Source: Alienimonas californiensis (GTDB taxonomy: Bacteria; Planctomycetota; Planctomycetia; Planctomycetales; Planctomycetaceae). Taken from it: a stretch of DNA of 64,000 nucleotides. The notes beneath the pieces are model-generated. The model did no database searches and was not told where the DNA came from. It saw only the letters and a list, made by a program, of their open reading frames with translations. The stretch is from positions 62,001 to 126,000 of the forward strand of contig NZ_CP036265.1 in assembly GCF_007743815.1 (NCBI RefSeq), read 5' to 3'. Made by a program: the position numbers and the translations under genes. Shown here in pieces: positions 1 through 64,000 of this stretch (within the stretch, counting starts at the first letter, position 1; the number at the start of each line of letters is the position of its first letter).

Positions 1-92
1 GGAAGGACGGCGGGGGCACAGTGTACGGCGACCGCCCGCCCCCGACGGGAACGGCGGCGCCGACGGGGGATACGCCCGCCGCCGCGTTTGGT

Positions 93-1703
93 TCACTCCG
101 ACCGCCGCTCGATGACCCAATCGTGACCGGAGGGCGTCGTCAGGACGCCGGATTCGTCCATCAACAGCGGCGTCCGCTCCCCGGTGCGTGGGTCGATCCG
201 CAGCCACGGCCCGACGGCGGCCACCGCGGCGGCGGAGAGCGTCACCGGCCCGCCCGTCGGCGTGTAGATCACGGACCACTTCCCGTCCGGCGTCTGGGCG
301 GCGGCGACGAAGGCGGCGGGGTCGTCGCCCTGCTTGGCGATCAGGCCCGGCGCCGGCCGCAGTTCGGTCCAAGGGCCGGCGTCGAGGAACCGTCGCAGCA
401 CGCCCATGTCCTCGGCCCCTTCCGCATTGAGGGCGTCGCTCCACGGGCCGGCCCGCAGCTTGCCGTGGCCCTCCACCGGGCCGGCCTGGGCGTTCCAGAC
501 CCAGCCGGCGTTATGGCCGTAGGAGACGCCCGCCGGCGGGGCGATCAGCACGCTCCACCACGCCGCCCGGCGGACGGCGCCGGCGTCGTGCGGCACGCCG
601 GTCTTATAGGCGGGAATGGCCTCGTAGTTCGGTTCGAGGTTGATCAGCGGCATCTCCAAGTCCCGCCACTCGGCCGCGGACCGCCGGTGGGTCAGCCATT
701 TCAGGTCGTCGTCGGAGGCCCCGTGGCCGCTCTGGTAGCCGACGAAATCGAACCACGGCTCCTCCGCGTAGGGTTCGAAAATCCAGTTGCGGCCGGCCAT
801 GTGCAGCGTGACCGGGCCGCGGCCGACGCCGCTGCCGTCGGATTCTCCCCCCGGGAACACGCCACGGCCGATCGTCTTCCAGCGGTCGGCGTCCGGGTAC
901 TTGCCGTCCCCGCCCAGCAGCCAGACGCAGCCGTACGCCCCCCAGCGGGCCTTGAGATACCGGGCGGCGAGAACCGCGTCCGCCGGCGACCAGCTCACGC
1001 CGGGGTCGCCCTGCCCGATCGCCCACAGCAGCACCGGCGCCGGGGCCATGCCGCGGGCGGCGATCGCGGCGACCTTGGCGTCCATCGCCCGCAGCAGGTC
1101 GTGGTTCACCCCCGTCACCTTGCCGTCGGTCAGGGTGAAGGGTTTGACGGGCAGCCCCTCGTTCGCCCCGCGCCACTGCGTGCCGACGAACTGGATCGCG
1201 GTGAACCCCTGGGCCTTGCGCATCTCCAGGAAGCGGTCCCAGTCCTCCGGCTGCGACTTGAGCACGCCGTTCCAGGCGGTGTCGGCGAGGTAGAACCAGG
1301 GCGCCGGCTCCCCCGCCCCCTCGCCGCGGGGGCGGGCCCGGGTGAAGTGCCGGGTGCCGTCGCCGACCCGCGGCGGGCCGGGGCGGTCCGAGGGCACGCA
1401 GACGAACGCCCGCGGCCCGTCCGGCACGTTCAGGCCGTCGGCCTGCACCAGGTAGCTCCATTCCCCCACGGCGTCCGGGGCGAAGCGGGCCTTCCAGACC
1501 TCCCCCCCGTCCCAGAACAGATCGACGTTCGCCGTCCGCCCGTCCGGCCCGGTGAACGCGACCTGGGCCGAGACGCGCCGCAGCGGGTCCTCCGGCACCG
1601 GGCTGACGGACTGGGCGACTTCGAAGACGGCGCCCCGCTCCACGATCGGCGGGGCGGCGGCCAGCGAGGCCGCGACGAATAGCAGCGGGGTGAGCGTCGA
1701 CAT
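93..1703 (-). CDS. Exported DUF5060/DUF4038 glycosidase-like protein
   Basis: This 536-residue protein is a probable apiosidase-like glycoside hydrolase acting outside the cytoplasm. Residues 1-17 form a signal peptide (MSTLTPLLFVAASLAAA). Residues 20-90 look like the DUF5060 beta-sandwich, with GGEVWKARFAPDAVGEW. From about 135 (WFYLADTAWNG, then a RKAQGF segment and YQSGHG) it matches the DUF4038 TIM-barrel. The last 90 residues (DGKWSVIYTP, then LRIDPRTGE) resemble the C-terminal putative collagen-binding domain usual in this family. I chose the ATG at 1703 because it starts the signal peptide; the frame opens further upstream without a hydrophobic leader. The substrate cannot be read from the sequence. 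Confidence 0.85.
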   Translation of the reverse strand: MSTLTPLLFVAASLAAAPPIVERGAVFEVAQSVSPVPEDPLRRVSAQVAFTGPDGRTANVDLFWDGGEVWKARFAPDAVGEWSYLVQADGLNVPDGPRAFVCVPSDRPGPPRVGDGTRHFTRARPRGEGAGEPAPWFYLADTAWNGVLKSQPEDWDRFLEMRKAQGFTAIQFVGTQWRGANEGLPVKPFTLTDGKVTGVNHDLLRAMDAKVAAIAARGMAPAPVLLWAIGQGDPGVSWSPADAVLAARYLKARWGAYGCVWLLGGDGKYPDADRWKTIGRGVFPGGESDGSGVGRGPVTLHMAGRNWIFEPYAEEPWFDFVGYQSGHGASDDDLKWLTHRRSAAEWRDLEMPLINLEPNYEAIPAYKTGVPHDAGAVRRAAWWSVLIAPPAGVSYGHNAGWVWNAQAGPVEGHGKLRAGPWSDALNAEGAEDMGVLRRFLDAGPWTELRPAPGLIAKQGDDPAAFVAAAQTPDGKWSVIYTPTGGPVTLSAAAVAAVGPWLRIDPRTGERTPLLMDESGVLTTPSGHDWVIERRSE

Positions 1704-1781
1704 GCCCCTATCATCAAGATTGCCCGAGCCGAGTCCATGAACTCGGCCGGGGCGCGCCTTGGGGGGAGGACGAGTCCGCAT

Positions 1782-2354
1782 CTACACCGGCACGGCGTCG
1801 TCGGCGGCCCGCACGCCGGAGAGGTACAGCGGCCGGGGCGTTTCCCGCTGCGGCTTGAAGGTGCCGAGGTCGTACGCCGCCCGCAGCACGTCGCGGCGGC
1901 TGACCTGACCGACGACCTCCGCCGTACCGTCGGCGTCCTCCCGCAGGACCGGCAGGCGGCGGAAGCGGCCCTCGTTGAACAGGTGAACCATCGTCAGCAG
2001 GTCCGTGTCCTCGGCGACGGTGCGGGCGTTCGCGTCCGCGTACTGGCCGACCGTGCCGCAGCAGGGCACCTGCTCGGCGGCGGCGTCCAGCAGGACCCGC
2101 ATGCAGATCTTCTCGCTGAACACGCCGAGGAACGTCCGGCCCGGCCCGACCACCGGGGCGCCGGAGATCCGGTGCTTCAACAGCGTGCCGATCGCCTCCT
2201 GCACCGGGGTGTCCGGGTGGAGGGTGATGAGTTTGGTGGTCATCACGTCGGCGGCCCGGAGGCCCCGGGCGGCGACCTGACCGGTGGACCCGTTGCGCGG
2301 GGCCCGGGTCCGCACGGTGCGAGCGAAGCGGGCGGCAGTGTTCGGGAAGGACAT
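1782..2354 (-). CDS. CBS-domain pair protein
   Basis: The 190-residue product carries two CBS motifs, at about residues 36-90 (ADVMTTKLITLHPDTPVQEA) and 107-160 (ending GQVSRRDVLRAAY). Such Bateman modules bind adenosine nucleotides and usually regulate a partner protein; here no catalytic domain is attached. A Cys-Cys pair sits at 98-99 between the modules. The ATG at 2354 is preceded by an AGGAGG 5 nt upstream, one of the clearest ribosome-binding sites in the window, which rules out the longer upstream open frame. It lies 78 bp downstream of nothing on its own strand and reads toward the DUF4038 gene, so the two may be co-transcribed. The regulated partner is unknown. Confidence 0.85.
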   Translation of the reverse strand: MSFPNTAARFARTVRTRAPRNGSTGQVAARGLRAADVMTTKLITLHPDTPVQEAIGTLLKHRISGAPVVGPGRTFLGVFSEKICMRVLLDAAAEQVPCCGTVGQYADANARTVAEDTDLLTMVHLFNEGRFRRLPVLREDADGTAEVVGQVSRRDVLRAAYDLGTFKPQRETPRPLYLSGVRAADDAVPV

Positions 2355-2359
2355 GGCGA

Positions 2360-2365
2360 CCTCCT
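2360..2365 (-). promoter_or_regulatory. Strong Shine-Dalgarno of CBS protein gene
   Basis: On the minus strand this is AGGAGG, 5 nt before the ATG at 2354. It decides the start of the CBS-domain gene; most other genes in the window have no comparable site. Confidence 0.75.
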
Positions 2366-2583
2366 CCCGCCGGGGGGCGGGCACGGGTGGGACGGACCAG
2401 CACCGAAGCTGTGAGGCCAGCGTCGAGGCTGGAGGAGCGAAACGCTCCGCGGGCGGAACCGCCCGGATCGAAGCCCCCCGCACTCCGCCCCCCGCCGCCG
2501 AGCACCGGCGAACGAATCGACAGAGTCCGATGGGTCGATTCGCCACGCTACCGTGCCGGCGCCGCCCGCGGAAGGGGCGGCGT

Positions 2584-2922
2584 TCAACGCAGTTCCTCCC
2601 GGCGGGCGCGGTACGCGGCCCGCGCCCGGTTAAACCGCCATGTCTTCCAGAACAGCCACAGGCCGCCCGCCGTCGCCACCGCGGCGACGAAGGCCGGGAG
2701 CGCGGTCCGGGCCGCGGGTTCCTCGCTCAATACCGTCCGCAGGACCCAGGCGGCAAGGTATCCCGTCCCGCTCATAAACGCCGCCCGGGCGTACGTCGGT
2801 TCGTAGCGGCTACCGGGCGCCTTCCCCGGCAGGCTCAGCCGATGGCGTTCCCGCTCCCAGCGGCGATCGAGTTCCTCCACGGAGGAGGCCCCCGCGAGGG
2901 GAGAGGCGGCTCGATCCGTCAT
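2584..2922 (-). CDS. Two-helix membrane protein, ribbonless paralog of the zinc-ribbon family
   Basis: The 112-residue protein has an N-terminal charged helix (VEELDRRWERERHRLSL), two hydrophobic segments at about 45-63 and 76-92, and a basic tail ending AAYRARREELR. The same W-containing helix, paired helices and Arg-rich YRxRRxEL tail occur in the products at 2919-3506 and 3967-4500. This copy lacks their N-terminal CxxC...CxxC zinc ribbon. Its ATG overlaps the upstream stop (ATGA), so it is the last gene of that operon. Function is unknown; it is probably an inner-membrane subunit interacting with its paralogs. Confidence 0.75.
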   Translation of the reverse strand: MTDRAASPLAGASSVEELDRRWERERHRLSLPGKAPGSRYEPTYARAAFMSGTGYLAAWVLRTVLSEEPAARTALPAFVAAVATAGGLWLFWKTWRFNRARAAYRARREELR

Positions 2923-3506
2923 CGGGCCTCCCCCCGCCGTTCCCCTGCGGCTTCCGAACCGCCCAGCAACTCCGCCCGCCGGCGGCGGTAGTCGCGTTCG
3001 GCGGCTTCATACCGCTGAACCCTCTCGATCCCGCCGCGCTGAGCGAGCCAAGCGAGGCACCACATCAACGCCCCCACTCCCGACGCCCACAGCAAGCCGA
3101 AGAGGAAGGCGCCCCCCTCCCCCTTCAGGGCGGCGCCGATCGCGATCGCCCCGAATGTCAGGACGGCGAGCGTTTGGAACCCGAGTGCCATGTGGGAGGC
3201 GTCCTTCGCCGTCGGCGGTCTCCGCCGGCCGAGCCGCACGGGCACGCCCAGTTCGTCCTGCATCCTCTCCCACTCCTGTTCCAACGCGTCCAGCTGCGGG
3301 CGGCGGTGGAGCGCGTCGAGCTTCGCCTCGATGCGGCCGGTCGCGGCGGCGACTTCCTCCAGCGTCTCCGTCCAGGCGGCGCTGTCCGAACGGTGCACGC
3401 TCAACCGGGCGCCGCAGTGCGTGCAGGTGACGAAGCGGGCCCGCGGCCCCACCGTCAGCGGGGCGCCGCAGCGGTCGCACAGCAGGGACTCGGCAACGGC
3501 GGACAT
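2919..3506 (-). CDS. Zinc-ribbon, coiled-coil, two-helix membrane protein
   Basis: The 195-residue product opens with a zinc ribbon (C10, C13, C28, C31; LLCDRCGAPLTVG, then VTCTHCGARL). A charged helical stretch at 45-90 follows (TGRIEAKLDAL, LEQEWERMQDEL), then two hydrophobic segments at about 105-150 and a basic tail DYRRRRAELLGG. I chose the ATG at 3506 (MSAVAESLLCDRCG) because it sits directly before the ribbon and aligns with the paralog starting at 4500. It overlaps the next gene by 4 bp. Conserved proteins of this build occur in planctomycetes but I know of no assigned function. Confidence 0.8.
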   Translation of the reverse strand: MSAVAESLLCDRCGAPLTVGPRARFVTCTHCGARLSVHRSDSAAWTETLEEVAAATGRIEAKLDALHRRPQLDALEQEWERMQDELGVPVRLGRRRPPTAKDASHMALGFQTLAVLTFGAIAIGAALKGEGGAFLFGLLWASGVGALMWCLAWLAQRGGIERVQRYEAAERDYRRRRAELLGGSEAAGERRGEAR

Positions 3507-3562
3507 GGCGGGCGAAGCGGCGATCGAGACGGCGACGAGCGAGGGAGACCGGGGACTCCGGT

Positions 3563-3967
3563 TCACTCCGGCGGGTCCGGCTCCTCCGGCTCGATCATCG
3601 ACCGCAGACCGGCGTGGAACACGAACGTCAGGACCAGCGGCGTACAGGCGATCCCGGCCATGAACAGCGGGAAGCCGAACCGCACGGCCGCGGGAACCAG
3701 GTCTTCGGCCGTCGTCAGCATGCCGAACGCCAAGCCGGCCGCCAGCAGCCCGGGGACGGCGAACGTGAGCGCGGCGGACCGCCCGAACAGCGTGAAGACC
3801 CGCAACGCCCGACGCCGATCCGCCCGGAGGCCGAGCGCCTCCGCCGCCCCCGGCAACGGCGCCCCGCAATGCGGACAGGAGGTCGCGGCGCCTCCCGCCC
3901 CGCCGGGCAGCGGGGCGCCGCAGCGGTCGCAGATGGGGGAAGCGGCCGTGGCGGTCGAGTCGCTCAT
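3563..3967 (-). CDS. Short zinc-ribbon membrane protein
   Basis: The 134-residue product has a ribbon with C13, C16, C31 and C34 (ICDRCGAPLPGG, TSCPHCGAPLPG) and two hydrophobic segments at about 65-88 and 93-115. It lacks the coiled-coil linker and the Arg-rich tail of its neighbours, so it is a divergent member of the cluster. The start codon shares one base with the upstream stop (TAATG at 3965-3969), which implies translational coupling. The gap to the next gene is 56 bp. Function is unknown. Confidence 0.78.
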   Translation of the reverse strand: MSDSTATAASPICDRCGAPLPGGAGGAATSCPHCGAPLPGAAEALGLRADRRRALRVFTLFGRSAALTFAVPGLLAAGLAFGMLTTAEDLVPAAVRFGFPLFMAGIACTPLVLTFVFHAGLRSMIEPEEPDPPE

Positions 3968-4500
3968 TAGTTCTCTCCCGGTTCGCCCCGCTCGAGTTCC
4001 AGTTCCGCCCGGCGGCGGCGGTAGCGGCGTTCCGCCTCCCGCCACTTGGCGGCCTTCGCGAACTGGTTCGCCGCCGTGAACAGGCCGACGCCGGCGAACA
4101 GCGCCGGGAACCCCAGCTTGACGATCGTCGGGAAGCCCGCGCCGGCGGACATCGTCGCCGCGAAGACCGCCCCCATCACGCCCACGGTCAGCACGATCAC
4201 GCCGCCGACCGCGCTCGGTTCGCTCTCCCGCCCGCCCTTGCCCCGCACCATCAGCGATTGGCGGGTGCGGTCCCACTCGCGGTCCAGGTCGGCCCGTTCG
4301 GTGCGACGGTCCAGGCGTTCGACTTTCGCTTCGAGCTGCTCGGTCCGCTCCGTTAGTTCCGTCCACGCGGCGCTTTCGGAGCGTTCCACCCGCAGCGACG
4401 ACCCGCAGTGCCGGCAGGTGACGAACTTCGCCTCCCCGCCGACCTGCAACGGGGCGCCGCAGCGGCGGCAGAGCAGCGTTTCGAGGGCGACTTCGGACAC
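3967..4500 (-). CDS. Zinc-ribbon, coiled-coil, two-helix membrane protein (first in operon)
   Basis: With the GTG start at 4500 the product is 177 residues. It has a zinc ribbon (C11, C14, C29, C32), a heptad-like charged helix (LTERTEQLEAKVERL), a WDRTRQSL segment, two hydrophobic segments at about 100-145 and a tail RYRRRRAELELERGE. The GTG start is preferred because VSEVALETLLCRRCGAPL aligns residue for residue with the start of the 2919-3506 paralog; an in-frame ATG at 4578 would add 26 residues with no resemblance. It is divergent from the hydrolase gene at 4602. Confidence 0.75.
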   Translation of the reverse strand: MSEVALETLLCRRCGAPLQVGGEAKFVTCRHCGSSLRVERSESAAWTELTERTEQLEAKVERLDRRTERADLDREWDRTRQSLMVRGKGGRESEPSAVGGVIVLTVGVMGAVFAATMSAGAGFPTIVKLGFPALFAGVGLFTAANQFAKAAKWREAERRYRRRRAELELERGEPGEN

Positions 4501-4601
4501 GGGCGGGACGTTCCGGGCGGAACTGCAATCGGACAATCGGGCGTTCACAATAACGGCCGGTCCGCTTCGACGGCTCACCAGCGCTCCCCAAAAGGTTCGT
4601 C

Positions 4602-6725
4602 ATGCCCGCTCGCCTCTCCCGTCGCGCCTTCTCCCGCACCGTCGCCGGCACGACCGCCGGGGTCTTGTTCGTCGGCACGCGGCCGTCCGCCGCCGCCGCG
4701 GCCGAGCCGCTGGGGCCGGTCTATCCGCGGATGATGCAGGAGTACTTCGAGGCGAAGCTGCCCGCCCACGCGGCCCGGATTAAAGAGGAGATCGCCGCCG
4801 TCCAGTCTGCTCAGAATGGCCCGGCCGCCGCCGCGGAGCATGCGAAGGACGTGCGGGGCCGGCTGGCGAAGTGTTTCGGTCCCAAGCCGGAACGCACCCC
4901 GCTGAACGCCCGCACGACCAAGACGCTGGAGCGGGACGGTTACCGGGTCGAACTGATCACCTACGAGAGCCGCCCCGGCCTGCTGGTGACGGCGGCCCTG
5001 TATCTGCCGAGCGGCGACGGCCCCCACCCCGGCGTGCTGGGCCTGTGCGGGCACGCGAACGAAGGCAAGGCGTATCCGCTGTATCAGGCGTTCGGCGTGG
5101 AACTGGCGAAGGCCGGCTTCGCCACGCTGGTGATCGACCCGATCGGCCAGGGCGAACGGTTCCAGTGGCCGGAGCAGAAACGCCCCAGCGCGTTCGGCGG
5201 CAGCGTGGGAGAGCACAATCAGCTCGACCGCCTGATGCGGCCCCTCGGGGAGTGGTTCGGCACCTGGCGGGCGTGGGACGGCCTCCGGGGGATCGACCTG
5301 CTGGCCGAGCGGGAGGACGTCTCGATCGACCCGTTTCTCGGCGTGACCGGCAACAGCGGCGGCGGCACGCTGACCTGTCTGGTGACCGCCTGGGACGACC
5401 GCGTGACCGCCAGCGCCCCGAGTTGCTACGTCACCACGCTGGCCCGCAACCTCCGCAACGAACTGCCCGCCGACGCCGAGCAGTGCCCGCCGCGGATGCT
5501 GGAACTGGGCATGGATCACCACAGTTTCCTCGTCCCCGCCCTGCTGGGCGAGGGGCAGGACGAGATGGGTTCGGCGACGGTGCTGGCGAAGCGGGCGGAC
5601 TTTTTTGACGTCCGCGGAGCCCGGGAGGCGTACGGCCGACTGGCGCAACTGGCCGCTGTCGCCGGGGCGCCGGACGCCGCGGGGATCACCGTCGCCCCCG
5701 GCGGGCACGGATTCGAGCTGCCGCTGCGGCGGGCGATGGTGGAGGCGTTCTGCCGCGCCGCCGGCCGGCCGATTCCGCCGCCGTTCGAGTTCACCGAGCC
5801 GGAGGAGCCGGAAACGCTGTTCGCTACGCCGGAGGGCTCCGTGCTGCAAGCCGGTTCGACGCCGGTGTGGGAACTGCTCCGCGGGGCGCTGCCGGACGCG
5901 CCTGTCTCCCGTCCGATCAACGCCGGCGTGATCCGCAAGGCGTTGAACCTGACGGAAACGCCGACGGAGCCCCCGCCGTACGACATCCCCGCCTGGCGCC
6001 GGGCGACCGGCCTGCCGACCCCGCAGGCGGCCCGCTTCGCCCTGCGGCCGGAGCCGCACATCACGGTGCCCGTGCTGAGATTGCAGGACGAACCGATGCA
6101 GGGTCCGCCGCCCAAACTGGACACCCCGGCCGTGCTGCTGGTCGCCCACCGCGGCGCCGACGCGGCGTTCCGGATGCCGGAGGAGCAGTCCGACCCCACC
6201 GCCAGCGCCTTCGCTCGCGTTCTGCCGCAGCGGTTCCCCGGCGCCCAGATCTACGGCTGCGACGTCCGCGGCACCGGGGCCAGCGAACCGGGCACCGTCG
6301 GCCCGAACGAGGCCCTGCGGCCCTACGGCTCCAGTTACATGTATTCCGCCTACGCCCGGATGTGGAACGAGCCGATCCTCGGCGGCCGGGTGAAGGACGC
6401 GCTGAGCGCCTGGGCGTTCGTCGCCGACGCCCACAGCGGCGACCTGCACCTGTGCGGCGACCGCTGGGGGGCGATCCCCGCGGTCCTCGCCGCGGCGCTG
6501 CTGCTGGAGAGCGGCCGCAAACCGGCGTCGGTCACCCTCTCCGGCCTCCCGGCCTCCTGGCGGGCGTTGGTAGAGGACGAACGGGCCGACTGGCCCTACG
6601 CCCTGCTGCCGTTCGGCGTGCTGGCCCACTTCGACCTGCCCGACGTGCTGAGCCGATTGAAGCAGGAACTGGGCGACGGCCTGACGCTCGAAAACCCCGC
6701 CGGCCCGCAGGGCATGGCGGCGTAG
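4602..6725 (+). CDS. Tat-exported double-domain alpha/beta hydrolase (acetyl-xylan-esterase-like)
   Basis: The 707-residue protein begins with a twin-arginine signal (LSRRAFSRTVAGTTAG). The first half, about residues 95-390, resembles the dienelactone/acetyl-xylan-esterase type hydrolases: a GLCGHAN oxyanion-region segment, a VIDPIGQGER strand, and a nucleophile elbow G-N-S-G-G-G in VTGNSGGGTLTC. A HGFELP segment may hold the catalytic His. The second half, about 480-690, repeats the core fold (LLVAHRGAD, CDVRGTGAS), but at the elbow position reads CGDRWGA, so no serine nucleophile is present. One active and one degenerate domain is therefore likely. Substrate is unknown; exported deacetylation of polysaccharide is plausible. 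Confidence 0.8.
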   Translation: MPARLSRRAFSRTVAGTTAGVLFVGTRPSAAAAAEPLGPVYPRMMQEYFEAKLPAHAARIKEEIAAVQSAQNGPAAAAEHAKDVRGRLAKCFGPKPERTPLNARTTKTLERDGYRVELITYESRPGLLVTAALYLPSGDGPHPGVLGLCGHANEGKAYPLYQAFGVELAKAGFATLVIDPIGQGERFQWPEQKRPSAFGGSVGEHNQLDRLMRPLGEWFGTWRAWDGLRGIDLLAEREDVSIDPFLGVTGNSGGGTLTCLVTAWDDRVTASAPSCYVTTLARNLRNELPADAEQCPPRMLELGMDHHSFLVPALLGEGQDEMGSATVLAKRADFFDVRGAREAYGRLAQLAAVAGAPDAAGITVAPGGHGFELPLRRAMVEAFCRAAGRPIPPPFEFTEPEEPETLFATPEGSVLQAGSTPVWELLRGALPDAPVSRPINAGVIRKALNLTETPTEPPPYDIPAWRRATGLPTPQAARFALRPEPHITVPVLRLQDEPMQGPPPKLDTPAVLLVAHRGADAAFRMPEEQSDPTASAFARVLPQRFPGAQIYGCDVRGTGASEPGTVGPNEALRPYGSSYMYSAYARMWNEPILGGRVKDALSAWAFVADAHSGDLHLCGDRWGAIPAVLAAALLLESGRKPASVTLSGLPASWRALVEDERADWPYALLPFGVLAHFDLPDVLSRLKQELGDGLTLENPAGPQGMAA

Positions 6726-6969
6726 CGGCCGCGCAAGGCGGCGGTTCTGGCGAAGAAACGGGCGCCTCGGCGCCAGGAGAGCGCCCCCGGACTGTTGCCC
6801 GCCGATCCACTCACAGGATCTTCACGCAACATCCACGGCGAACAAGCATTGGGATGGGACTGTTTGGACCCGAGAGAACGCCCCGCGGAGCCTCCCGCGG
6901 CGAGCGATTCGCTCGGCGGAGGGCGTCGGGGTTCGACGCTCTCGTTCCTCCCCCATTCTTTGATCGTCC

Positions 6970-8046
6970 GTGCAACACGCTACCTCTTCGTCGCCCCGCG
7001 TCCGGCGTCAACGGCGTCTCGGCTTCACCCTGATCGAACTGCTGGTGGTGATCGCGATCATCGCTGTGCTGGTCAGCCTGCTCTTGCCGGCCGTCCAGCA
7101 GGCCCGCGAGGCCGCCCGGCGGTCGCAGTGCCAGAATAACCTGAAGCAGATCGGTCTGGCGCTTCATAACCACCACGGCATTCACAAGTCGTTCCCCCCG
7201 GGCGTCTCCGTTTCCACGAACGGAGGGGCGACGCAACATTGGAACCTGGGCGGCTCGCAGGCCGGCAGCCACCACGGTCCGAACTGGGCCGCCAATCTCC
7301 TGGCGGAACTCGACCAGAGCGCGTTGAACGACATCCTCAAGGACTGCGTCAAGAAGGACAGGAACCCGTGCGACGGCTGCGAACTGCCCAGCTACAACGG
7401 CGGCCGAACCGACCGCGGGCGCCTCAGCGTGTTCACGCCCGCCGCTCTGATCTGCCCCAGCGCCCCGGACGCGGACCAGCTCTTCGGCCAGTGGGAACTC
7501 GACGAACTGTCGAAGGGCAACTACGGGGCGAACTACGGCACGGACGACCTGTACTCCCACCGGTCGAAGGCGACCGCCGGCGTGTTCGGCCTTAACGAAC
7601 ACAGCATCAGTTTCAGCGGCGGTCCGAAAGAGCAGTGGGGCCGCGGCATGGGCACGCGGATCGCGGAGGTGAAAGACGGCACCACCAACACCGTGGCGGT
7701 CAGCGAACTGCTGACGGTCGACTCCGGCAAAGACGGCCGCGGCGTGTGGTTCGCCGGTTGGATGGGCGCCGCCGCCTTCACCGCCCACGACGCCCCGAAC
7801 TCCCCCGGCACCGACGTCGTCCCCTACTGCGACGACAGCGGCCTGAAGCCGAACGACCCCATGCTCTGCGAGGAGAACCACGACGACCAGTACAACTGGG
7901 CCGCGGCTCGCAGCGACCACTCCGGCGGCGTCAACGCCGCCATGGCCGACGGCAGCGTCCAGTTCATCTCCGAAACCATCTCGCTGGAGACGTGGCAGGC
8001 AATCTGCACCCGCGCCGGCGGCGAGGTCGTCGACGAGGCGTTCTGA
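6970..8046 (+). CDS. DUF1559 family pseudopilin-like protein
   Basis: The 358-residue product has a short basic leader, the prepilin cleavage motif G|FTLIELLVVIAIIAVL near residue 18, then AVQQAREAARRSQCQNNLKQ, which is the DUF1559 signature. The C-terminus carries the family's H-x9-DG stretch (DHSGGVNAAMADGSVQF). Such proteins are made in large numbers by planctomycetes and are thought to be exported by a type II secretion/pilus-like system, but their role is unsettled. The start is the GTG at 6970; no ATG precedes the pilin motif in frame. The short lipoprotein gene at 8174 follows, a pairing often seen for this family. Confidence 0.92.
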   Translation: MQHATSSSPRVRRQRRLGFTLIELLVVIAIIAVLVSLLLPAVQQAREAARRSQCQNNLKQIGLALHNHHGIHKSFPPGVSVSTNGGATQHWNLGGSQAGSHHGPNWAANLLAELDQSALNDILKDCVKKDRNPCDGCELPSYNGGRTDRGRLSVFTPAALICPSAPDADQLFGQWELDELSKGNYGANYGTDDLYSHRSKATAGVFGLNEHSISFSGGPKEQWGRGMGTRIAEVKDGTTNTVAVSELLTVDSGKDGRGVWFAGWMGAAAFTAHDAPNSPGTDVVPYCDDSGLKPNDPMLCEENHDDQYNWAAARSDHSGGVNAAMADGSVQFISETISLETWQAICTRAGGEVVDEAF

Positions 8047-8090
8047 GACCGGATTCACTTCGATTGCGGTCCTGAGCCCCCCCGTCGCGG

Positions 8091-8120
8091 AGCCCGGATT
8101 TTCGCCTGAAAGTCCGGGCT
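8091..8120 (+). terminator. Hairpin terminator-like structure after the DUF1559 gene
   Basis: AGCCCGGA (8091-8098) pairs exactly with TCCGGGCT (8113-8120), and the stem continues inward through TTTTC/GAAAG with one G-T wobble, giving about 13 pairs around a GCCT loop. It is followed by TCATTCACTTTC, not a clean U tract. It could terminate the pseudopilin message or attenuate transcription into the lipoprotein gene. Confidence 0.55.
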
Positions 8121-8173
8121 TCATTCACTTTCATCCACGCCCTTTTAACTTTCGAATCTTGTTGACCGTTCCA

Positions 8174-8566
8174 ATGCAATTTCCGCGGCGTCTTGCGATC
8201 CTGCTGTGCGTCGTCTCCACCGGTCTGCTGGGTTGCGACGAGCCGGATCCGCTGGCCCCCGCTGAACGCACGCCCGACGGCGACGTGCGGGGCCTGATCG
8301 ACTCGATCCCTGACCTCGCCGGGGACGCCAAGAGCTTCGGCGAGCACTTCGTCGGGGGGAAGTTGCCGGAGGGGGCCTCCGCAAAAGACTACTTCTACCT
8401 GCGGACCGAAACGCAATCCGTCGAGGTCACCGGCGATCGCGCGACCGCCCAGGTAGCCGTCGGTCTGTCGGAGCAGTTTGAGGCCGAAGCCGGTCCGCCG
8501 CCCGTCGAATGGGTCCTGGTCAAACAGGGCGACACGTGGCTGCTGGAATCGGCCCCGCTGCCCTGA
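8174..8566 (+). CDS. Small lipoprotein
   Basis: The 130-residue product starts MQFPRRLAILLCVVSTGLLG and has a lipobox Cys at 22 (LLGC), so it should be a lipid-anchored exported protein. The mature part has no known domain; it ends with an immunoglobulin-like or NTF2-like beta pattern (VEWVLVKQGDTWLLES) of the kind found in small lipoproteins that accompany DUF1559 proteins. I use the ATG at 8174; the frame also offers TTG codons at 8159 and 8162. It is 127 bp downstream of the pseudopilin gene, behind a hairpin. Confidence 0.72.
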   Translation: MQFPRRLAILLCVVSTGLLGCDEPDPLAPAERTPDGDVRGLIDSIPDLAGDAKSFGEHFVGGKLPEGASAKDYFYLRTETQSVEVTGDRATAQVAVGLSEQFEAEAGPPPVEWVLVKQGDTWLLESAPLP

Positions 8567-8676
8567 GCCGCCCGCGTTTCATTACCCTGAGCCCCACGGC
8601 TCCTGCGAGCCGTCGCCGACCCCGGCGACGGCTCGCCGTCGTCTCCGCGTCGTTCCACGTCCTTCGAAGAGCTCTC

Positions 8677-9747
8677 GTGCCGCACCGCCTGCATCGCCGC
8701 GATCTACTGAAAACCTCCGCCGCCTGGGCGCTCGCCCCGGCCGTGTTGGGATGGGACTTGGCCCGGGCGGCCGATCCGTACGCCGACGCGAAGTTCGTCG
8801 ACGGCGAACCGCCGGCGATCGCGGACGGCTCGTTCACGATCGCCGTGCTGCCGGACACGCAGATCTACTGCCAGAGCCATCCGGAACAGTTCCTCGCCCA
8901 GACGGAGTGGATCGTCCAGAACCGCCTCGCCCGTAACGTCGCCTGCGTGCTGCACCTGGGCGACATCACCAACCACAATACGCCGGAGCAGTGGGAGGTC
9001 GCCGTGCAGGCGATGGACACACTGGACGGCGAGGTCCCCTACTTCCTCGTCCCCGGCAACCACGATTACAGCGAGGGCGGCCGGGCGACGGACCGCACTA
9101 CGCGTCTGAACGACTATTTCCCGGTCGCCAAGTTCCGCGGCCTGCCCACGTTCGGCGGGACGTACGACCGGGAGCCGGACCGCATGGAGAACAGTTTTCA
9201 CACCTTCGAAGCCGGGGGGCGGAAGCTTCTCGTGCTCGGCCTGGAGTTCGGCCCCCGCAAGGACGTGATTCGCTGGGCGAACGAGGTGGTCGCCGCCCAC
9301 GCGGAGTTGCCGGCGATCCTCGTCACCCACGCCTATATGTACTTCGACGAGACCCGCTACGACTGGGGAAAGTACGGCCCGGAGCAGCGCTGGAATCCCC
9401 ACGGCTACGGCGTGGCGCAGACGACCGACGACGACGTGACGGACGGGCAGGAGTTGTGGGACGCCCTCGTCTCCAAGCACGGCAACTTCGTGATGACGCT
9501 CAACGGCCACGTCTTGAACGACGGTCTCGCCCGGCTGACTTCACAGGACGACGCCGGCCGCGACGTGCACCAGACGCTGGTCAATTTCCAGTTGAAGCCC
9601 AACGGCGGCGACGGCTGGCTCCGCCTGATCGAATGCCGCCCCGACGGCACGACGGCCGTGATCCACGACTACTCCCCAACGCGGAACCAGTGGAACGCCT
9701 CGGCCCAGAACCGATTCGATCTGAATCTGGCCCCGGTCGCCGGGTGA
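8677..9747 (+). CDS. Tat-exported calcineurin-like metallophosphoesterase
   Basis: The 356-residue enzyme starts with a Tat signal ([15 protein letters not shown]). The metallophosphoesterase motifs appear in order: PDTQ (a variant of D-x-H with Gln in the third place), LGDITN, PGNHDY, THAY and NGHVLND. These ligate a dinuclear metal centre. The GTG at 8677 is chosen because it gives the twin-arginine leader; an open frame runs further up into the lipoprotein gene. Its position 110 bp after that gene may be fortuitous. The natural substrate cannot be deduced. Confidence 0.85.
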
Positions 9748-9753
9748 GCGCTC

Positions 9754-9770
9754 CCGCCGCGGGGCGGCGG
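9754..9770. terminator. GC hairpin after metallophosphoesterase gene
   Basis: CCGCCGC pairs perfectly with GCGGCGG around a GGG loop, 7 bp after the stop codon. There is no U tract, so it is only a possible terminator or RNA-stabilising hairpin. Confidence 0.35.
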
Positions 9771-9880
9771 ATCGGGTGAAGCCTTCCCGGCAGCGGGCCG
9801 ATAACGATTCTGACGGTGTGTCCGGTCGCAGGGCCGGCGTACACTCCGGCCGTCGTTCGCCCCCTCCGCTCCCCGGTTCG

Positions 9881-10828
9881 ATGTCCGCCGACTTCCGCCT
9901 CAAGGAGGACCTGCCGGAGCTGACCGACCGGATCGTGGCCAGCTACCACGATCTCGGCGTCGGCCACCACCTCGGGCACTGCCCGCTGCCGAACACCGCG
10001 GAGGTCTGCGCGATCGCCCGGGACCTCAAGGGCGTGCTGTTCCCGGGCTACCGCACCCGGCAGAACCTGCACATGGGCAACATCGGGTTCCACGTCGGCG
10101 CCCTGGTCGACAGCCTGCACGACCGCCTGACCGAACAGATCGCCCGGGCCCTGCGGCACGACTTCGTCCGCCGGGCCAAACAGGCCGATCCCGACAGCGA
10201 GCCCTGCACCAAGGAAGTCGACTTCGAAGCCGACGGCCAGCGGGTCACGATCGCCTTCCTCAACCAGATCCCGGCCCTCCGCGAACTGCTCGTGGAGGAC
10301 GTGAAGGCCGCCTACGAGGGCGACCCCGCCGCGGCCAGCTACGACGAAGTCATCTTCTGCTACCCCGGCCTGGCGGCGGTCACCGCCCACCGGATCGCCC
10401 ACGCCCTGCACAGCCTCGGCGTACCGCTGATCCCCCGCATGATCGCGGAGTGGAGCCACGCGGAGACCGGCATCGACATCCACCCCGGCGCCCGCATCGG
10501 CCCCGGGTTCTTCATCGACCACGGCACCGGCGTGGTGATCGGGGCCACCTGCCGGATCGCCGAGAACGTCAAGATTTATCAGGGCGTCACGCTGGGGGCG
10601 AAAAGCTTCCCCCGCGACGGCGAGGGCCGGCTGGTCCGCAACGCCAAGCGCCACCCCACGGTGGAGCGGGACGTGGTGGTCTACTCAAACGCCACCGTGC
10701 TGGGCGGGGACGTGACGCTCGGCTGCGGCGCCGTAATCGGCGCCGGGGCGACGATCACCGAATCCGTCGCCCCCGGCACGAAGGTTACCGCGGAGAAGCC
10801 CAGCCTCCGCTACCGGACGGCCGGGTGA
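9881..10828 (+). CDS. cysE: Serine O-acetyltransferase
   Basis: The 315-residue enzyme transfers acetyl from acetyl-CoA to serine, giving O-acetylserine for cysteine synthesis in the cytoplasm. The N-terminal 180 residues are helical ([20 protein letters not shown]), as in the SAT domain. The C-terminal half is a left-handed parallel beta-helix built of hexapeptide repeats: [29 protein letters not shown], and [17 protein letters not shown]. His residues in IDIHPGA and IDHGTG occupy the positions of the catalytic pair. The length fits the longer EpsC/SatA type. ATG 9881 begins directly at the conserved part. No cysK is nearby. Confidence 0.9.
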
Positions 10829-10864
10829 GCGGTCGCCCGTCCCGTCACATCGCACGCCTCGAAA

Positions 10865-10892
10865 CCGAGCCCCGACCGTCAGGGAGGGGCCG
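10865..10892. repeat. 28-bp inverted-repeat arm (left)
   Basis: This 28-bp sequence is the exact reverse complement of 11001-11028. The pair flanks the start region of the flippase-type gene at 10941. Translated in frame, the right arm gives PLPDGRGS, a peptide I recall recurring in unrelated bacterial proteins wherever this palindromic element lands. Confidence 0.85.
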
Positions 10893-10940
10893 CTCTCACG
10901 GGTGCGACGCTCACGCAGACGGCGCTCACGAGTGTGTACG

Positions 10941-12083
10941 GTGAACCCCGCTCCTGCCCCGGCCGCACGCGAGACGCCCCCGGCGTCTGCCGTCGTAGAA
11001 CGGCCCCTCCCTGACGGTCGGGGCTCGGTCGGTCCCGAATCGTCGGCCCGTCCGCCCCGCTGGCGCTTCGGGGCGGTGGTTCTGGGCCTGATCGTCTCCG
11101 CGGTCTGCCTGTGGATTGCAGTGAAGGACGTGGAGTGGGCGAAGATCCCCCCCGCCTTCGCCGCCGCGGACTACCGCACGCTGCCGTTGATCGGCCTGCT
11201 GCTGGTCGCTTTTTTCTGGACGAAAGCGGTCCGATGGGCGGCGCTGTTGCGGCCGCTCCCCCGCGACTCGAGCGAACCGTTTCGGGCGAACGCCGTGCTG
11301 CCGGCGACGCTGATCGGCTTCGCCGGCAACAACGTCCTGCCGGCCCACGCCGGAGAGTTCTTTCGCGTCGCCGTGGTGGTGAAACGCTGGAAGACGCCCG
11401 CCGCGGGGGTGCTCTCGACCGTGGTGCTCGAACGGGTGCTGGACGTCGGCGCGATTCTGGCCCTGTTCGCCGCGTCGCTACCCTTCGTGCCGGGGGCGGA
11501 CGAGCAGTACGGTGGGTTCGTCTGGATCGCCGCGGGCTGCCTGGCGGTCGCGGCGGTCGGCTGCGGGGTGTTCCTCTGGAAGACCGACGCCTGCGTGCGG
11601 CTGGTCGAGAGGCTCCTCGCCGCGGTCCCGGGCCTGCCGGAGGTCGTGAGCGCCGGGGTGCCGCGGCTGCTCCATCAGGCCTCGACCGGGCTGCACGCCC
11701 TCCGTAGCGGCCGGGCGGTGGCGGGGATCGCGGCGCTCTCCCTGCTGCACTGGGCGTTGATGGGCGGAATGATCTGGCTCTGTCTGGCGGCGTTCGGTCA
11801 GCGGTTGCCGTTGGCCGCGGGGATGGTGGTGAACGGCGTGATCGCCTTCGGCGTGCTGGTCCCGGCCGCCCCGGGGTTCTTCGGCGTGGTGCAGGTCTGC
11901 TTTCGGGCCGGCACCGCCCCCTTCGGCGTGAGCGCCGCGGCGGCGTTCAGCGCGAGCGTCTACTACCAGATCACCCAATGGGTCCCGATCACCCTCGCCG
12001 GCACCGTGTGCGCCCTGCGGGCAGGCCTGTGGGGCGGGGGCGCCTCAGGCCAGCTCAGGCAGCAGACTGGGCCGCAACGGTAG
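10941..12083 (+). CDS. Flippase-like integral membrane protein (lysylphosphatidylglycerol synthase TM family)
   Basis: The protein is about 380 residues with 7-8 hydrophobic helices. It has the family's landmarks: FFWTKAVRWAALLRPL, then FAGNNVLPAHAGEFFRV, VVLERVLDVGAIL and VPAAPGFFGVVQ. These match the UPF0104/lysylphosphatidylglycerol synthase transmembrane (AglD-like) family, thought to move lipid-linked or amino-acyl lipids across the membrane. I chose GTG 10941 (VNPAPAP); GTGs at 10902 and 10932 are possible. About 20 residues in, the sequence contains RPLPDGRGSVG, encoded by the right arm of an inverted repeat, so the cytoplasmic N-terminus has been remodelled by that element. Confidence 0.78.
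   Translation: MNPAPAPAARETPPASAVVERPLPDGRGSVGPESSARPPRWRFGAVVLGLIVSAVCLWIAVKDVEWAKIPPAFAAADYRTLPLIGLLLVAFFWTKAVRWAALLRPLPRDSSEPFRANAVLPATLIGFAGNNVLPAHAGEFFRVAVVVKRWKTPAAGVLSTVVLERVLDVGAILALFAASLPFVPGADEQYGGFVWIAAGCLAVAAVGCGVFLWKTDACVRLVERLLAAVPGLPEVVSAGVPRLLHQASTGLHALRSGRAVAGIAALSLLHWALMGGMIWLCLAAFGQRLPLAAGMVVNGVIAFGVLVPAAPGFFGVVQVCFRAGTAPFGVSAAAAFSASVYYQITQWVPITLAGTVCALRAGLWGGGASGQLRQQTGPQR
11001..11028. repeat. 28-bp inverted-repeat arm (right), inside coding sequence
   Basis: Exact reverse complement of 10865-10892. It lies within the N-terminal coding part of the flippase-type gene and contributes RPLPDGRGS to the protein without shifting the frame. Confidence 0.85.
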
Positions 12084-12678
12084 GTTTCGCTTCCTCCGCG
12101 ACTACTTCCTCCGCCGAACGAAAGGCCGCGAGGGCCGCTTCGGGCAAGTCTCGGAACGTGACGCGTTCCCCTCCTTCTTCGGTTACGAATCGAAGTCGCT
12201 CCGCAGTTGGGATCGAATCGAAGGTAAACGCCGCATAATGTCGGTTTTCCGGAGCCGACGGGCACGCCGCCCAGACCTCATGGGGTCCCGAGGTCGAGTG
12301 ATACACGTGGCCGAGGTCGCGATCCTCTTCGCTCGAATGCGCGACGTGCGGCTCCCCGGGAGCGACCAGGGACACTTGGGCGAGTTGTGTGTAGACCTCG
12401 TCGTCCAACGTTTGGAGGAGTGGCCAGACCAGATCCCCCCGTTCGGCGCGGGATAGCCCTTCGAATTTCGGCGATTGGACGGTGACGTGGAGCGACGACC
12501 AATGTTTGCGCGTCACCCTGACCCGCGATCGATCCTGTGCGGGACGATCGAACGACTTGAGCACTCGTTCGACCGCGGCAACATCGTCGTCCAGAATAAA
12601 TGGCTTGGCTACCTTCTGCCCAGCCGCCGTTCGGGCGGCGATCTCCGCCAAGCTCATCTTTTCAAGTGGAATCTTCAT
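12055..12678 (-). CDS. BolA-like-core protein paired with HEPN protein
   Basis: This 207-residue protein is not a recognised family member. Residues 33-110 nevertheless match the BolA fold pattern: a leading helix (VERVLKSF), a strand with S-L-H-V-T-V, the stretch QSPKFEGLSRAER, then LVWPLLQTL and a strand before PGE. BolA has SxHFKVxxVSxxFxGxxxxxRH at this point; here the Arg is kept but the following His is Gly. A C-terminal region (VYHSTSG, HYAAFTFDSIPTAERLRF) has no match I know. The ATG overlaps the HEPN stop by 4 bp, so the two are translationally coupled. It could be the antitoxin or regulator of the HEPN protein. Confidence 0.7.
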   Translation of the reverse strand: MKIPLEKMSLAEIAARTAAGQKVAKPFILDDDVAAVERVLKSFDRPAQDRSRVRVTRKHWSSLHVTVQSPKFEGLSRAERGDLVWPLLQTLDDEVYTQLAQVSLVAPGEPHVAHSSEEDRDLGHVYHSTSGPHEVWAACPSAPENRHYAAFTFDSIPTAERLRFVTEEGGERVTFRDLPEAALAAFRSAEEVVAEEAKPTVAAQSAA

Positions 12679-13091
12679 CGCGATCGGTTCCTGCAGAAGG
12701 CGAGTACGGACTGAGCGGACGCGACGAACCGGGCTGACTCACGCGGCGTTCCCGGCCTAGGATCATATCGAAGGGCGACCGCCCAGTCGGAGAGTTCGGC
12801 GAACGTGCGGATGATCTCGGTTGAGAATCCCGCACCGCCCGCCTGCCGATAGCGAGCCCGCAAGGCCGGTAGATCGTGCGCAGCGGCGCCGCGGAACGTC
12901 TCCAAGATCGCCCTCTCGCCGGAGGCGGGAACCGCAGCCAGCAACATCGCCTTCAATCCGCATTCCGCGGCGTAACCGGCCAGATACATTGCGCCGGCGT
13001 CACGCCCCCCTTCGGCCAAAACGCGGGCGTCTTCCAACCGCTGATCCGCGGCACGCAGAAACATCCGCACGTTCGCCGAGCCGGACGCCAT
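12675..13091 (-). CDS. HEPN-domain protein
   Basis: The 138-residue protein matches the HEPN domain through its first two helices: FLRAADQRLEDARVLAEG, then AMYLAGYAAECGLKAML with the conserved AxxCGLKA core. An RGAAAH segment (R67 to H72) gives an R-x4-H spacing followed by DLPALR, though the classical ribonuclease motif normally lies in the last helix, so nuclease activity is uncertain. It begins 4 bp after the citrate synthase stop and ends in a 4-bp overlap with the BolA-like partner. HEPN proteins usually act as RNase toxins paired with a nucleotidyltransferase-type antitoxin; no such partner is present here. Confidence 0.82.
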   Translation of the reverse strand: MASGSANVRMFLRAADQRLEDARVLAEGGRDAGAMYLAGYAAECGLKAMLLAAVPASGERAILETFRGAAAHDLPALRARYRQAGGAGFSTEIIRTFAELSDWAVALRYDPRPGTPRESARFVASAQSVLAFCRNRSR

Positions 13092-13095
13092 CTGC

Positions 13096-14259
13096 TCACC
13101 CCCGCTTCGCCATCGGCGTGACCGTGCGTTCCTCGGAGCCGGTGTAGTTGGCGCTGGGGCGGATGATCTTGTTGTCGGCGAGCTGCTCCAGGATGTGGGC
13201 GCTCCACCCGGCCACGCGGCTGGCGGCGAAGATGCAGGTGAACAGCTCCTTGGGGATGCCGAGGTAGTTCATCGTGCTGGCGCTGTAGAAATCGACGTTG
13301 CAGTTCTTGCCGATCAGAGCCGTCACCTTCTCCTCCAACTGCTCGCTGATGTCGATGTAGGTCGTGTCGCCCTGCTCCTCGCCCAGACGGCGGGAGAGCT
13401 GCTTGAGGTGCTTCGCCCGAGGGTCCTCGACCTGATAGACGGCGTGGCCGAAGCCCATGAACTTGCCTTTGCGGGCCTTGACGGCCGCGATGTAGTCGTC
13501 GATGCCGGCGGGCGTGCCGATCGCCTCCAGGGCTTCGAGCACCTCGGTGTTCGCCCCGCCGTGCAGCTTGCCCTTCAGGGCGGCGACGCCGGCGGTGGTG
13601 GCGCCGTACACGTCCGGCAGCGTGGCGATGACCACCCGGCAGGCGAACGTGCTCGCGTTGAAGCCGTGCTCAGCGTGCAGGGTGAGGATCAGGTCCATCG
13701 CCCGGGTTTCGTCCCCGGTGGGGTCCGTCCCCTTAATCATGCGGACGAAGTTCTCCGCGAACGGGCGGTCCGGGCGGGGCTGGACGGCCTCTTTGCCCTG
13801 CCGGGCCCGGTGGATGGCGGCGGTCATCGTCGCCAGCTTGGCGACCAGGCGGATGCACTTGCGGTAGGCGCCTTCCGGGGAGAGGTCGTCCGCGGTGGGG
13901 TCGGCCAGGCCGGCCAGGGAGACGGCCGTCCGCAGCACCGCCATCGGGGGGGCGTCGGTCGGGGCGCTCGCGATGAACTCCGCCACCGCCGGCGACAGGG
14001 CGGCGTCCTGAGAGAGCGGGTCGTCGAAGGTGTCCAACTCTTGGGCGTTCGGCAGTTCGCCCTTGAGGAGGAGGTAGGCCACCTCTTCAAAGGTGCAGTT
14101 CACGGCCAGATCGTCGATATGGTAGCCGCGGTACAGCAGCTTGCCGACGGTCCCGTCGACCAGGCAGATCGAGCTGTCCGCCGCTTTGATGCCCTTCAAG
14201 CCCTTGCTGACGGAGGCGTCGGCTTTCGGGCCGGCGGCGCTGGTGGCGGAATCGGACAT
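13096..14259 (-). CDS. gltA: Citrate synthase
   Basis: The 387-residue enzyme condenses acetyl-CoA and oxaloacetate at the entry of the TCA cycle. Family landmarks are present: GLKGIKAADSSIC and LLYRGYHIDDLA near the N-terminus, LHAEHGFNASTF and KLHGGANTEVL with the catalytic-region histidines, GFGHAVYQVEDPRAK, and DFYSASTMNYLGIP with the catalytic Asp. Most relatives have GFGHRVY; Ala replaces that Arg while the Arg of DPRA remains. The length is that of short dimeric forms, so 2-methylcitrate synthase activity cannot be excluded. ATG 14259 starts a typical short leader. The HEPN gene follows after 4 bp, so this is probably the first gene of a three-gene operon. Confidence 0.92.
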   Translation of the reverse strand: MSDSATSAAGPKADASVSKGLKGIKAADSSICLVDGTVGKLLYRGYHIDDLAVNCTFEEVAYLLLKGELPNAQELDTFDDPLSQDAALSPAVAEFIASAPTDAPPMAVLRTAVSLAGLADPTADDLSPEGAYRKCIRLVAKLATMTAAIHRARQGKEAVQPRPDRPFAENFVRMIKGTDPTGDETRAMDLILTLHAEHGFNASTFACRVVIATLPDVYGATTAGVAALKGKLHGGANTEVLEALEAIGTPAGIDDYIAAVKARKGKFMGFGHAVYQVEDPRAKHLKQLSRRLGEEQGDTTYIDISEQLEEKVTALIGKNCNVDFYSASTMNYLGIPKELFTCIFAASRVAGWSAHILEQLADNKIIRPSANYTGSEERTVTPMAKRG

Positions 14260-15027
14260 CGGGGGGCGGGCGGGGTGAGAATCACGGCTCGAAGGAATGC
14301 CCGCCGACGCTCCAGGAGGAGACCCCCGGCGGGACGAGCAGTGTAACCGCCTCGCACACCCCCACCACCGGCCACGGGTCGCCGTCCGGCTCGCGGCGAG
14401 GGGACTTGCCGCGCGACGGCGCCACCGGCGCATTCGTAAACATTTGCAGCGACCCAGGCCCGATTTTAGTGAACACGCATTCACATGTTCGCCGGCGTCG
14501 GCGAGAATGGGACTCTCCGCTCCCCGCCGAGAAGGGTTGGGGGAGAATCCTGATCTTTTTTCCGATTCGGGGGCTTTTCCCGTGCTGACCGTCGCGCGCC
14601 TCGGTAGCATCCCTCCATCGCCCGTCCGCCGGGCGGTCCGACCTGCGGAGAATAGGACTTCCCCCCGTAGCTCGGAAACGGCAGTTTTTCGCTGCCGAGC
14701 ATTTCCGTCACCCCGGTTTTCCACAGGAGGTGGAATGACGACCGTGACCCCCGATTGGCATCGGAACGACCCTCGACCGGGTCGTTGTCGCTCTCTCCGG
14801 CCGCATCGCGGCCGCTGCGACCACCTCTTCTTCGGCCGCCGTGCGGCGGCCTCCTCCCCCACGGCTTCGCCGCCCGGCTGATCTGCCGGCCCGCGTCGAT
14901 ACGCCGTCGAGTTCTCCCCGCTTCCCGTCCCTTCGCCCTCCCGCGAACGGGCTTTCGCCCCCGGCCTGCGCCGCCCCCGCCGGCGTTCGGCCGCTCATCG
15001 TACATCATTCACCCGGGACCCCGTCCG
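14260..15027. other. 768-bp divergent control region between gltA and rpoD
   Basis: No conserved gene is seen here. An AT-richer patch lies around 14430-14490 and includes GAACA-N10-TGTTC (14471-14490). A CGGCAG/CTGCCG hairpin with a T-rich loop lies at 14679-14697. An AGGAGG (14725-14730) stands 4 nt before an ATG at 14735, opening a 48-codon frame to 14881. The region must hold the promoters for both flanking genes, but I could not assign -35/-10 boxes with confidence. Confidence 0.6.
14735..14881 (+). CDS. Possible 48-aa leader ORF upstream of rpoD
   Basis: The frame starts [20 protein letters not shown], is rich in Arg and Pro, and has no similarity that I recognise. Its only support is an AGGAGG 4 nt before the ATG, in a genome where such sites are not the rule, and its place 146 bp before rpoD. 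It may be a leader peptide or simply chance in GC-rich DNA. Confidence 0.25.
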
Positions 15028-17070
<2,043 letters not shown>

Positions 17071-17187
17071 GAGACTTTCCCCAAAAGGTCTGGGGACGAC
17101 GCGACTGGTGCATGATACGGTGAAATTGATCGCGGGGTTTTCATTCCTCGCGGTGGGAAGAGCGGGTCGCCACCCTCGGCGTGCCCG

Positions 17188-17727
17188 CTATCTCATGCGC
17201 CCCGCTCTATAATTGTGATGACCCACCCGAACAAGCACATCCGCGAGGCGATCGAGTACGCCGTCAGTCGCGGGTGGACGTTGAAAGAGAGCGGCAAGAG
17301 CTCCCACAACTGGGGTACACTGCTCTGCGGCTTTGGCGCCCGCGGCGGGTGTCGGGTTCCGGTTCACTCCACGCCCCGCGTGCCGGAGAACCACGCCGAC
17401 AGCATCCGCCGCGTCGTCCAAATCGCGTCGGACGGCGTCTTCCCAGTGGCCCCGCCCCCATCGGATCATCATCGCGGCACCGACTGCCAGAAGCGCGGAG
17501 ACCGCCACATTGGCCCCCGCCCCGTACGCGAAGAAAATTTGCCGACCGCCGGACGTCCGGTACCAGCAATCCAGCGGCCAGCCGCGGACCGTGTGATTCG
17601 GCCCTTTGAAAAGGTTTGAACCGGTTCGCGGTTCAAGGTTCGCCGCAACGCATCCCGCGACGACCGCCACGAACGCGACCGCCGGCCACTTCCAATCCGC
17701 CGGGCGGCGGAAATCGTAGAGCCTCAC
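17188..17727 (-). CDS. Small two-helix membrane protein, 3' part antisense to a HicA-like gene
   Basis: From the GTG at 17727 the frame encodes 179 residues. The first 110 look genuine: RLYDFRRPADWKW, a hydrophobic helix (PAVAFVAVVAGCVAANL), an exported loop with NHTVRGWPLDCWYR, and a second helix (NVAVSALLAVGAAMMI) followed by RWGRGHWEDAVRRD. A short exported loop with a GWP motif is typical of planctomycete hypothetical proteins. The GTG overlaps the upstream stop by 4 bp, which supports it. The last 70 residues are antisense to the HicA-like coding sequence and look unconserved, so the original stop may have been lost. Confidence 0.6.
   Translation of the reverse strand: MRLYDFRRPADWKWPAVAFVAVVAGCVAANLEPRTGSNLFKGPNHTVRGWPLDCWYRTSGGRQIFFAYGAGANVAVSALLAVGAAMMIRWGRGHWEDAVRRDLDDAADAVGVVLRHAGRGVNRNPTPAAGAKAAEQCTPVVGALAALFQRPPATDGVLDRLADVLVRVGHHNYRAGRMR
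17208..17213 (+). promoter_or_regulatory. TATAAT -10 element abutting the HicA-like start
   Basis: A perfect TATAAT lies at 17208-17213 in otherwise GC-rich DNA. The expected transcription start, about 7 nt on, falls at 17219-17221, on the ATG at 17218. No convincing -35 is seen. If functional, it would produce a leaderless mRNA. Confidence 0.4.
17218..17619 (+). CDS. HicA-like (YcfA-type) toxin-family protein with antisense-encoded tail
   Basis: Residues 1-70 match a HicA-like family known from many genomes: HPNKHIREAIEYAVSRGW, KSSHNWGTLLC, then HSTPRVPENHADSIRRVVQ. The SSHNWG His corresponds to the conserved His of these small double-stranded-RNA-binding-like proteins. The frame then continues for about 63 Pro- and Arg-rich residues that are antisense to the membrane protein gene at 17188-17727, and these look unconserved. 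No HicB-like antitoxin is adjacent. ATG 17218 is used; GTG 17215 is equally possible. Confidence 0.6.
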   Translation: MTHPNKHIREAIEYAVSRGWTLKESGKSSHNWGTLLCGFGARGGCRVPVHSTPRVPENHADSIRRVVQIASDGVFPVAPPPSDHHRGTDCQKRGDRHIGPRPVREENLPTAGRPVPAIQRPAADRVIRPFEKV

Positions 17728-18095
17728 CCCGCCGCGGCGAAGGGCAGCGTGGCGGGGGCGCCGTCGGCGACGGGGGTCGGGCGGCGGACCGGGGCCGCTT
17801 GCGGAACGGTCGCCAGCAGGGACTTCAGGCCGGTCAGTTGGTCGGCGGGCAGTTCGACGCTGCTCTGCGGGAACCAGCCGACGGCCGGGCTGAACGACTC
17901 GTCGCTCAGGCGGATCGACACCGCCCCGCACAGTCCCGTGCGCCGCACCACCGCGGTGCGGCGGTCCTCCGTCGCCCCGGGCAGCACGCCCAACAGCACC
18001 TCGCCCGGCACGCGGGCGGAGCGGGTCGGCGCCGGGGGCACGAACGGCAGCAGCACGGGTTCGTGCGACGAGTCGTGCGTGGCGGAGGCGCTCAT
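17724..18095 (-). CDS. Conserved hypothetical protein
   Basis: The 123-residue product (MSASATHDSSHEPVLLPFVP) has no transmembrane segment or signal. The middle reads GEVLLGVLPGATEDRRTAVV and LCGAVSIRLSDESFSPAVGW, an all-beta-looking pattern that I believe recurs in planctomycete hypothetical proteins, though I know no function. It ends in a Pro/Ala-rich tail. The stop overlaps the GTG of the membrane protein gene at 17727 by 4 bp, so the two form an operon. ATG 18095 was chosen because upstream residues are low-complexity Arg/Pro. Confidence 0.62.
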   Translation of the reverse strand: MSASATHDSSHEPVLLPFVPPAPTRSARVPGEVLLGVLPGATEDRRTAVVRRTGLCGAVSIRLSDESFSPAVGWFPQSSVELPADQLTGLKSLLATVPQAAPVRRPTPVADGAPATLPFAAAG

Positions 18096-18254
18096 GCGGA
18101 CGCGAACGGGCGGGGCGGGACCGGGCGGGCGGATGGGGGTGAGACTGATTCTCAACCCGTGCCGGAAGTGTCGGGCTCATTCGGGCCTCGGTCAAGCGGC
18201 TGCGGGACGGACCGGCGGCGGGATTCCGTTCCTCACGCCCCTTACACTGTCCGC

Positions 18255-18725
18255 ATGAGCGAATCTGACGACTTGGACCCCAAGTCCGCCAAGAAGCGGG
18301 ACGCCGCCGCCAAGAAGGCGGCCAAGCTGCGGCTGACCGACGCCGCCGTGACCGTCGTGCTCTGCGCCGACGCCAAGGAGGCCGGCTGCGCCTCCGCGAG
18401 CGAGATGAAGGCCAGTTGGAAGGCGTTGCGGAACCTGGCGAAGCGGTCGGAGAAGAAGGGCGTGCGGATCGCCGCGGTCAAAAGCGCCTGCGTGGACGTC
18501 TGCAAGTTCGGTCCGCTGGCCCAGGTGCATTCGGCCCGCACCGCCGCGACCGGGCACGGCGGGGGGGCGTGGTACGGCGGCTGCGATCCGGACACGCTGG
18601 AACGCATTCTCGCCGCCCACACGGAGGGCGGGCCGGAGCCGAGCGAGTGCCGCCTCGACGGCGGCGCCCTCGCCGACCCCGATGGGGTGATCGACGAACG
18701 GGCTCGGAGCGACGAGGAAGAATGA
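18255..18725 (+). CDS. (2Fe-2S) ferredoxin-like (thioredoxin-fold) protein
   Basis: The 156-residue cytoplasmic protein has a Lys/Ala-rich N-terminal helix, then a thioredoxin-like ferredoxin domain: VVLCADAKEAGC, SACVDVCKFGPLAQVH, and a C-terminal GAWYGGCDPDTLERILAAH. Cysteines fall at the places that hold the 2Fe-2S cluster in this family (two in the first loop, two in SACVDVC), and the GP after the fourth is typical. The tail is acidic. It is probably an electron carrier; no redox partner is adjacent. ATG 18255 is the first codon giving the charged N-terminus. Confidence 0.8.
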   Translation: MSESDDLDPKSAKKRDAAAKKAAKLRLTDAAVTVVLCADAKEAGCASASEMKASWKALRNLAKRSEKKGVRIAAVKSACVDVCKFGPLAQVHSARTAATGHGGGAWYGGCDPDTLERILAAHTEGGPEPSECRLDGGALADPDGVIDERARSDEEE

Positions 18726-18834
18726 CGCCCCGGGGCCGCGCCCGCGTCTCGCCGTCGCGGGGGGCGTTCGCCCGGGGCGGGAACGGGGCGTCCCGGTTGG
18801 CTCGCGGGAAGCGGTGTGGTTCAATCCGCCCACG

Positions 18835-19545
18835 ATGAGCGCCGCCGACCCTGCCCCGCCCGCCGCCATGCCTGAAGAGTCGAAGTCGCACGCCGTGTCC
18901 GCCGCGGCGGCCCCGACGCCGCCGGCTCAGACCGTGTGCGTGGCGAACTTTAACGACGCCGCCAAAGCCGAACGGGCGGCCGCAAAGCTCGTCCGCCTCG
19001 GTCTGCCGGCCGACGAGGTCCGCACGCTGACGAACCTGCGGGAGCGCCGGGAGTTCCTGGAGGGGTACGACCACCATCGCCCCTCGATCCACACGCAGGC
19101 CGGCGTGGGCACGGCCATTTTCGGGGGCGTGGGGGCGGTGATGTTGAGCCTCGGCGTGCTGATCCTCTTCCCGGAGCCGCCGGGGATGGAGTGGTTCTTC
19201 ATCGTCGCGTTCACCGCCGGCATCCTCGGCGCCTGCCTGGGCGGGGCCGTGGGCTGGTGGGTCTTTCAGCAGGCGGACGATCCGCAGCACCCGCTGAACG
19301 AGAAGGTCGCCCAGGCCGGCCCGGCGGTCGCGGTGCTGGACGGCGGCCACCTCGGCTCCGACGGACAGCCGATCCCGCTGGGCCGCATCGCCCGCGTGCT
19401 GGTCCGCGAGGGCGGCACCTGCCAGTACCTCTCCCCGGCGAATAAGGCCGACGCCCACCCCGGCGACACCCGCGGCGCCGACTTCAAAGACGTCTCCTTC
19501 GACCCCGCCCCCGAAGGCCGCCCCACCGCCGCGGCCGCTCACTGA
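18835..19545 (+). CDS. Membrane protein with stress-protein-like N-terminal domain
   Basis: The 236-residue product has a low-complexity leader, then VCVANFNDAAKAERAAAKLV and a RLGLPADEVRTL segment, a ferredoxin-like alpha/beta arrangement also seen at the start of the stress-type proteins at 36882 and 38097. Two hydrophobic, Gly-rich helices follow at about 90-115 and 122-145 (GTAIFGGVGAVMLSLGVLIL). The C-terminal 90 residues are soluble. Function is unknown; placement of a small regulatory domain on the inner membrane is a reasonable reading. A start 7 codons earlier (18814) is less likely. Confidence 0.65.
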   Translation: MSAADPAPPAAMPEESKSHAVSAAAAPTPPAQTVCVANFNDAAKAERAAAKLVRLGLPADEVRTLTNLRERREFLEGYDHHRPSIHTQAGVGTAIFGGVGAVMLSLGVLILFPEPPGMEWFFIVAFTAGILGACLGGAVGWWVFQQADDPQHPLNEKVAQAGPAVAVLDGGHLGSDGQPIPLGRIARVLVREGGTCQYLSPANKADAHPGDTRGADFKDVSFDPAPEGRPTAAAAH

Positions 19546-19560
19546 GCGGCGCTTCCCGTA

Positions 19561-19666
19561 AGCCCGGAGCGCAAGCTCCGGCCGGCGAGCGGAGCGAGTA
19601 CTGCGTTCGAGCGTTGCGTTGAGGAGAGGCGGACGCGGCCTCACGGCCGGAGCTTGCGCTACGGGC

Positions 19667-19667
<1 letters not shown>
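19561..19667. repeat. REP-like inverted repeat between two genes
   Basis: The left arm is 19561-19583 and the right arm 19645-19667, each 23 bp and complementary except for one position. The right arm reaches the last base of the PSD1 gene. The core AGCCCG..GCGCAAGC also occurs at 28486-28509 and 52580-52654, so this belongs to a dispersed family. It could also act as a bidirectional terminator. Confidence 0.75.
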
Positions 19668-22705
<3,038 letters not shown>

Positions 22706-22816
22706 GGGCGGACGATTACCGCAGGACTTAAGAACGGATCAACGCCGGCGATTGTAGGCGACGCCGGCGGCCGCCGTTACCCTCGGCCGGCTCGCCCCGT
22801 CCTTCGGAACGCCTCC

Positions 22817-24283
22817 ATGACGCTCGCCCCGCTGCTGTGTGCCCTGCTCGCCGGCCCCGCTGTGGGGGGCGCGCCGCCTAGCGGCGACGGCGAAGCGGGG
22901 GGGGCGAAGAAGGATCGGCCGCCGAACGTCGTCGTCATCTTCTGCGATGATCTGGGGTGGGGGGATCTGGCCTGCTTCGGGCATCCCACGATCGCGACGC
23001 CGCACCTGGACGATCTCGCCGCACGGGGGATGCGGTGGACGCAGTTTTATTGCGCCGCCCCCGTCTGCACGCCCAGCCGGGCCGGCCTGCTGACCGGCCG
23101 CATTCCGGTGCGCAGCGGCACGATGCAGAGCGACGCGAAGGGCAGCCGCCGGGTGCTGTTCCCCGACTCCGCCGGCGGCCTGCCGCCCGGCGAGGTGACG
23201 ATCGCCGAAGTCCTCAAACCGCAGGGCTACGCGACCGCCTGCGTGGGCAAGTGGCACCTCGGCCACCTGCCGCAATATCTGCCGACCGCCCAGGGCTTCG
23301 ATTATTACTACGGCATTCCCTACAGCAACGATATGGACCGCCTCGGCGGCGATCACCGGGTGAAGAATGCCTCCGGCTCGGAGAACTATGACGTGCCCCT
23401 GCTGCGCTCCAAGGCCGAGGGCGAGGTCGAAACGGTGGAGCGGCCGGCCGATCAAAAGACGATCACCCGCCGCTACGGCGAAGAGGCGGCCAGTTTTATT
23501 AAGGCGCACGCGGACGGACCGTTCTTCCTTTATCTCGCCCACAATATGCCGCACATCCCGCTGTTCGCCCCGGACGAGGTCCGCGGCGAGAGTCCCCGCG
23601 GGCTCTACGGGGACGTGATCACGGAGATCGATCGCTCCGTCGGCGCCGTGGTCCAGGCCGTGCGGGACGCCGGCGTGGAGGAGGACACCCAGATCTGGTT
23701 CACCAGCGACAACGGCCCCTGGCTGAGCTTCAAGCAGGACGGCGGCTCCGCCGGCCCGCTGCGGGGCGGCAAGGGCGGGACCTTCGAGGGCGGCGTGCGG
23801 GTGCCCACCATCTGCTGCCAGCCCGGCACGGTGCCGGCCGGCGTGGTGCAGCGGGGCCTCGGCAGCACGCTGGACTTCCTGCCCACCTTCGCCGCAATGG
23901 CCGGGGCCGAGTTGCCGGAGGGCGTGACGCTGGACGGCGTGGACCTCGCCCCGGCCCTCACCGGCCAATCGCCGGCGGGGGAGAGCCCGCGGACGGAGCA
24001 GTTCTATTGGCGTGAGGGGGATCTCTACGCCGTCCGCAGCGGCCCGTGGAAAGCGCACTTCATCACCCACGGCGAGTACGGGACCGGCTACGGCGTGCCG
24101 AACAAACGCGTCGAGTTGGAGACCCCGCTGCTGTACAACCTCGACGTCGACCCGGAGGAGCGATACGACCTCGCCGGGAAGCATCAGCAGATCGTCGATC
24201 AACTGACCGAGATCGCCGACGCCCACCGCGCCGCGATGACCCGCGGCGAAGACGTCACCGCCGCCCGCCTGCCGCGGGATTAG
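22817..24283 (+). CDS. Exported sulfatase (formylglycine type)
   Basis: The 488-residue enzyme has a signal peptide, metal-binding D44-D45 in NVVVIFCDDLGWGDLACFG, and the sulfatase signature CTPSRAGLLTGR with C84 as the residue converted to formylglycine. Further landmarks are GKWHLGH (about 153), a DNGPW metal site, and a GGKGGTFEGGVRVP segment. It would hydrolyse sulfate esters, most likely of polysaccharides, in the periplasm. ATG 22817 starts the signal peptide; the frame runs open far upstream but antisense to PSD1. Residues 17-26 (GGAPPSGDGE) come from a repeat shared with PSD1. Confidence 0.93.
   Translation: MTLAPLLCALLAGPAVGGAPPSGDGEAGGAKKDRPPNVVVIFCDDLGWGDLACFGHPTIATPHLDDLAARGMRWTQFYCAAPVCTPSRAGLLTGRIPVRSGTMQSDAKGSRRVLFPDSAGGLPPGEVTIAEVLKPQGYATACVGKWHLGHLPQYLPTAQGFDYYYGIPYSNDMDRLGGDHRVKNASGSENYDVPLLRSKAEGEVETVERPADQKTITRRYGEEAASFIKAHADGPFFLYLAHNMPHIPLFAPDEVRGESPRGLYGDVITEIDRSVGAVVQAVRDAGVEEDTQIWFTSDNGPWLSFKQDGGSAGPLRGGKGGTFEGGVRVPTICCQPGTVPAGVVQRGLGSTLDFLPTFAAMAGAELPEGVTLDGVDLAPALTGQSPAGESPRTEQFYWREGDLYAVRSGPWKAHFITHGEYGTGYGVPNKRVELETPLLYNLDVDPEERYDLAGKHQQIVDQLTEIADAHRAAMTRGEDVTAARLPRD
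22864..22894. repeat. 31-bp inverted-repeat arm in sulfatase gene
   Basis: Exact reverse complement of 22625-22655. It encodes the same GGAPPSGDGE peptide immediately after the signal peptide of the divergent sulfatase. Confidence 0.88.
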
Positions 24284-24295
24284 CCGCTCCGCGTC

Positions 24296-25003
24296 TCACA
24301 CGCCGCGTCGGTCGCCCCAGCGGGCGACGTGCAGTCGCGGACCGAACCGGAACCCGCCCTCCTCTGCCAGCCGGCGGATCGCCGGGGCGAGGCGGGCGTA
24401 TTCCGCCGACGTGCGGGCCTGCGGCATCAGGAAGACGCGGGAGCGATCGGCGTTGTGGTCGAGGAGCCATCGCTCGATCTCCGGCAGATCGTCCGGGCCC
24501 TCCACGACGAACTTCAGTTGAGAGTCGAACTCCGCCAGCAGCCGGGCGACAACGGCGGGAGCGTCGCGGGTGGCCTCGTGCCGGGCGGCCCGCCGGCCGG
24601 CCGGCGTGCTGTTGGACAGCTTCGGGGAGAGCGAAATGAGGTCCGCCGCGACCGGCCGGAAGACGGTGCCGGCGGTCTCGATCGTGACGTGCCGGCCGGC
24701 CTCCCGCAGCGCGTGCGTCAGCGGGACGACGCCCGGCGTCAGCAGCGGTTCGCCGCCGGTGAGGACAATGTGTTCGCAGTCCTCCGCCAAAAGACGTTCG
24801 CCCAGTTCCTCGACCGTGACCCGCTCCCCGCGTTCGGGGGCGTGGGAGGTGTAGGGCGTGTCGCACCAGACACAGCGCAGATTGCAGCCGACGGTGCGGA
24901 CGAACAGGCTGTCCGTCCCGGCGAGTTCCCCCTCGCCCTGGATGCTGCGAAAGACTTCGGAAAGGCGCAGCGACGGCGCCGTGCGCGTCGTCACGTCAGG
25001 CAT
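24296..25003 (-). CDS. queE: 7-carboxy-7-deazaguanine synthase
   Basis: The 235-residue radical-SAM enzyme converts 6-carboxytetrahydropterin to 7-carboxy-7-deazaguanine in queuosine/preQ0 synthesis. It shows [16 protein letters not shown] at 15-30, the FeS-binding C40-x3-C44-x2-C47 ([10 protein letters not shown]), the [11 protein letters not shown]-binding segment and a KFVVEGPDD strand. It overlaps queC by 8 bp, so the two are co-translated. queD is not in the window. Confidence 0.93.
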
Positions 25004-25727
25004 CGGACCGAACCGCGTACGGCGCCGGGTCCGTCGCCCCCGCCGCCTCGAAACCCGCCAGCCGCAGCCGGCAACTGTCGCAGCGCCCGCAGGCCCGGCC
25101 GTCCACCGGGTCGTAACAACTGTGCGTCAGGCCGTAATCGACGTTCAGGGACAGGCCGAGGGCGATGATCTCCGCCTTCGTCAGGTCGATCAGCGGGGCG
25201 TGCACCTGGAAACGGTCGCCCTCCACGCCGGCCTTCGTGGCGAGATTCGCCAGCGTCTCGAACGCCCGCAGGAACTCCGGCCGGCAGTCGGGATAGCCGG
25301 AGTAGTCGACGGCGTTCACGCCGACGTAAATGTCCTTCGCCCCCAACACCTCGGCCCAGCCGAGGGCGACGGACAGGAACACCGTGTTGCGGGCGGGGAC
25401 GTAGGTGATGGGGATCTCCGCCGCCATCGTCGATTCGTCCCGGTCCTTGGGCACCTCAAAGTTGTCTGTGAGGGCAGACCCGCCGAACTGGGACAGGTTC
25501 AGTTCAATCACCTCCTGCCGCACCGCACCGCCGGCCTTGGCGACGCGGCGGGCGGCGTCCAGTTCGGTGCGGTGCCGCTGGCCGTAGTCGAAGGAGAGGG
25601 CGTGCGGGGCGAACCCGTCCCGCACGCAGCAGGCGAGGACGGTGGCGCTGTCCAACCCGCCGGACAGCAGCACGACCGCGGGGGCGGCCCCGCTGGGGGC
25701 CGTCGCGCTCAACGCGGTCTCACTCAT
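24996..25727 (-). CDS. queC: 7-cyano-7-deazaguanine synthase
   Basis: The 243-residue ATP-dependent enzyme turns 7-carboxy-7-deazaguanine into preQ0. The PP-loop is [12 protein letters not shown] near residue 20; [11 protein letters not shown] and [12 protein letters not shown] follow, and the C-terminal zinc site is [18 protein letters not shown]. It overlaps queE by 8 bp downstream and the DUF1499 gene by 8 bp upstream, so a three-gene operon is clear. Confidence 0.95.
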
Positions 25728-26148
25728 CGCTCGCCCCCAGCCGCTTCAGGTAGGCGGTGCGGAGCTTGTCGACCCGGCGGCGATTCGTCCCCAAATCGCT
25801 GCGGCCGACCCGGCTGGCGCTGCGGAGGTGGATCACGCCGCCCTCGTCGTCGCGGCGGGCGAGCAGGTCGTCCGGGAACCGCAGCACGAGCGTGCGGACC
25901 ACGGCGTGCAGCACCGTGCCCGTATCGGACCTCAGTTTGCCACCGAGGTCCTCACGGATCACGGCCTTCAATACGCCCCACGCCGCAGCGGGATCGCCGT
26001 GAACCGGCAGCGGCTCGACGCGGCGGGCCTCCGGGGTGCCGTCCTCGCTGCACACGCAGTTCGGCGTTTTCGGACAGACCGGCAGCGGCTCGCCGGGGGC
26101 CAGGCCGGAGACGTCGGGGACGGCGGAGGACAGCAGCGACCAGATCAC
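25720..26148 (-). CDS. DUF1499 family protein
   Basis: The 142-residue product shows the DUF1499 opening [20 protein letters not shown], the [18 protein letters not shown] stretch and the [38 protein letters not shown] core. The family has no established activity. I take the GTG at 26148 ([15 protein letters not shown]), which gives a short hydrophobic lead; the frame upstream is low-complexity. It overlaps queC by 8 bp, an unusual association for the queuosine genes. Confidence 0.75.
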
Positions 26149-26302
26149 GGTCTGCAAGGGTGACCGGCCGGCGGGCGGAATCAAGGCTGCGACGGCGGAG
26201 AGCCGGGCGGGCGGGTCGTGCGGGGGCGGCGGTCGGAGCGAACCCCCGCTGCCGGCGGGCGCCGATGAACGCCGTGGCCTTCTCCCCCCGCCCCGCCCCG
26301 CC

Positions 26303-27325
26303 GTGCCGAAAGTCGCCCGCCCCGCCGACCGGCCTTCCAACGCCGATCCCGCGCCCGTCCCGGACCGCCCCGCCGCCCGAGAGCGTTCCCCGTTCGGCCC
26401 CTCCCGTCTGCGGCGGGTCGCCGGGTGGTTCTTCACGCCCCAACGCCTGTTGATGTTGGGCCTGATCCCGCTGTGCGCGGCGGCGGTCCCCTGGGCGATC
26501 CGGCAGTTGCCGGACCTTTCGGCCCGCGAGGAATACCGGCTGACGGCCGATCGCGTGCGGCTGGAGCCTCCGCCGCCGCTGGCCGTGCCGCCGAACGTCG
26601 TGGCACAGGTGCTCGGCGAGGAGCCGGCGAGCATTCTGGAGGACGGCCTCGCCGAACGGCTGGCCGACGGCTTCGCCAAGCATCCGTGGGTGGCCGGGGT
26701 GGAGCGGGTCGAGGTGCTCTCGCCCGCCGCCGCGGTGGTGCGGCTCCGCTATCGCAGCCCCGCCGCCGCGGTCGCGGCCGGCGACGGGCTGTACCCGATC
26801 GACGCGACCGGAGTGCTGCTGCCCCCCGCGGACTTCACCCGCCCCGCCGCCGACGCCCTGCCGCGCATCGGCGGCATCGAGTCGACGCCCGGCCCCGCCG
26901 GGACGCTCTGGCCGGACCCGGCGGTGGCCGGCGCCGCGGCGATCTGCGCGGCGCTGGCGCAGGACTGGGAACGCCTGGATCTCGCCGGCGTCCGCCCGCT
27001 GGACGCCAGCGGCGCCCGCTTCTGGGAACGCGTCCGCGGCACGCCCGACGCGTCAGAGGATGAGGCGAGTGAACCGGCCGGCGACCCGCGGTTCGAACTC
27101 GTCACCCGGGCCGGGTCGCGGATCCTGTGGGGCCGCCCGCCCGGCACGACGCACCCCGGCGAACTGGCGACGGACACCAAACGCCTGCGGCTGACCCGGG
27201 ACTTGGCCGGCGTGCTGGCCGGCGAACGCTCCCGCGGGCCCGAGTGGGCCGACCTGACCGCCTGGGACGGCGTGTACCACCTGCCGCTCCGCACGGCGAT
27301 GCATCCGCACTCGCCCCGCCGGTAG
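26303..27325 (+). CDS. FtsQ/DivIB-like membrane protein (POTRA-type)
   Basis: The 340-residue product has a Pro/Arg-rich cytoplasmic N-terminus, one transmembrane helix at about 45-65 (PQRLLMLGLIPLCAAAVPW), then a POTRA-like domain: a helix-rich stretch ending FAKHPWVAGVERVEVL, a strand VVRLRYRSPAAAVAAG and LYPIDATGVLLPPADF. The last segment matches the FtsQ pattern of a strand followed by an Asp-Gly-containing turn. In divisome-bearing bacteria FtsQ recruits FtsB/FtsL. Planctomycetes lack FtsZ, so the role here is open. The start is the GTG at 26303. Confidence 0.6.
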   Translation: MPKVARPADRPSNADPAPVPDRPAARERSPFGPSRLRRVAGWFFTPQRLLMLGLIPLCAAAVPWAIRQLPDLSAREEYRLTADRVRLEPPPPLAVPPNVVAQVLGEEPASILEDGLAERLADGFAKHPWVAGVERVEVLSPAAAVVRLRYRSPAAAVAAGDGLYPIDATGVLLPPADFTRPAADALPRIGGIESTPGPAGTLWPDPAVAGAAAICAALAQDWERLDLAGVRPLDASGARFWERVRGTPDASEDEASEPAGDPRFELVTRAGSRILWGRPPGTTHPGELATDTKRLRLTRDLAGVLAGERSRGPEWADLTAWDGVYHLPLRTAMHPHSPRR

Positions 27326-27335
27326 TCTGGCCGGC

Positions 27336-28478
27336 ATGCCCGACGCCCCCCTGCCGCCGCGTCGTCCCCGCACGCCGTCGGCCGACCGCCCCGCCCGCCG
27401 TTCGACGGACGCGGGCTCGCCTCGCCCCCGAAAAAAGAGCGGTCGCAAACGGTCCAGTTCAAACGCGACCGTGTGGTGGTGGATCGGCGGGCTGACCGGC
27501 GGCGGGGCGCTGCTCCTGCTGCTCTGCTGCGGGGGCCTGTTCGTCGTGGCGAACCGGCAGATCGAGGCGGAGGGCCGCGCCCGGTTGGAGCAGGCCCAAC
27601 GGCAGGCGGAGTCCGGCGAAACCCTCGCCGAGGCTGTCGCCGGCTTCAACACGACCCTCGGCCCGCCCGGCCCGATCGAGGACCCGCCGGAGGAACCGCC
27701 GCCGGGGGCGCCGTTCGCCCTGGTGAGTTACCCGTCGCCGGTCGGCGACCTGCCGGCGTATCTCACCGCGGAGGTCGCCGAGGGGACGCTTGACCCGAAC
27801 GCACGGCGGACGGCGATCGTCTGGATCACCGGGGGCGACTGCAACACGATCGGCCCGGTCTGGGAGCCGGGACCGCCGGAGGACGATCAGACCGCCAGCG
27901 CCTTCCGCGAGGCGGGCGTCATGATGCTGTTCCCCTCCCTCCGCGGCGGCAACGCCAACCCCGGCCGGCGGGAAGGTTTTCTGGGCGAGGTGGAGGACGT
28001 GCTCGCCGCCGCGGAGTTCCTCGCCGCCCAGCCGGGGGTCGATCCGGACCGGATTTACCTTGGCGGGCATAGCACCGGCGGCACGCTGGCGGCGTTGGTG
28101 GCGGAGCGGTCCGACCGCTTCCGGGCGACCTTCGCCTTCGGCCCGGTCTTCGACGTGCGGGACTACGGCGGGGACTACCTCTACCACGTCCCCCGGAACG
28201 ACGAACGGGAGGCGCTGGTGCGGTCGCCGGGTTACTGGCTGAACGACGTGCGGACGCCGCTGTTCCTCATCGAGGGCGCCGGCGGCAACGCGGATTCGCT
28301 GCGGGAACTCCAGCGGGCGACGGACAACCCGCGGGTGCGGTGTCTCGTCGTGCCGAACGCCGACCACTTCGACGTGTTGGCTCCCGCGAACGCGGCGATC
28401 GCGGAGCAGATCCTCGCCGACGACGGCCCAACCTGCGACATCGCCCTCACCGCAGAGGAACTGGCTGGCGGGCGTTGA
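27336..28478 (+). CDS. Membrane-anchored alpha/beta hydrolase
   Basis: The 380-residue protein has a basic Pro/Arg-rich cytoplasmic tail (1-44), one transmembrane helix at about 47-72 (WWWIGGLTGGGALLLLLCC), a linker, and a prolyl-oligopeptidase-like alpha/beta hydrolase domain from about 125. The nucleophile elbow is GGHSTGGT (Ser near 247), the preceding helix segment is VDPDRIYL, and the catalytic His is probably that of PNADHFDV near 348. It starts 10 bp after the FtsQ-like gene and is likely co-transcribed. The substrate is unknown. Confidence 0.82.
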   Translation: MPDAPLPPRRPRTPSADRPARRSTDAGSPRPRKKSGRKRSSSNATVWWWIGGLTGGGALLLLLCCGGLFVVANRQIEAEGRARLEQAQRQAESGETLAEAVAGFNTTLGPPGPIEDPPEEPPPGAPFALVSYPSPVGDLPAYLTAEVAEGTLDPNARRTAIVWITGGDCNTIGPVWEPGPPEDDQTASAFREAGVMMLFPSLRGGNANPGRREGFLGEVEDVLAAAEFLAAQPGVDPDRIYLGGHSTGGTLAALVAERSDRFRATFAFGPVFDVRDYGGDYLYHVPRNDEREALVRSPGYWLNDVRTPLFLIEGAGGNADSLRELQRATDNPRVRCLVVPNADHFDVLAPANAAIAEQILADDGPTCDIALTAEELAGGR

Positions 28479-28485
28479 GGCCGAA

Positions 28486-28509
28486 CCGCCTCGGCTCGCG
28501 CTTCGGGCT
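28486..28509. repeat. Single arm of the AGCCCG-type REP family
   Basis: Read on the minus strand this matches the core of the repeats at 19561 and 52580 (AGCCCGAAGCGCGAGCCGAG). Only one arm is found here. Confidence 0.5.
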
Positions 28510-28534
28510 GTCGATCAGAGCGGTCCGCGGATCG

Positions 28535-28631
28535 CCGTAGCGGCGGCTTTCAGCCGCCGACTGTCGGCGAGGCCCGTCTCCAACTCCCGCTCGCTCCGCT
28601 CACGGACGGCGGCAGGATGCCGCCGCTACGG
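28535..28631. repeat. Two-hairpin palindromic unit (BIME-like)
   Basis: CCGTAGCGGCGG (28535-28546) is the exact complement of 28620-28631. Each end also folds on itself: CGGCGGCT/AGCCGCCG at 28541-28559 with loop TTC, and CGGCGGCA/TGCCGCCG at 28607-28625 with loop GGA. The unit lies between convergent genes and may terminate transcription from both. Confidence 0.7.
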
Positions 28632-28647
28632 GTCCTCGAGCTCTGCT

Positions 28648-29940
28648 TTAGCCGGCCCGCAGGGCGTCGTTGATGAGGTGGCAGAGCACCGCGGTGCGGT
28701 GGCCGGCCTGGACGGGGGCGAACAGGGTTTCCTCGCCGGCGAGCGACCGCAGGAAGTTCGCGTGGTGGGAGGCGGTGCGGCCGAGGTCGACGTCGGTTGC
28801 GGCGTCCAGCAGGGCGGCCGGTTCGGCGGTCGTCGCCCCGCCGTGGACGGCGACGAACACCTCGCCTCTCTCCCCGACGAACCGCAGCCCGCGTTCGCCC
28901 TCGGTCGTGCCGACGTAGTCCGGGCCGCAGGAGAACGTCACCCGGAAGTCGTACCGCATCGGGGCGTCGTAAAAGGCACCGGGGCGGTCGCCGCCGGTTC
29001 CGGTGACGGACGTGGGCCGCCAGTCCTCGGCGTCGTCCCGGCCGGTGGCCAACTGGGCGATGTCGAGGATGTGGGCGCCGCGGTCGGTGATTTCGCCGGC
29101 GCCGAAGGCGCTGACGAACCGCCACCAGAAGTGCGGCCCGGTCTGGGGCATCCAGCCGGGCAACTGCGGATCGACCGCTTTCATATCTGGCCAAGTCGCC
29201 GGGCCGGGGGCGGCGGCGGTCGAATCGCCCAACCACATCGCGTAGTCCAGCGAGGAGGGCGGCGGCACCGTCGGGGCCGCGACGGTCGTCGCGGCGACGG
29301 CCCGGTGGTGCTCCTGCTCGGTGGGCATCTGCAGGACGACCTCCTTCAGCGCCCCCAGCGCCCCGCCGCGGATCAGCTCGCAGGCCCGCCGCACCCGGTC
29401 GTTGCTGCGTTCGTGACTGCCGACCTGCAACAGCACGTCGTTCCGCCGGGCCGCGGCGAGGATCGCGTCGCAGTCCGCCACGCTGTTCGCCAGCGGCTTC
29501 TCGCAGTAAACGGCCAAGCCCGCGTCGGCGGCGGCGATGGAGGCCGGGGCGTGCTGGTGGTCCGGGGTGGCGACGATGACGGCGTCCAGATCGGCCCCGA
29601 CCGCTTGCAGCAGCGCCGCGTGATTGTCGAAGCCGAGGCACTCCGCGCCGCCGCCGTTCAGGGCGTTCGCCAGGGCGACGGCGTCGGCGGTGCGGGCGGA
29701 GTCCGCATCGCAGACCGCGATCGCCCGCACGGGGCCGACGTCGGCGGCCTTGGCGGCGTCGAACATCCGCGACAGGTTGTGCCGCCCCTGCCCGCCGCAG
29801 CCGATCAGGGCGAGGTTCGTCACCCCGTCCGTCCGCTTCGACTCGCCCGGCGCCAACGCGGCCCGGGTCGGCTTCGACCATCCGGCGACGGCCGCCGTGG
29901 CGGCGGAGGCCCCTAAGAACAAACGACGGCTGGCGGACAT
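28648..29940 (-). CDS. Tat-exported Gfo/Idh/MocA family oxidoreductase
   Basis: The 430-residue protein opens with a twin-arginine signal (SASRRLFLGASAATAAVAG). The NAD(P)-binding Rossmann start is NLALIGCGGQGRHNLSRM at about 42-58, followed by AIAVCDAD and the family's YCEKPLA segment near 143, whose Lys is catalytic. The C-terminal part includes RGAHILDIAQ, typical of planctomycete members. Export of a nicotinamide-dependent enzyme folded with cofactor fits Tat. The reaction is probably on a sugar or cyclitol, but the substrate is unknown. Confidence 0.88.
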   Translation of the reverse strand: MSASRRLFLGASAATAAVAGWSKPTRAALAPGESKRTDGVTNLALIGCGGQGRHNLSRMFDAAKAADVGPVRAIAVCDADSARTADAVALANALNGGGAECLGFDNHAALLQAVGADLDAVIVATPDHQHAPASIAAADAGLAVYCEKPLANSVADCDAILAAARRNDVLLQVGSHERSNDRVRRACELIRGGALGALKEVVLQMPTEQEHHRAVAATTVAAPTVPPPSSLDYAMWLGDSTAAAPGPATWPDMKAVDPQLPGWMPQTGPHFWWRFVSAFGAGEITDRGAHILDIAQLATGRDDAEDWRPTSVTGTGGDRPGAFYDAPMRYDFRVTFSCGPDYVGTTEGERGLRFVGERGEVFVAVHGGATTAEPAALLDAATDVDLGRTASHHANFLRSLAGEETLFAPVQAGHRTAVLCHLINDALRAG

Positions 29941-30069
29941 CAACGGATACCTCGGCAGAACGATACGGACGACAGACCGGCGGCGGCCCCCGAAAACTAC
30001 CCGCCCCCGAAGCCGCACGCAATCGGAGGCGTCGATCCGTTCGTAACCTCGGCGGACGAGGCCGCGGCG

Positions 30070-31476
30070 TCAGGCCATCGCCCGGGCCATTTCGGCCTCG
30101 TAGCTGATGCCGTAGCGCTTCATCTTTTTATAAAGCGTCGTGCGATTGATGCCGAGCGTGGCGCTGGTGTCTTGGCGGTTCCAGCCGTGGGCGTGCAGGG
30201 CTTCCAGAATGATGTCCCGTTCCGCCGGGGCCATCGCCTTCTTCAGCCCCCCCGCGACCGCGGCGTGCGGACGATGGGCGGAATCATCCCGCTTGAGGCT
30301 TTCGGGCAGGTCGGCGACGGTGATCGCGTCGCCGCGGGTGAGGACCACGGCCCGCTCTACCACGTTCACTAATTCGCGCACGTTGCCGGGCCAGGCGTGC
30401 CGCTGCATGAGCCGCATCGCCTCCGGGTCGATGGAGGTCACGTTCTTGCCCGTCTGCTCGCGGAACAGCTTGAGATAGTGCTCCGCCAGCAGGGGGATAT
30501 CGCCGATCCGCTCCCGCAGCGCCGGCTGGGTGAGGGTGATGACGTTAATGCGGTAGTAAAGGTCCTCGCGGAACTCCCCGGCGGCGACCAGTTTTTCCAG
30601 GTCGGCGTTCGTCGCGAGCACCAACCGCACGTCGACCTTCTGCGTCTTCGTCCCGCCGACCGGTTCGAACTCCTTATCCTGCAGGGCCCGCAGGAGTTTG
30701 ACCTGCAACCGGGGGCTGGCAGTGGCGATTTCGTCGAGGAACAGCGTGCCGCCGTGCGCCAGCAGGAACTTGCCCTCTTTATCGTTGGTGGCGCCGGTGA
30801 AGGCGCCTTTGACGTGACCGAACAATTCGCTTTCCAGCAGGTTCTCCGGCAGGGCCCCGCAGGCGACCTCGACGAACGGCCCGCCGCTGCGGTCGCCGGC
30901 GGCGTGCAGAGCCCGGGCGGTCATCGTTTTGCCGGTGCCGCTCTCGCCGAGGATTAAGACGGTGGTGCGAGTGTCGGCGACGGATTCGATCAATTCGAAC
31001 ATCCGCTGCATGCGGTAGTCCCGCCCGATAATCCGGCCGAGTCCGTGCCGCTCGTTGAGCTGCGCCTTGAGGTTCTTGTTCTCCGTCACCACCTTGCGGG
31101 CGGCGAGGGCTTTCCGCAGGGAAAGCAGCAGTTCCTCGTAGATCAGAGGTTTGGTGAGGTAGTCCGCGGCGCCCTCCTGAATCGCTTCGACGGCGCTTTC
31201 AATCGTGCCGTAGCCGGTCAGCAGCAGGACGGCGAGGTCCGGGTATTTTTCCCGGGCGTATTCGAGAAAGCCGAAGCCGTCGCCGTCCGGCAGGCAGACG
31301 TCGCAGACGACGGCGTCGAACTTCGCCTCTTTCAGCCGCCGTTTGGCGGCGGCGAGGTCGGCGGCGACGTCGGCTTTATGGCCGTGCTCGCGGAGCAGTT
31401 CCGCCATGCCCTCGCGGACGGCGGCGTCGTCTTCCACGACCAGCACAGCGCCGGTCGGATCGGGGGTCTGAGGCAT
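30070..31476 (-). CDS. Sigma-54-dependent response regulator (NtrC family)
   Basis: The 468-residue protein has a receiver domain (1-125) with phosphoacceptor D59 in [14 protein letters not shown] and K109 in LTKPL. The AAA+ domain shows Walker A GESGTGKT (177-184), the sigma-54-contacting GAFTGA loop (224-229), Walker B TLFLDEIA and an arginine-finger region. The C-terminal Fis-type helix-turn-helix is [20 protein letters not shown]. It should activate sigma-54 promoters when phosphorylated. No histidine kinase is adjacent. Two sigma-54-like promoters occur in the window (36774 and 61402). ATG 31476 starts at the receiver domain. Confidence 0.94.
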
Positions 31477-31655
31477 CTCGGGGGGCAGGATTCGGGCGCC
31501 CCCGGGCAGGCGTTCCGGCGACCTGTGCCGGAAAGGTTGGGGGCCGAACGAACCTAGGTCGCCGTTGTCCGCTCGCAACGCGTCGGCGCCTGGGCGTGGA
31601 GAAAAGTCACCCGACGTGGCCGATTTCCCTCAAGGCCGCGGATTTCGAGGCGCCG

Positions 31656-33632
31656 TTACCACCGCAGGAACGCGGGGGCCTCGGTGATGACGATCGGCCC
31701 GGTCCACGGGGTCGTCGCGCCGGCGGGGTCGTCGTCGCTGAGGCGCGTCACGGTCTGCGGGGCCGGGCCGGGCGTGGTCCAGTCGGGGACACGGCGGTCC
31801 TCCGCGGTGGGGCTCCAGACCGCCAGCGTCCGCCCCCCGCCGTTCGGATCGACGAACCACATGCCCCGCACGCGGTCGTCCTCCAGATCGCTGCCGTAGA
31901 CCAGCCCGGCGAGGGCGGCCCGGGCGGCGGCGACGTGGAACCAGGAGGGCTTGGGCTGGTGGCCGGTCTCCTTCGAACTGGTCAGCCCGCAGGTGGCGAA
32001 CTTGCCGGGGCTCTCCGAATCAACGTCCCGCAGCATGAAGATCTGAGCCCGGTCCAGGTCGGCCGCGGCCAGTTCCAACGCCGACCGCACCAGCCAGTAG
32101 CCCTGTACCTGCTCCGCGGAGAGCGACCCGACGGCGTCCGCGGACATCGGCGAGCCGGGGTGCGTGTCGTAGCCGAACTCCCCGAGGTGCACCTCCACGC
32201 CGGGGAGGTACTCGTCCCGCCACGCGGTGATCTCCCGCACCCGGCGCCGCAGTTCGTCCTGCTCCGGCGGCAGTCCGTGGCCGGCCTCCTTGCCGGAGGC
32301 GTCCAGCGCCCGGCAGTAGTAGTGCACGGCGATCGCGTCCGCGGGGAACGACCCGTCGCGGTACAGGTCGCACCACAGCTTGATCGCCTTGAGCCCCTCC
32401 AAATCCAGCGCCACGAGCCCGCCCAGCACGATGTCGAAGTTCGGGTCGGCGAGCTTCACCCCGTGCCCCGGGCCGAGCGTGCCGCGGTGGCCGTCGTAAT
32501 CGGCGCTGGTCATCGCGGCCAGCTCCCACGGGCTGAAGTAGGCCGCCCGGCCCTCCCAGGTGCGGTTCGGTTCGTTCCAGTTCTCAACGTCCCCCACCAG
32601 CCCGAGCCCGGAGACCCGCGGCTGGCCCTCCTCCAACCGCAGCGCGGCGTCGTCCACCTGCCGGTCGCCGTAGCGGGCGGCGAACTGAAACAGGTGGGCG
32701 GCGTGCTCCCGGTAACTGGCCGGCGATTCGGCGTCGCCGCCGGGCGGCACGGGCTTGTCCGAACCCTTGGGCGGTTCGGCGGAGCCATCCAAGTTGAACG
32801 CCGCCGCGGCCGTGCACTGGATCACCGGGGCCGGGCGGGAGCCGGCGGCGTTCAAATCCCGATAGAACTGATCGAAGTCCCACGCCCACGTGCCGTTTTG
32901 GTTGCGGACGGCGCTGGGACTGAAGGCAATCCGGGCGTCGGGGGCGCCGGTCTTCAAGACGTCCCACTCCCAGGAGTGATATTCCCGCACCGTGCCGGCC
33001 ACCGGGGCCAACCGATCCACCGGGTCGTCGATGAACCCGTTGACGCCCAGCAACCGATCGAACGGCGCCGGCTCCCGCGGCGCCGCGTCGGCCGCGGGGG
33101 CGTCCGCCGTCGTCGCCGGGGCCTCCCCGGCAGGGGCGCCGTAGAGGACCACCTCCACCACGGATCCGGCGGGCGAGCCGACGACGATCATCACGTACCG
33201 GGCGCGGCCGGACAGTTCGCCGGTCGACCAGGCGTTGTACTTTTTGAGGTCGTCGGTCAGCAGCGTCCGCCAGCCGTGGGTCTCGTCCTCACGGTTCGCC
33301 GGGTCGAACAGGCGGATTTCGAACGGTCCGTCGCCGGAGACGTCGTACCAGGCGGCGCCGGTCAGGTCGTGCGTCCGGCCGAGGTCGATGACCGTGCGGG
33401 CGGGGAAATAGAGGTCCTTATTGATCCAGCCCAGTTCGTAGGCCGAGGTCGGTTTGCCGCCGGAGCCGGCCCGGGGGTCGCCGGCTTCGTCCTGCTCGTC
33501 CACCAACCGGGGGCCGAGGCCGCGGCCGGTCAGGTCGTAGACGGCCACCGTGTCAAGCGGCAGCTTTCCGCCCTCCCCCGGGTCCGCCGCCATCGGCAGG
33601 CAGAGGGCGAGCAGCAGGGCGGAACAGGGCAT
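31656..33632 (-). CDS. Exported clan GH-A-like glycosidase
   Basis: The 658-residue protein has a signal peptide ([15 protein letters not shown]), an N-terminal beta-sandwich of carbohydrate-binding type at about 50-170 ([20 protein letters not shown]), a linker and a TIM-barrel from about 190 to 570. The acid/base candidate is the Glu in [11 protein letters not shown] near 377 and the nucleophile candidate the Glu in [13 protein letters not shown] near 500, an NEP...E layout seen in clan GH-A (GH39/GH5-like) enzymes. Exact family and substrate are not recognisable. It is divergent from the esterase at 33748. Confidence 0.72.
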
Positions 33633-33747
33633 GAGCACAGTCGGCGGGCGAGCGAACGTCCAATCGGTCAACGCTAATCGGACGCGCGAACGCCCGCCAG
33701 TCGCCGCTATCGTGCCCCCCGTCCCCACCCCGCGCCCAAGTGTTCCG

Positions 33748-35115
33748 ATGACGTTCCGTGTCGCTTTGCTCCTTCTCACCACGGCGACCTGCCTGACCGC
33801 CCTGCCCGCGGCTCCGGCTCAGGAGGCGCTGCCGGCCGACCCGTATGCCGACGCCCCGGAGGTCGCCCCGCCGGTCTACCGGGTGCGGTACGAAGCCTCC
33901 TCGGAGCCGGGCGCGCTGCGGTATCCGGTGCGGTACGCCGTCTGGGTTCCGCCGGGCGTGGAGCGGTTGCGGGGGGTGATCGTCCACCAGCACGGCTGCG
34001 GAACGGGCTCCTGCAAATCGGGGCTGACGGGGGCGTTCGATCTGCACTGGCAGGCGTTGGCGGCGGCTCACGACTGCGCCCTGCTCTCCCCCTCCTACGA
34101 ACAGCCGGAGCAGGACGACTGCCGCGCCTGGTGCGATCCGCGGAACGGCTCGGCGGAGGCCTTCTTGACGGCGCTGCGGGATCTGGGCGAGGCGTCCGGC
34201 CATCCGGAACTGGCGGAGGTCCCCTGGGCGCTGTGGGGGCACAGCGGCGGGGGCGTGTGGGCCGGCGGGATGACGCTGCTGTACCCGGACCGCGTCGCCG
34301 CGACGTGGCTCCGCTCCGGCGTGCCGCTCGTGGAGAAAGACGACGCCCGGTTGGAGTTGAACCCTCACACGCTGCCGGAGGCGGCGTTGGGCGTGCCGAT
34401 GGTCTGCAACCTCGGCACGCAGGAGGGCGTGACCGTCACCGACGGCCGGTTCTCGGGCGTGTGGCCGAAGAATCAGGTCTTCTTCGACGCGGTCCGCGGG
34501 GCCGGCGGACTGATCGCGGTGGCGATCGATCCAAAGACCAGCCACGAGTGCGGCAATCAGCGGTACCTCGCGATCCCCTGGTTCGACGTCTGCCTGTCGC
34601 ACCGCCTGCCGGAGAGCGCCGGCGAGCCACTCCGCCCGATGCCGACCGGGGACGCCCACCTCGCCGACCTGCGGGGCCAAACCGCCGTGCCCGCCGCCGA
34701 CTACGCCGGCGACGCGGCCGCGGCGAACTGGCTGCCGAACGCGGAGATCGCCGCCCGGTGGGAGGAATACGTGACGAACGCCGACGTCGCCGACGTCACG
34801 CCCCCGCCGGCCCCGACGAACGTGCGGATCGAAGACGGCACGCTCCGCTGGGACGCCGCGGCGGACCTGCAAAGCGGCGTGCGGCAGTTCGTCATCGAGC
34901 GGGACGGCGAACCGCTCGCGCAGGTCCCCGAGAAACCGACGAACCCCCACGGCCGGCCCCTGTTCCAAGGGCTCCAGTACAGCGACACGCCCCTCCAACC
35001 GCTGCGGCGGGCGGAGTTCGAACTGCCCGCCGACCTGCCGACGGGCGCCGCCCTCACCGTGCGGGCGGTCAACTCCGTGGGACTCTCCTCTGAACCCTCC
35101 GCCCCGGGGAATTGA
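33748..35115 (+). CDS. Exported alpha/beta hydrolase with fibronectin-III-like C-terminus
   Basis: The 455-residue protein has a signal peptide ([20 protein letters not shown]), an esterase-like domain with a [13 protein letters not shown] oxyanion region, a [15 protein letters not shown] nucleophile elbow (Ser near 169) and a KTSHECG segment that may hold the catalytic His. Several Cys pairs suggest disulfides. Residues 350-450 ([44 protein letters not shown]) form a fibronectin-III-like domain. It is probably a periplasmic or surface esterase on plant or algal polymers. It converges with the DUF1501 gene 6 bp on. Confidence 0.8.
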
Positions 35116-35121
35116 CCTCGC

Positions 35122-36531
<1,410 letters not shown>

Positions 36532-36881
36532 CGGCGAGGGAGCGACGAGCGGGGGTGAAAAGCGACGGTTCAGTGGGGCCGTCATCCTATCCGCTGCACG
36601 CGGCGGGCGGGCGGAGCGGCGGAGGACCGGCAGCCGTTCAATCATCAGACTCATCAGGATCTGCCCCCGCGACGACCAGTTCGGCCGCGAATCGACCGAT
36701 CGCGTCGGTCGTCATTCCGCGGGCATCGGGCCGCCCCCCGGTTCCGGCCGCCTTTTGCCGGACGACCCGGCTTTGGCATGGCGGGTGCATTCTTAAGTCC
36801 CAGACCAGACGCTCTTCCGCCCCCCGGTCGAACGCTGTCTGGCCGCTTCATAATCATCAACTTCAAGCTCAGGACGTACCT
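36532..36881. other. 350-bp divergent intergenic region
   Basis: It separates the DUF1501 gene from the stress-type gene at 36882. I see no reading frame with support. It contains a sigma-54-type promoter at 36774-36789 and an AT-richer stretch from 36848 to 36870. Confidence 0.6.
36774..36789 (+). promoter_or_regulatory. Sigma-54 (-24/-12) promoter match
   Basis: TGGCATGGCGGGTGCA fits TGGCACG-N4-TTGCA with two mismatches and keeps the essential GG-N10-GC spacing (36775-36776 and 36787-36788). The start of transcription would be near 36800, about 80 nt before the ATG at 36882. Confidence 0.55.
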
Positions 36882-37919
36882 ATGGCGACTGCCACCACCG
36901 ACCGCACCGCCCGCGATACCGTCGTCGGCGTGTTTCATTCTCACGCGGAAGCTCAAAAAGCGGTCCGCGATCTGAAAGCCGCCGGCTTCGACGACGACCA
37001 GATCGGCGTCGCCTCCCGTGATCGCGAAGGCACCTTCGCGGAGCAGAACGAAGAGACGATGGCCGAAGAAGGCGCCGTCGCCGGTGCCGCGACCGGCTTG
37101 GGCGCCGGGGCCCTGTGGGGCCTGGGGATCGTCGCCGGGGCCCTGCCGGCGATCGGCCCGGTGATCGCCGGCGGCGCCCTGGCCGCCGTCGCCGCCAGCG
37201 CCGCCGGCACCGCCGCGGCCGGCGGCCTGATCGGCGCCCTGGTCGGCTGGGGTATCCCGGAGGACGAAGCGAATTACTACCACGGCGAATTTGAGGAAGG
37301 CCGTACCATCGTCACCGTCAAGTGCGGCAAAGCTCGCTGGGAGGAGGCCCACCGCATCCTCGATAACGCCAATGCCTACGACTACCACCGCCGTGAAACG
37401 GAGCACGCCACGGACGCCACCGCCGCCCAGCGCCAGAGTTACGACGGCAAGATGGTGGCCCGCGAGGAGGTGCTCGACGTCGACAAGCACACCGAGGTCG
37501 CCGGGCAGGCCCGCGTCCGCAAGGAGGTGCACACCGACACCGCCCACGTCGAAGTTCCGGTGAAGCGGGAAGAACTGGTCGTGGAGCGGACCCCGCTGCG
37601 CGGCGAGGACGCCGGCGCCATTACCGGCGCAAACGAGGAGGAGCGGATCACGCTGCGAGAAGAAGAGGTGGACGTGAACAAGCGGACCGTGGCCAAGGAA
37701 GCCGTAGCCGTCGGTAAACGGACCGTGACTGAGACCGAGTCTGTCGACGCGGACTTGAAGGAAGAGGAAATCGTGGTCGAGGGCGCCGCGGAGACCGGCG
37801 GCGGCACCGCCACGGCGACCCGCGCCACGACCCGCACCGCCAAGAGCCGAGCCGGCGTCACTGGACAGGTGGACCCGGGCACGGGCGAGGACCAGTCCCG
37901 CCCCGACCGCCCCCGCTGA
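36882..37919 (+). CDS. Stress-type protein with glycine-zipper segment and DUF2382 (YsnF/AvaK) domain
   Basis: The 345-residue protein has three parts. Residues 10-60 (TVVGVFHSHAEAQKAVRDLK, DDDQIGVASRD) resemble the general-stress-protein 17M/YflT domain. Residues 65-125 are an Ala/Gly-rich hydrophobic stretch (GLGAGALWGLGIVAGALPAI) likely to enter membranes. Residues 185-300 form the DUF2382 domain, with repeated strands such as VPVKREELVVERTP and EEERITLREEEVDVNK. The C-terminus is TGQVDPGTGEDQSRPDRPR. A sigma-54-like promoter lies 93-108 bp upstream. The next gene is a paralog lacking DUF2382. Confidence 0.85.
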   Translation: MATATTDRTARDTVVGVFHSHAEAQKAVRDLKAAGFDDDQIGVASRDREGTFAEQNEETMAEEGAVAGAATGLGAGALWGLGIVAGALPAIGPVIAGGALAAVAASAAGTAAAGGLIGALVGWGIPEDEANYYHGEFEEGRTIVTVKCGKARWEEAHRILDNANAYDYHRRETEHATDATAAQRQSYDGKMVAREEVLDVDKHTEVAGQARVRKEVHTDTAHVEVPVKREELVVERTPLRGEDAGAITGANEEERITLREEEVDVNKRTVAKEAVAVGKRTVTETESVDADLKEEEIVVEGAAETGGGTATATRATTRTAKSRAGVTGQVDPGTGEDQSRPDRPR

Positions 37920-37987
37920 GGCTTGTGCCCGGTCCGCTCGCCCCGATCCACGGGCGGGCGTCGTTCCACGCCGCCCCCGATCGCCTG

Positions 37988-38008
37988 CGCTTCGCCTCCA
38001 GCGAAGCG
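37988..38008. other. Perfect hairpin between tandem stress-type genes
   Basis: CGCTTCGC pairs exactly with GCGAAGCG around CTCCA, 68 bp after the stop of the first gene and 88 bp before the second. It may be a partial terminator or an mRNA-processing structure. Confidence 0.45.
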
Positions 38009-38096
38009 TCGGCAGGGCGGAAGGAACGTTTTATCCAACGGTCGAGCGTTTCTTCGGCCGTTCAACTCCGTCACCTCGCACTCCAGGACTCTCATC

Positions 38097-38783
38097 ATGG
38101 CGACCGCGCTCACCACCAATCGGACCGCCCGCGACACCGTCGTCGGCGTGTTTCATTCCCACGCGGAGGCCCGTCGGGCCGTTAACGACCTGAAGGCCGC
38201 CGGCTTCTCCGACGACCAGATCGGCGTCGCCTCCCGCGACCGCGAGGGCACCTTCGCGGAGCAGAACGAAGAGACGATGGCCGAGGAAGGCGCCGTCGCG
38301 GGAGCCGCGACCGGTCTGGGTGCCGGGGCCCTGTGGGGCTTGGGCATCGTCGCCGGGGCGCTGCCGGCGATCGGCCCGGTGATCGCGGGCGGGGCCCTGG
38401 CCGCCGTCGCCGCCAGCGCCGCCGGCACCGCCGCGGCCGGCGGCCTGATCGGCGCCTTGGTCGGCTGGGGCATCCCCGAGGAAGAGGCGAACTACTACCA
38501 CAGCGAGTTCGAAAGCGGCCGCACGATCGTCACCGTGAAGTGCGGCGAGGACCGCTGGGAAGAGGCTCACCGCATCCTCGACCAGACGAACGCCTACGAC
38601 TACCACCGCCGCGAGACGGAGCACGCCGCCAACCCCACGGCGACCCAACGCTACAACTACGAAGGCCAGACGGTCGATCGGCGGAGCTTCGACGACGCGA
38701 ACTACGACACCTCCTACGAGGTGTCCGGCCAGGTCGACCCGCTGACCGGCGTCGACCAGACCTCGCGGAACCGGCCCCGCTGA
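38097..38783 (+). CDS. Stress-type protein, DUF2382-less tandem paralog
   Basis: The 228-residue protein repeats the first 180 residues of the 36882 product almost unchanged (identical across GVASRDREGTFAEQNEETMA and the whole glycine-zipper part), then jumps to SGQVDPLTGVDQTSRNRPR, the counterpart of that protein's last 20 residues. It therefore looks like a duplicate from which the DUF2382 block was deleted. The same alpha/beta N-terminal domain and hydrophobic zipper suggest a membrane-associated stress protein. No sigma-54 match is seen in its own upstream gap. Confidence 0.85.
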   Translation: MATALTTNRTARDTVVGVFHSHAEARRAVNDLKAAGFSDDQIGVASRDREGTFAEQNEETMAEEGAVAGAATGLGAGALWGLGIVAGALPAIGPVIAGGALAAVAASAAGTAAAGGLIGALVGWGIPEEEANYYHSEFESGRTIVTVKCGEDRWEEAHRILDQTNAYDYHRRETEHAANPTATQRYNYEGQTVDRRSFDDANYDTSYEVSGQVDPLTGVDQTSRNRPR

Positions 38784-38957
38784 AGCCCTTCCTGCTGAAT
38801 GGGCGTTTGCCCCCCGTTTCGCCGTCCGCCCCGGCCCGGGCGGGCGACGGACTGCCGTCCCGGCCGCCTCGCGCGACCGGGGCGGTTAGCGTATTGAGGC
38901 CCCGGCAGGCCCGTCATGACAGGCCCCTTGGGGGCGGGCGGCGGTTAGACTGCCGGC

Positions 38958-39995
38958 ATGATCCGCCGCCCGCTTCCGATCGCCTTCGCCCTGTTCGCCC
39001 TCACGGTCCTCGCCCCCGTCGCCGCGGGGCAGACGGAGGGCGCTCCGCCGCCTGAGGCGGCCGCTCCCACGGCGGTGAAGGCGCCGGCGGTCTCAATGGA
39101 GCGACTCGCCGCCGACCTGCGTTGGCTCACCTCGTTCCCCACCCGGCACACCCTCAGCGCCCAGAATGTGGAGGTCGCCAAGGCGCTGCGGGAGAAGTTC
39201 CGGGCGATGGGCTACGAGGACGTGACGTTGGAAGAGTTCCCCGTCGCTCGCACCACGCGGTTCAACGTGGTGGCGACGAAGCCGGGCAGAACGCGGCCGG
39301 ACGAGATCGTGGTGCTCGGCGCCCACTTTGACAGCCGCAATAAGGACGACGCCGACGCCCGCGGCCCCGCCCCCGGCGCCGACGACAACGCCAGCGGGAC
39401 CTCTGCCGTGCTGGAGATCGCCCGGCGCTTGGCGAACGTGCCGACCGCCCGCACCGTGCGGTTCGTGCTGTTCAGCGGCGAGGAGCAGGGCCTGATCGGG
39501 GCGACGGCCCACGCGGAAGCCCTCAAGGCCGCGGGGGCGAACGTCGTGCTGATGGCGAACCTGGACATGGTCGGCCACTCCTCCCCGCCGGGCCCCGACG
39601 GCGACGCCCCGCCGCCCACCTTCCCCGAGCGCACCGCCGCCCCGGACGCCGCCGGCGCCCGCCGCAGTATTTACGTCGAGTCCGATCAGGGATTGGACAG
39701 CCCCGACAACGACGCCGCCTCCCAGCGGTGGGGCGATCGGCTGGAGCAGATCGTCTACGGCTACGGTCTCGGCGTGAGCCGGGGGCCGCTGTACGGCACG
39801 GACTACCTGCCGTTCGAGACCGCCGGCTATCCCGCCGTCGGCCTGTACGACGGGGCGGACACGGAGCCCTTCTATCACAACGCCGACGACCTCCCCGCGG
39901 TGGTCGACGCCGATTATCACGCCCGGGCCGCCTCCGCGACGCTGGAATTGGTGACGCTCGCGGCGGGCGCCGCCGAGCCGGCCGAGGCTCCCTGA
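38958..39995 (+). CDS. Exported M28 family zinc peptidase
   Basis: The 345-residue enzyme has a signal peptide (1-24) and the full M28 metal site: H123 in LGAHFDS, D142/D143 in GADDNASG, E175-E176 in FSGEEQG, D203 in NLDMVG, and a C-terminal His in FYHNADD. These bind two zinc ions and supply the catalytic Glu, as in bacterial aminopeptidases. A Pro/Ala-rich insert at about 208-230 is unusual but lies in a loop. It would cleave amino-terminal residues of peptides outside the cytoplasm. Confidence 0.92.
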   Translation: MIRRPLPIAFALFALTVLAPVAAGQTEGAPPPEAAAPTAVKAPAVSMERLAADLRWLTSFPTRHTLSAQNVEVAKALREKFRAMGYEDVTLEEFPVARTTRFNVVATKPGRTRPDEIVVLGAHFDSRNKDDADARGPAPGADDNASGTSAVLEIARRLANVPTARTVRFVLFSGEEQGLIGATAHAEALKAAGANVVLMANLDMVGHSSPPGPDGDAPPPTFPERTAAPDAAGARRSIYVESDQGLDSPDNDAASQRWGDRLEQIVYGYGLGVSRGPLYGTDYLPFETAGYPAVGLYDGADTEPFYHNADDLPAVVDADYHARAASATLELVTLAAGAAEPAEAP

Positions 39996-40119
39996 ACGTC
40001 CCGGCGGCCGGCGTGCTTCCGCGGTCCGAGGTCGATGGCGACGCAGTGGGCGTTCGCCGCATGCTGGCGGCTTCCCGTCTCTCCGGCCGCGTTCCGGCCC
40101 GTCCGCTGATCTGCCGTCG

Positions 40120-40641
40120 ATGCCCGTGTCTCCGCACGCCGCGCTCCTTTCGCTGCCCGTCGTCCCGCTGGCCTGGCAACGCGGAGCCCCCGACCCGACC
40201 GCGTTGCTCGGAGTGGGGATCGCGTTTCTGCTGGGCGCCGCCCTGGCGTTTGCCGTCAGCTTGCTGATTCAGGCGGTATTTCTGCGACTGGCGGCGTCGC
40301 TGGTCCTGAAGGAGGAGATCCCCTTCGGCGACGCCCTGCTGACGCTGTTTCTCTCCTATGTGATCGCCGGGGCGATCACGTTCGTGATCGGGCTGCCCGT
40401 GGGGTTCGTCGCCGGGCTGCTCGATCTGCCGGAGGGGCTGGGCCTCGCGATCAATCTGCTGGGACTCCCGCTGACGATCGGCATTCAGGCGGCCGTGATC
40501 GCCCGGCGACACGACCTCTCCTTCGGTCAGGCGCTGCTGATCTATCTGGCCATGATGGTGATGGGCTTCCTGATCGGGCTGGTGATTGCACTGGTCGTCA
40601 TCGGTCTGCTGCTGGCCTTCGGCGTCGCCCTCGCCCCCTGA
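40120..40641 (+). CDS. Multi-helix membrane protein of unknown function
   Basis: The 173-residue product has about four hydrophobic helices (LGVGIAFLLGAALAFAVSLL, LLTLFLSYVIAGAITFVIGL, and two more near 110-130 and 145-170). Polar loops contain VLKEEIPFGDALLT and ARRHDLSFGQALLI, two copies of a 'F-G-x-A-L-L' pattern, so the protein may be an internal duplication of a two-helix unit. No family is recognised. It lies 13 bp before the phosphatase gene and is likely co-transcribed with it. Confidence 0.7.
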   Translation: MPVSPHAALLSLPVVPLAWQRGAPDPTALLGVGIAFLLGAALAFAVSLLIQAVFLRLAASLVLKEEIPFGDALLTLFLSYVIAGAITFVIGLPVGFVAGLLDLPEGLGLAINLLGLPLTIGIQAAVIARRHDLSFGQALLIYLAMMVMGFLIGLVIALVVIGLLLAFGVALAP

Positions 40642-40654
40642 ACGTCGCGGCGGA

Positions 40655-41419
40655 ATGCCTACGCCCACCGATCCGGTCCGCCGAGTCGTCTACCCGCTGA
40701 CGTTCGGCGCCCTGGCCGCCGCGTTCGCCTGGCACGCCGCCCGCGGCGGGCCGTGGTGGGCGCTGCTGTGGCCCGCGGCGGCGTTTGCGGGGGCGGCGCT
40801 GATTTACGCCGTCGGCCGGCCCGGGTGGTTCGGCAAACGGGCGGACGGCTCCCGCGCTCCGCTCGCCGCGGGGCTGTTCGTCCCCTACACATGGTTCGCC
40901 CTGGCCGTGTGGCACGGACGCCGGTTGTTCGGCGGCGGTCGGGACGTTCAGACGCGGTGCGACCGGCTGGCGGGGAACCTGCACCTCGGCCCGCGGCCGC
41001 GGTCGGCCGGCTTGCCGGCCGACGTGCGGACGGACGACGCCGCCGTGATCCTCGACCTGACGGCGGAGTTCCGCGACGTGCCGGCCGTGCGCCGCCGCCC
41101 GGGCTACCGCTGCACGCCGATCCTCGACGCCGCGGCCCCGGACGTGGACGGGCTGGGGGGACTCGTCGCCCTCCTGCCCCCGCCCGGCGGCCGGGCGGCG
41201 CTGATTCACTGCGCCAACGGCCGCGGCCGCACCGGGCTGGTCGCCGCGGCGTGGCTGCTGGCGCATGGCAAGGCGGACTCCGCCGACGACGCCGTCGCGC
41301 AGGTGCGGAGCGCCCGCCCGGGCGTCCGCCTGCTGCCCCGCCAACGGGCGGTTCTGGAGGCGTTCGCCGCGGATCAGACGCGCGACGCGGGGGCCGCGGG
41401 CTTCCGGCCCACGAAGTAG
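40655..41419 (+). CDS. Membrane-anchored dual-specificity-type phosphatase
   Basis: The 254-residue protein has two or three hydrophobic helices in the first 90 residues (VYPLTFGALAAAFAWHA, WALLWPAAAFAGAALIY), then a phosphatase domain. VILDLTAEF near 131 is the usual strand before the active site, and HCANGRGRTG holds the P-loop with C186 and R192 in C-x5-R spacing. It should dephosphorylate a protein or a phospholipid at the inner membrane; similar anchored enzymes act on phosphatidylglycerophosphate or phosphoinositides. Its last 46 bp overlap the convergent gene at 41374. Confidence 0.82.
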   Translation: MPTPTDPVRRVVYPLTFGALAAAFAWHAARGGPWWALLWPAAAFAGAALIYAVGRPGWFGKRADGSRAPLAAGLFVPYTWFALAVWHGRRLFGGGRDVQTRCDRLAGNLHLGPRPRSAGLPADVRTDDAAVILDLTAEFRDVPAVRRRPGYRCTPILDAAAPDVDGLGGLVALLPPPGGRAALIHCANGRGRTGLVAAAWLLAHGKADSADDAVAQVRSARPGVRLLPRQRAVLEAFAADQTRDAGAAGFRPTK

Positions 41420-41763
41420 TAAATGATCGGCCCGAGGATCGGGACGAACCAGGCGACTAACGCCCAGACGACCTTCATGCCGGTGTCCATCTCTGGCCGC
41501 TTCGACACGTCGACGACCACCCAGATGAACGCCGCGAGCGCCGCGAGGGAGAAGACCAGCCCCACGCACAGCAGTCCGCCCGCCGCCGCCATGATTCCGC
41601 CCGCGGCCGCCTCGGCGTTCGCCTGTTGCTCCGGGGTGAGGTCGATCCGCTGGAAGTCCTCGTTCATCTGACCGAAGTCGTTGTCGAGGCCGACGTCGGC
41701 TTCGGCCTGGGCCAGCGGCGGAACGAGGGCCAGGGACAGGGCCAGCAGGGGGGCGGCGAACAT
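41374..41763 (-). CDS. PLDc_N-type small membrane protein
   Basis: The 129-residue product has a signal peptide (MFAAPLLALSLALVPPLAQA), an acidic linker, and two helices at about 60-85 and 100-120. The end, VVVDVSKRPEMDTGMKVVWA followed by VAWFVPILGPIIYYFVGRK, matches the phospholipase-D N-terminal membrane domain seen as a stand-alone protein in many bacteria. Its 3' end overlaps the phosphatase gene on the other strand by 46 bp. Function is unknown. Confidence 0.78.
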   Translation of the reverse strand: MFAAPLLALSLALVPPLAQAEADVGLDNDFGQMNEDFQRIDLTPEQQANAEAAAGGIMAAAGGLLCVGLVFSLAALAAFIWVVVDVSKRPEMDTGMKVVWALVAWFVPILGPIIYYFVGRKPAAPASRV

Positions 41764-41848
41764 CGGGAGCGACTTTCGGCGGGGGGTGACGAAAACGGGA
41801 GGCGAAACGAGCGGGAACCGCCGCCGGTTCACGCCCGGCGGCGGGGAC

Positions 41849-43390
41849 TTACTCCGGTTCGGAAAACTCTTGAAACGCCTCCCAACCGTGGGTCGCGTTG
41901 CCGGAGTAGCGATAGTCGTCGAACACCCACGCCCGGCCGGTCATCCGGGGGTCGCCCTCGGCTTCGAGCAGTTCGTACATGCGGTTCCGCAGCCGGGTCT
42001 TGGCGCCGCGATAGGCGGGGTCCTCGGCCAGATTCGTCATGTTGTCCCGGTCCGCCGGCAGGGCGTACAGCTCCTCCGCGGGGCGTTTGCCGAAGGAGAG
42101 CCGATAATGCTCGTTGAACCGCCGGGTGAGCGCGGACTTCGTCGGACTGTCGTCCACGTTGCGATAGCCGGTCTCCGGGTTGCCCGCGGGCCAACGCTCC
42201 GGAGTGAAGTTGCGGATATAGAGATAGTCCGGCGTGCGGAGGGCCCGGACGGGATAGCCCGCGTCGTTCGGCCGGCCGACGTCGTGGCGCTCCTTGCCGA
42301 CCAGCATTTCGTCCGGCCCCTCCCGCAGCTTGCCGCCCTCGGCGGCGGACAGCAGATCCGTCAGGCTTTTCCCGGTGAAGGAGTCCGGCCGCGGCAGGCC
42401 GGCGACTTCTAAGAAGGTGGGGGCGAAGTCGCGGACGTTCACGAAGTCCTTCACCGTCCGCGGTTTAGAACCAACGCCCCCGCTCACGCCCGGGCCCATG
42501 ATCGCCAGCGGGAGGTGGAAGCCCCACTCGTAAATCTGCCCCTTCACGCGGGGGAACGGCATACCGTGGTCGCTGGTGACGACCACCAGCGTGTTCGCCA
42601 GTTCGCCGCGTTCCTCCAACAGGGCCAGCGCCCGGCCGAGGTGCGTGTCGAAATATTCCACCTCCAGGGCGTAATCGAGCAGGTCCTCGCGGATCTCGCG
42701 GGTGTCCGGATAGAAGCTGGGCACGTCGACGCGGGCCGGGCTCTTTCCGGCGGCGACGCCGCTGCCGGCCTCGTAGGCCCGGTGCGGTTCATAGGTGCCG
42801 AGCCAGAAATGGAACGGCTTCCGATTCGCCGGATCGTCGCCGGCTTCGGCGTCCCGCTCCTTCAGAAACAGGTCGAAGTTGCCGGCGTAGTCGATATTGC
42901 CCATCCCCGAGGCCGGCGGCTTCGTGCGGGCCTGCTGATAGGCCGGCCCGGCGGGGTTCCGCTCCCACCCGCCGGCCTCGTAATCGCCCGGCCCCCAGCC
43001 TTTGCCGGTGTAGCCGATTTTATAGCCCCCCTTTTCCAACAGGTCCGGGTAGGCCGGCCAGGTGTTGGGGAAGACGCCGAAGTGATTGATCGCCTCGCCG
43101 GTCTGCCAACTGTTCCGCCCGGTGAGGATGCTGGCCCGGCAGGGGCTGCACTTCGGATTGCTGGTGAAGGCGTTTTCGAACAGCGCCCCGCCGGTCGCGA
43201 CGCGGTCGAAGTTCGGCGTATTCACCCAGTCGGTTCCGTAAACGCCGGCGTGCGGCCAGCCCCAGTCGTCGGCGATGACGAACAGGATATTCGGCCGGTC
43301 GTTCTCGCCCTGGGCCGCGGCGCCCTGGCCGCAGGCAGCGGGGGCGAGCGCCGACAGCAGGGCGGCGGCGGTCAACAACGAGCGGGACAT
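41849..43390 (-). CDS. Exported sulfatase, CSPCR type
   Basis: The 513-residue enzyme has a signal peptide, D41-D42 in NILFVIADDWGWPHAG, and the signature KCSPCRASILTGR, where C81 is the residue expected to become formylglycine. The motif is C-S-P-C-R, with a second Cys where Ser is commoner. A VTSDHGMPFPRVKG metal site and a GRAWVFDDY tail follow, typical of the heparan-N-sulfatase-like group. It probably removes sulfate from polysaccharides in the periplasm. A lone sulfatase gene without a neighbouring PSD1 or DUF1501. Confidence 0.92.
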   Translation of the reverse strand: MSRSLLTAAALLSALAPAACGQGAAAQGENDRPNILFVIADDWGWPHAGVYGTDWVNTPNFDRVATGGALFENAFTSNPKCSPCRASILTGRNSWQTGEAINHFGVFPNTWPAYPDLLEKGGYKIGYTGKGWGPGDYEAGGWERNPAGPAYQQARTKPPASGMGNIDYAGNFDLFLKERDAEAGDDPANRKPFHFWLGTYEPHRAYEAGSGVAAGKSPARVDVPSFYPDTREIREDLLDYALEVEYFDTHLGRALALLEERGELANTLVVVTSDHGMPFPRVKGQIYEWGFHLPLAIMGPGVSGGVGSKPRTVKDFVNVRDFAPTFLEVAGLPRPDSFTGKSLTDLLSAAEGGKLREGPDEMLVGKERHDVGRPNDAGYPVRALRTPDYLYIRNFTPERWPAGNPETGYRNVDDSPTKSALTRRFNEHYRLSFGKRPAEELYALPADRDNMTNLAEDPAYRGAKTRLRNRMYELLEAEGDPRMTGRAWVFDDYRYSGNATHGWEAFQEFSEPE

Positions 43391-43488
43391 CAACGGACTC
43401 CGATCAACGGGAAAGACCCGCTGAGTGTGCGAACCCCTGTTCTCAGGTGCAATCGCACACGGGACGGCCCGCCTGTCCCGGGCGGCCG

Positions 43489-44154
43489 CTACTTCGGCCG
43501 ATTCAGTTCGAAGAGCGCCGCGCCGCGGCCGTCGACGTACCAGTCGCCGCCCATGCGGCCCAAGCCGCCGCAGAGGGCGCTGTCGAGGGACGAGAGGTCC
43601 CCCGCGGCGTTCAATAACGACCGCTCGACATGGGCGAACACGACCTCGCCGATCACATAGTTCGCCGCCCCCGGCCCCGTGCCGTGGGAGACGATTTGAA
43701 ACAGCCGGCACTCCAACGCGAACGGACAACCGGCCACGCGGTCGGGCTTCACGACGGTCGAGGGCAGCGGGGACAGGCCGGCGGTGTCCCATTCGCTCTG
43801 CCCGTGCGGCAGGTCGACCGCGGTCGCGTTCATCGCCGCGGCCTGCCGCCGTGAAGCGAGATGAATGACGTACTCGCCCGTCTCCCGAATATTGCGGAGC
43901 GTGTCCTTCTCCCGCCCGCCGCCGCCGGCGTTGGGCGAGAAGACGACGCTGGGCGGGTTCTGCCCGCCGACGTTGAAGTAGCTGTACGGCGCGAGGTTCG
44001 GCCGCCCCTCGGCCGACAGCGTGCTCACCCACGCAATCGGCCGCGGGGCGACGGCATGCGTGAGCAGCGCATACAGATCCTCCGCCGGCAGCGCGCGCAG
44101 GTCGAACGGAACGGCGGGGCCGTCTTCAGCGGCCGGTTGTGCGGGGGCGGACAT
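43489..44154 (-). CDS. Flavin reductase family protein (FMN-binding)
   Basis: The 221-residue protein matches the flavin-reductase-like split-barrel fold: THAVAPRPIAWVSTLSAEGR, NLAPYSYFNVGGQNPPSVVF, KDTLRNIRETGEYVIHLAS. The C-terminal half is HVERSLLNA...GRMGGDWYVDG. It would bind FMN and reduce flavin or act as a small oxidoreductase. Start ATG 44154 (MSAPAQPAAED) is preferred; ATG 44181 would add nine residues. Divergent from the gene at 44211. Confidence 0.85.
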   Translation of the reverse strand: MSAPAQPAAEDGPAVPFDLRALPAEDLYALLTHAVAPRPIAWVSTLSAEGRPNLAPYSYFNVGGQNPPSVVFSPNAGGGGREKDTLRNIRETGEYVIHLASRRQAAAMNATAVDLPHGQSEWDTAGLSPLPSTVVKPDRVAGCPFALECRLFQIVSHGTGPGAANYVIGEVVFAHVERSLLNAAGDLSSLDSALCGGLGRMGGDWYVDGRGAALFELNRPK

Positions 44155-44210
44155 CGCGACATTCTGGACCGGACTCTGCATTTCGCCACGCTGATCGTCG
44201 GTGACTCCCC

Positions 44211-44741
44211 ATGCCGTTCATGCACGTTCCCGCGGAGATGGCCGAGGAATACGGCGGCGATCCCGCCCAACTCCCCGGCGGCGCGAACCCGGATCAAATC
44301 GTCGCCGGTAAAGGCTTTGATTATTTCGGCGGCGGCGAGGAACTGGTGCAGGCGAGTTCGTTCGATCCGGCGTCGCTGGAGTTCGACGGGACGCCGCTGT
44401 CCGGCCTTATCGCGAAGCTAAAGTCTCTGGGATACGCAGCGGTGCGGGTGAAATACGACGGCGGATACGACGAAGGCTTCGCCCACTTCGACGCGGCCCT
44501 CGCTCCCGACGGCGACGGCGACCCTCCCGCCGCCGTCGCCGCCCGTTTGTCCCCGGAGGACGGGGACTTGGAAGAACTGGCCGAAGGATTAACGGTCTGC
44601 CTGCTGGGCGATTATTACGGCACCGGCGAGTACGAAATGTTCGGCGCCTTCCTGGCCGACCTCGCCACCGGCGCCCTGACAGATTTAAAGGACGCCGAGC
44701 CGCACGAACACGCCGTCGTGCATCAGTCGTACGACGAATAA
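44211..44741 (+). CDS. Hypothetical protein, DUF6878-like pattern (first of two paralogs)
   Basis: The 176-residue acidic protein has LKSLGYAAVRVKYDGGYDEGF, a helix-strand unit that is followed by an acidic variable part and then LTVCLLGDYYGTGEYEMFGAFLADLATGALTDL. The next gene encodes the same two blocks, so they are paralogs. The layout resembles DUF6878 proteins ('aGItrVxVxFDGxGDSG...'), but this assignment is from memory and weak. No signal peptide or membrane segment is present. Function is unknown. Confidence 0.68.
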   Translation: MPFMHVPAEMAEEYGGDPAQLPGGANPDQIVAGKGFDYFGGGEELVQASSFDPASLEFDGTPLSGLIAKLKSLGYAAVRVKYDGGYDEGFAHFDAALAPDGDGDPPAAVAARLSPEDGDLEELAEGLTVCLLGDYYGTGEYEMFGAFLADLATGALTDLKDAEPHEHAVVHQSYDE

Positions 44742-44756
44742 AGGCGGCCGCCCCCG

Positions 44757-45422
44757 ATGCCCTACCGGTGCGATTTCGAAGCGGACGAACCGCCGGAGAA
44801 CCCGGATCGGGTGATCGACGGCGAGCCGTTCCTGTACCACCCCACCGCCGGCCCGGACGGTCCCGGTCGGACGGCCGCCCGATTTGAACCGGGCGCCCTG
44901 CCCCGCGAGCGCCCTGGGGAAGCCGGCCGACTCCTGGACTGGCTGCGGTCGATCGGGGTGCGGGCGGTGCGGGTCTCGTTCGACGGCGGGAACGACGAGG
45001 GATTCGGTCGGTTCGAAGCGGCGCTAACGTCCGGGGGCGAACTGTCCCGGGAGGAACTGGCCGACCGCGGCGCCGGGGACGGAACCGGCGCCGCGATCCG
45101 TGCGGAGCGAACGCGGGAGGGGGACCTGTGGGGACCGGCCGAATACGTGACGGAGGCGCTGTGGAACTTCGCGGAGGAGTTGACCGGCCTCTACCTCGGA
45201 CACGCCGGCTGGGGCAACGGACCGTTTTTATTGTTCGGTGCGTTCGAGGCCGATCTGACGACGGGACAGTTCACGGACCTCCGCGACGTCGAAAAACCGG
45301 CGGAGTTCTGGTCCACCGACCTCCCGCCCCGCTTCCCGCCGGGCGACCGCCCGCCGCTCCCGCCGCCGCGTCGGGGATCGCTGGCGACGCTGCTCCGGCG
45401 TCTCATCGGACGAAAAGGATAG
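44757..45422 (+). CDS. Hypothetical protein, DUF6878-like pattern (second paralog)
   Basis: The 221-residue product shares with its neighbour the unit LRSIGVRAVRVSFDGGNDEGF and the later block LYLGHAGWGNGPFLLFGAFEADLTTGQFTDLRD. It has an extra N-terminal segment and a Pro/Arg-rich C-terminal tail. The gene follows 15 bp after the first paralog and precedes the DUF6915 gene by 7 bp, so all three are one operon. Function is unknown. Confidence 0.68.
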   Translation: MPYRCDFEADEPPENPDRVIDGEPFLYHPTAGPDGPGRTAARFEPGALPRERPGEAGRLLDWLRSIGVRAVRVSFDGGNDEGFGRFEAALTSGGELSREELADRGAGDGTGAAIRAERTREGDLWGPAEYVTEALWNFAEELTGLYLGHAGWGNGPFLLFGAFEADLTTGQFTDLRDVEKPAEFWSTDLPPRFPPGDRPPLPPPRRGSLATLLRRLIGRKG

Positions 45423-45429
45423 CCCGCCG

Positions 45430-45843
45430 ATGGCCCACCCGTTTCACCACGCCGAGCGCTCCGCCCGCCTGTTCGGGGGCGTGGCCGACGACTACCTCGA
45501 ACTGCACAGTTGGTTCGACGAGTCCAAGGCCCACCTGCCGGACCTGCGGCACCGTGCGTTGCGGCACCACTCCGAGGGCATCTTTCTCGCGGAGAAGTTG
45601 TTCGGCGTCACCCTGACGAACAGCGACGGCAAGCGGGTGCCGACGCGGCTGATCGGGGAACAGCACGTGAAAGACGACCTCGGCCGCATCCCCACGGTCG
45701 CGGACTGGCTGACGAACCTCCAAGTCCAACCCTGGATGCTCCGTACGCCGTTCCGGCCGTCGTCGAACGCACGACAGGCCGCGGAATCCGCTGCGGAACC
45801 GGCGCCCTCACCCGTCGCGACGAGGGTGACGGACCCGCAATAA
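45430..45843 (+). CDS. DUF6915 family protein
   Basis: The 137-residue product matches, from memory, the DUF6915 family: MAHPFHHAERSARLFGG, DDYLELHSWFDESKAHLPDL, RHRALRHHSEGIFLAEKLFG, TLTNSDGKRVPTRLIGEQHV, and DLGRIPTVADWL. It is His-rich, with HFHH-type and RHRALRHH motifs that could bind metal or nucleic acid, but no activity is known. The last 30 residues are Ala/Pro-rich, and its 3' end overlaps the convergent DUF4261 gene by 36 bp. Confidence 0.78.
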   Translation: MAHPFHHAERSARLFGGVADDYLELHSWFDESKAHLPDLRHRALRHHSEGIFLAEKLFGVTLTNSDGKRVPTRLIGEQHVKDDLGRIPTVADWLTNLQVQPWMLRTPFRPSSNARQAAESAAEPAPSPVATRVTDPQ

Positions 45844-46908
45844 CTCCGCGGGCGGTTCGGTCCCGTCCTGGGCGATGAGCCGCACGGTCGGGCGCGGGGG
45901 GGCGGAGACGCCGTCTTCGCACATCGTCACCCGCCAGGGCACGTCCTCGGTCGGGGCCCCGCCGCCGGGGACGGCGCCGGCGGGGGCCGGGCCGGGGACC
46001 ACGTCGCCGGTCTTCGCCGGCCAGCCGTTCAGGAGTTCCAGCGAGAGGTTCCGCAGCAGGCCGTCGGCGTCGTTCAGGTCCCACTTGTCGGTGCGAACAA
46101 TTAACTCCACGTCCGGCAGATCGAGTTGCCCGTTGCCGACGGTGTCCATCACGCTCCAGCCGCTCTCGTTCACGCCGGCGGCCTGCAGGAAGGCGTCGGC
46201 CTTCATCAACCGCACGTTCGCCCACAGCGGCAGCGGCGGGACGCGGTGCGTCTGGTGGAAGGCGATCGTCTCCCGAAATAATTCCTTCGGCCAGACCGTG
46301 CAGCCGGTCGGGTTGAAGTAGCACAGGGCGCCCGGCAGATCGAGGAACCGATCGGCCAGAAAGGTGGCGAAGGTGAGTTCGTGGATCGGGCTGTAGTCGT
46401 CCGGCAGGAGCGGTTCGTCCGCGTCGCTGCCGACCGCGTAGGTGGTGAGGATTCGCAGGAAGGCCCGGTGCTTCGGCACGACGCTCGCCGCCTCCGGCCA
46501 GTGCCACGCCTGATCGACGGCACTGGCGAGGTTGTCCGGGAAGGCTCCCGGCCCGAACTGCCCGCCGGCCCAGGCGGCGAACAGGGCCATCTGGCCGTCG
46601 GTCGCGTCCTCCGGATCGCCCATCCCGTCCGGCCACGGGACGTTCACCACGTCCACCGCCGCAACGCCGCGGTCCGCCGAGGGCATCTCCCCATTCGGGT
46701 GCGTGGGCGGAAACGGCACCAGCAACCGCGGCCCGTAGGCGTCAGCGGGGTGCCGCACGAGCCCGGGGTCGTCCCCGTCCAGCGGGTCGCCGGCGACCCG
46801 CGTCAGCCCAGCGTCGTCGCCGCCCAGCAGGTCGGCGACCGCATCCAGCGACGCCGGCCGGTCCAGCAACACGACGGCGGATTGGGTGAACAGCCCTTTG
46901 AGCGGCAC
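45808..46908 (-). CDS. DUF4261 domain protein
   Basis: The 366-residue cytoplasmic protein begins with a GTG at 46908 (PLKGLFTQSAVVLLDRPASL). The C-terminal third contains GWSVMDTVGNGQLDLPDVEL, the DUF4261 hallmark 'G.DT.G...l..pDvE'; the N-terminal two thirds resemble the same family. Functions of the family are unknown; it occurs among immunity-like or adaptor proteins of gene-dense loci. It overlaps the DUF6915 gene antisense at its 3' end. Confidence 0.72.
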   Translation of the reverse strand: MPLKGLFTQSAVVLLDRPASLDAVADLLGGDDAGLTRVAGDPLDGDDPGLVRHPADAYGPRLLVPFPPTHPNGEMPSADRGVAAVDVVNVPWPDGMGDPEDATDGQMALFAAWAGGQFGPGAFPDNLASAVDQAWHWPEAASVVPKHRAFLRILTTYAVGSDADEPLLPDDYSPIHELTFATFLADRFLDLPGALCYFNPTGCTVWPKELFRETIAFHQTHRVPPLPLWANVRLMKADAFLQAAGVNESGWSVMDTVGNGQLDLPDVELIVRTDKWDLNDADGLLRNLSLELLNGWPAKTGDVVPGPAPAGAVPGGGAPTEDVPWRVTMCEDGVSAPPRPTVRLIAQDGTEPPAELLRVRHPRRDG

Positions 46909-46971
46909 GGGGGCGGGTTCCCTGTTGAAACGCAGCGGGACGCGGGGCGGTCGGACGGCCGACGGGCGCCG

Positions 46972-47460
46972 TCAATCGCCGGCCCACAGTTCGTCGAACG
47001 TCGTCCCCTCGAACTCCAAATGGTAGCCAAAGTCCGGCCACCCCGCCCGGCCGATCACGAACGTCCACCGCTCCGGCAGGCGCCCCTCGGCCACGGCCTC
47101 TTGGACGAACTCCCGTTCAATCCACAGGTGCGGGTCTTCGATCGGCGGAACCTCGATCGGCTTCGGCGACTTCTCGATCGCGGCCCGCTCCTGCGCTTCC
47201 TCCTTGGCGAACTCGACCTGCACCTGCCCCAGCACGGTGGTCAGGTCGCGGAGCACGCGGCGGGCGAGGGCGAGTTCTTCGCCGTTCGGCGCCGGGGCGA
47301 CGGCCTCAGCCGCCCGGTTCTCCGCGTTCGATGTCCCGATTGAGAGTCGCAGCGGCACGTCGCGGAAGGCGGCGATCTCCCGCGGGATGGGCGCCTGCCA
47401 CCCGTGCACGTCGTCCGGCTCCAGGGAGCCGAGCAGACAGTCGATCTGGTCGTCGTTCAT
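46972..47460 (-). CDS. Hypothetical acidic protein
   Basis: The 162-residue product (MNDDQIDCLLGSLEPDDVHG) has no recognised domain. It contains a helical charged middle (EELALARRVLRDLTTVLGQV, then VEFAKEEAQERAAIEK), an IEDPHLWIEREFVQEAVA stretch, and an aromatic tail WTFVIGRAGWPDFGYHLEFE. Its ATG overlaps the upstream cupin stop by 4 bp, so it is translated with that gene. It may be an immunity-type or adaptor protein, but nothing in the sequence proves it. Confidence 0.6.
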   Translation of the reverse strand: MNDDQIDCLLGSLEPDDVHGWQAPIPREIAAFRDVPLRLSIGTSNAENRAAEAVAPAPNGEELALARRVLRDLTTVLGQVQVEFAKEEAQERAAIEKSPKPIEVPPIEDPHLWIEREFVQEAVAEGRLPERWTFVIGRAGWPDFGYHLEFEGTTFDELWAGD

Positions 47461-47942
47461 GCGGGTTCGGCGGGGGCGAGCAGCCGGGCGAGATCTGGGG
47501 CGGCGGCCGTCAGACCGTCCGCGGTCGGCTGGCCCTCGTGCAGCATCGTGAAGTCGGCGAAGTCGAAGCCGGGGGCGACCGTGCAGCCGACCAGCGCCTC
47601 GTCGGCCCCCCCGGACGCGGGCAGCGGCTCCGCCGCCTGCCAGACGCCGGCCGGGACGACGTGGCAGTAGCGGTTCTCGTCGGCCGACAGTTCGACGGCC
47701 TCCGGGTCGCCGCCCTCCTCCCACACCCACAGCCGCAGGGCGCCGCGGTAGAGGTTCCAGATCTCGTCGCTCGTCACCCGGTGCCAGCGGCTGACCTCCC
47801 CCGCGGCGAGGTGAAAATAAATGTGCGTGCACGCCGCCCGCTCCCCGCCCCGCACGCCCTCGACCGGCAGGGTGCGGGCGGACCGAAACACCTCCCGATA
47901 CCGGCCGCCTTCGGGGTGCGGGAGCAGGTCGGCGGGCGTCAT
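47457..47942 (-). CDS. Cupin_5 (DUF985) family protein
   Basis: The 161-residue protein fits the DUF985 cupin family: LLPHPEGGRYREVFRS at the start, THIYFHLAAGEVSRWHRVTS, DEIWNLYRGALRLWVWEEGG and VAPGFDFADFTML. The family is a cupin beta-barrel with a metal or sugar binding pocket, and some members act on sugar derivatives or polyketides. It overlaps the next gene by 4 bp. Function in this locus is unknown. Confidence 0.88.
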   Translation of the reverse strand: MTPADLLPHPEGGRYREVFRSARTLPVEGVRGGERAACTHIYFHLAAGEVSRWHRVTSDEIWNLYRGALRLWVWEEGGDPEAVELSADENRYCHVVPAGVWQAAEPLPASGGADEALVGCTVAPGFDFADFTMLHEGQPTADGLTAAAPDLARLLAPAEPA

Positions 47943-47981
47943 GGGCGGGGAACGGCGGGGATCACGACTCAGGACGGCGAC

Positions 47982-49928
47982 TCAGGACGCAGACGCGGTG
48001 CGGGGCACGGAACCCTTCTCCGCGCCGGCTTCCATCCGGTCGACGGCCGCTTCCAGAATCATGCGGAGCAGGTCGGCGTAGTCGTAGCCGGCCATGCTCG
48101 CCTGCAAATTAAACTTGCCGTCCCAGACCCAACCGGGGTTCGGGTTCACCTCCAGCAGGCGGGGCACGCCGTCGGCGCTGCAGCGGAAGTCCATGCGGGC
48201 GTAGTCCCGGCAGTCCAGGCGGCCGAACAGCTTGAGGGTGTGGTCGATCATCGCCCGCCGGGTGGACTCCGGCAGGTCCGCCTCCTTGAACTTCAGATCC
48301 TTCCAGTAGGGCGACTCCGGGTCCCACTTCGATTCATAACCGAGGATCTTCGGCAGGCCCTCCGGCAGGGCGGAGTAGTCGACCTCCAGCACCGGCAGAA
48401 CGGTCATGCCCACGCCGGGGTTGCCGATCACGCCGACCGTATATTCCGGCCCGGTGAGGAACTCCTGCACGAGGATCGCCCGGCCGGGCCATTCCCGGCG
48501 GATGCGGTCCGCGGCGGCGAGCAGTTCGTCCGGGGTGTGCACCACGCTGCCGGCGGTGATGCCGATGCTCCCGTCGCCCCGGGCCGGCTTCAGCAGCGCC
48601 GGGAAGGCGCTCGGCAGGTGGGCGGCCTGGTCGTCGTGCTCCAGAATCGTCTGGGAGGGGACGGGCACGTCGAGGTCCTCCGCCACGGCCCGCACCGTCG
48701 CCTTATCGTAGCAGACGGCGAGACAGGCGGGCGGACAGCCCGTGTAGGGCACCTTCAACATCTCCAGCAGGGCCGGAACGTGCAGTTCCTGGAGGGCGTC
48801 GTTCTCGAAGCCCTCGTCGCAGAGGTTGAACACGAACGCCGGCGGGTCGCTCAGCAGATCGCCGATCAGCTTGGAGTGATCGTTCCAGAACTTGAACGAG
48901 TAGCCCTTCACCTCCGCGAGGGCGTCCTTCAATTTCTGGATCGTCTGCAGGTCCTCCTCGTTGAAGGTCCCGCCCAGTTTGACGTTGTCCGGCAGGCGGG
49001 GGTCGCCCATCAGGACGGTCACCTCGCGGACGGCCGGCGGTTTTCCGGGGGGGGCGGCGGGGCGGCGGGGGGCCTCGGCGGTGAGCACCAGCCGGCGGGC
49101 CATCATGCCCAGATCGCCCCGCTCGCTGGTCGCCTCGACGGCCCCGTGGTGCCGCACGCGGGAGAACCCGGAGTCCCGCAGCAGGGCGGTGATCGCTTCG
49201 GGGGTGTAGAGCCGCTCCGCGTAGAACTGGTCCGCGATCACCCCGCGTTCGGCGTGCACGACCACTTCCCGACAGACCAGCCGCTGCCGGTCCGCGGAGA
49301 GCGTGCGCTCCCGGCAGACGAGGTGATCCCCGTCGATCCATTCCCAACTGCGGGGCTCGTAGTTCGCGGCGAGCCAGCGGCCGTCGGTCAGTTCCAGCGC
49401 GAGGGTCCCGCCGGGGGCGAGGGCCTTGAGCACCCGGTCCAGCACGACGCGGTCGTCGTCGGCCTGCTCGAAGTAGCCGAAGCTGTTGCCCAGCAGCAGA
49501 ACGCGATCGAATCCCTCCGGCGGCACGCGGAATCGGCGGGCGTCGCCTTCCCGCAGGGTGACCTTCAACCCCGCCGCCGCCGCCCGCCGCCGGGCCAGCC
49601 GCACCAGATAGCGGGACCGATCGACCCCGGTCAGGTTCTTAAAGCCCCGCCGTCCCAGCTCCATCAGGTGCCGGCCCTGGCCGCAGCAAAGGTCCAGGAT
49701 GCGGTGCTGCGATTCGAGCCCGGCGGCCTCCGCGATGAGGTCCACCTCCCGGGCCGTGGCGGCGTCGTCCTCGACGACGTCGCCGTCGGTTTTCAGGTAG
49801 AGGGCGTTGAACAGCCCCCGCCACCACTCCGCCGGCAGGTGTCGTTCAAGATCCTGCACCGGCCCGAGCGTGCGGCGAAGCGGGGCGGCGGGGGACGCGG
49901 GGACGGACGAGGTCAGGTCGGTGGACAA
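47982..49928 (-). CDS. Methyltransferase / D-Ala-D-Ala-ligase-like fusion protein
   Basis: This 648-residue protein joins two enzymes. Residues 30-285 are a class I SAM-dependent methyltransferase with motif I ILDLCCGQGRHLMELG (77-92), a VDRSRY acidic-loop motif and a GDARRF segment. Residues 300-640 are an ATP-grasp domain of the Ddl type: VTVLMGDPRLPDNVKLGG, FALLKPARGDGSIGI, LVQEFLTGPEYTVGV, and the metal site RLLEVNPNPGWVWDG. Together they could methylate and ligate one substrate, such as an amino acid or peptide precursor. The first codon is TTG 49928; GTG 49862 is an alternative. Confidence 0.82.
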   Translation of the reverse strand: MSTDLTSSVPASPAAPLRRTLGPVQDLERHLPAEWWRGLFNALYLKTDGDVVEDDAATAREVDLIAEAAGLESQHRILDLCCGQGRHLMELGRRGFKNLTGVDRSRYLVRLARRRAAAAGLKVTLREGDARRFRVPPEGFDRVLLLGNSFGYFEQADDDRVVLDRVLKALAPGGTLALELTDGRWLAANYEPRSWEWIDGDHLVCRERTLSADRQRLVCREVVVHAERGVIADQFYAERLYTPEAITALLRDSGFSRVRHHGAVEATSERGDLGMMARRLVLTAEAPRRPAAPPGKPPAVREVTVLMGDPRLPDNVKLGGTFNEEDLQTIQKLKDALAEVKGYSFKFWNDHSKLIGDLLSDPPAFVFNLCDEGFENDALQELHVPALLEMLKVPYTGCPPACLAVCYDKATVRAVAEDLDVPVPSQTILEHDDQAAHLPSAFPALLKPARGDGSIGITAGSVVHTPDELLAAADRIRREWPGRAILVQEFLTGPEYTVGVIGNPGVGMTVLPVLEVDYSALPEGLPKILGYESKWDPESPYWKDLKFKEADLPESTRRAMIDHTLKLFGRLDCRDYARMDFRCSADGVPRLLEVNPNPGWVWDGKFNLQASMAGYDYADLLRMILEAAVDRMEAGAEKGSVPRTASAS

Positions 49929-50048
49929 CGACTTGGCGGGCAGGCGGACTGTGGGCGAACGGCCGGCGGCGGAGCGTGCGCGCCCGCGGCCGATGCGCCA
50001 AGCGCGACGCCCCCGGCGCCGACACCACGTCCGAGCATCGCCCGTCGA

Positions 50049-50405
50049 TCAGTCCTTGTTATTTGAGGTCCTGAGCTTCGTCAGAAACACGGCGACCTCC
50101 TGGTGATGTTCCTGCGTCTGCCGAACCACAAGAGTTTTCTTCGGCTCGGAGGGCGAGTCCTTGGTCTCGGAGAGGAAGGAGCCTCTCGGCTCGACAACCC
50201 GCACCGACCCCGGTCCGCCATACGTCGCCCAGGCTTCGCGATCGAGCGCCCCCACGACCCGCTCTGCCAGCTTCCAGCAGGCTTCGTCGTCGCCGTCCGT
50301 CAGATCCTCAATCGGGTAAGGCTTGGTGACGATCAGCGGCGCCTCGTCCGCCGCCGGGGCGGTCGGGGCCATGAGGGCGAGCGTCAGCGTGCAGAGGACG
50401 GACAT
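50049..50405 (-). CDS. Small exported STN/secretin-N-like protein
   Basis: The 118-residue product has a signal peptide (MSVLCTLTLALMAPTAPAA). The mature part has the order seen in planctomycete STN-like domains: KPYPIEDLTDGDDEACW, then LDREAWATYGGPGSVRVVEP, then KTLVVRQTQEHHQEVAVFL. In other planctomycete proteins such motifs ('YPVADLV', 'WxxVGGPGS', 'LVVxQTxxVHxxI') occur in repeats attached to larger secretin-like proteins; here one unit stands alone. It may interact with a type II secretion or pilus system. Confidence 0.68.
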   Translation of the reverse strand: MSVLCTLTLALMAPTAPAADEAPLIVTKPYPIEDLTDGDDEACWKLAERVVGALDREAWATYGGPGSVRVVEPRGSFLSETKDSPSEPKKTLVVRQTQEHHQEVAVFLTKLRTSNNKD

Positions 50406-50503
50406 CGGGTTCTCTTCGGTGGGAGGGGCGACGGGGCCGCGTCGAGAGTCAGCCGGAGCCTATGATCGCCCACGCCCCCGACCTAGACAGCTTTCCCGTT
50501 TCC

Positions 50504-52540
50504 ATGCCCGCCGCCCTGCCCCACGGCACGTTTCGCCTCGCCGCCGCCGCCCCGGTCGTGCACGTCGCCGATCCGGCCGCCAACGCGCGGGAGATTCTCA
50601 AGGCGCTGGAACCGCTCGCGGAGGCGAACGCCGTCGTCCTGCCGGAACTGGCCCTGACCGGGTACACCTGCGAGGACCTGTTCACCCAGGAACCGCTGCT
50701 GGACGCGGCGATCGAGGCGCTGCTGACGATCGCCGCGGAGCCGCTGAACCCGGACCAGCTCGTCGCCGTCGGCCTGCCGCTGGCGGTGGGCAACTCGCTG
50801 TATAACTGCGCCGCGATCTTCGCCGGCGGGCGGGTGCGGGGCGTCGTGCCGAAACAGCACCTGCCCGGCTACCGGGAGTTCTACGAACCCCGCCGCTTCA
50901 CCGGCGCCGACGGCAGCGAACCGCGGACCGTGCGGCTGGGCGGCGAAGAGGTCCCCTTCGGCATCGACCTGCTGTTTCAATGCACGGCCGGCGGGGAGCC
51001 CATTCCGGGGGCGGTCGTCGGCGTGGAGATCTGCGAAGACCTGTGGGTCCCGACCCCGCCCTCCGCCTTTCAGGCCCTCGCCGGGGCAACAGTTCTTCTC
51101 AATCTGTCCGGCTCGAACGAGACGGTGGGCAAGGGCGAATATCGCCGCCAACTCGTCCTGGGCCAGAGCGCCCGCTGCGTGGCCGGCTACGCCTACGCCG
51201 GCGCCGGCCCGACCGAGAGCACCACCGATCTCGTGCTCGGCGGCGAGTGCCTGATCGCCTCCAACGGCGGCCTGCTGGCCCAGGGCGACGCCTACATGCT
51301 CGGCGACCACGAGAACCGCACCGGCTGGCGGGGGGCGGTCAACGTCTCGGCGGAGGTGGACCTCGACAAACTGCTCCACGACCGCCGGGTCATGACGAGT
51401 TTTCAGAAGGACCGCCGCATCGGCACGTTCGACTATCGCACCGTTCCCGTCCCGATCACGCCGGCGAAGAAGGCGACGGCGGTCGTGAACGGCACCCCCT
51501 TCGTGCCCCGCAGCGGACCGGAACTCGCCGAGCGCTGCCGCGAAATCTTCAGTATTCAATGCTGCGGACTGGCCAAGCGGCTCTCCCGGCTCGGGGAGCA
51601 CACGCCGCTGCAAATCGGCGTCTCCGGCGGGCTGGACAGCACGCTCTCCCTGTTGGTCGCCTGCAAAACGCTGGACGGCTTGGGGCAGAGCCGCGAACGC
51701 ATCCACGGGCTGACGATGCCCGGCTTCGGCACCACCGCACGCACCCGCACCAACGCCGACGCCCTGATGGAGCAACTCGGCGTCTCCGCGGACTCGATCG
51801 ACATCCGCCAACTCTGCCTGGACGCCTTCCGCGGCATCGGGCACCAGCCCTTCGGCATCGACCCGGCGGCCCTGAATATGGAGGAGTTCGAAGCGCAGTT
51901 GAAAGAGATCGACCCCGGCGCCGGCGACCTCACGTTTGAAAACGTGCAGGCCCGTATCCGCACCTTTTTACTGATGAGCCGCGGGTTCGTGCTGGGCACC
52001 GGCGACATGAGCGAACTGGCCCTCGGCTGGTGCACCTATAACGCCGACCACATGAGCATGTATAACGTGAACTGCTCCGTCCCGAAGACGCTGGTCGCCT
52101 TTCTCGTCCGCCACGCCGCCGACACCGAGTTCGACGGCGCCGCCCGCGAGACGCTGCACAGCATCGCCGACACCGTCATCAGCCCCGAACTGCTGCCGGC
52201 CCGCTCCGACGAAGAGACCGGCGACGCGATCGCCCAAAGTACCGAGGACGCCCTCGGCCCCTACGAATTGCACGATTTCTTCCTGTACCACGTCGTCCGC
52301 AACGGCTTCGCCCCGGCGAAGATCCTCGACATGGCGAACCGGGCCGAGTTCCGCGGCAGCTACGAACCGGCCGTCATCCGCGAGACCTTGAAGACGTTCT
52401 ATAAGCGTTTCTTCCAAAACCAGTTCAAACGCAGCTGCGTCCCCGACGGCCCGAAAGTGGGGACCGTGAGCCTGAGCCCCCGCGGCGACTGGCGGATGCC
52501 CAGCGACGCCGAGGCGTCGGCGTGGTTGAAAGAAATCTGA
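50504..52540 (+). CDS. nadE: Glutamine-dependent NAD(+) synthetase
   Basis: The 678-residue enzyme amidates nicotinic acid adenine dinucleotide. The N-terminal nitrilase-type glutaminase domain has a Glu-Lys-Cys triad in VLPELALTGYTCEDL, VVPKQHLPGYRE and GVEICEDLWVPTP. The C-terminal synthetase domain has the PP-loop IGVSGGLDSTLSLLV, a RTFLLMSRGFVLGTGDMSE segment and a MYNVNCSVPKTLV part. Length and order match two-domain NadE enzymes of about 680 residues. I use ATG 50504 (MPAALPHGTF); an ATG at 50462 would add 14 residues. Confidence 0.94.
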   Translation: MPAALPHGTFRLAAAAPVVHVADPAANAREILKALEPLAEANAVVLPELALTGYTCEDLFTQEPLLDAAIEALLTIAAEPLNPDQLVAVGLPLAVGNSLYNCAAIFAGGRVRGVVPKQHLPGYREFYEPRRFTGADGSEPRTVRLGGEEVPFGIDLLFQCTAGGEPIPGAVVGVEICEDLWVPTPPSAFQALAGATVLLNLSGSNETVGKGEYRRQLVLGQSARCVAGYAYAGAGPTESTTDLVLGGECLIASNGGLLAQGDAYMLGDHENRTGWRGAVNVSAEVDLDKLLHDRRVMTSFQKDRRIGTFDYRTVPVPITPAKKATAVVNGTPFVPRSGPELAERCREIFSIQCCGLAKRLSRLGEHTPLQIGVSGGLDSTLSLLVACKTLDGLGQSRERIHGLTMPGFGTTARTRTNADALMEQLGVSADSIDIRQLCLDAFRGIGHQPFGIDPAALNMEEFEAQLKEIDPGAGDLTFENVQARIRTFLLMSRGFVLGTGDMSELALGWCTYNADHMSMYNVNCSVPKTLVAFLVRHAADTEFDGAARETLHSIADTVISPELLPARSDEETGDAIAQSTEDALGPYELHDFFLYHVVRNGFAPAKILDMANRAEFRGSYEPAVIRETLKTFYKRFFQNQFKRSCVPDGPKVGTVSLSPRGDWRMPSDAEASAWLKEI

Positions 52541-52579
52541 CGACTTGCCCGAACGTCCTTTGAAGACCTGATCAATATT

Positions 52580-52654
52580 GGCAGCCCGAGGCGCAAGCCG
52601 AGGCGGAGCGACGGTCATGGCCTCTCCCGGCCTTGGCTTGCGCCTCGGGCTGCC
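52580..52654. repeat. REP-like inverted repeat after nadE
   Basis: The 24-bp arms 52580-52603 and 52631-52654 are complementary except for one G-T position. They share the AGCCCGAGGCGCAAGCCGAG core with the repeats at 19561 and 28486. The structure lies between convergent genes and may also terminate both. Confidence 0.75.
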
Positions 52655-52660
52655 AGTTTA

Positions 52661-54040
52661 TCAATCCACTGCTCTTGTCGGCTCGACCGCCTGAGCCTCT
52701 TCCGACGGGTGAAAGAACAATCCCACGGGAATCAGTAGCACGGCGGCGACCGCGAACGCCCAGTGATAGCTGCCGTCGGCGGCGACGGTGGCGGTCAGGC
52801 CGAAGTAGACCGCCGAGGAGAGCACGATCCCGACCCAATTGAACAGGTTCATCGCCCCGATCATCCGCCCTTTCAAATCGCGCGGCGGGCGGGTCTGGAG
52901 GGCGACCTGCAACGGCACCGCGAACAGCCCGCTGAAAACGCCGAGCGTCGTCATCGGCAGCGCCGCGATCCACCAGACGCCGGTCTTCCAGAAGTCGATC
53001 GCCGCCGGGGCCTCGCCGAATCCGGCGCCCGCCGCGGGCTCCGCGGCGTCGGCGATCGCGGCGGGGGGCGGATTGAACCATCCCACCGCCACCAGGGCGA
53101 CGAAGCTGGCGACAATTCCCCAGGTCCCGACGACGACCAACCCGTATCGCACCCGGCCCCCCGAGAGCCGCCCCGCCAGCACGCAGCCGGCGGCGATGCC
53201 GAACCCGGTGCAGGACAGCAGCACGCTGGTGCCCGTGTCGCTAAAGCCCAGCTGCACCTTGCCGAAAGCGTTCACCGCCAACGGGACCAGCCCGCCGACC
53301 AGCCAGAACAGCGAACTCACGAATAACACCTGCAAGAGCAGGCGGTCCTTCCGCAGCGTCTCCCACAGGCTGTGATGCACGAACAGGGCGGACGGGGTGA
53401 ACCGGCTGTCCGGCTCCGCGACGGGCGTGCGGCGGATCGCCAGTGAAGTCAGCGTGCCGAGGACCGCGATCGCCACGCACCCCGCGCTGATAATCCACAG
53501 CCGACCGGCCAGTTGATCCTTTAAGATGCCGGCCAGCGCCGTGCCGAAGATAATCGACAGGAACGTGGTCATCTGAATGAGCCCGTTCGCCTTGGGCAGA
53601 TCGCGGTCGGCGAATAATTCCGGCAGGATGCCGTACTTCGGCGGGCCGAAGAAGGCACTCTGGGCGCTCATCAGGGCCAGCACCCCGAACAGCAATAATA
53701 ACAGGGTCGACAGATCCTGCCCGCCGATCCAGAACGCCGCCGCCCCCAGCAGCATCACGGCGATCTCGGCCGCTTTACAGCCGACGATCAAACCCCGCTT
53801 GGGCCAGCGGTCCGACACCCACCCGGCGAAGCCGGAGAGCAGCATAAACGGCACGGCGAACATCGCCTGGGCCACGAACTGCCAGTCGTCCCCGGTCGCC
53901 AGCGCGTAGTCCAGGCAGACCAGCAACACGAGTTGCTTGAACAGGTTGTCGTTGAACGCCCCGAGGAACTGCGTGACCAGCATGCCCCAGAACGAGCGGT
54001 CCGCGTTCAGGGACGTCGGGGGCGAATCGGTCGGGCTCAT
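52661..54040 (-). CDS. MFS transporter, LplT-like
   Basis: The 459-residue protein has about 12 hydrophobic helices. The start LNADRSFWGMLVTQFLGAFN and DNLFKQLVLLVCLDYAL, followed by a GWVSDRWPKRGLIVGCK loop (MFS signature between helices 2 and 3), resemble LplT-type lysophospholipid transporters. Another landmark is FFGPPKYGILPELFADRDLPKA. No acyltransferase partner is adjacent. It probably flips lysophospholipids or a related lipid, but a general drug-efflux role cannot be excluded. Confidence 0.85.
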   Translation of the reverse strand: MSPTDSPPTSLNADRSFWGMLVTQFLGAFNDNLFKQLVLLVCLDYALATGDDWQFVAQAMFAVPFMLLSGFAGWVSDRWPKRGLIVGCKAAEIAVMLLGAAAFWIGGQDLSTLLLLLFGVLALMSAQSAFFGPPKYGILPELFADRDLPKANGLIQMTTFLSIIFGTALAGILKDQLAGRLWIISAGCVAIAVLGTLTSLAIRRTPVAEPDSRFTPSALFVHHSLWETLRKDRLLLQVLFVSSLFWLVGGLVPLAVNAFGKVQLGFSDTGTSVLLSCTGFGIAAGCVLAGRLSGGRVRYGLVVVGTWGIVASFVALVAVGWFNPPPAAIADAAEPAAGAGFGEAPAAIDFWKTGVWWIAALPMTTLGVFSGLFAVPLQVALQTRPPRDLKGRMIGAMNLFNWVGIVLSSAVYFGLTATVAADGSYHWAFAVAAVLLIPVGLFFHPSEEAQAVEPTRAVD

Positions 54041-54191
54041 GCGGGCGATCTCGGGGGCGGCGTGACGGACGGTACCCGAAAGAGACCGGCAGTTCCCGAA
54101 CGGACCGAGACCCCTCGCAGCGGACTCGCTTGATGCACCCGGCGCCCCGGCCGGACACTGCCCCGCCGTCCTCGCCCCCGGAGCCCCGCCC

Positions 54192-55256
54192 ATGTTTCGC
54201 CCCCGCCCCGTTCTGCCGTGCGTCGCCCTGCTGCTGGGCCTCGCGGCCGGGTGCTCCTCGAACGACGCCGGCCCCGACGGCGACGTCCGGGGGAATGACG
54301 CCGCGGAGACGGTCACCATCGCGGTGATCCCCAAGGGCACCACGCACGAGTTCTGGAAGAGCGTCCACGCCGGCTCCTTGCAGGCCGCGGAGGAGTTGTC
54401 CACGCCGGAGCGCCGGATCGAAATCCAGTGGAAGGGCTCGCAGGAGGAGAGCGACACCGCCGGGCAGATCCGCGTGGTGCAGAACTTCCTGACCCGCGGC
54501 GTGGACGGCATCGTGCTGGCCCCCAACGACAGCGGCGGGTTGGTGGACGCCGTCGCCGACGCCGCCAGCGAGGGCGTGCCGGTGGTGATCTTCGACTCCG
54601 GCCTCGACCCCGCTGCCGCGGACGCCGGGGCGGAGACGGTCTCCTTCGTCGCCACGGACAACTTCATCGGCGGCCGCAAAGCCGCCGCCCGCCTCGCCGA
54701 GGCGATGGCCGCCGCCGAGGGCGACGCCAAACCGGGCGTGGTCTTGCTCCGCTACAAGGCCGGCAGCGAATCGACCGAACAGCGGGAGGAGGGCTTCCTC
54801 GCCGAACTGCGGGAGAACCACCCGGACGTGGAGATCCTCTCCGCCGACCAATACGCCGGCACGACGCCGGAGGAATCGCTCGCCAACGCCACGCAGGTCT
54901 TGCAGCGCTTCGAGAGCGAATTCAAGATCCGCCCCGGCGGCATCTTCGCCGTCTGCGAGCCGAACGCCGACGGCGTGCACCGGGCGCTCAAGGAGTTGGG
55001 CCTGACGGAGGAGGTCTCCTTCGTCGCCTTCGACCCGAACGAAACGCTGGTCGCCGGTCTGAAGGACGGCAGCGTGGACGGCATCGTGGTGCAGGACCCG
55101 GTCGGCATGGGCGACAAAGCGGTGCGAGCCCTGATCGCCCACCTCGACGGCGAAGGCGTCGAGCCCCGCATCGACACCGGCGTGCTGATCGCCACGCCGG
55201 AGAACCTGAAGGACCCCGCCGTCGCCGCCCTGCTCGCTCCCCCGCGGGCGGAGTGA
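54192..55256 (+). CDS. Sugar ABC transporter substrate-binding lipoprotein
   Basis: The 354-residue RbsB-type protein has a lipobox (LGLAAGC, Cys at 21) and a periplasmic-binding-protein-like fold: TVTIAVIPKGTTHEFWKSV, GVDGIVLAPNDSGGLVDAV, VVIFDSGLD, FIGGRKAAARLAE, and EPNADGVHRALKELG. These match type I sugar-binding proteins. The next two genes encode the ATPase and permease, with a TGATG junction, so all three form one operon. The sugar is unknown. Confidence 0.92.
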   Translation: MFRPRPVLPCVALLLGLAAGCSSNDAGPDGDVRGNDAAETVTIAVIPKGTTHEFWKSVHAGSLQAAEELSTPERRIEIQWKGSQEESDTAGQIRVVQNFLTRGVDGIVLAPNDSGGLVDAVADAASEGVPVVIFDSGLDPAAADAGAETVSFVATDNFIGGRKAAARLAEAMAAAEGDAKPGVVLLRYKAGSESTEQREEGFLAELRENHPDVEILSADQYAGTTPEESLANATQVLQRFESEFKIRPGGIFAVCEPNADGVHRALKELGLTEEVSFVAFDPNETLVAGLKDGSVDGIVVQDPVGMGDKAVRALIAHLDGEGVEPRIDTGVLIATPENLKDPAVAALLAPPRAE

Positions 55257-56842
55257 TGGCGGCGCCCGCTCCGCTCTTGGCGATGCATGCCGTCTCCAAA
55301 CGCTACGGCCCCACCGTGGCGCTGGACGACGTCAGCCTCGCCGCGCGGCCCGGCCGCGTACTGGCCCTGATCGGTGAGAACGGGGCCGGCAAGAGTACGT
55401 TAATGAAGGTCCTCGCCGGGGCCGTGCGGCCGGATGCGGGCAGGATGACGCTCGCCGGCGCCTCGTACGCCCCGGCCGGGCCGACCGCCGCCCGGGCGGC
55501 GGGGGTGGCGATGATTTATCAGGAACTGAACCTCGCCCCGGACCTGTCGGTCGAGGACAACCTGATGCTCGGCCGGGAGCGGTCGCGGTTCGGGTTCCTC
55601 AGCCGAAGCGAACAACGCCGGCGCTGCCGGGCGGCGTTGGACAAGCTGGGGCACGGGGCGCTGGACGTCCGCACGCCGGTCGGCCGGTTGCCGGTAGGGA
55701 CGCGGCAGGTGGTCGAGATCGCCCGGGCCGTGCTGGACGAGGCCCGGGTCGTGGTCTTCGACGAACCCACCTCCTCCCTGCCCCGCCGGGAGGCCGAGGC
55801 CCTATTCGCCGTCCTCCGCACGCTCACCGAAGGCGGGGCGGCGGTGATCTATATCAGCCATTTCCTGGAAGAAGTCCGCACGGTCTGCGACGACTACGCC
55901 GTGCTCCGCGACGGCCGGGCGGTCGGTTCGGGCGAATTGAAAGACGTGACGGAGCCGGACCTGGTCGCCTTGATGGTCGGCCGCACGGTGGACGACCTGT
56001 TCCCCCGCGTGCCGCACACGCCGGGCGAGCCGCTGCTGACCGTTAATAACCTCACCGGCGCCGACCGCACGCCTGAGGGCGCCTCGCTGACGGTGCGGCG
56101 GGGCGAAATCCTCGGCGTCAGCGGGCTGATCGGGGCCGGCCGCACCGAGTTGCTGCGGGCGATCTACGGGCTGGACGCCGTCCGCAGCGGCCGAATCACG
56201 GTGAGCCGCTCCGGTGCTGAGGTGGCGCCCGGGGCCGGGCCGCGGGGGCGGATTCGCAGCGGGGTGGGGTTCGTCTCGGAAGATCGGGCCGGCGAGGGAT
56301 TGATGCTGAACCGCACGCTCGCGGAGAACGCCACGCTCGGCCGGCTGGGGCCGCTGTCGAAGTGCGGGCTGCTCAACCCGGCCGCCCCGAATCGGGCGAC
56401 GGCGGCGCTGATGCAGCGACTGGGCGTGAAGGCCCGCGGCCCCGGGCAGACGGCGGGCGAACTGAGCGGCGGCAATCAGCAGAAGATCGCCGTGGCCCGG
56501 GTGCTCCATCAGGACAGCGACGTCTGGCTGCTCGACGAACCGACCCGCGGCATCGACGTCGGAGCCAAAAGCGACCTGTACCGCCTGATGGGCGAGGCGG
56601 CCGCGGCCGGCAAGGCCGTCCTGTTCGTCAGCAGCTATCTGCCGGAATTGCTGGCCGTGTGCGACCGCGTGGCGGTGATGCGGCGGGGGGAACTCGTCGC
56701 CGTCCGCCCCGCCGCCGAGTGGACCGCCGAGTCCGCGATGGCCGCCGCCGTGGGCGCGGACTCGGCGTGCGCGGACACCGTGGGCGCAGACAGCGGCGCC
56801 GGCGAGACTGAGCCCTCCCCCTCCGAACCCAAAGCCCGATGA
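55256..56842 (+). CDS. Sugar ABC transporter ATPase, two nucleotide-binding domains
   Basis: The 528-residue protein is of the RbsA/MglA type. The first domain has Walker A GENGAGKST, DEPTSSLPRREA and a D-loop. The second has a degenerate P-loop (GLIGAGRTE), the signature LSGGNQQKIAVARVL, and Walker B VWLLDEPTRGID, the standard asymmetry of this family. The start codon shares one base with the upstream stop; the C-terminal 30 residues contain two VGADS repeats. It powers import with the permease at 56839. Confidence 0.93.
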   Translation: MAAPAPLLAMHAVSKRYGPTVALDDVSLAARPGRVLALIGENGAGKSTLMKVLAGAVRPDAGRMTLAGASYAPAGPTAARAAGVAMIYQELNLAPDLSVEDNLMLGRERSRFGFLSRSEQRRRCRAALDKLGHGALDVRTPVGRLPVGTRQVVEIARAVLDEARVVVFDEPTSSLPRREAEALFAVLRTLTEGGAAVIYISHFLEEVRTVCDDYAVLRDGRAVGSGELKDVTEPDLVALMVGRTVDDLFPRVPHTPGEPLLTVNNLTGADRTPEGASLTVRRGEILGVSGLIGAGRTELLRAIYGLDAVRSGRITVSRSGAEVAPGAGPRGRIRSGVGFVSEDRAGEGLMLNRTLAENATLGRLGPLSKCGLLNPAAPNRATAALMQRLGVKARGPGQTAGELSGGNQQKIAVARVLHQDSDVWLLDEPTRGIDVGAKSDLYRLMGEAAAAGKAVLFVSSYLPELLAVCDRVAVMRRGELVAVRPAAEWTAESAMAAAVGADSACADTVGADSGAGETEPSPSEPKAR

Positions 56843-57825
56843 CGACGGCGTCCCTCCGCTCCGTCCTCGCCGCCGCCGGGCCGGCCCTCGCCCTCGTCGG
56901 GATCGTGGCCGGGTTCGCGTTCTTCGACTGGCAGCAGGACGGCGAGTCGACCTTCCTCACGCTGCGCAACCTGCGGGTGGCGATCGGCGACGCCCTGCCG
57001 GTCGCGGTCGCGGCGTTGGGGATGACCGTCATCATCGCCGCCGGCGGCATCGACCTCTCCGCCGGGACCATGCTGGCCCTGTGCGCCGTCGTGCTGGCGG
57101 CCGCGTTGAAGGCGGGCTGCTCCGCGGGCACGGCGGCGCTGCTGGCGGTCGCCTGCGGGGCGGCCTGCGGGGCGTTGAACGGCGTGCTGATCGCCTCGCT
57201 GGGGGTGGTGCCGTTCGTCGTCACGCTCGGCACGCTGGGGGCCTTCGAGGGGGCGGCGAAGATCGTCGCCGACGAAACCACCGTCCGCCCGGGACGCGAC
57301 GCCATCCCTGACTGGCTCGGCCGGCTCACCTCCATTCAGGGCGACTCGCTGGTCCTCGGACTGCCCCCCGGGGCGTGGGTCCTGCTGGTCCTAGCCCTCG
57401 CGGTCGCGGCCGTGTTGCGGCTGACGGTGTTCGGCCGGCACCTGTATGCGGTCGGGTCGAACGAGAAGACCGCCCGGCTGTGCGGGGTCTCCGTGGGTTG
57501 GACGAAGGTGGCGGTGTACGCCCTCGGCGGGCTGCTGACCGGGGCCGCGGGGGTGATGCAGTTCGCCCAACTGAACGCCGGCAACCCCACCAGCGGGCTG
57601 GGGATGGAACTGAAGATCATCGCCGCGGTGGTGATCGGCGGCGGCTCGCTGGCCGGCGGCCGCGGCGGGGCGTTCGGCACGCTGACGGGGGTGGCGATCG
57701 TCTCCGCGATTGAGAGCGGCGGCTTTCAACTCGGCTGGAGCAACCCGGTTCAACAGATCGCCCTGGGGGCGATCATCGTCGCCGCCGTCGCCGCCGACCG
57801 GGCCCGAGCCCGGTCTGGGGGATAA
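56839..57825 (+). CDS. Sugar ABC transporter permease
   Basis: The 328-residue RbsC-type permease has about 8-10 hydrophobic helices. Family landmarks are LTLRNLRVAIGDALPVAVAA, MTVIIAAGGIDLSAGTMLAL, VVPFVVTLGTLGAFEGAAKI, and AVGSNEKTARLCGVSVGWTK. It overlaps the ATPase gene by 4 bp (ATGA). The complete transporter probably imports a pentose or other monosaccharide released by the exported hydrolases. Confidence 0.93.
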   Translation: MTTASLRSVLAAAGPALALVGIVAGFAFFDWQQDGESTFLTLRNLRVAIGDALPVAVAALGMTVIIAAGGIDLSAGTMLALCAVVLAAALKAGCSAGTAALLAVACGAACGALNGVLIASLGVVPFVVTLGTLGAFEGAAKIVADETTVRPGRDAIPDWLGRLTSIQGDSLVLGLPPGAWVLLVLALAVAAVLRLTVFGRHLYAVGSNEKTARLCGVSVGWTKVAVYALGGLLTGAAGVMQFAQLNAGNPTSGLGMELKIIAAVVIGGGSLAGGRGGAFGTLTGVAIVSAIESGGFQLGWSNPVQQIALGAIIVAAVAADRARARSGG

Positions 57826-57901
57826 CCCGGGACGGGGTTGGAAACGACGACGTGCGGCCGCAGCGGGCGGACTGCGGTTCGGCCTCTGCTAAACTGGCCG
57901 C

Positions 57902-59134
57902 ATGCAAACTCCCGATCTCGCCCAGGACGCCCCGCATTCCGCCGCCGCTCTGTGGGCGCGGGTGGACGCGCTGGCGGAGCGGCAGATCGAAGCCCGCCGG
58001 CATCTGCACCAGTCGCCGGAGGCCAGCGGCGAGGAATGGGGCACCACGGCGTTCGTCGCCGATACGCTGACCGAGGCCGGCCTCTCCCCCCGCACCTTCA
58101 ACGACGTGCCGGGCGCCATCTGCGACGTGGACCTGGGCGAACTCCCGCCGGACGCCCTGCGGGTGGCGATCCGCGGGGATATGGACGCCCTGCAGATCTG
58201 CGAGGAAGCGGACGTTCCTTACGCCAGCGACCGCCCCGGGCTGATGCACGCCTGCGGGCACGACGCCCACACCAGTCTGGCGCTGTTCGCCGCCCTCGCC
58301 GCGGCGGAGGTCGCCGCGGACTGGGACGGCCCGCCGATCGGCCTGCGGTTCCTGTTCCAAGCGGCCGAGGAGAACGGCAAGGGGGCCCGCTGGCTGTGTA
58401 AATACGGGGCGATGAACGGCGTCTCCCACGTGCTCGCCGCTCACGTCGACCCGCACTTCCCCGCCGGAGAGGTGGGGGTGAAGGACGGCCCGCTGACGGC
58501 CTTCTGCGACGAACTGCACATCAACGTGAAGGGCCGCGGCGGCCACGCCGCCCGGCCGCACGAGAGCCGCGACCCGCTGGCGGCGGCGTGCTCGCTGGTG
58601 AACACGCTGTATAGCCTCGTCCCCCGCCGCTACGACGCCCAGTCGGCGGCCGTCATCACCTTCGGCATGCTGCACGCCGGCGGGGCTCCGAACGTGATCC
58701 CGGATAGCGCCGAACTCCGCGGCACCCTGAGGACCTTCGATCTGGCGGTGCGGGACACGATCCTCCGAACCGTCACCGAGGCCTGCGCCGGCGTGGGCGC
58801 CGCCCGAGCGGTGAGCATCGAGCCGAAGTTCGTCGGCGCCCTGGCCGGGGTGATGAACGATTCGCGTTGCACCTCCGCCCTCGCCGACGCCGCCGCCGAC
58901 CTGCTGGGGCCGGAGTCGATCACCCGGCTGACGAAGCCCAGCCTCGGCGGGGAGGACTTCAGCGGCTACCTGAAGCACGTCCCCGGAGCGATGTTCCGCC
59001 TCGGCTGCGCCCCGATCGACGGCCCGGACTACCCGCTGCACAACCCGAAGTTCACCATCGACGAACGCTGCTTGGCGATCGGCACCAAGGTGCTCCTCGG
59101 CGCCGCCGTGCGGTTGGCGACCGAATCCCGCTGA
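57902..59134 (+). CDS. M20 family amidohydrolase/peptidase
   Basis: The 410-residue enzyme fits the M20D (amidohydrolase/IAA-amino acid hydrolase) group: ARRHLHQSPEASGEE, RGDMDALQI, HACGHDAHTSLAL, FLFQAAEENGKGA, HVDPHFPAGEVGVK and a C-terminal GGEDFSGYLKHVPGAMF. Two metal ions are bound by these His, Glu and Cys residues. It lies 76 bp after the ABC transporter, on the same strand, and may be co-regulated; it could deacylate an imported amino-sugar or peptide. Confidence 0.9.
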   Translation: MQTPDLAQDAPHSAAALWARVDALAERQIEARRHLHQSPEASGEEWGTTAFVADTLTEAGLSPRTFNDVPGAICDVDLGELPPDALRVAIRGDMDALQICEEADVPYASDRPGLMHACGHDAHTSLALFAALAAAEVAADWDGPPIGLRFLFQAAEENGKGARWLCKYGAMNGVSHVLAAHVDPHFPAGEVGVKDGPLTAFCDELHINVKGRGGHAARPHESRDPLAAACSLVNTLYSLVPRRYDAQSAAVITFGMLHAGGAPNVIPDSAELRGTLRTFDLAVRDTILRTVTEACAGVGAARAVSIEPKFVGALAGVMNDSRCTSALADAAADLLGPESITRLTKPSLGGEDFSGYLKHVPGAMFRLGCAPIDGPDYPLHNPKFTIDERCLAIGTKVLLGAAVRLATESR

Positions 59135-59186
59135 CCGGACCGTCTGCCGCGAGACCGCCCGGCGACGCTCTTTCCGCCCGGCGGCG

Positions 59187-59651
59187 TTATTCCACGACCA
59201 GCGCCTGCCCCGGGTGGGCGATTTTAATCTGCGGGGCTCCGCGGTATTCGGTCACCAATCCCTGCACCAGCAGCGTTTTGCCGATGTAGGCCCGTTCCAT
59301 TGCGGCTGGGCCGCCGGGCCATTTGGCGAAGTGATCGTCGAAGATCGGGGCGGTCAGGGCCTCGTGGTAGTTCTCGGCGAAGTTCAGCACCACGACGGTC
59401 CCGCCCTCCGGCACGAACGCGGCGGTGCAGCGGCCCCGCACCGCCTTCACCGTGCCGACGTGACCCCGCAGCGCCTCCAGGTCGCGCGCGTCCAGCGGGG
59501 CGAGGGCCTCCGCCGCGGCCGCGGCGATCGTCGGCGGCTCGAATGGCTGGACCGCCCGCTCCGCAAACGGCGGCTGCACGCCGGTCGCGGCGTTCTCAGA
59601 TTGATACTCCCCGCCGAACAGGGCGAGGCAGAGGACGGCGGGGGCGAACAT
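59187..59651 (-). CDS. Exported OB-fold-like protein
   Basis: The 154-residue product has a short signal-like start (MFAPAVLCLALFGG), an Ala-rich linker, then a beta pattern: LRGHVGTVKAVRGRCTAAFV, TVVVLNFAENYHEAL, YIGKTLLVQGLVTEYRGAPQ. The order resembles small exported OB-fold proteins ('nucleic-acid-binding OB-fold, tRNA/helicase type'). Its gene starts 11 bp after the beta-CASP gene, so the two are probably an operon. Function is not known. Confidence 0.65.
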   Translation of the reverse strand: MFAPAVLCLALFGGEYQSENAATGVQPPFAERAVQPFEPPTIAAAAAEALAPLDARDLEALRGHVGTVKAVRGRCTAAFVPEGGTVVVLNFAENYHEALTAPIFDDHFAKWPGGPAAMERAYIGKTLLVQGLVTEYRGAPQIKIAHPGQALVVE

Positions 59652-59662
59652 TTCGTCGGTCT

Positions 59663-61186
59663 TTAGCTGTCGAGTTCCGCGAAGTCGTCGGCCCGCCGCT
59701 CCGGCAGGGTCGGGGCGGGGCCGGGGGCGAACCGTTCGCCGGTCACCTCGAAGCTCTGCCCCTCTCGCGGAGCGTGGGCCTGCACGCCCATCGCGGTCGC
59801 CCCCGCGGCCATCTCCGCGGCCCGGTCCGGGTCGCCGTGCACGACGTACGCCGGGCCGACGGAGTCGAACCCGCCCAGCCAGTTCAGGATCTGCTGCCCC
59901 TTCGCGTGGCTGGAGAAGCCGGACAGCGTGTCCACTTCCAGCTTCAATTCCCGTACGTCGTAGCGGGTCGGCCCGAAGCGTTCCTCGATCGGCAAACGCA
60001 TCGGGCTCTCGCCAGATCGGACCCGGTGGCCGACGGAGCCGGGCGCCTGATAACCGATGAGGAACACGGCGTTCCGCGGGTCCTCCGCCAGGCGGGAGAG
60101 GTGCTTGGGGGCGGCGGCGTGGTCCAGCATGCCGCTGGTGGACAGATAGATCGCCGGCCCGTTCCCGTGGGTCAGCAGCGTGTCGTCGTCGCGGGCCTCG
60201 TAAAATCCGGGGCGATAAAACAGCGTCCCCCCGCGGGCGGCGCGGGCGGCCTTCGCCGCCGGGTCGAGATACTGGGGGAAGGCGTCGTAGATCGCCGTCG
60301 CCTGCTGGGCGGAGGGGCTGTCGCAGAAGACCGGCACGTCCCGCGGGATCACGCCGTCCTCCCGCAGGCCGTGGAACAGGTGGATGAGCGTCTGCGTTTT
60401 ATGCAGGGCGAAGGTCGGCAACAGCAGACTGCCGCCGCGATCCAGCACGGCCCGCACGCGGCGGCCGAACGCCTCGTAGTTCGCCGCGGCGCCCCGGACG
60501 GCGCCGTAGGTGCTTTCAAACAGCACGGCGTCGGCGTCCCGGTGCTGCGTCGGGTCGCAGAGGAGCGGAGCGCCGTCCGGGCCCATGTCCCCGCTGAATA
60601 GGATCTTTCGCCCGTCCGCCCAAATCTCGATCATCGCCGAGCCGAGGATGTGCCCGGCGTCGGTATAGCGGCAGTCGACGCCGCTTTTGGAGAGACGCCG
60701 GTTATAAGGCACGACTTCGACCAGTTCGAAGCTCTTTTGCTGATCGCGGCGGCCGTACAGCGACCTCCCCTCCCCCTCCCCGACGGTCAGGGAACTGCGG
60801 AGTGTCGCCCGGTTCAGATCCCGGGTGGCGTCGGTGCAATAAATCGGCCCACCGAAGCCCTGCTTGACCAACAACGGCAGCCGGCCGTTGTGATCGGCGT
60901 GGGCGTGCGTGAGGAAGACGGCCCGCACCTCCTTCGGATCGAAGGGGAAGGATGCGTTCTCGTCCCGGTCGGGGGTGTCCGACATGAACAGGCCGCAGTC
61001 GATCAGATACAGCCCCCGCGACGTCTCCAACAGGTGGCAGGACCCGCTGACGCGGCCGACGGCGCCGTAGAAGGTCAGCGAGGGATTCCGCCGCCGGCGG
61101 ACCGTCGCGTCCGCCGGTACGCCCGCCGAGAGCGCCGCGAGGCCGGCCGCCGACGCCGCGGCGAGAAACTGGCGGCGATTCGACAC
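59663..61186 (-). CDS. Tat-exported beta-CASP metallo-beta-lactamase-fold hydrolase
   Basis: The 507-residue protein begins at a GTG with a Tat-type leader (NRRQFLAAASAAGLAALSAG). The metallo-beta-lactamase core has HAHADH at 94-99, ILFSGDMGPDG and a GHILGSAMIEI segment. The beta-CASP part follows: VLFESTYGAVRG, LLLPTFALHKTQTLIHLF, GMLDHAAAPKHL, GFSSHAKGQQILNWL and VHGDP. That arrangement is the one in RNA-processing enzymes of the CPSF73/RNase J type, which normally work in the cytoplasm. Here export with metals bound is implied. Confidence 0.85.
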   Translation of the reverse strand: MSNRRQFLAAASAAGLAALSAGVPADATVRRRRNPSLTFYGAVGRVSGSCHLLETSRGLYLIDCGLFMSDTPDRDENASFPFDPKEVRAVFLTHAHADHNGRLPLLVKQGFGGPIYCTDATRDLNRATLRSSLTVGEGEGRSLYGRRDQQKSFELVEVVPYNRRLSKSGVDCRYTDAGHILGSAMIEIWADGRKILFSGDMGPDGAPLLCDPTQHRDADAVLFESTYGAVRGAAANYEAFGRRVRAVLDRGGSLLLPTFALHKTQTLIHLFHGLREDGVIPRDVPVFCDSPSAQQATAIYDAFPQYLDPAAKAARAARGGTLFYRPGFYEARDDDTLLTHGNGPAIYLSTSGMLDHAAAPKHLSRLAEDPRNAVFLIGYQAPGSVGHRVRSGESPMRLPIEERFGPTRYDVRELKLEVDTLSGFSSHAKGQQILNWLGGFDSVGPAYVVHGDPDRAAEMAAGATAMGVQAHAPREGQSFEVTGERFAPGPAPTLPERRADDFAELDS

Positions 61187-61515
61187 GAACGGACACCCCG
61201 CGGGAGAGACGGCGGCAAGCTCGCCGTCACCCTATCGCCGCCCCGTTCCACCGGCGAGGCGGCGGTCGATGAGGAATCGAAGAACCGTCGTCACTCTGAC
61301 GACGCACGATACGGAAGAGAGACGGTTCAGTTGGCCGTCGGCACGACGAAATGCGTGAAGAACGGCCACGTTCCTACGGTTACGAAGTGTCGAGCCGGTT
61401 TTGGCACGCCAAATGCAAATCTGACACGTGCCGGCGACGCTCGAGGGTCGAGTCGCCGGGCCCGCGACGGACCCTCCCCCCTCTCACCACTCCGAGTTCC
61501 GATAGGATCGACCCG
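61187..61515. other. 329-bp divergent intergenic region
   Basis: The region separates the beta-CASP gene from the Gly/Tyr-rich protein gene. It contains a sigma-54-type promoter at 61402-61417 reading rightward. I see no other feature that I would support. Confidence 0.6.
61402..61417 (+). promoter_or_regulatory. Sigma-54 (-24/-12) promoter match
   Basis: TGGCACGCCAAATGCA fits TGGCACG-N4-TTGCA with one mismatch and exact GG-N10-GC spacing (61403-61404, 61415-61416). Transcription should start near 61428, about 88 nt before the ATG at 61516. It is the best sigma-54 match I saw in the window. Confidence 0.62.
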
Positions 61516-61890
61516 ATGAACATTCTCAAGCCCACCGCCGCCGCCGCCATGCTGGCCGGGGCCTTCGCTTTTGGCGGCGCTCCGGAGACCGCCGAGGCCG
61601 GCGGCTTCTCCCTCCAAATCGGCCGCCCGGCCTACGGCAGCTACTACGGCGGCTACAACCGCGGGTACCGCAGTTTCAACCGAGGGTACTACGGCGGAAA
61701 CCACTTCGGTCACGGCGGGTACTACGGCGGCGGATACGGCGGGACCAGTGTGTACCACGACACCTCGCACGTGGACGTGATTAACGGCCGTCCGGTGTAC
61801 CACCAGTCCGGTCACTTTGACTACTACGGCCCCGGCCACTTCGGCGGTCACGGCGGCTTCGGCGGCCACAGCGGCCACGGCCATCACTGA
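61516..61890 (+). CDS. Exported Gly/Tyr/His-rich protein
   Basis: The 124-residue product has a signal peptide (MNILKPTAAAAMLAGAFAFG, cleaved near AEAGG). The mature part is a low-complexity chain of Gly, Tyr and His with GYYGG, YGGGYGG and GHGGFGGHSGHGHH repeats, and a conserved-looking middle HVDVINGRPVYHQSGHFDYY. Similar low-complexity exported proteins coat surfaces or bind metals. A sigma-54-like promoter lies upstream and a strong terminator downstream, so it is a single-gene transcript. Confidence 0.78.
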   Translation: MNILKPTAAAAMLAGAFAFGGAPETAEAGGFSLQIGRPAYGSYYGGYNRGYRSFNRGYYGGNHFGHGGYYGGGYGGTSVYHDTSHVDVINGRPVYHQSGHFDYYGPGHFGGHGGFGGHSGHGHH

Positions 61891-61912
61891 GCGCCGACCG
61901 AACGGTCGAACG

Positions 61913-61949
61913 AAAAAAGCCCCGGCGTCTCCGTGACGCCGGGGCTTTT
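61913..61949. terminator. Bidirectional rho-independent terminator
   Basis: AAAAAAGCCCCGGCGT pairs with ACGCCGGGGCTTTT around CTCCGTG. An A-run precedes and a T-run follows the perfect stem, so it works in both directions. It ends the Gly/Tyr-rich gene on the right-reading side and galT on the left-reading side. This is the clearest terminator in the window. Confidence 0.93.
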
Positions 61950-61993
61950 ATCTTTGTGCGTCTCTTCCTTCCGCTGCGACGAGGACCGCCCCG

Positions 61994-63052
61994 TCAGCCG
62001 GCTTTGCGGACCTTGACGGCGGGTTCGTCGGCGGCAGCGCGGCCGTAGTTCTGCGGCACGTCGACGTTCCGCAGAAACTCCGCGGCCTCCTCCGGCGGAA
62101 CTGGGTTGATATAGAACCCGCTGCCCCACTCGAATCCGGCGACCCGCGTCAGCCGCGGGAACACCTCCAGATGCCAGCGATAGTGCGGCAGTTCCGGCGT
62201 GTCGAACGGGGCCGTGTGCAACACGTAGTTGTACGGCGGGTCGTCCAGGGCCAGCTCGAGCTTCGACAGCGTGGTCTTCAACACCCGGGCCAGCGAGGCG
62301 ATCTGGGCGTCGGAGCTCGTCTCGTAGTGACTGGCGTGGTGCTTGGGGATGATCCAGGTTTCAAAGGGGAACCGGGAGGCGAACGGGCAGACGGCGGCGT
62401 AGTCCGCGGTCTCCAGCACGACCCGCTCCCGGGAGTCCAGCTCCTGATCCAGCATGTCCTGATAGACGCACCGGCCGCGGTAGTTATAGAACTCCAGGGC
62501 GCCGGTCATCTCCTCCCACACGCTGATCGGCACCACGCTGGTGACGATGAGTTGGCTGTGGGCGTGCTCCAGGCTGGCGCCGGCCAGGGCCCCCTTGTTC
62601 TTGAAGATCAGGGCGTGCACCAGCCGCACGTCCCGTTTGAGGTCCAGCAGGCGGTCCTTGTAGGCGCCGAGCACCTCGCGGACGTTGTCGACCGGCAGGC
62701 GGGCGAGGCTTTCCTCGTAGTGCGGGCACTCAATGACGACCTCGTGGGCGCCGACGCCGGTCATCGTGTCGTACAGGCCCACGCCCCGCTTCTTTAATTC
62801 CTCGTCGGTCCGCAGTGCGGGGAACTTGTTCGGCACGACCCGCACCCGCCAGCCGGGGCCGTTGGGGGCGCTGTCGGAGGAGCGGAACGCCAGAATTTCC
62901 GGCGGGGTCAGGCCCTCGTTCCCCTCGGCGAAGGGGTCGAGGCGGTCGGAGGCGAGGCGGAACACCGGCTCGTGATGCACCGGCCGCTTGGCGCGGTCCG
63001 GGGCGATGATGACCCACCGGCCGGTCACGGGGTCCTTGCGCAGGTCGCTCAT
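61994..63052 (-). CDS. galT: Galactose-1-phosphate uridylyltransferase
   Basis: The 352-residue enzyme exchanges UMP between UDP-glucose and galactose-1-phosphate (Leloir pathway). It shows [20 protein letters not shown] at the start, [11 protein letters not shown], the active-site SLEHAHSQL with H163 and H165, [17 protein letters not shown], and [16 protein letters not shown]. The N-terminal zinc-binding CPxC of many relatives is replaced by DPFAEGNE (39-46), so the structural zinc is probably missing. The gene for a GH57-like protein lies upstream on the same strand, 111 bp away. Confidence 0.92.
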
Positions 63053-63116
63053 AGTCTTAACGCGGTTTGTAGGAAGGCGGGAGGGGCGAGGCGGACGGCG
63101 TAAGTCAGGAGCGACG

Positions 63117-63151
63117 GGGGGCGAAGCGCCGACGCCTTGCGCCTCGCCCCC
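63117..63151. repeat. GC-rich hairpin between galT and the GH57-like gene
   Basis: The 13-nt arms 63117-63129 and 63139-63151 pair with one mismatch around a 9-nt loop. It follows the GH57-like stop and may terminate or process that message. Its sequence also resembles the GC-rich repeat families of the window. Confidence 0.5.
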
Positions 63152-63163
63152 GGTATGCTTACC

Positions 63164-64000
63164 TCACGCCTGCCAGCGTTCGCGTTCGAAATCGGCGTTG
63201 GGGCACTCCAAACGGATGCTGCCCTCGCGGGGGGCGCGGTCCTCGCTGGATTCGCCGCGGACCGCCTCCACCGCGAAATGCACCGGGTCGCCCGGCTCCA
63301 CGCCGAGGTCCGCCAGCGGCACGGTCAACTCGAAGATCCGGTCCAGCCCGACCCGCGGGTCGGCGCTCTTCACCGCTTTGCCCCCGCGGATCACCTTGGC
63401 GACGGGCGTGCCGTCGCCGAGGTCAGTGACGCGAATCTCCACGCCCTCCGGGTCCTGGAACCGCACCCGCAGGGCGTCCAGACCGGCGAGGTCGTCGGCG
63501 GCGCGGTCGTTCGTGTCCACCCGCAGGCAGAAGCGGCCTCCGCCGTCCTCCACCGTGCCGGGGGTCAGGTCGAAGCCGAACAGCGCCTCCTGAATCAGCC
63601 CGTCCGTGACGATGGCCATCGTGCCGCGGTCGTTGCCGGGGGCGTACTTGCCGGCGCTGACCCACTCGAAATAGGTGGGTCGCCCGTTGGGGGTGGCGCT
63701 GACGAAGCCGGTGGGCAGCGTGTGCGTCTGCTTGGGCTCCGCGTTCGTGATGGGCACGTCGAGGTTCGCCGGCGGATCGCCGCCGAGCAGCTTATAGACG
63801 TTCCGCAGGTGCCGGCGGAACAGGTCGTCGAACAGGTCGTCCTGCCCGCTGCTGCGGTCGTCGCCGTACCACCAGAACCAGTCGGAACCCTCGGCGATAT
63901 ACAGTTCCTCCCAGGCCTTCTTCACCGCCTCGGGGTCGGCGTCCTCGGCCTCCGCGGCCTTGAGGTATTCGCGGGTTTCGTGCAGGCGGTCCCAGCCGTC
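63164..64000 (-). CDS. C-terminal part of a GH57-type glycoside hydrolase (5' end outside the window)
   Basis: The frame is open to the right edge, so only the last 278 residues are seen. KKAWEELYIAEGSDWFWWYG, followed by DDRSSGQDDLFDDLFRRHLR, is the hallmark of GH57 enzymes of the amylase/amylopullulanase group. The next 180 residues are a beta-rich C-terminal domain. The GTG at 63925 lies inside this conserved part, so it is not the start. It is upstream of galT and on the same strand, and the two probably belong to one sugar-metabolism unit. Confidence 0.8.
   Translation of the reverse strand, partial: DGWDRLHETREYLKAAEAEDADPEAVKKAWEELYIAEGSDWFWWYGDDRSSGQDDLFDDLFRRHLRNVYKLLGGDPPANLDVPITNAEPKQTHTLPTGFVSATPNGRPTYFEWVSAGKYAPGNDRGTMAIVTDGLIQEALFGFDLTPGTVEDGGGRFCLRVDTNDRAADDLAGLDALRVRFQDPEGVEIRVTDLGDGTPVAKVIRGGKAVKSADPRVGLDRIFELTVPLADLGVEPGDPVHFAVEAVRGESSEDRAPREGSIRLECPNADFERERWQA

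Follow-up and report, generated by a model that had tools for sequence, protein, structure and literature searches.

The window analysed here is a 64-kb stretch of planctomycete DNA (genome G000). One of its genes encodes a small exported protein and is preceded by a promoter element of the sigma-54 type and, farther upstream, by a dyad. The features at this locus are as follows, in window coordinates.

59663-61186, minus strand: divergent neighbour of the window gene, encoding a beta-CASP metallo-beta-lactamase-fold protein
61285-61305, plus strand: dyad upstream activating sequence, CCGTCGTCA-CTC-TGACGACGC, the proposed site of an enhancer-binding protein
61402-61417, plus strand: sigma-54 -24/-12 promoter element, TGGCACGCCAAATGCA, read directly and kept in relatives
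61428-61515, plus strand: predicted 88-nt leader, its start placed by the usual -12 spacing
61516-61890, plus strand: coding sequence (124 codons) of an exported Gly/Tyr/His-rich protein of 124 amino acids, the window gene
61915-61949, plus strand: intrinsic terminator with a 15-pair stem and a T-rich tail
61994-63052, minus strand: next gene downstream, galactose-1-phosphate uridylyltransferase-like

The promoter element, TGGCACG-CCAA-ATGCA, departs from the consensus at a single base (A for T in TTGCW) and has its GG (61403-61404) and GC (61415-61416) exactly 10 bases apart, as an earlier note on this DNA had claimed. The GC of a sigma-54 element sits at -13/-12, and this spacing convention puts the predicted +1 at about 61428, 88 nt before the ATG at 61516; the -24 element is 101 nt from the ATG. 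The earlier note had placed the element 88 nt plus a short leader before the gene, of which the 88 nt stands and the extra leader falls away, because part of the distance was counted twice and the leader itself is the 88 nt. A structured-RNA leader was rejected, since RNA structure in these 88 nt was not significant (z scores of 1.33 and 0.08), and a longer frame beginning at 61351 was not taken as the gene because it spans the promoter. The strong terminator described after the gene is present with the stem and tail listed above. Elsewhere in the window another good sigma-54-like element, TGGCATGGCGGGTGCA (36774-36789, plus strand), lies about 108 nt upstream of a 345-codon frame starting MATATTDRTARDTVVGVFHSHAEAQKAVRDLKAAGF, and no dyad was found there.

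By itself, the sigma-54 motif does not exceed chance. When up to two mismatches were allowed, TGGCACG-N5-TGCA gave 13 matches in the 64-kb window against 18.6 expected, the one match without mismatches being, by construction, the promoter site itself. A genome scan with the pattern TGGCACGNNNNNTGCW gave no excess (5 genome matches against 18 for the backward control). What lifts the site above chance is its conservation in relatives together with the linked upstream dyad.

A profile search found matches to the protein family in 30 of 397 genomes of the class. In G001, a genome of the same genus, and G021, one of the same family, the relatives have GG-N10-GC elements 98 and 92 nt before the ATG. 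Across 200-nt upstream regions the best -24/-12 score, its weights set from the consensus and not from a published matrix, beat dinucleotide shuffles (p<=0.05) at 29 of 30 loci. The mean best score at these loci was 14.6 on the forward strand, 9.5 on the other strand and 9.6 when read backwards; the 30 training loci include the near-identical L041/L042/L047/L049 and L045/L046 and also L055, a weak match without the His motif. A promoter score of at least 13 was reached by 39 of 48 family genes in Planctomycetota, against 5 of 159 control genes, the latter drawn from the flanks of L072-L100 only. The marks of a sigma-54-dependent promoter are found in the retention of the GG-N10-GC element upstream of relatives and in the presence of RpoN and AAA+ activators in the genome, which has one Sigma54_DBD gene (RpoN) and 18 Sigma54_activat matches over cut-off, ten of them strong. 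The comparison with relatives thus strongly supports the central claim of the earlier note, a sigma-54 promoter before an exported low-complexity protein.

Reading the upstream regions yielded a feature that the earlier note lacked and that adds to its sigma-54 claim, a dyad with the consensus GTGTCRTCA-N3-TGAYGACAC. The window copy (61285-61305) lies 117 nt before the -24 element and has the best matrix score in the window, 18.3. Of the nine spacer lengths tried, those of 3 and 0 were conspicuous and that of 6 was slightly over-represented. By a matrix fitted and refined on the same 30 loci, the dyad is present at 27 of the 30 relatives' loci, 26 times at 96-141 nt and once at 161 nt before the -24 element. 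The mean dyad score was 15.3, against at most 8.9 when the matrix was refitted on shuffled sequences, and sites scoring at least 12 numbered 23 of 26, against at most 4 of 26 in 40 shuffled refits. A scan of named genomes supplied 29 loci with titles naming planctomycetes, including Gimesia, Rhodopirellula, Rubripirellula, Aeoliella, Bythopirellula and Adhaeretor. For the hold-out test L092 was dropped for its short upstream region, and 10 of 28 loci overlapped the training set and were excluded from the count; in the 18 hold-out loci (L072-L074 are related to training loci, and the start of L096 is doubtful) the dyad was found at 14, the promoter at 13 and both at 12 (shuffles, p<=0.05). Dyad or promoter is absent from some relatives among the 30 training and 18 hold-out loci.

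Distances from dyad to -24 element peak at 97 and 116-118 nt (45 sites), and some loci have two copies about 20 bp apart, so that comparison shows about 97 or 117 nt as the commonest distances between the putative enhancer and the -24 element, and an enhancer that is sometimes doubled. Such a layout is that of enhancer sites for sigma-54 activators, for which tandem copies are expected; an activator site would be sought about 80-200 nt upstream, where the conserved dyad, a putative binding site, lies. It is highly probable, from these sequence comparisons, that the site is the sigma-54 promoter of a conserved planctomycete regulon.

Dyad cores with at most one mismatch occur at 21 places in the window's own genome, against 2 for the control. 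Three of the 21 have a matrix score of at least 15, and each of these is followed, 115-120 nt downstream, by a sigma-54 element (scores 16.9, 16.9 and 12.6) and then by a gene for an exported Gly/Tyr/His-rich protein. Dyad and promoter stand before at least four genes of this genome, every one of them encoding an exported protein with a high content of His or of Gly, Tyr and His; apart from the window gene these are the following.

G000:C1:3366034 (start), minus strand: paralogue of the window gene, ending GHYDYHAPEIVPHGDHLDVTPGHYDFHQSHR, with dyad and promoter
G000:C1:1007894-1008223, plus strand: exported Gly/Tyr/His-rich protein with a weaker promoter (12.6)
G000:C1:3345822-3346622, plus strand: exported HAGHDH-repeat protein, found by a gapped pattern

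The paralogue was found through the dyad, earlier protein searches not having reported it, and the protein at 1007894-1008223 is without the conserved His motif. Within 155 kb of DNA from this genome, consisting of the window and seven stretches of which two were chosen to hold the paralogue and the HAGHDH gene, a dyad of at least 10 with an element of at least 14 was confined to these two genes and the window gene. The other 18 near-exact dyads were not counted as regulon sites, weak or ill-placed elements being among them. Elements at non-regulon dyads score 13.2 at L069 (dyad 4.4), 12.15 at L065 and L059, and 12.0 at L279, and no exported low-complexity gene was recognised downstream of these four. 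A further dyad (L067, G000:C1:2457885-2457901), scoring 12.8, precedes an exported 275-codon frame containing GYGHHGSIHP; its sigma-54 match is poor (10.65, 191 nt on).

Gapped dyad-plus-promoter patterns had matches in at least 186 and at least 177 of 397 genomes and are noisy. In a rescan of 16 genomes picked for many pattern matches, five of 91 loci (L101-L191) lie before exported low-complexity proteins (L149, L161, L174, L183 and L184), and the others were judged to be chance or not placeable. A dyad and a sigma-54 element precede exported Tyr/Asn-rich (L184, genome G254), Gly/Tyr-rich (L174, G082) and Gly/Lys-rich (L149, G319) proteins. Judging from these three loci the regulon may reach beyond the His-motif family, and some dyad-linked proteins in other genomes are not especially His-rich.

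The window protein is exported and Gly/Tyr/His-rich, as had been described, to judge from its composition, its 124 codons and a Sec-type signal ending AEA/GG (about 61516-61599, read by eye). Its C terminus has a His motif, HDTSH-x-D ... H ... GH ... PGH ... H, and six of the nine invariant columns in a 17-row family alignment are His. No family was found for it in Pfam up to E 0.1 or in NCBIfam up to E 1, and the family profile had no sequence match in the PDB. Two candidates with matches in His-rich stretches were rejected: the pneumococcal histidine-triad model, with a sub-threshold match to a relative (10.5 bits against a cut-off of 33), and the zinc uptake protein ZrgA, with a match to the HAGHDH protein (17 bits against a cut-off of 185). 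The AlphaFold model of the window protein has a mean pLDDT of 49.2 and a pTM of 0.18; the protein is predicted to be mostly disordered, and no metal site can be modelled in this low-confidence structure. We infer from its sequence an exported, flexible, metal-binding protein.

Two of the regulon genes in this genome have metal exporters beside them. The HAGHDH gene adjoins two CDF-family genes, and about 4 kb from it are a CusA/CzcA-family pump gene above the curated cut-off and a CusB/HlyD-type adaptor. The paralogue is upstream of CzcC-, CzcB- and CzcA-like genes on the same strand, with a divergently read His-repeat gene between it and the CzcC-like gene; in this cluster the TolC/CzcC-like gene falls below the model cut-offs, the RND adaptor is above them and the CusA/CzcA-family pump reaches 1185 bits against a cut-off of 701. 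The His-repeat gene (L254:9883-10398, plus strand, the same as L009:302-817) encodes an exported protein with VPHTTTHYDAVPH-type histidine repeats and has neither a good sigma-54 element nor a dyad in the 300 nt upstream. The relative in G005 adjoins a similar Czc cluster, the CzcA being 65% identical, and the stretch around the second copy in that genome has only a weak pump-gene match at its edge; in G004 the nearest such genes to the relative are a CDF-like one at about 7 kb and a CzcA-like one at about 10 kb. The metal link is suggestive and not general, because the immediate neighbours of the window gene are not metal genes and the tested pump genes are absent from 15 of 18 stretches around relatives (17 genomes), two stretches (G005 and G004) having pumps. 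For the metal binding that the earlier note proposed there is circumstantial support in the six invariant His of the 17 rows and in the two regulon genes beside Czc/CDF exporters. We put a metal role of the regulon proteins at even odds. In G005 a dyad scoring 17.3 and a weak sigma-54 element (12.8) lie beyond the CzcC-like gene (L261:10240-11340) and are followed by two overlapping frames that by eye are IS-transposase-like, not by a His-rich gene, as if an insertion had parted a promoter from its target.

The Gly/Tyr richness could instead mark structural or adhesive matrix or surface proteins, with histidines that serve adhesion or assembly rather than metal homeostasis. All four regulon products of this genome are exported and of low complexity, the window protein is predicted to be disordered, the L184, L174 and L149 dyads precede proteins of like kind, and sigma-54 has been proposed as a controller of the cell exterior (PMC3162934). 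However, the most conserved columns are mainly histidines, two of the regulon genes adjoin metal exporters and no known domain was found in the scanned proteins, and on balance we consider a matrix role unlikely. The surface coat of the earlier note is neither supported nor contradicted, no known domain being found and the protein being mostly disordered by prediction.

ZraP of Salmonella and E. coli, controlled through ZraSR, is a small exported protein associated with metals and governed by sigma-54 together with an enhancer-binding protein, so that such control of a metal-binding export is known (PMC4987338). Unlike ZraP, the window protein has no Pfam or NCBIfam match and no neighbouring sensor/activator pair that could be found, is of low complexity and is encoded by a type of gene present several times in this genome. 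Neither a known family model nor an adjacent sensor and activator assigns it to the ZraP family; no sensor or activator gene was recognised by eye among the window ORFs of 57000-64000.

Alternatively, the regulon might be the output of a two-component system that answers envelope stress in general, the metal genes adjoining it by chance or because metals bring about such stress. ZraR uses sigma-54 in its response to both zinc and envelope stress, and another sigma-54 response regulator, GlrR, has a site, TGTC-N10-GACA (PMC4987338), that is close to the TGTC-N11-GACA of the dyad. The GlrR sites at glmY resemble the dyad in having TGTC...GACA half-sites upstream of a sigma-54 promoter. In contrast, the dyad has a spacer of 11 with conserved inner RTCA/TGAY, and its matrix scores the glmY sites low (best in the region 4.5). 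The activator with a GlrR-like tail, L019, was rejected as the binder of the dyad, since 15 of 27 dyad genomes lack a close orthologue (E<=1e-10); with this and the spacer of 11, the site and activator type of a GlrR regulon are not those found. G161, G055 and G090, which lack a close orthologue of L019, belong to a single genus with G109, G071 and G248, which have one, and the promoter is much the same. For the L019 tail, a threshold of E<=1e-10 gave matches in 12 of the 27 dyad genomes and in 0 of 23 genomes without a family match, and one of E<=0.001 gave 17 of 27 against 14 of 23. We judge the envelope-stress reading unlikely. The NtrC dyad is TGCACCA-N3-TGGTGCA, and the planctomycete dyad has the same 7-3-7 geometry, the inner CA-N3-TG and tandem copies about 100 nt upstream; it differs from NtrC sites in its outer bases and in its targets, which are not nitrogen genes. 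A chance occurrence of the motif, with the gene served by another promoter, agrees with motif counts no higher than controls in window and genome, but is opposed by the conservation, the hold-out test, the control genes and the own-genome predictions, as well as by a simple scan of 60600-62600 that gave no sigma-70-like promoter, and is extremely improbable.

Candidates for the dyad-binding activator come from the genome's ten strong matches (L010-L019), one of which is encoded in the window.

30070-31578, minus strand: candidate sigma-54 activator L017 (receiver, AAA+ and HTH), by sequence judgement and a PF00158 match

For L010, L012, L013, L014, L015 and L017, reciprocal best matches were found in each of three other dyad genomes (G004, G088 and G133), and these six remain candidates; the best 30 activator loci of those genomes were compared, so that the absence of the other four activators is weak evidence. 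No dyad scoring at least 9 was found near L010-L019 or rpoN. When nine of the ten activators were compared by tblastn with the flanks of the relatives, the single match, at L095, was weak (32% across 109 residues).

The explanation that we favour, with a probability of about 0.6, is a sigma-54 regulon for disordered exported proteins that probably bind metals. Its fullest form is more tentative, at somewhat less than even odds: a dedicated enhancer-binding-protein/sigma-54 regulon, present across a large part of the class and having its own tandem dyad, whose conserved output would be disordered, rapidly diverging His/Gly/Tyr-rich proteins, secreted as metal sponges and working beyond the inner membrane together with Czc/CDF exporters. 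An enhancer-binding protein, one of the about six conserved candidates, would bind the dyad once an input triggers it and would loop to the RpoN-polymerase waiting at -24/-12, switching the genes on. Once secreted, into the periplasm or farther out, the proteins could bind transition metals through their histidines and would serve as a buffer or sponge for metal, some of them alongside Czc/CDF exporters, an arrangement much like that of ZraP with ZraSR. We infer the metal binding, the signal and the activator; a dyad dedicated to these genes agrees with the earlier suggestion that a specific signal calls for the protein.

The machinery is known. Planctomyces limnophilus rpoN complements a Salmonella mutant (PMC3906078, citing Leary 1998), and for Rhodopirellula baltica rpoN has been noted, as has a single proposed sigma-54 promoter upstream of a thioredoxin gene (PMC2754498). 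A study of 2025 predicted sigma-54 promoters in Planctomycetota and noted ZraR-type regulators (PMC12316311); among the matches listed, the targets in the part of that source available include the COG families MscS, T2SS, chaperones, UspA and CsrA, and differ in that the His-rich exported family and the shared dyad are absent. No literature on the regulon or the family was found by title or abstract start among the matches listed, subscription journals being mostly outside the scope, and the dyad, the regulon and the protein family are thus without a description found. Planctomycete gene regulation is little known, and the affected genes are small and of low complexity, with no family model for them in the libraries searched. 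Through the DNA switch that they share, such genes gain a common function that can be tested. Dyad and promoter together predict further members, of which this genome has three besides the window gene, and the activator and signal thereby become searchable. If the metal role is true, metal handling in planctomycetes would have an unrecognised layer in the periplasm or outside the cell.

Two other strict sigma-54 elements were observed in this genome. One (L006:1501-1516) lies 84 nt before a gene for a DnaJ-like chaperone, in line with the chaperone enrichment reported for Planctomycetota (PMC12316311). The other (L007:1501-2071) precedes the gene for an exported Ala/Pro/Tyr-rich protein and has no dyad of the GTGTCRTCA-N3-TGAYGACAC type; this gene adjoins a PAS histidine kinase and the activator L019, and together they perhaps constitute a second sigma-54 system for the cell exterior.
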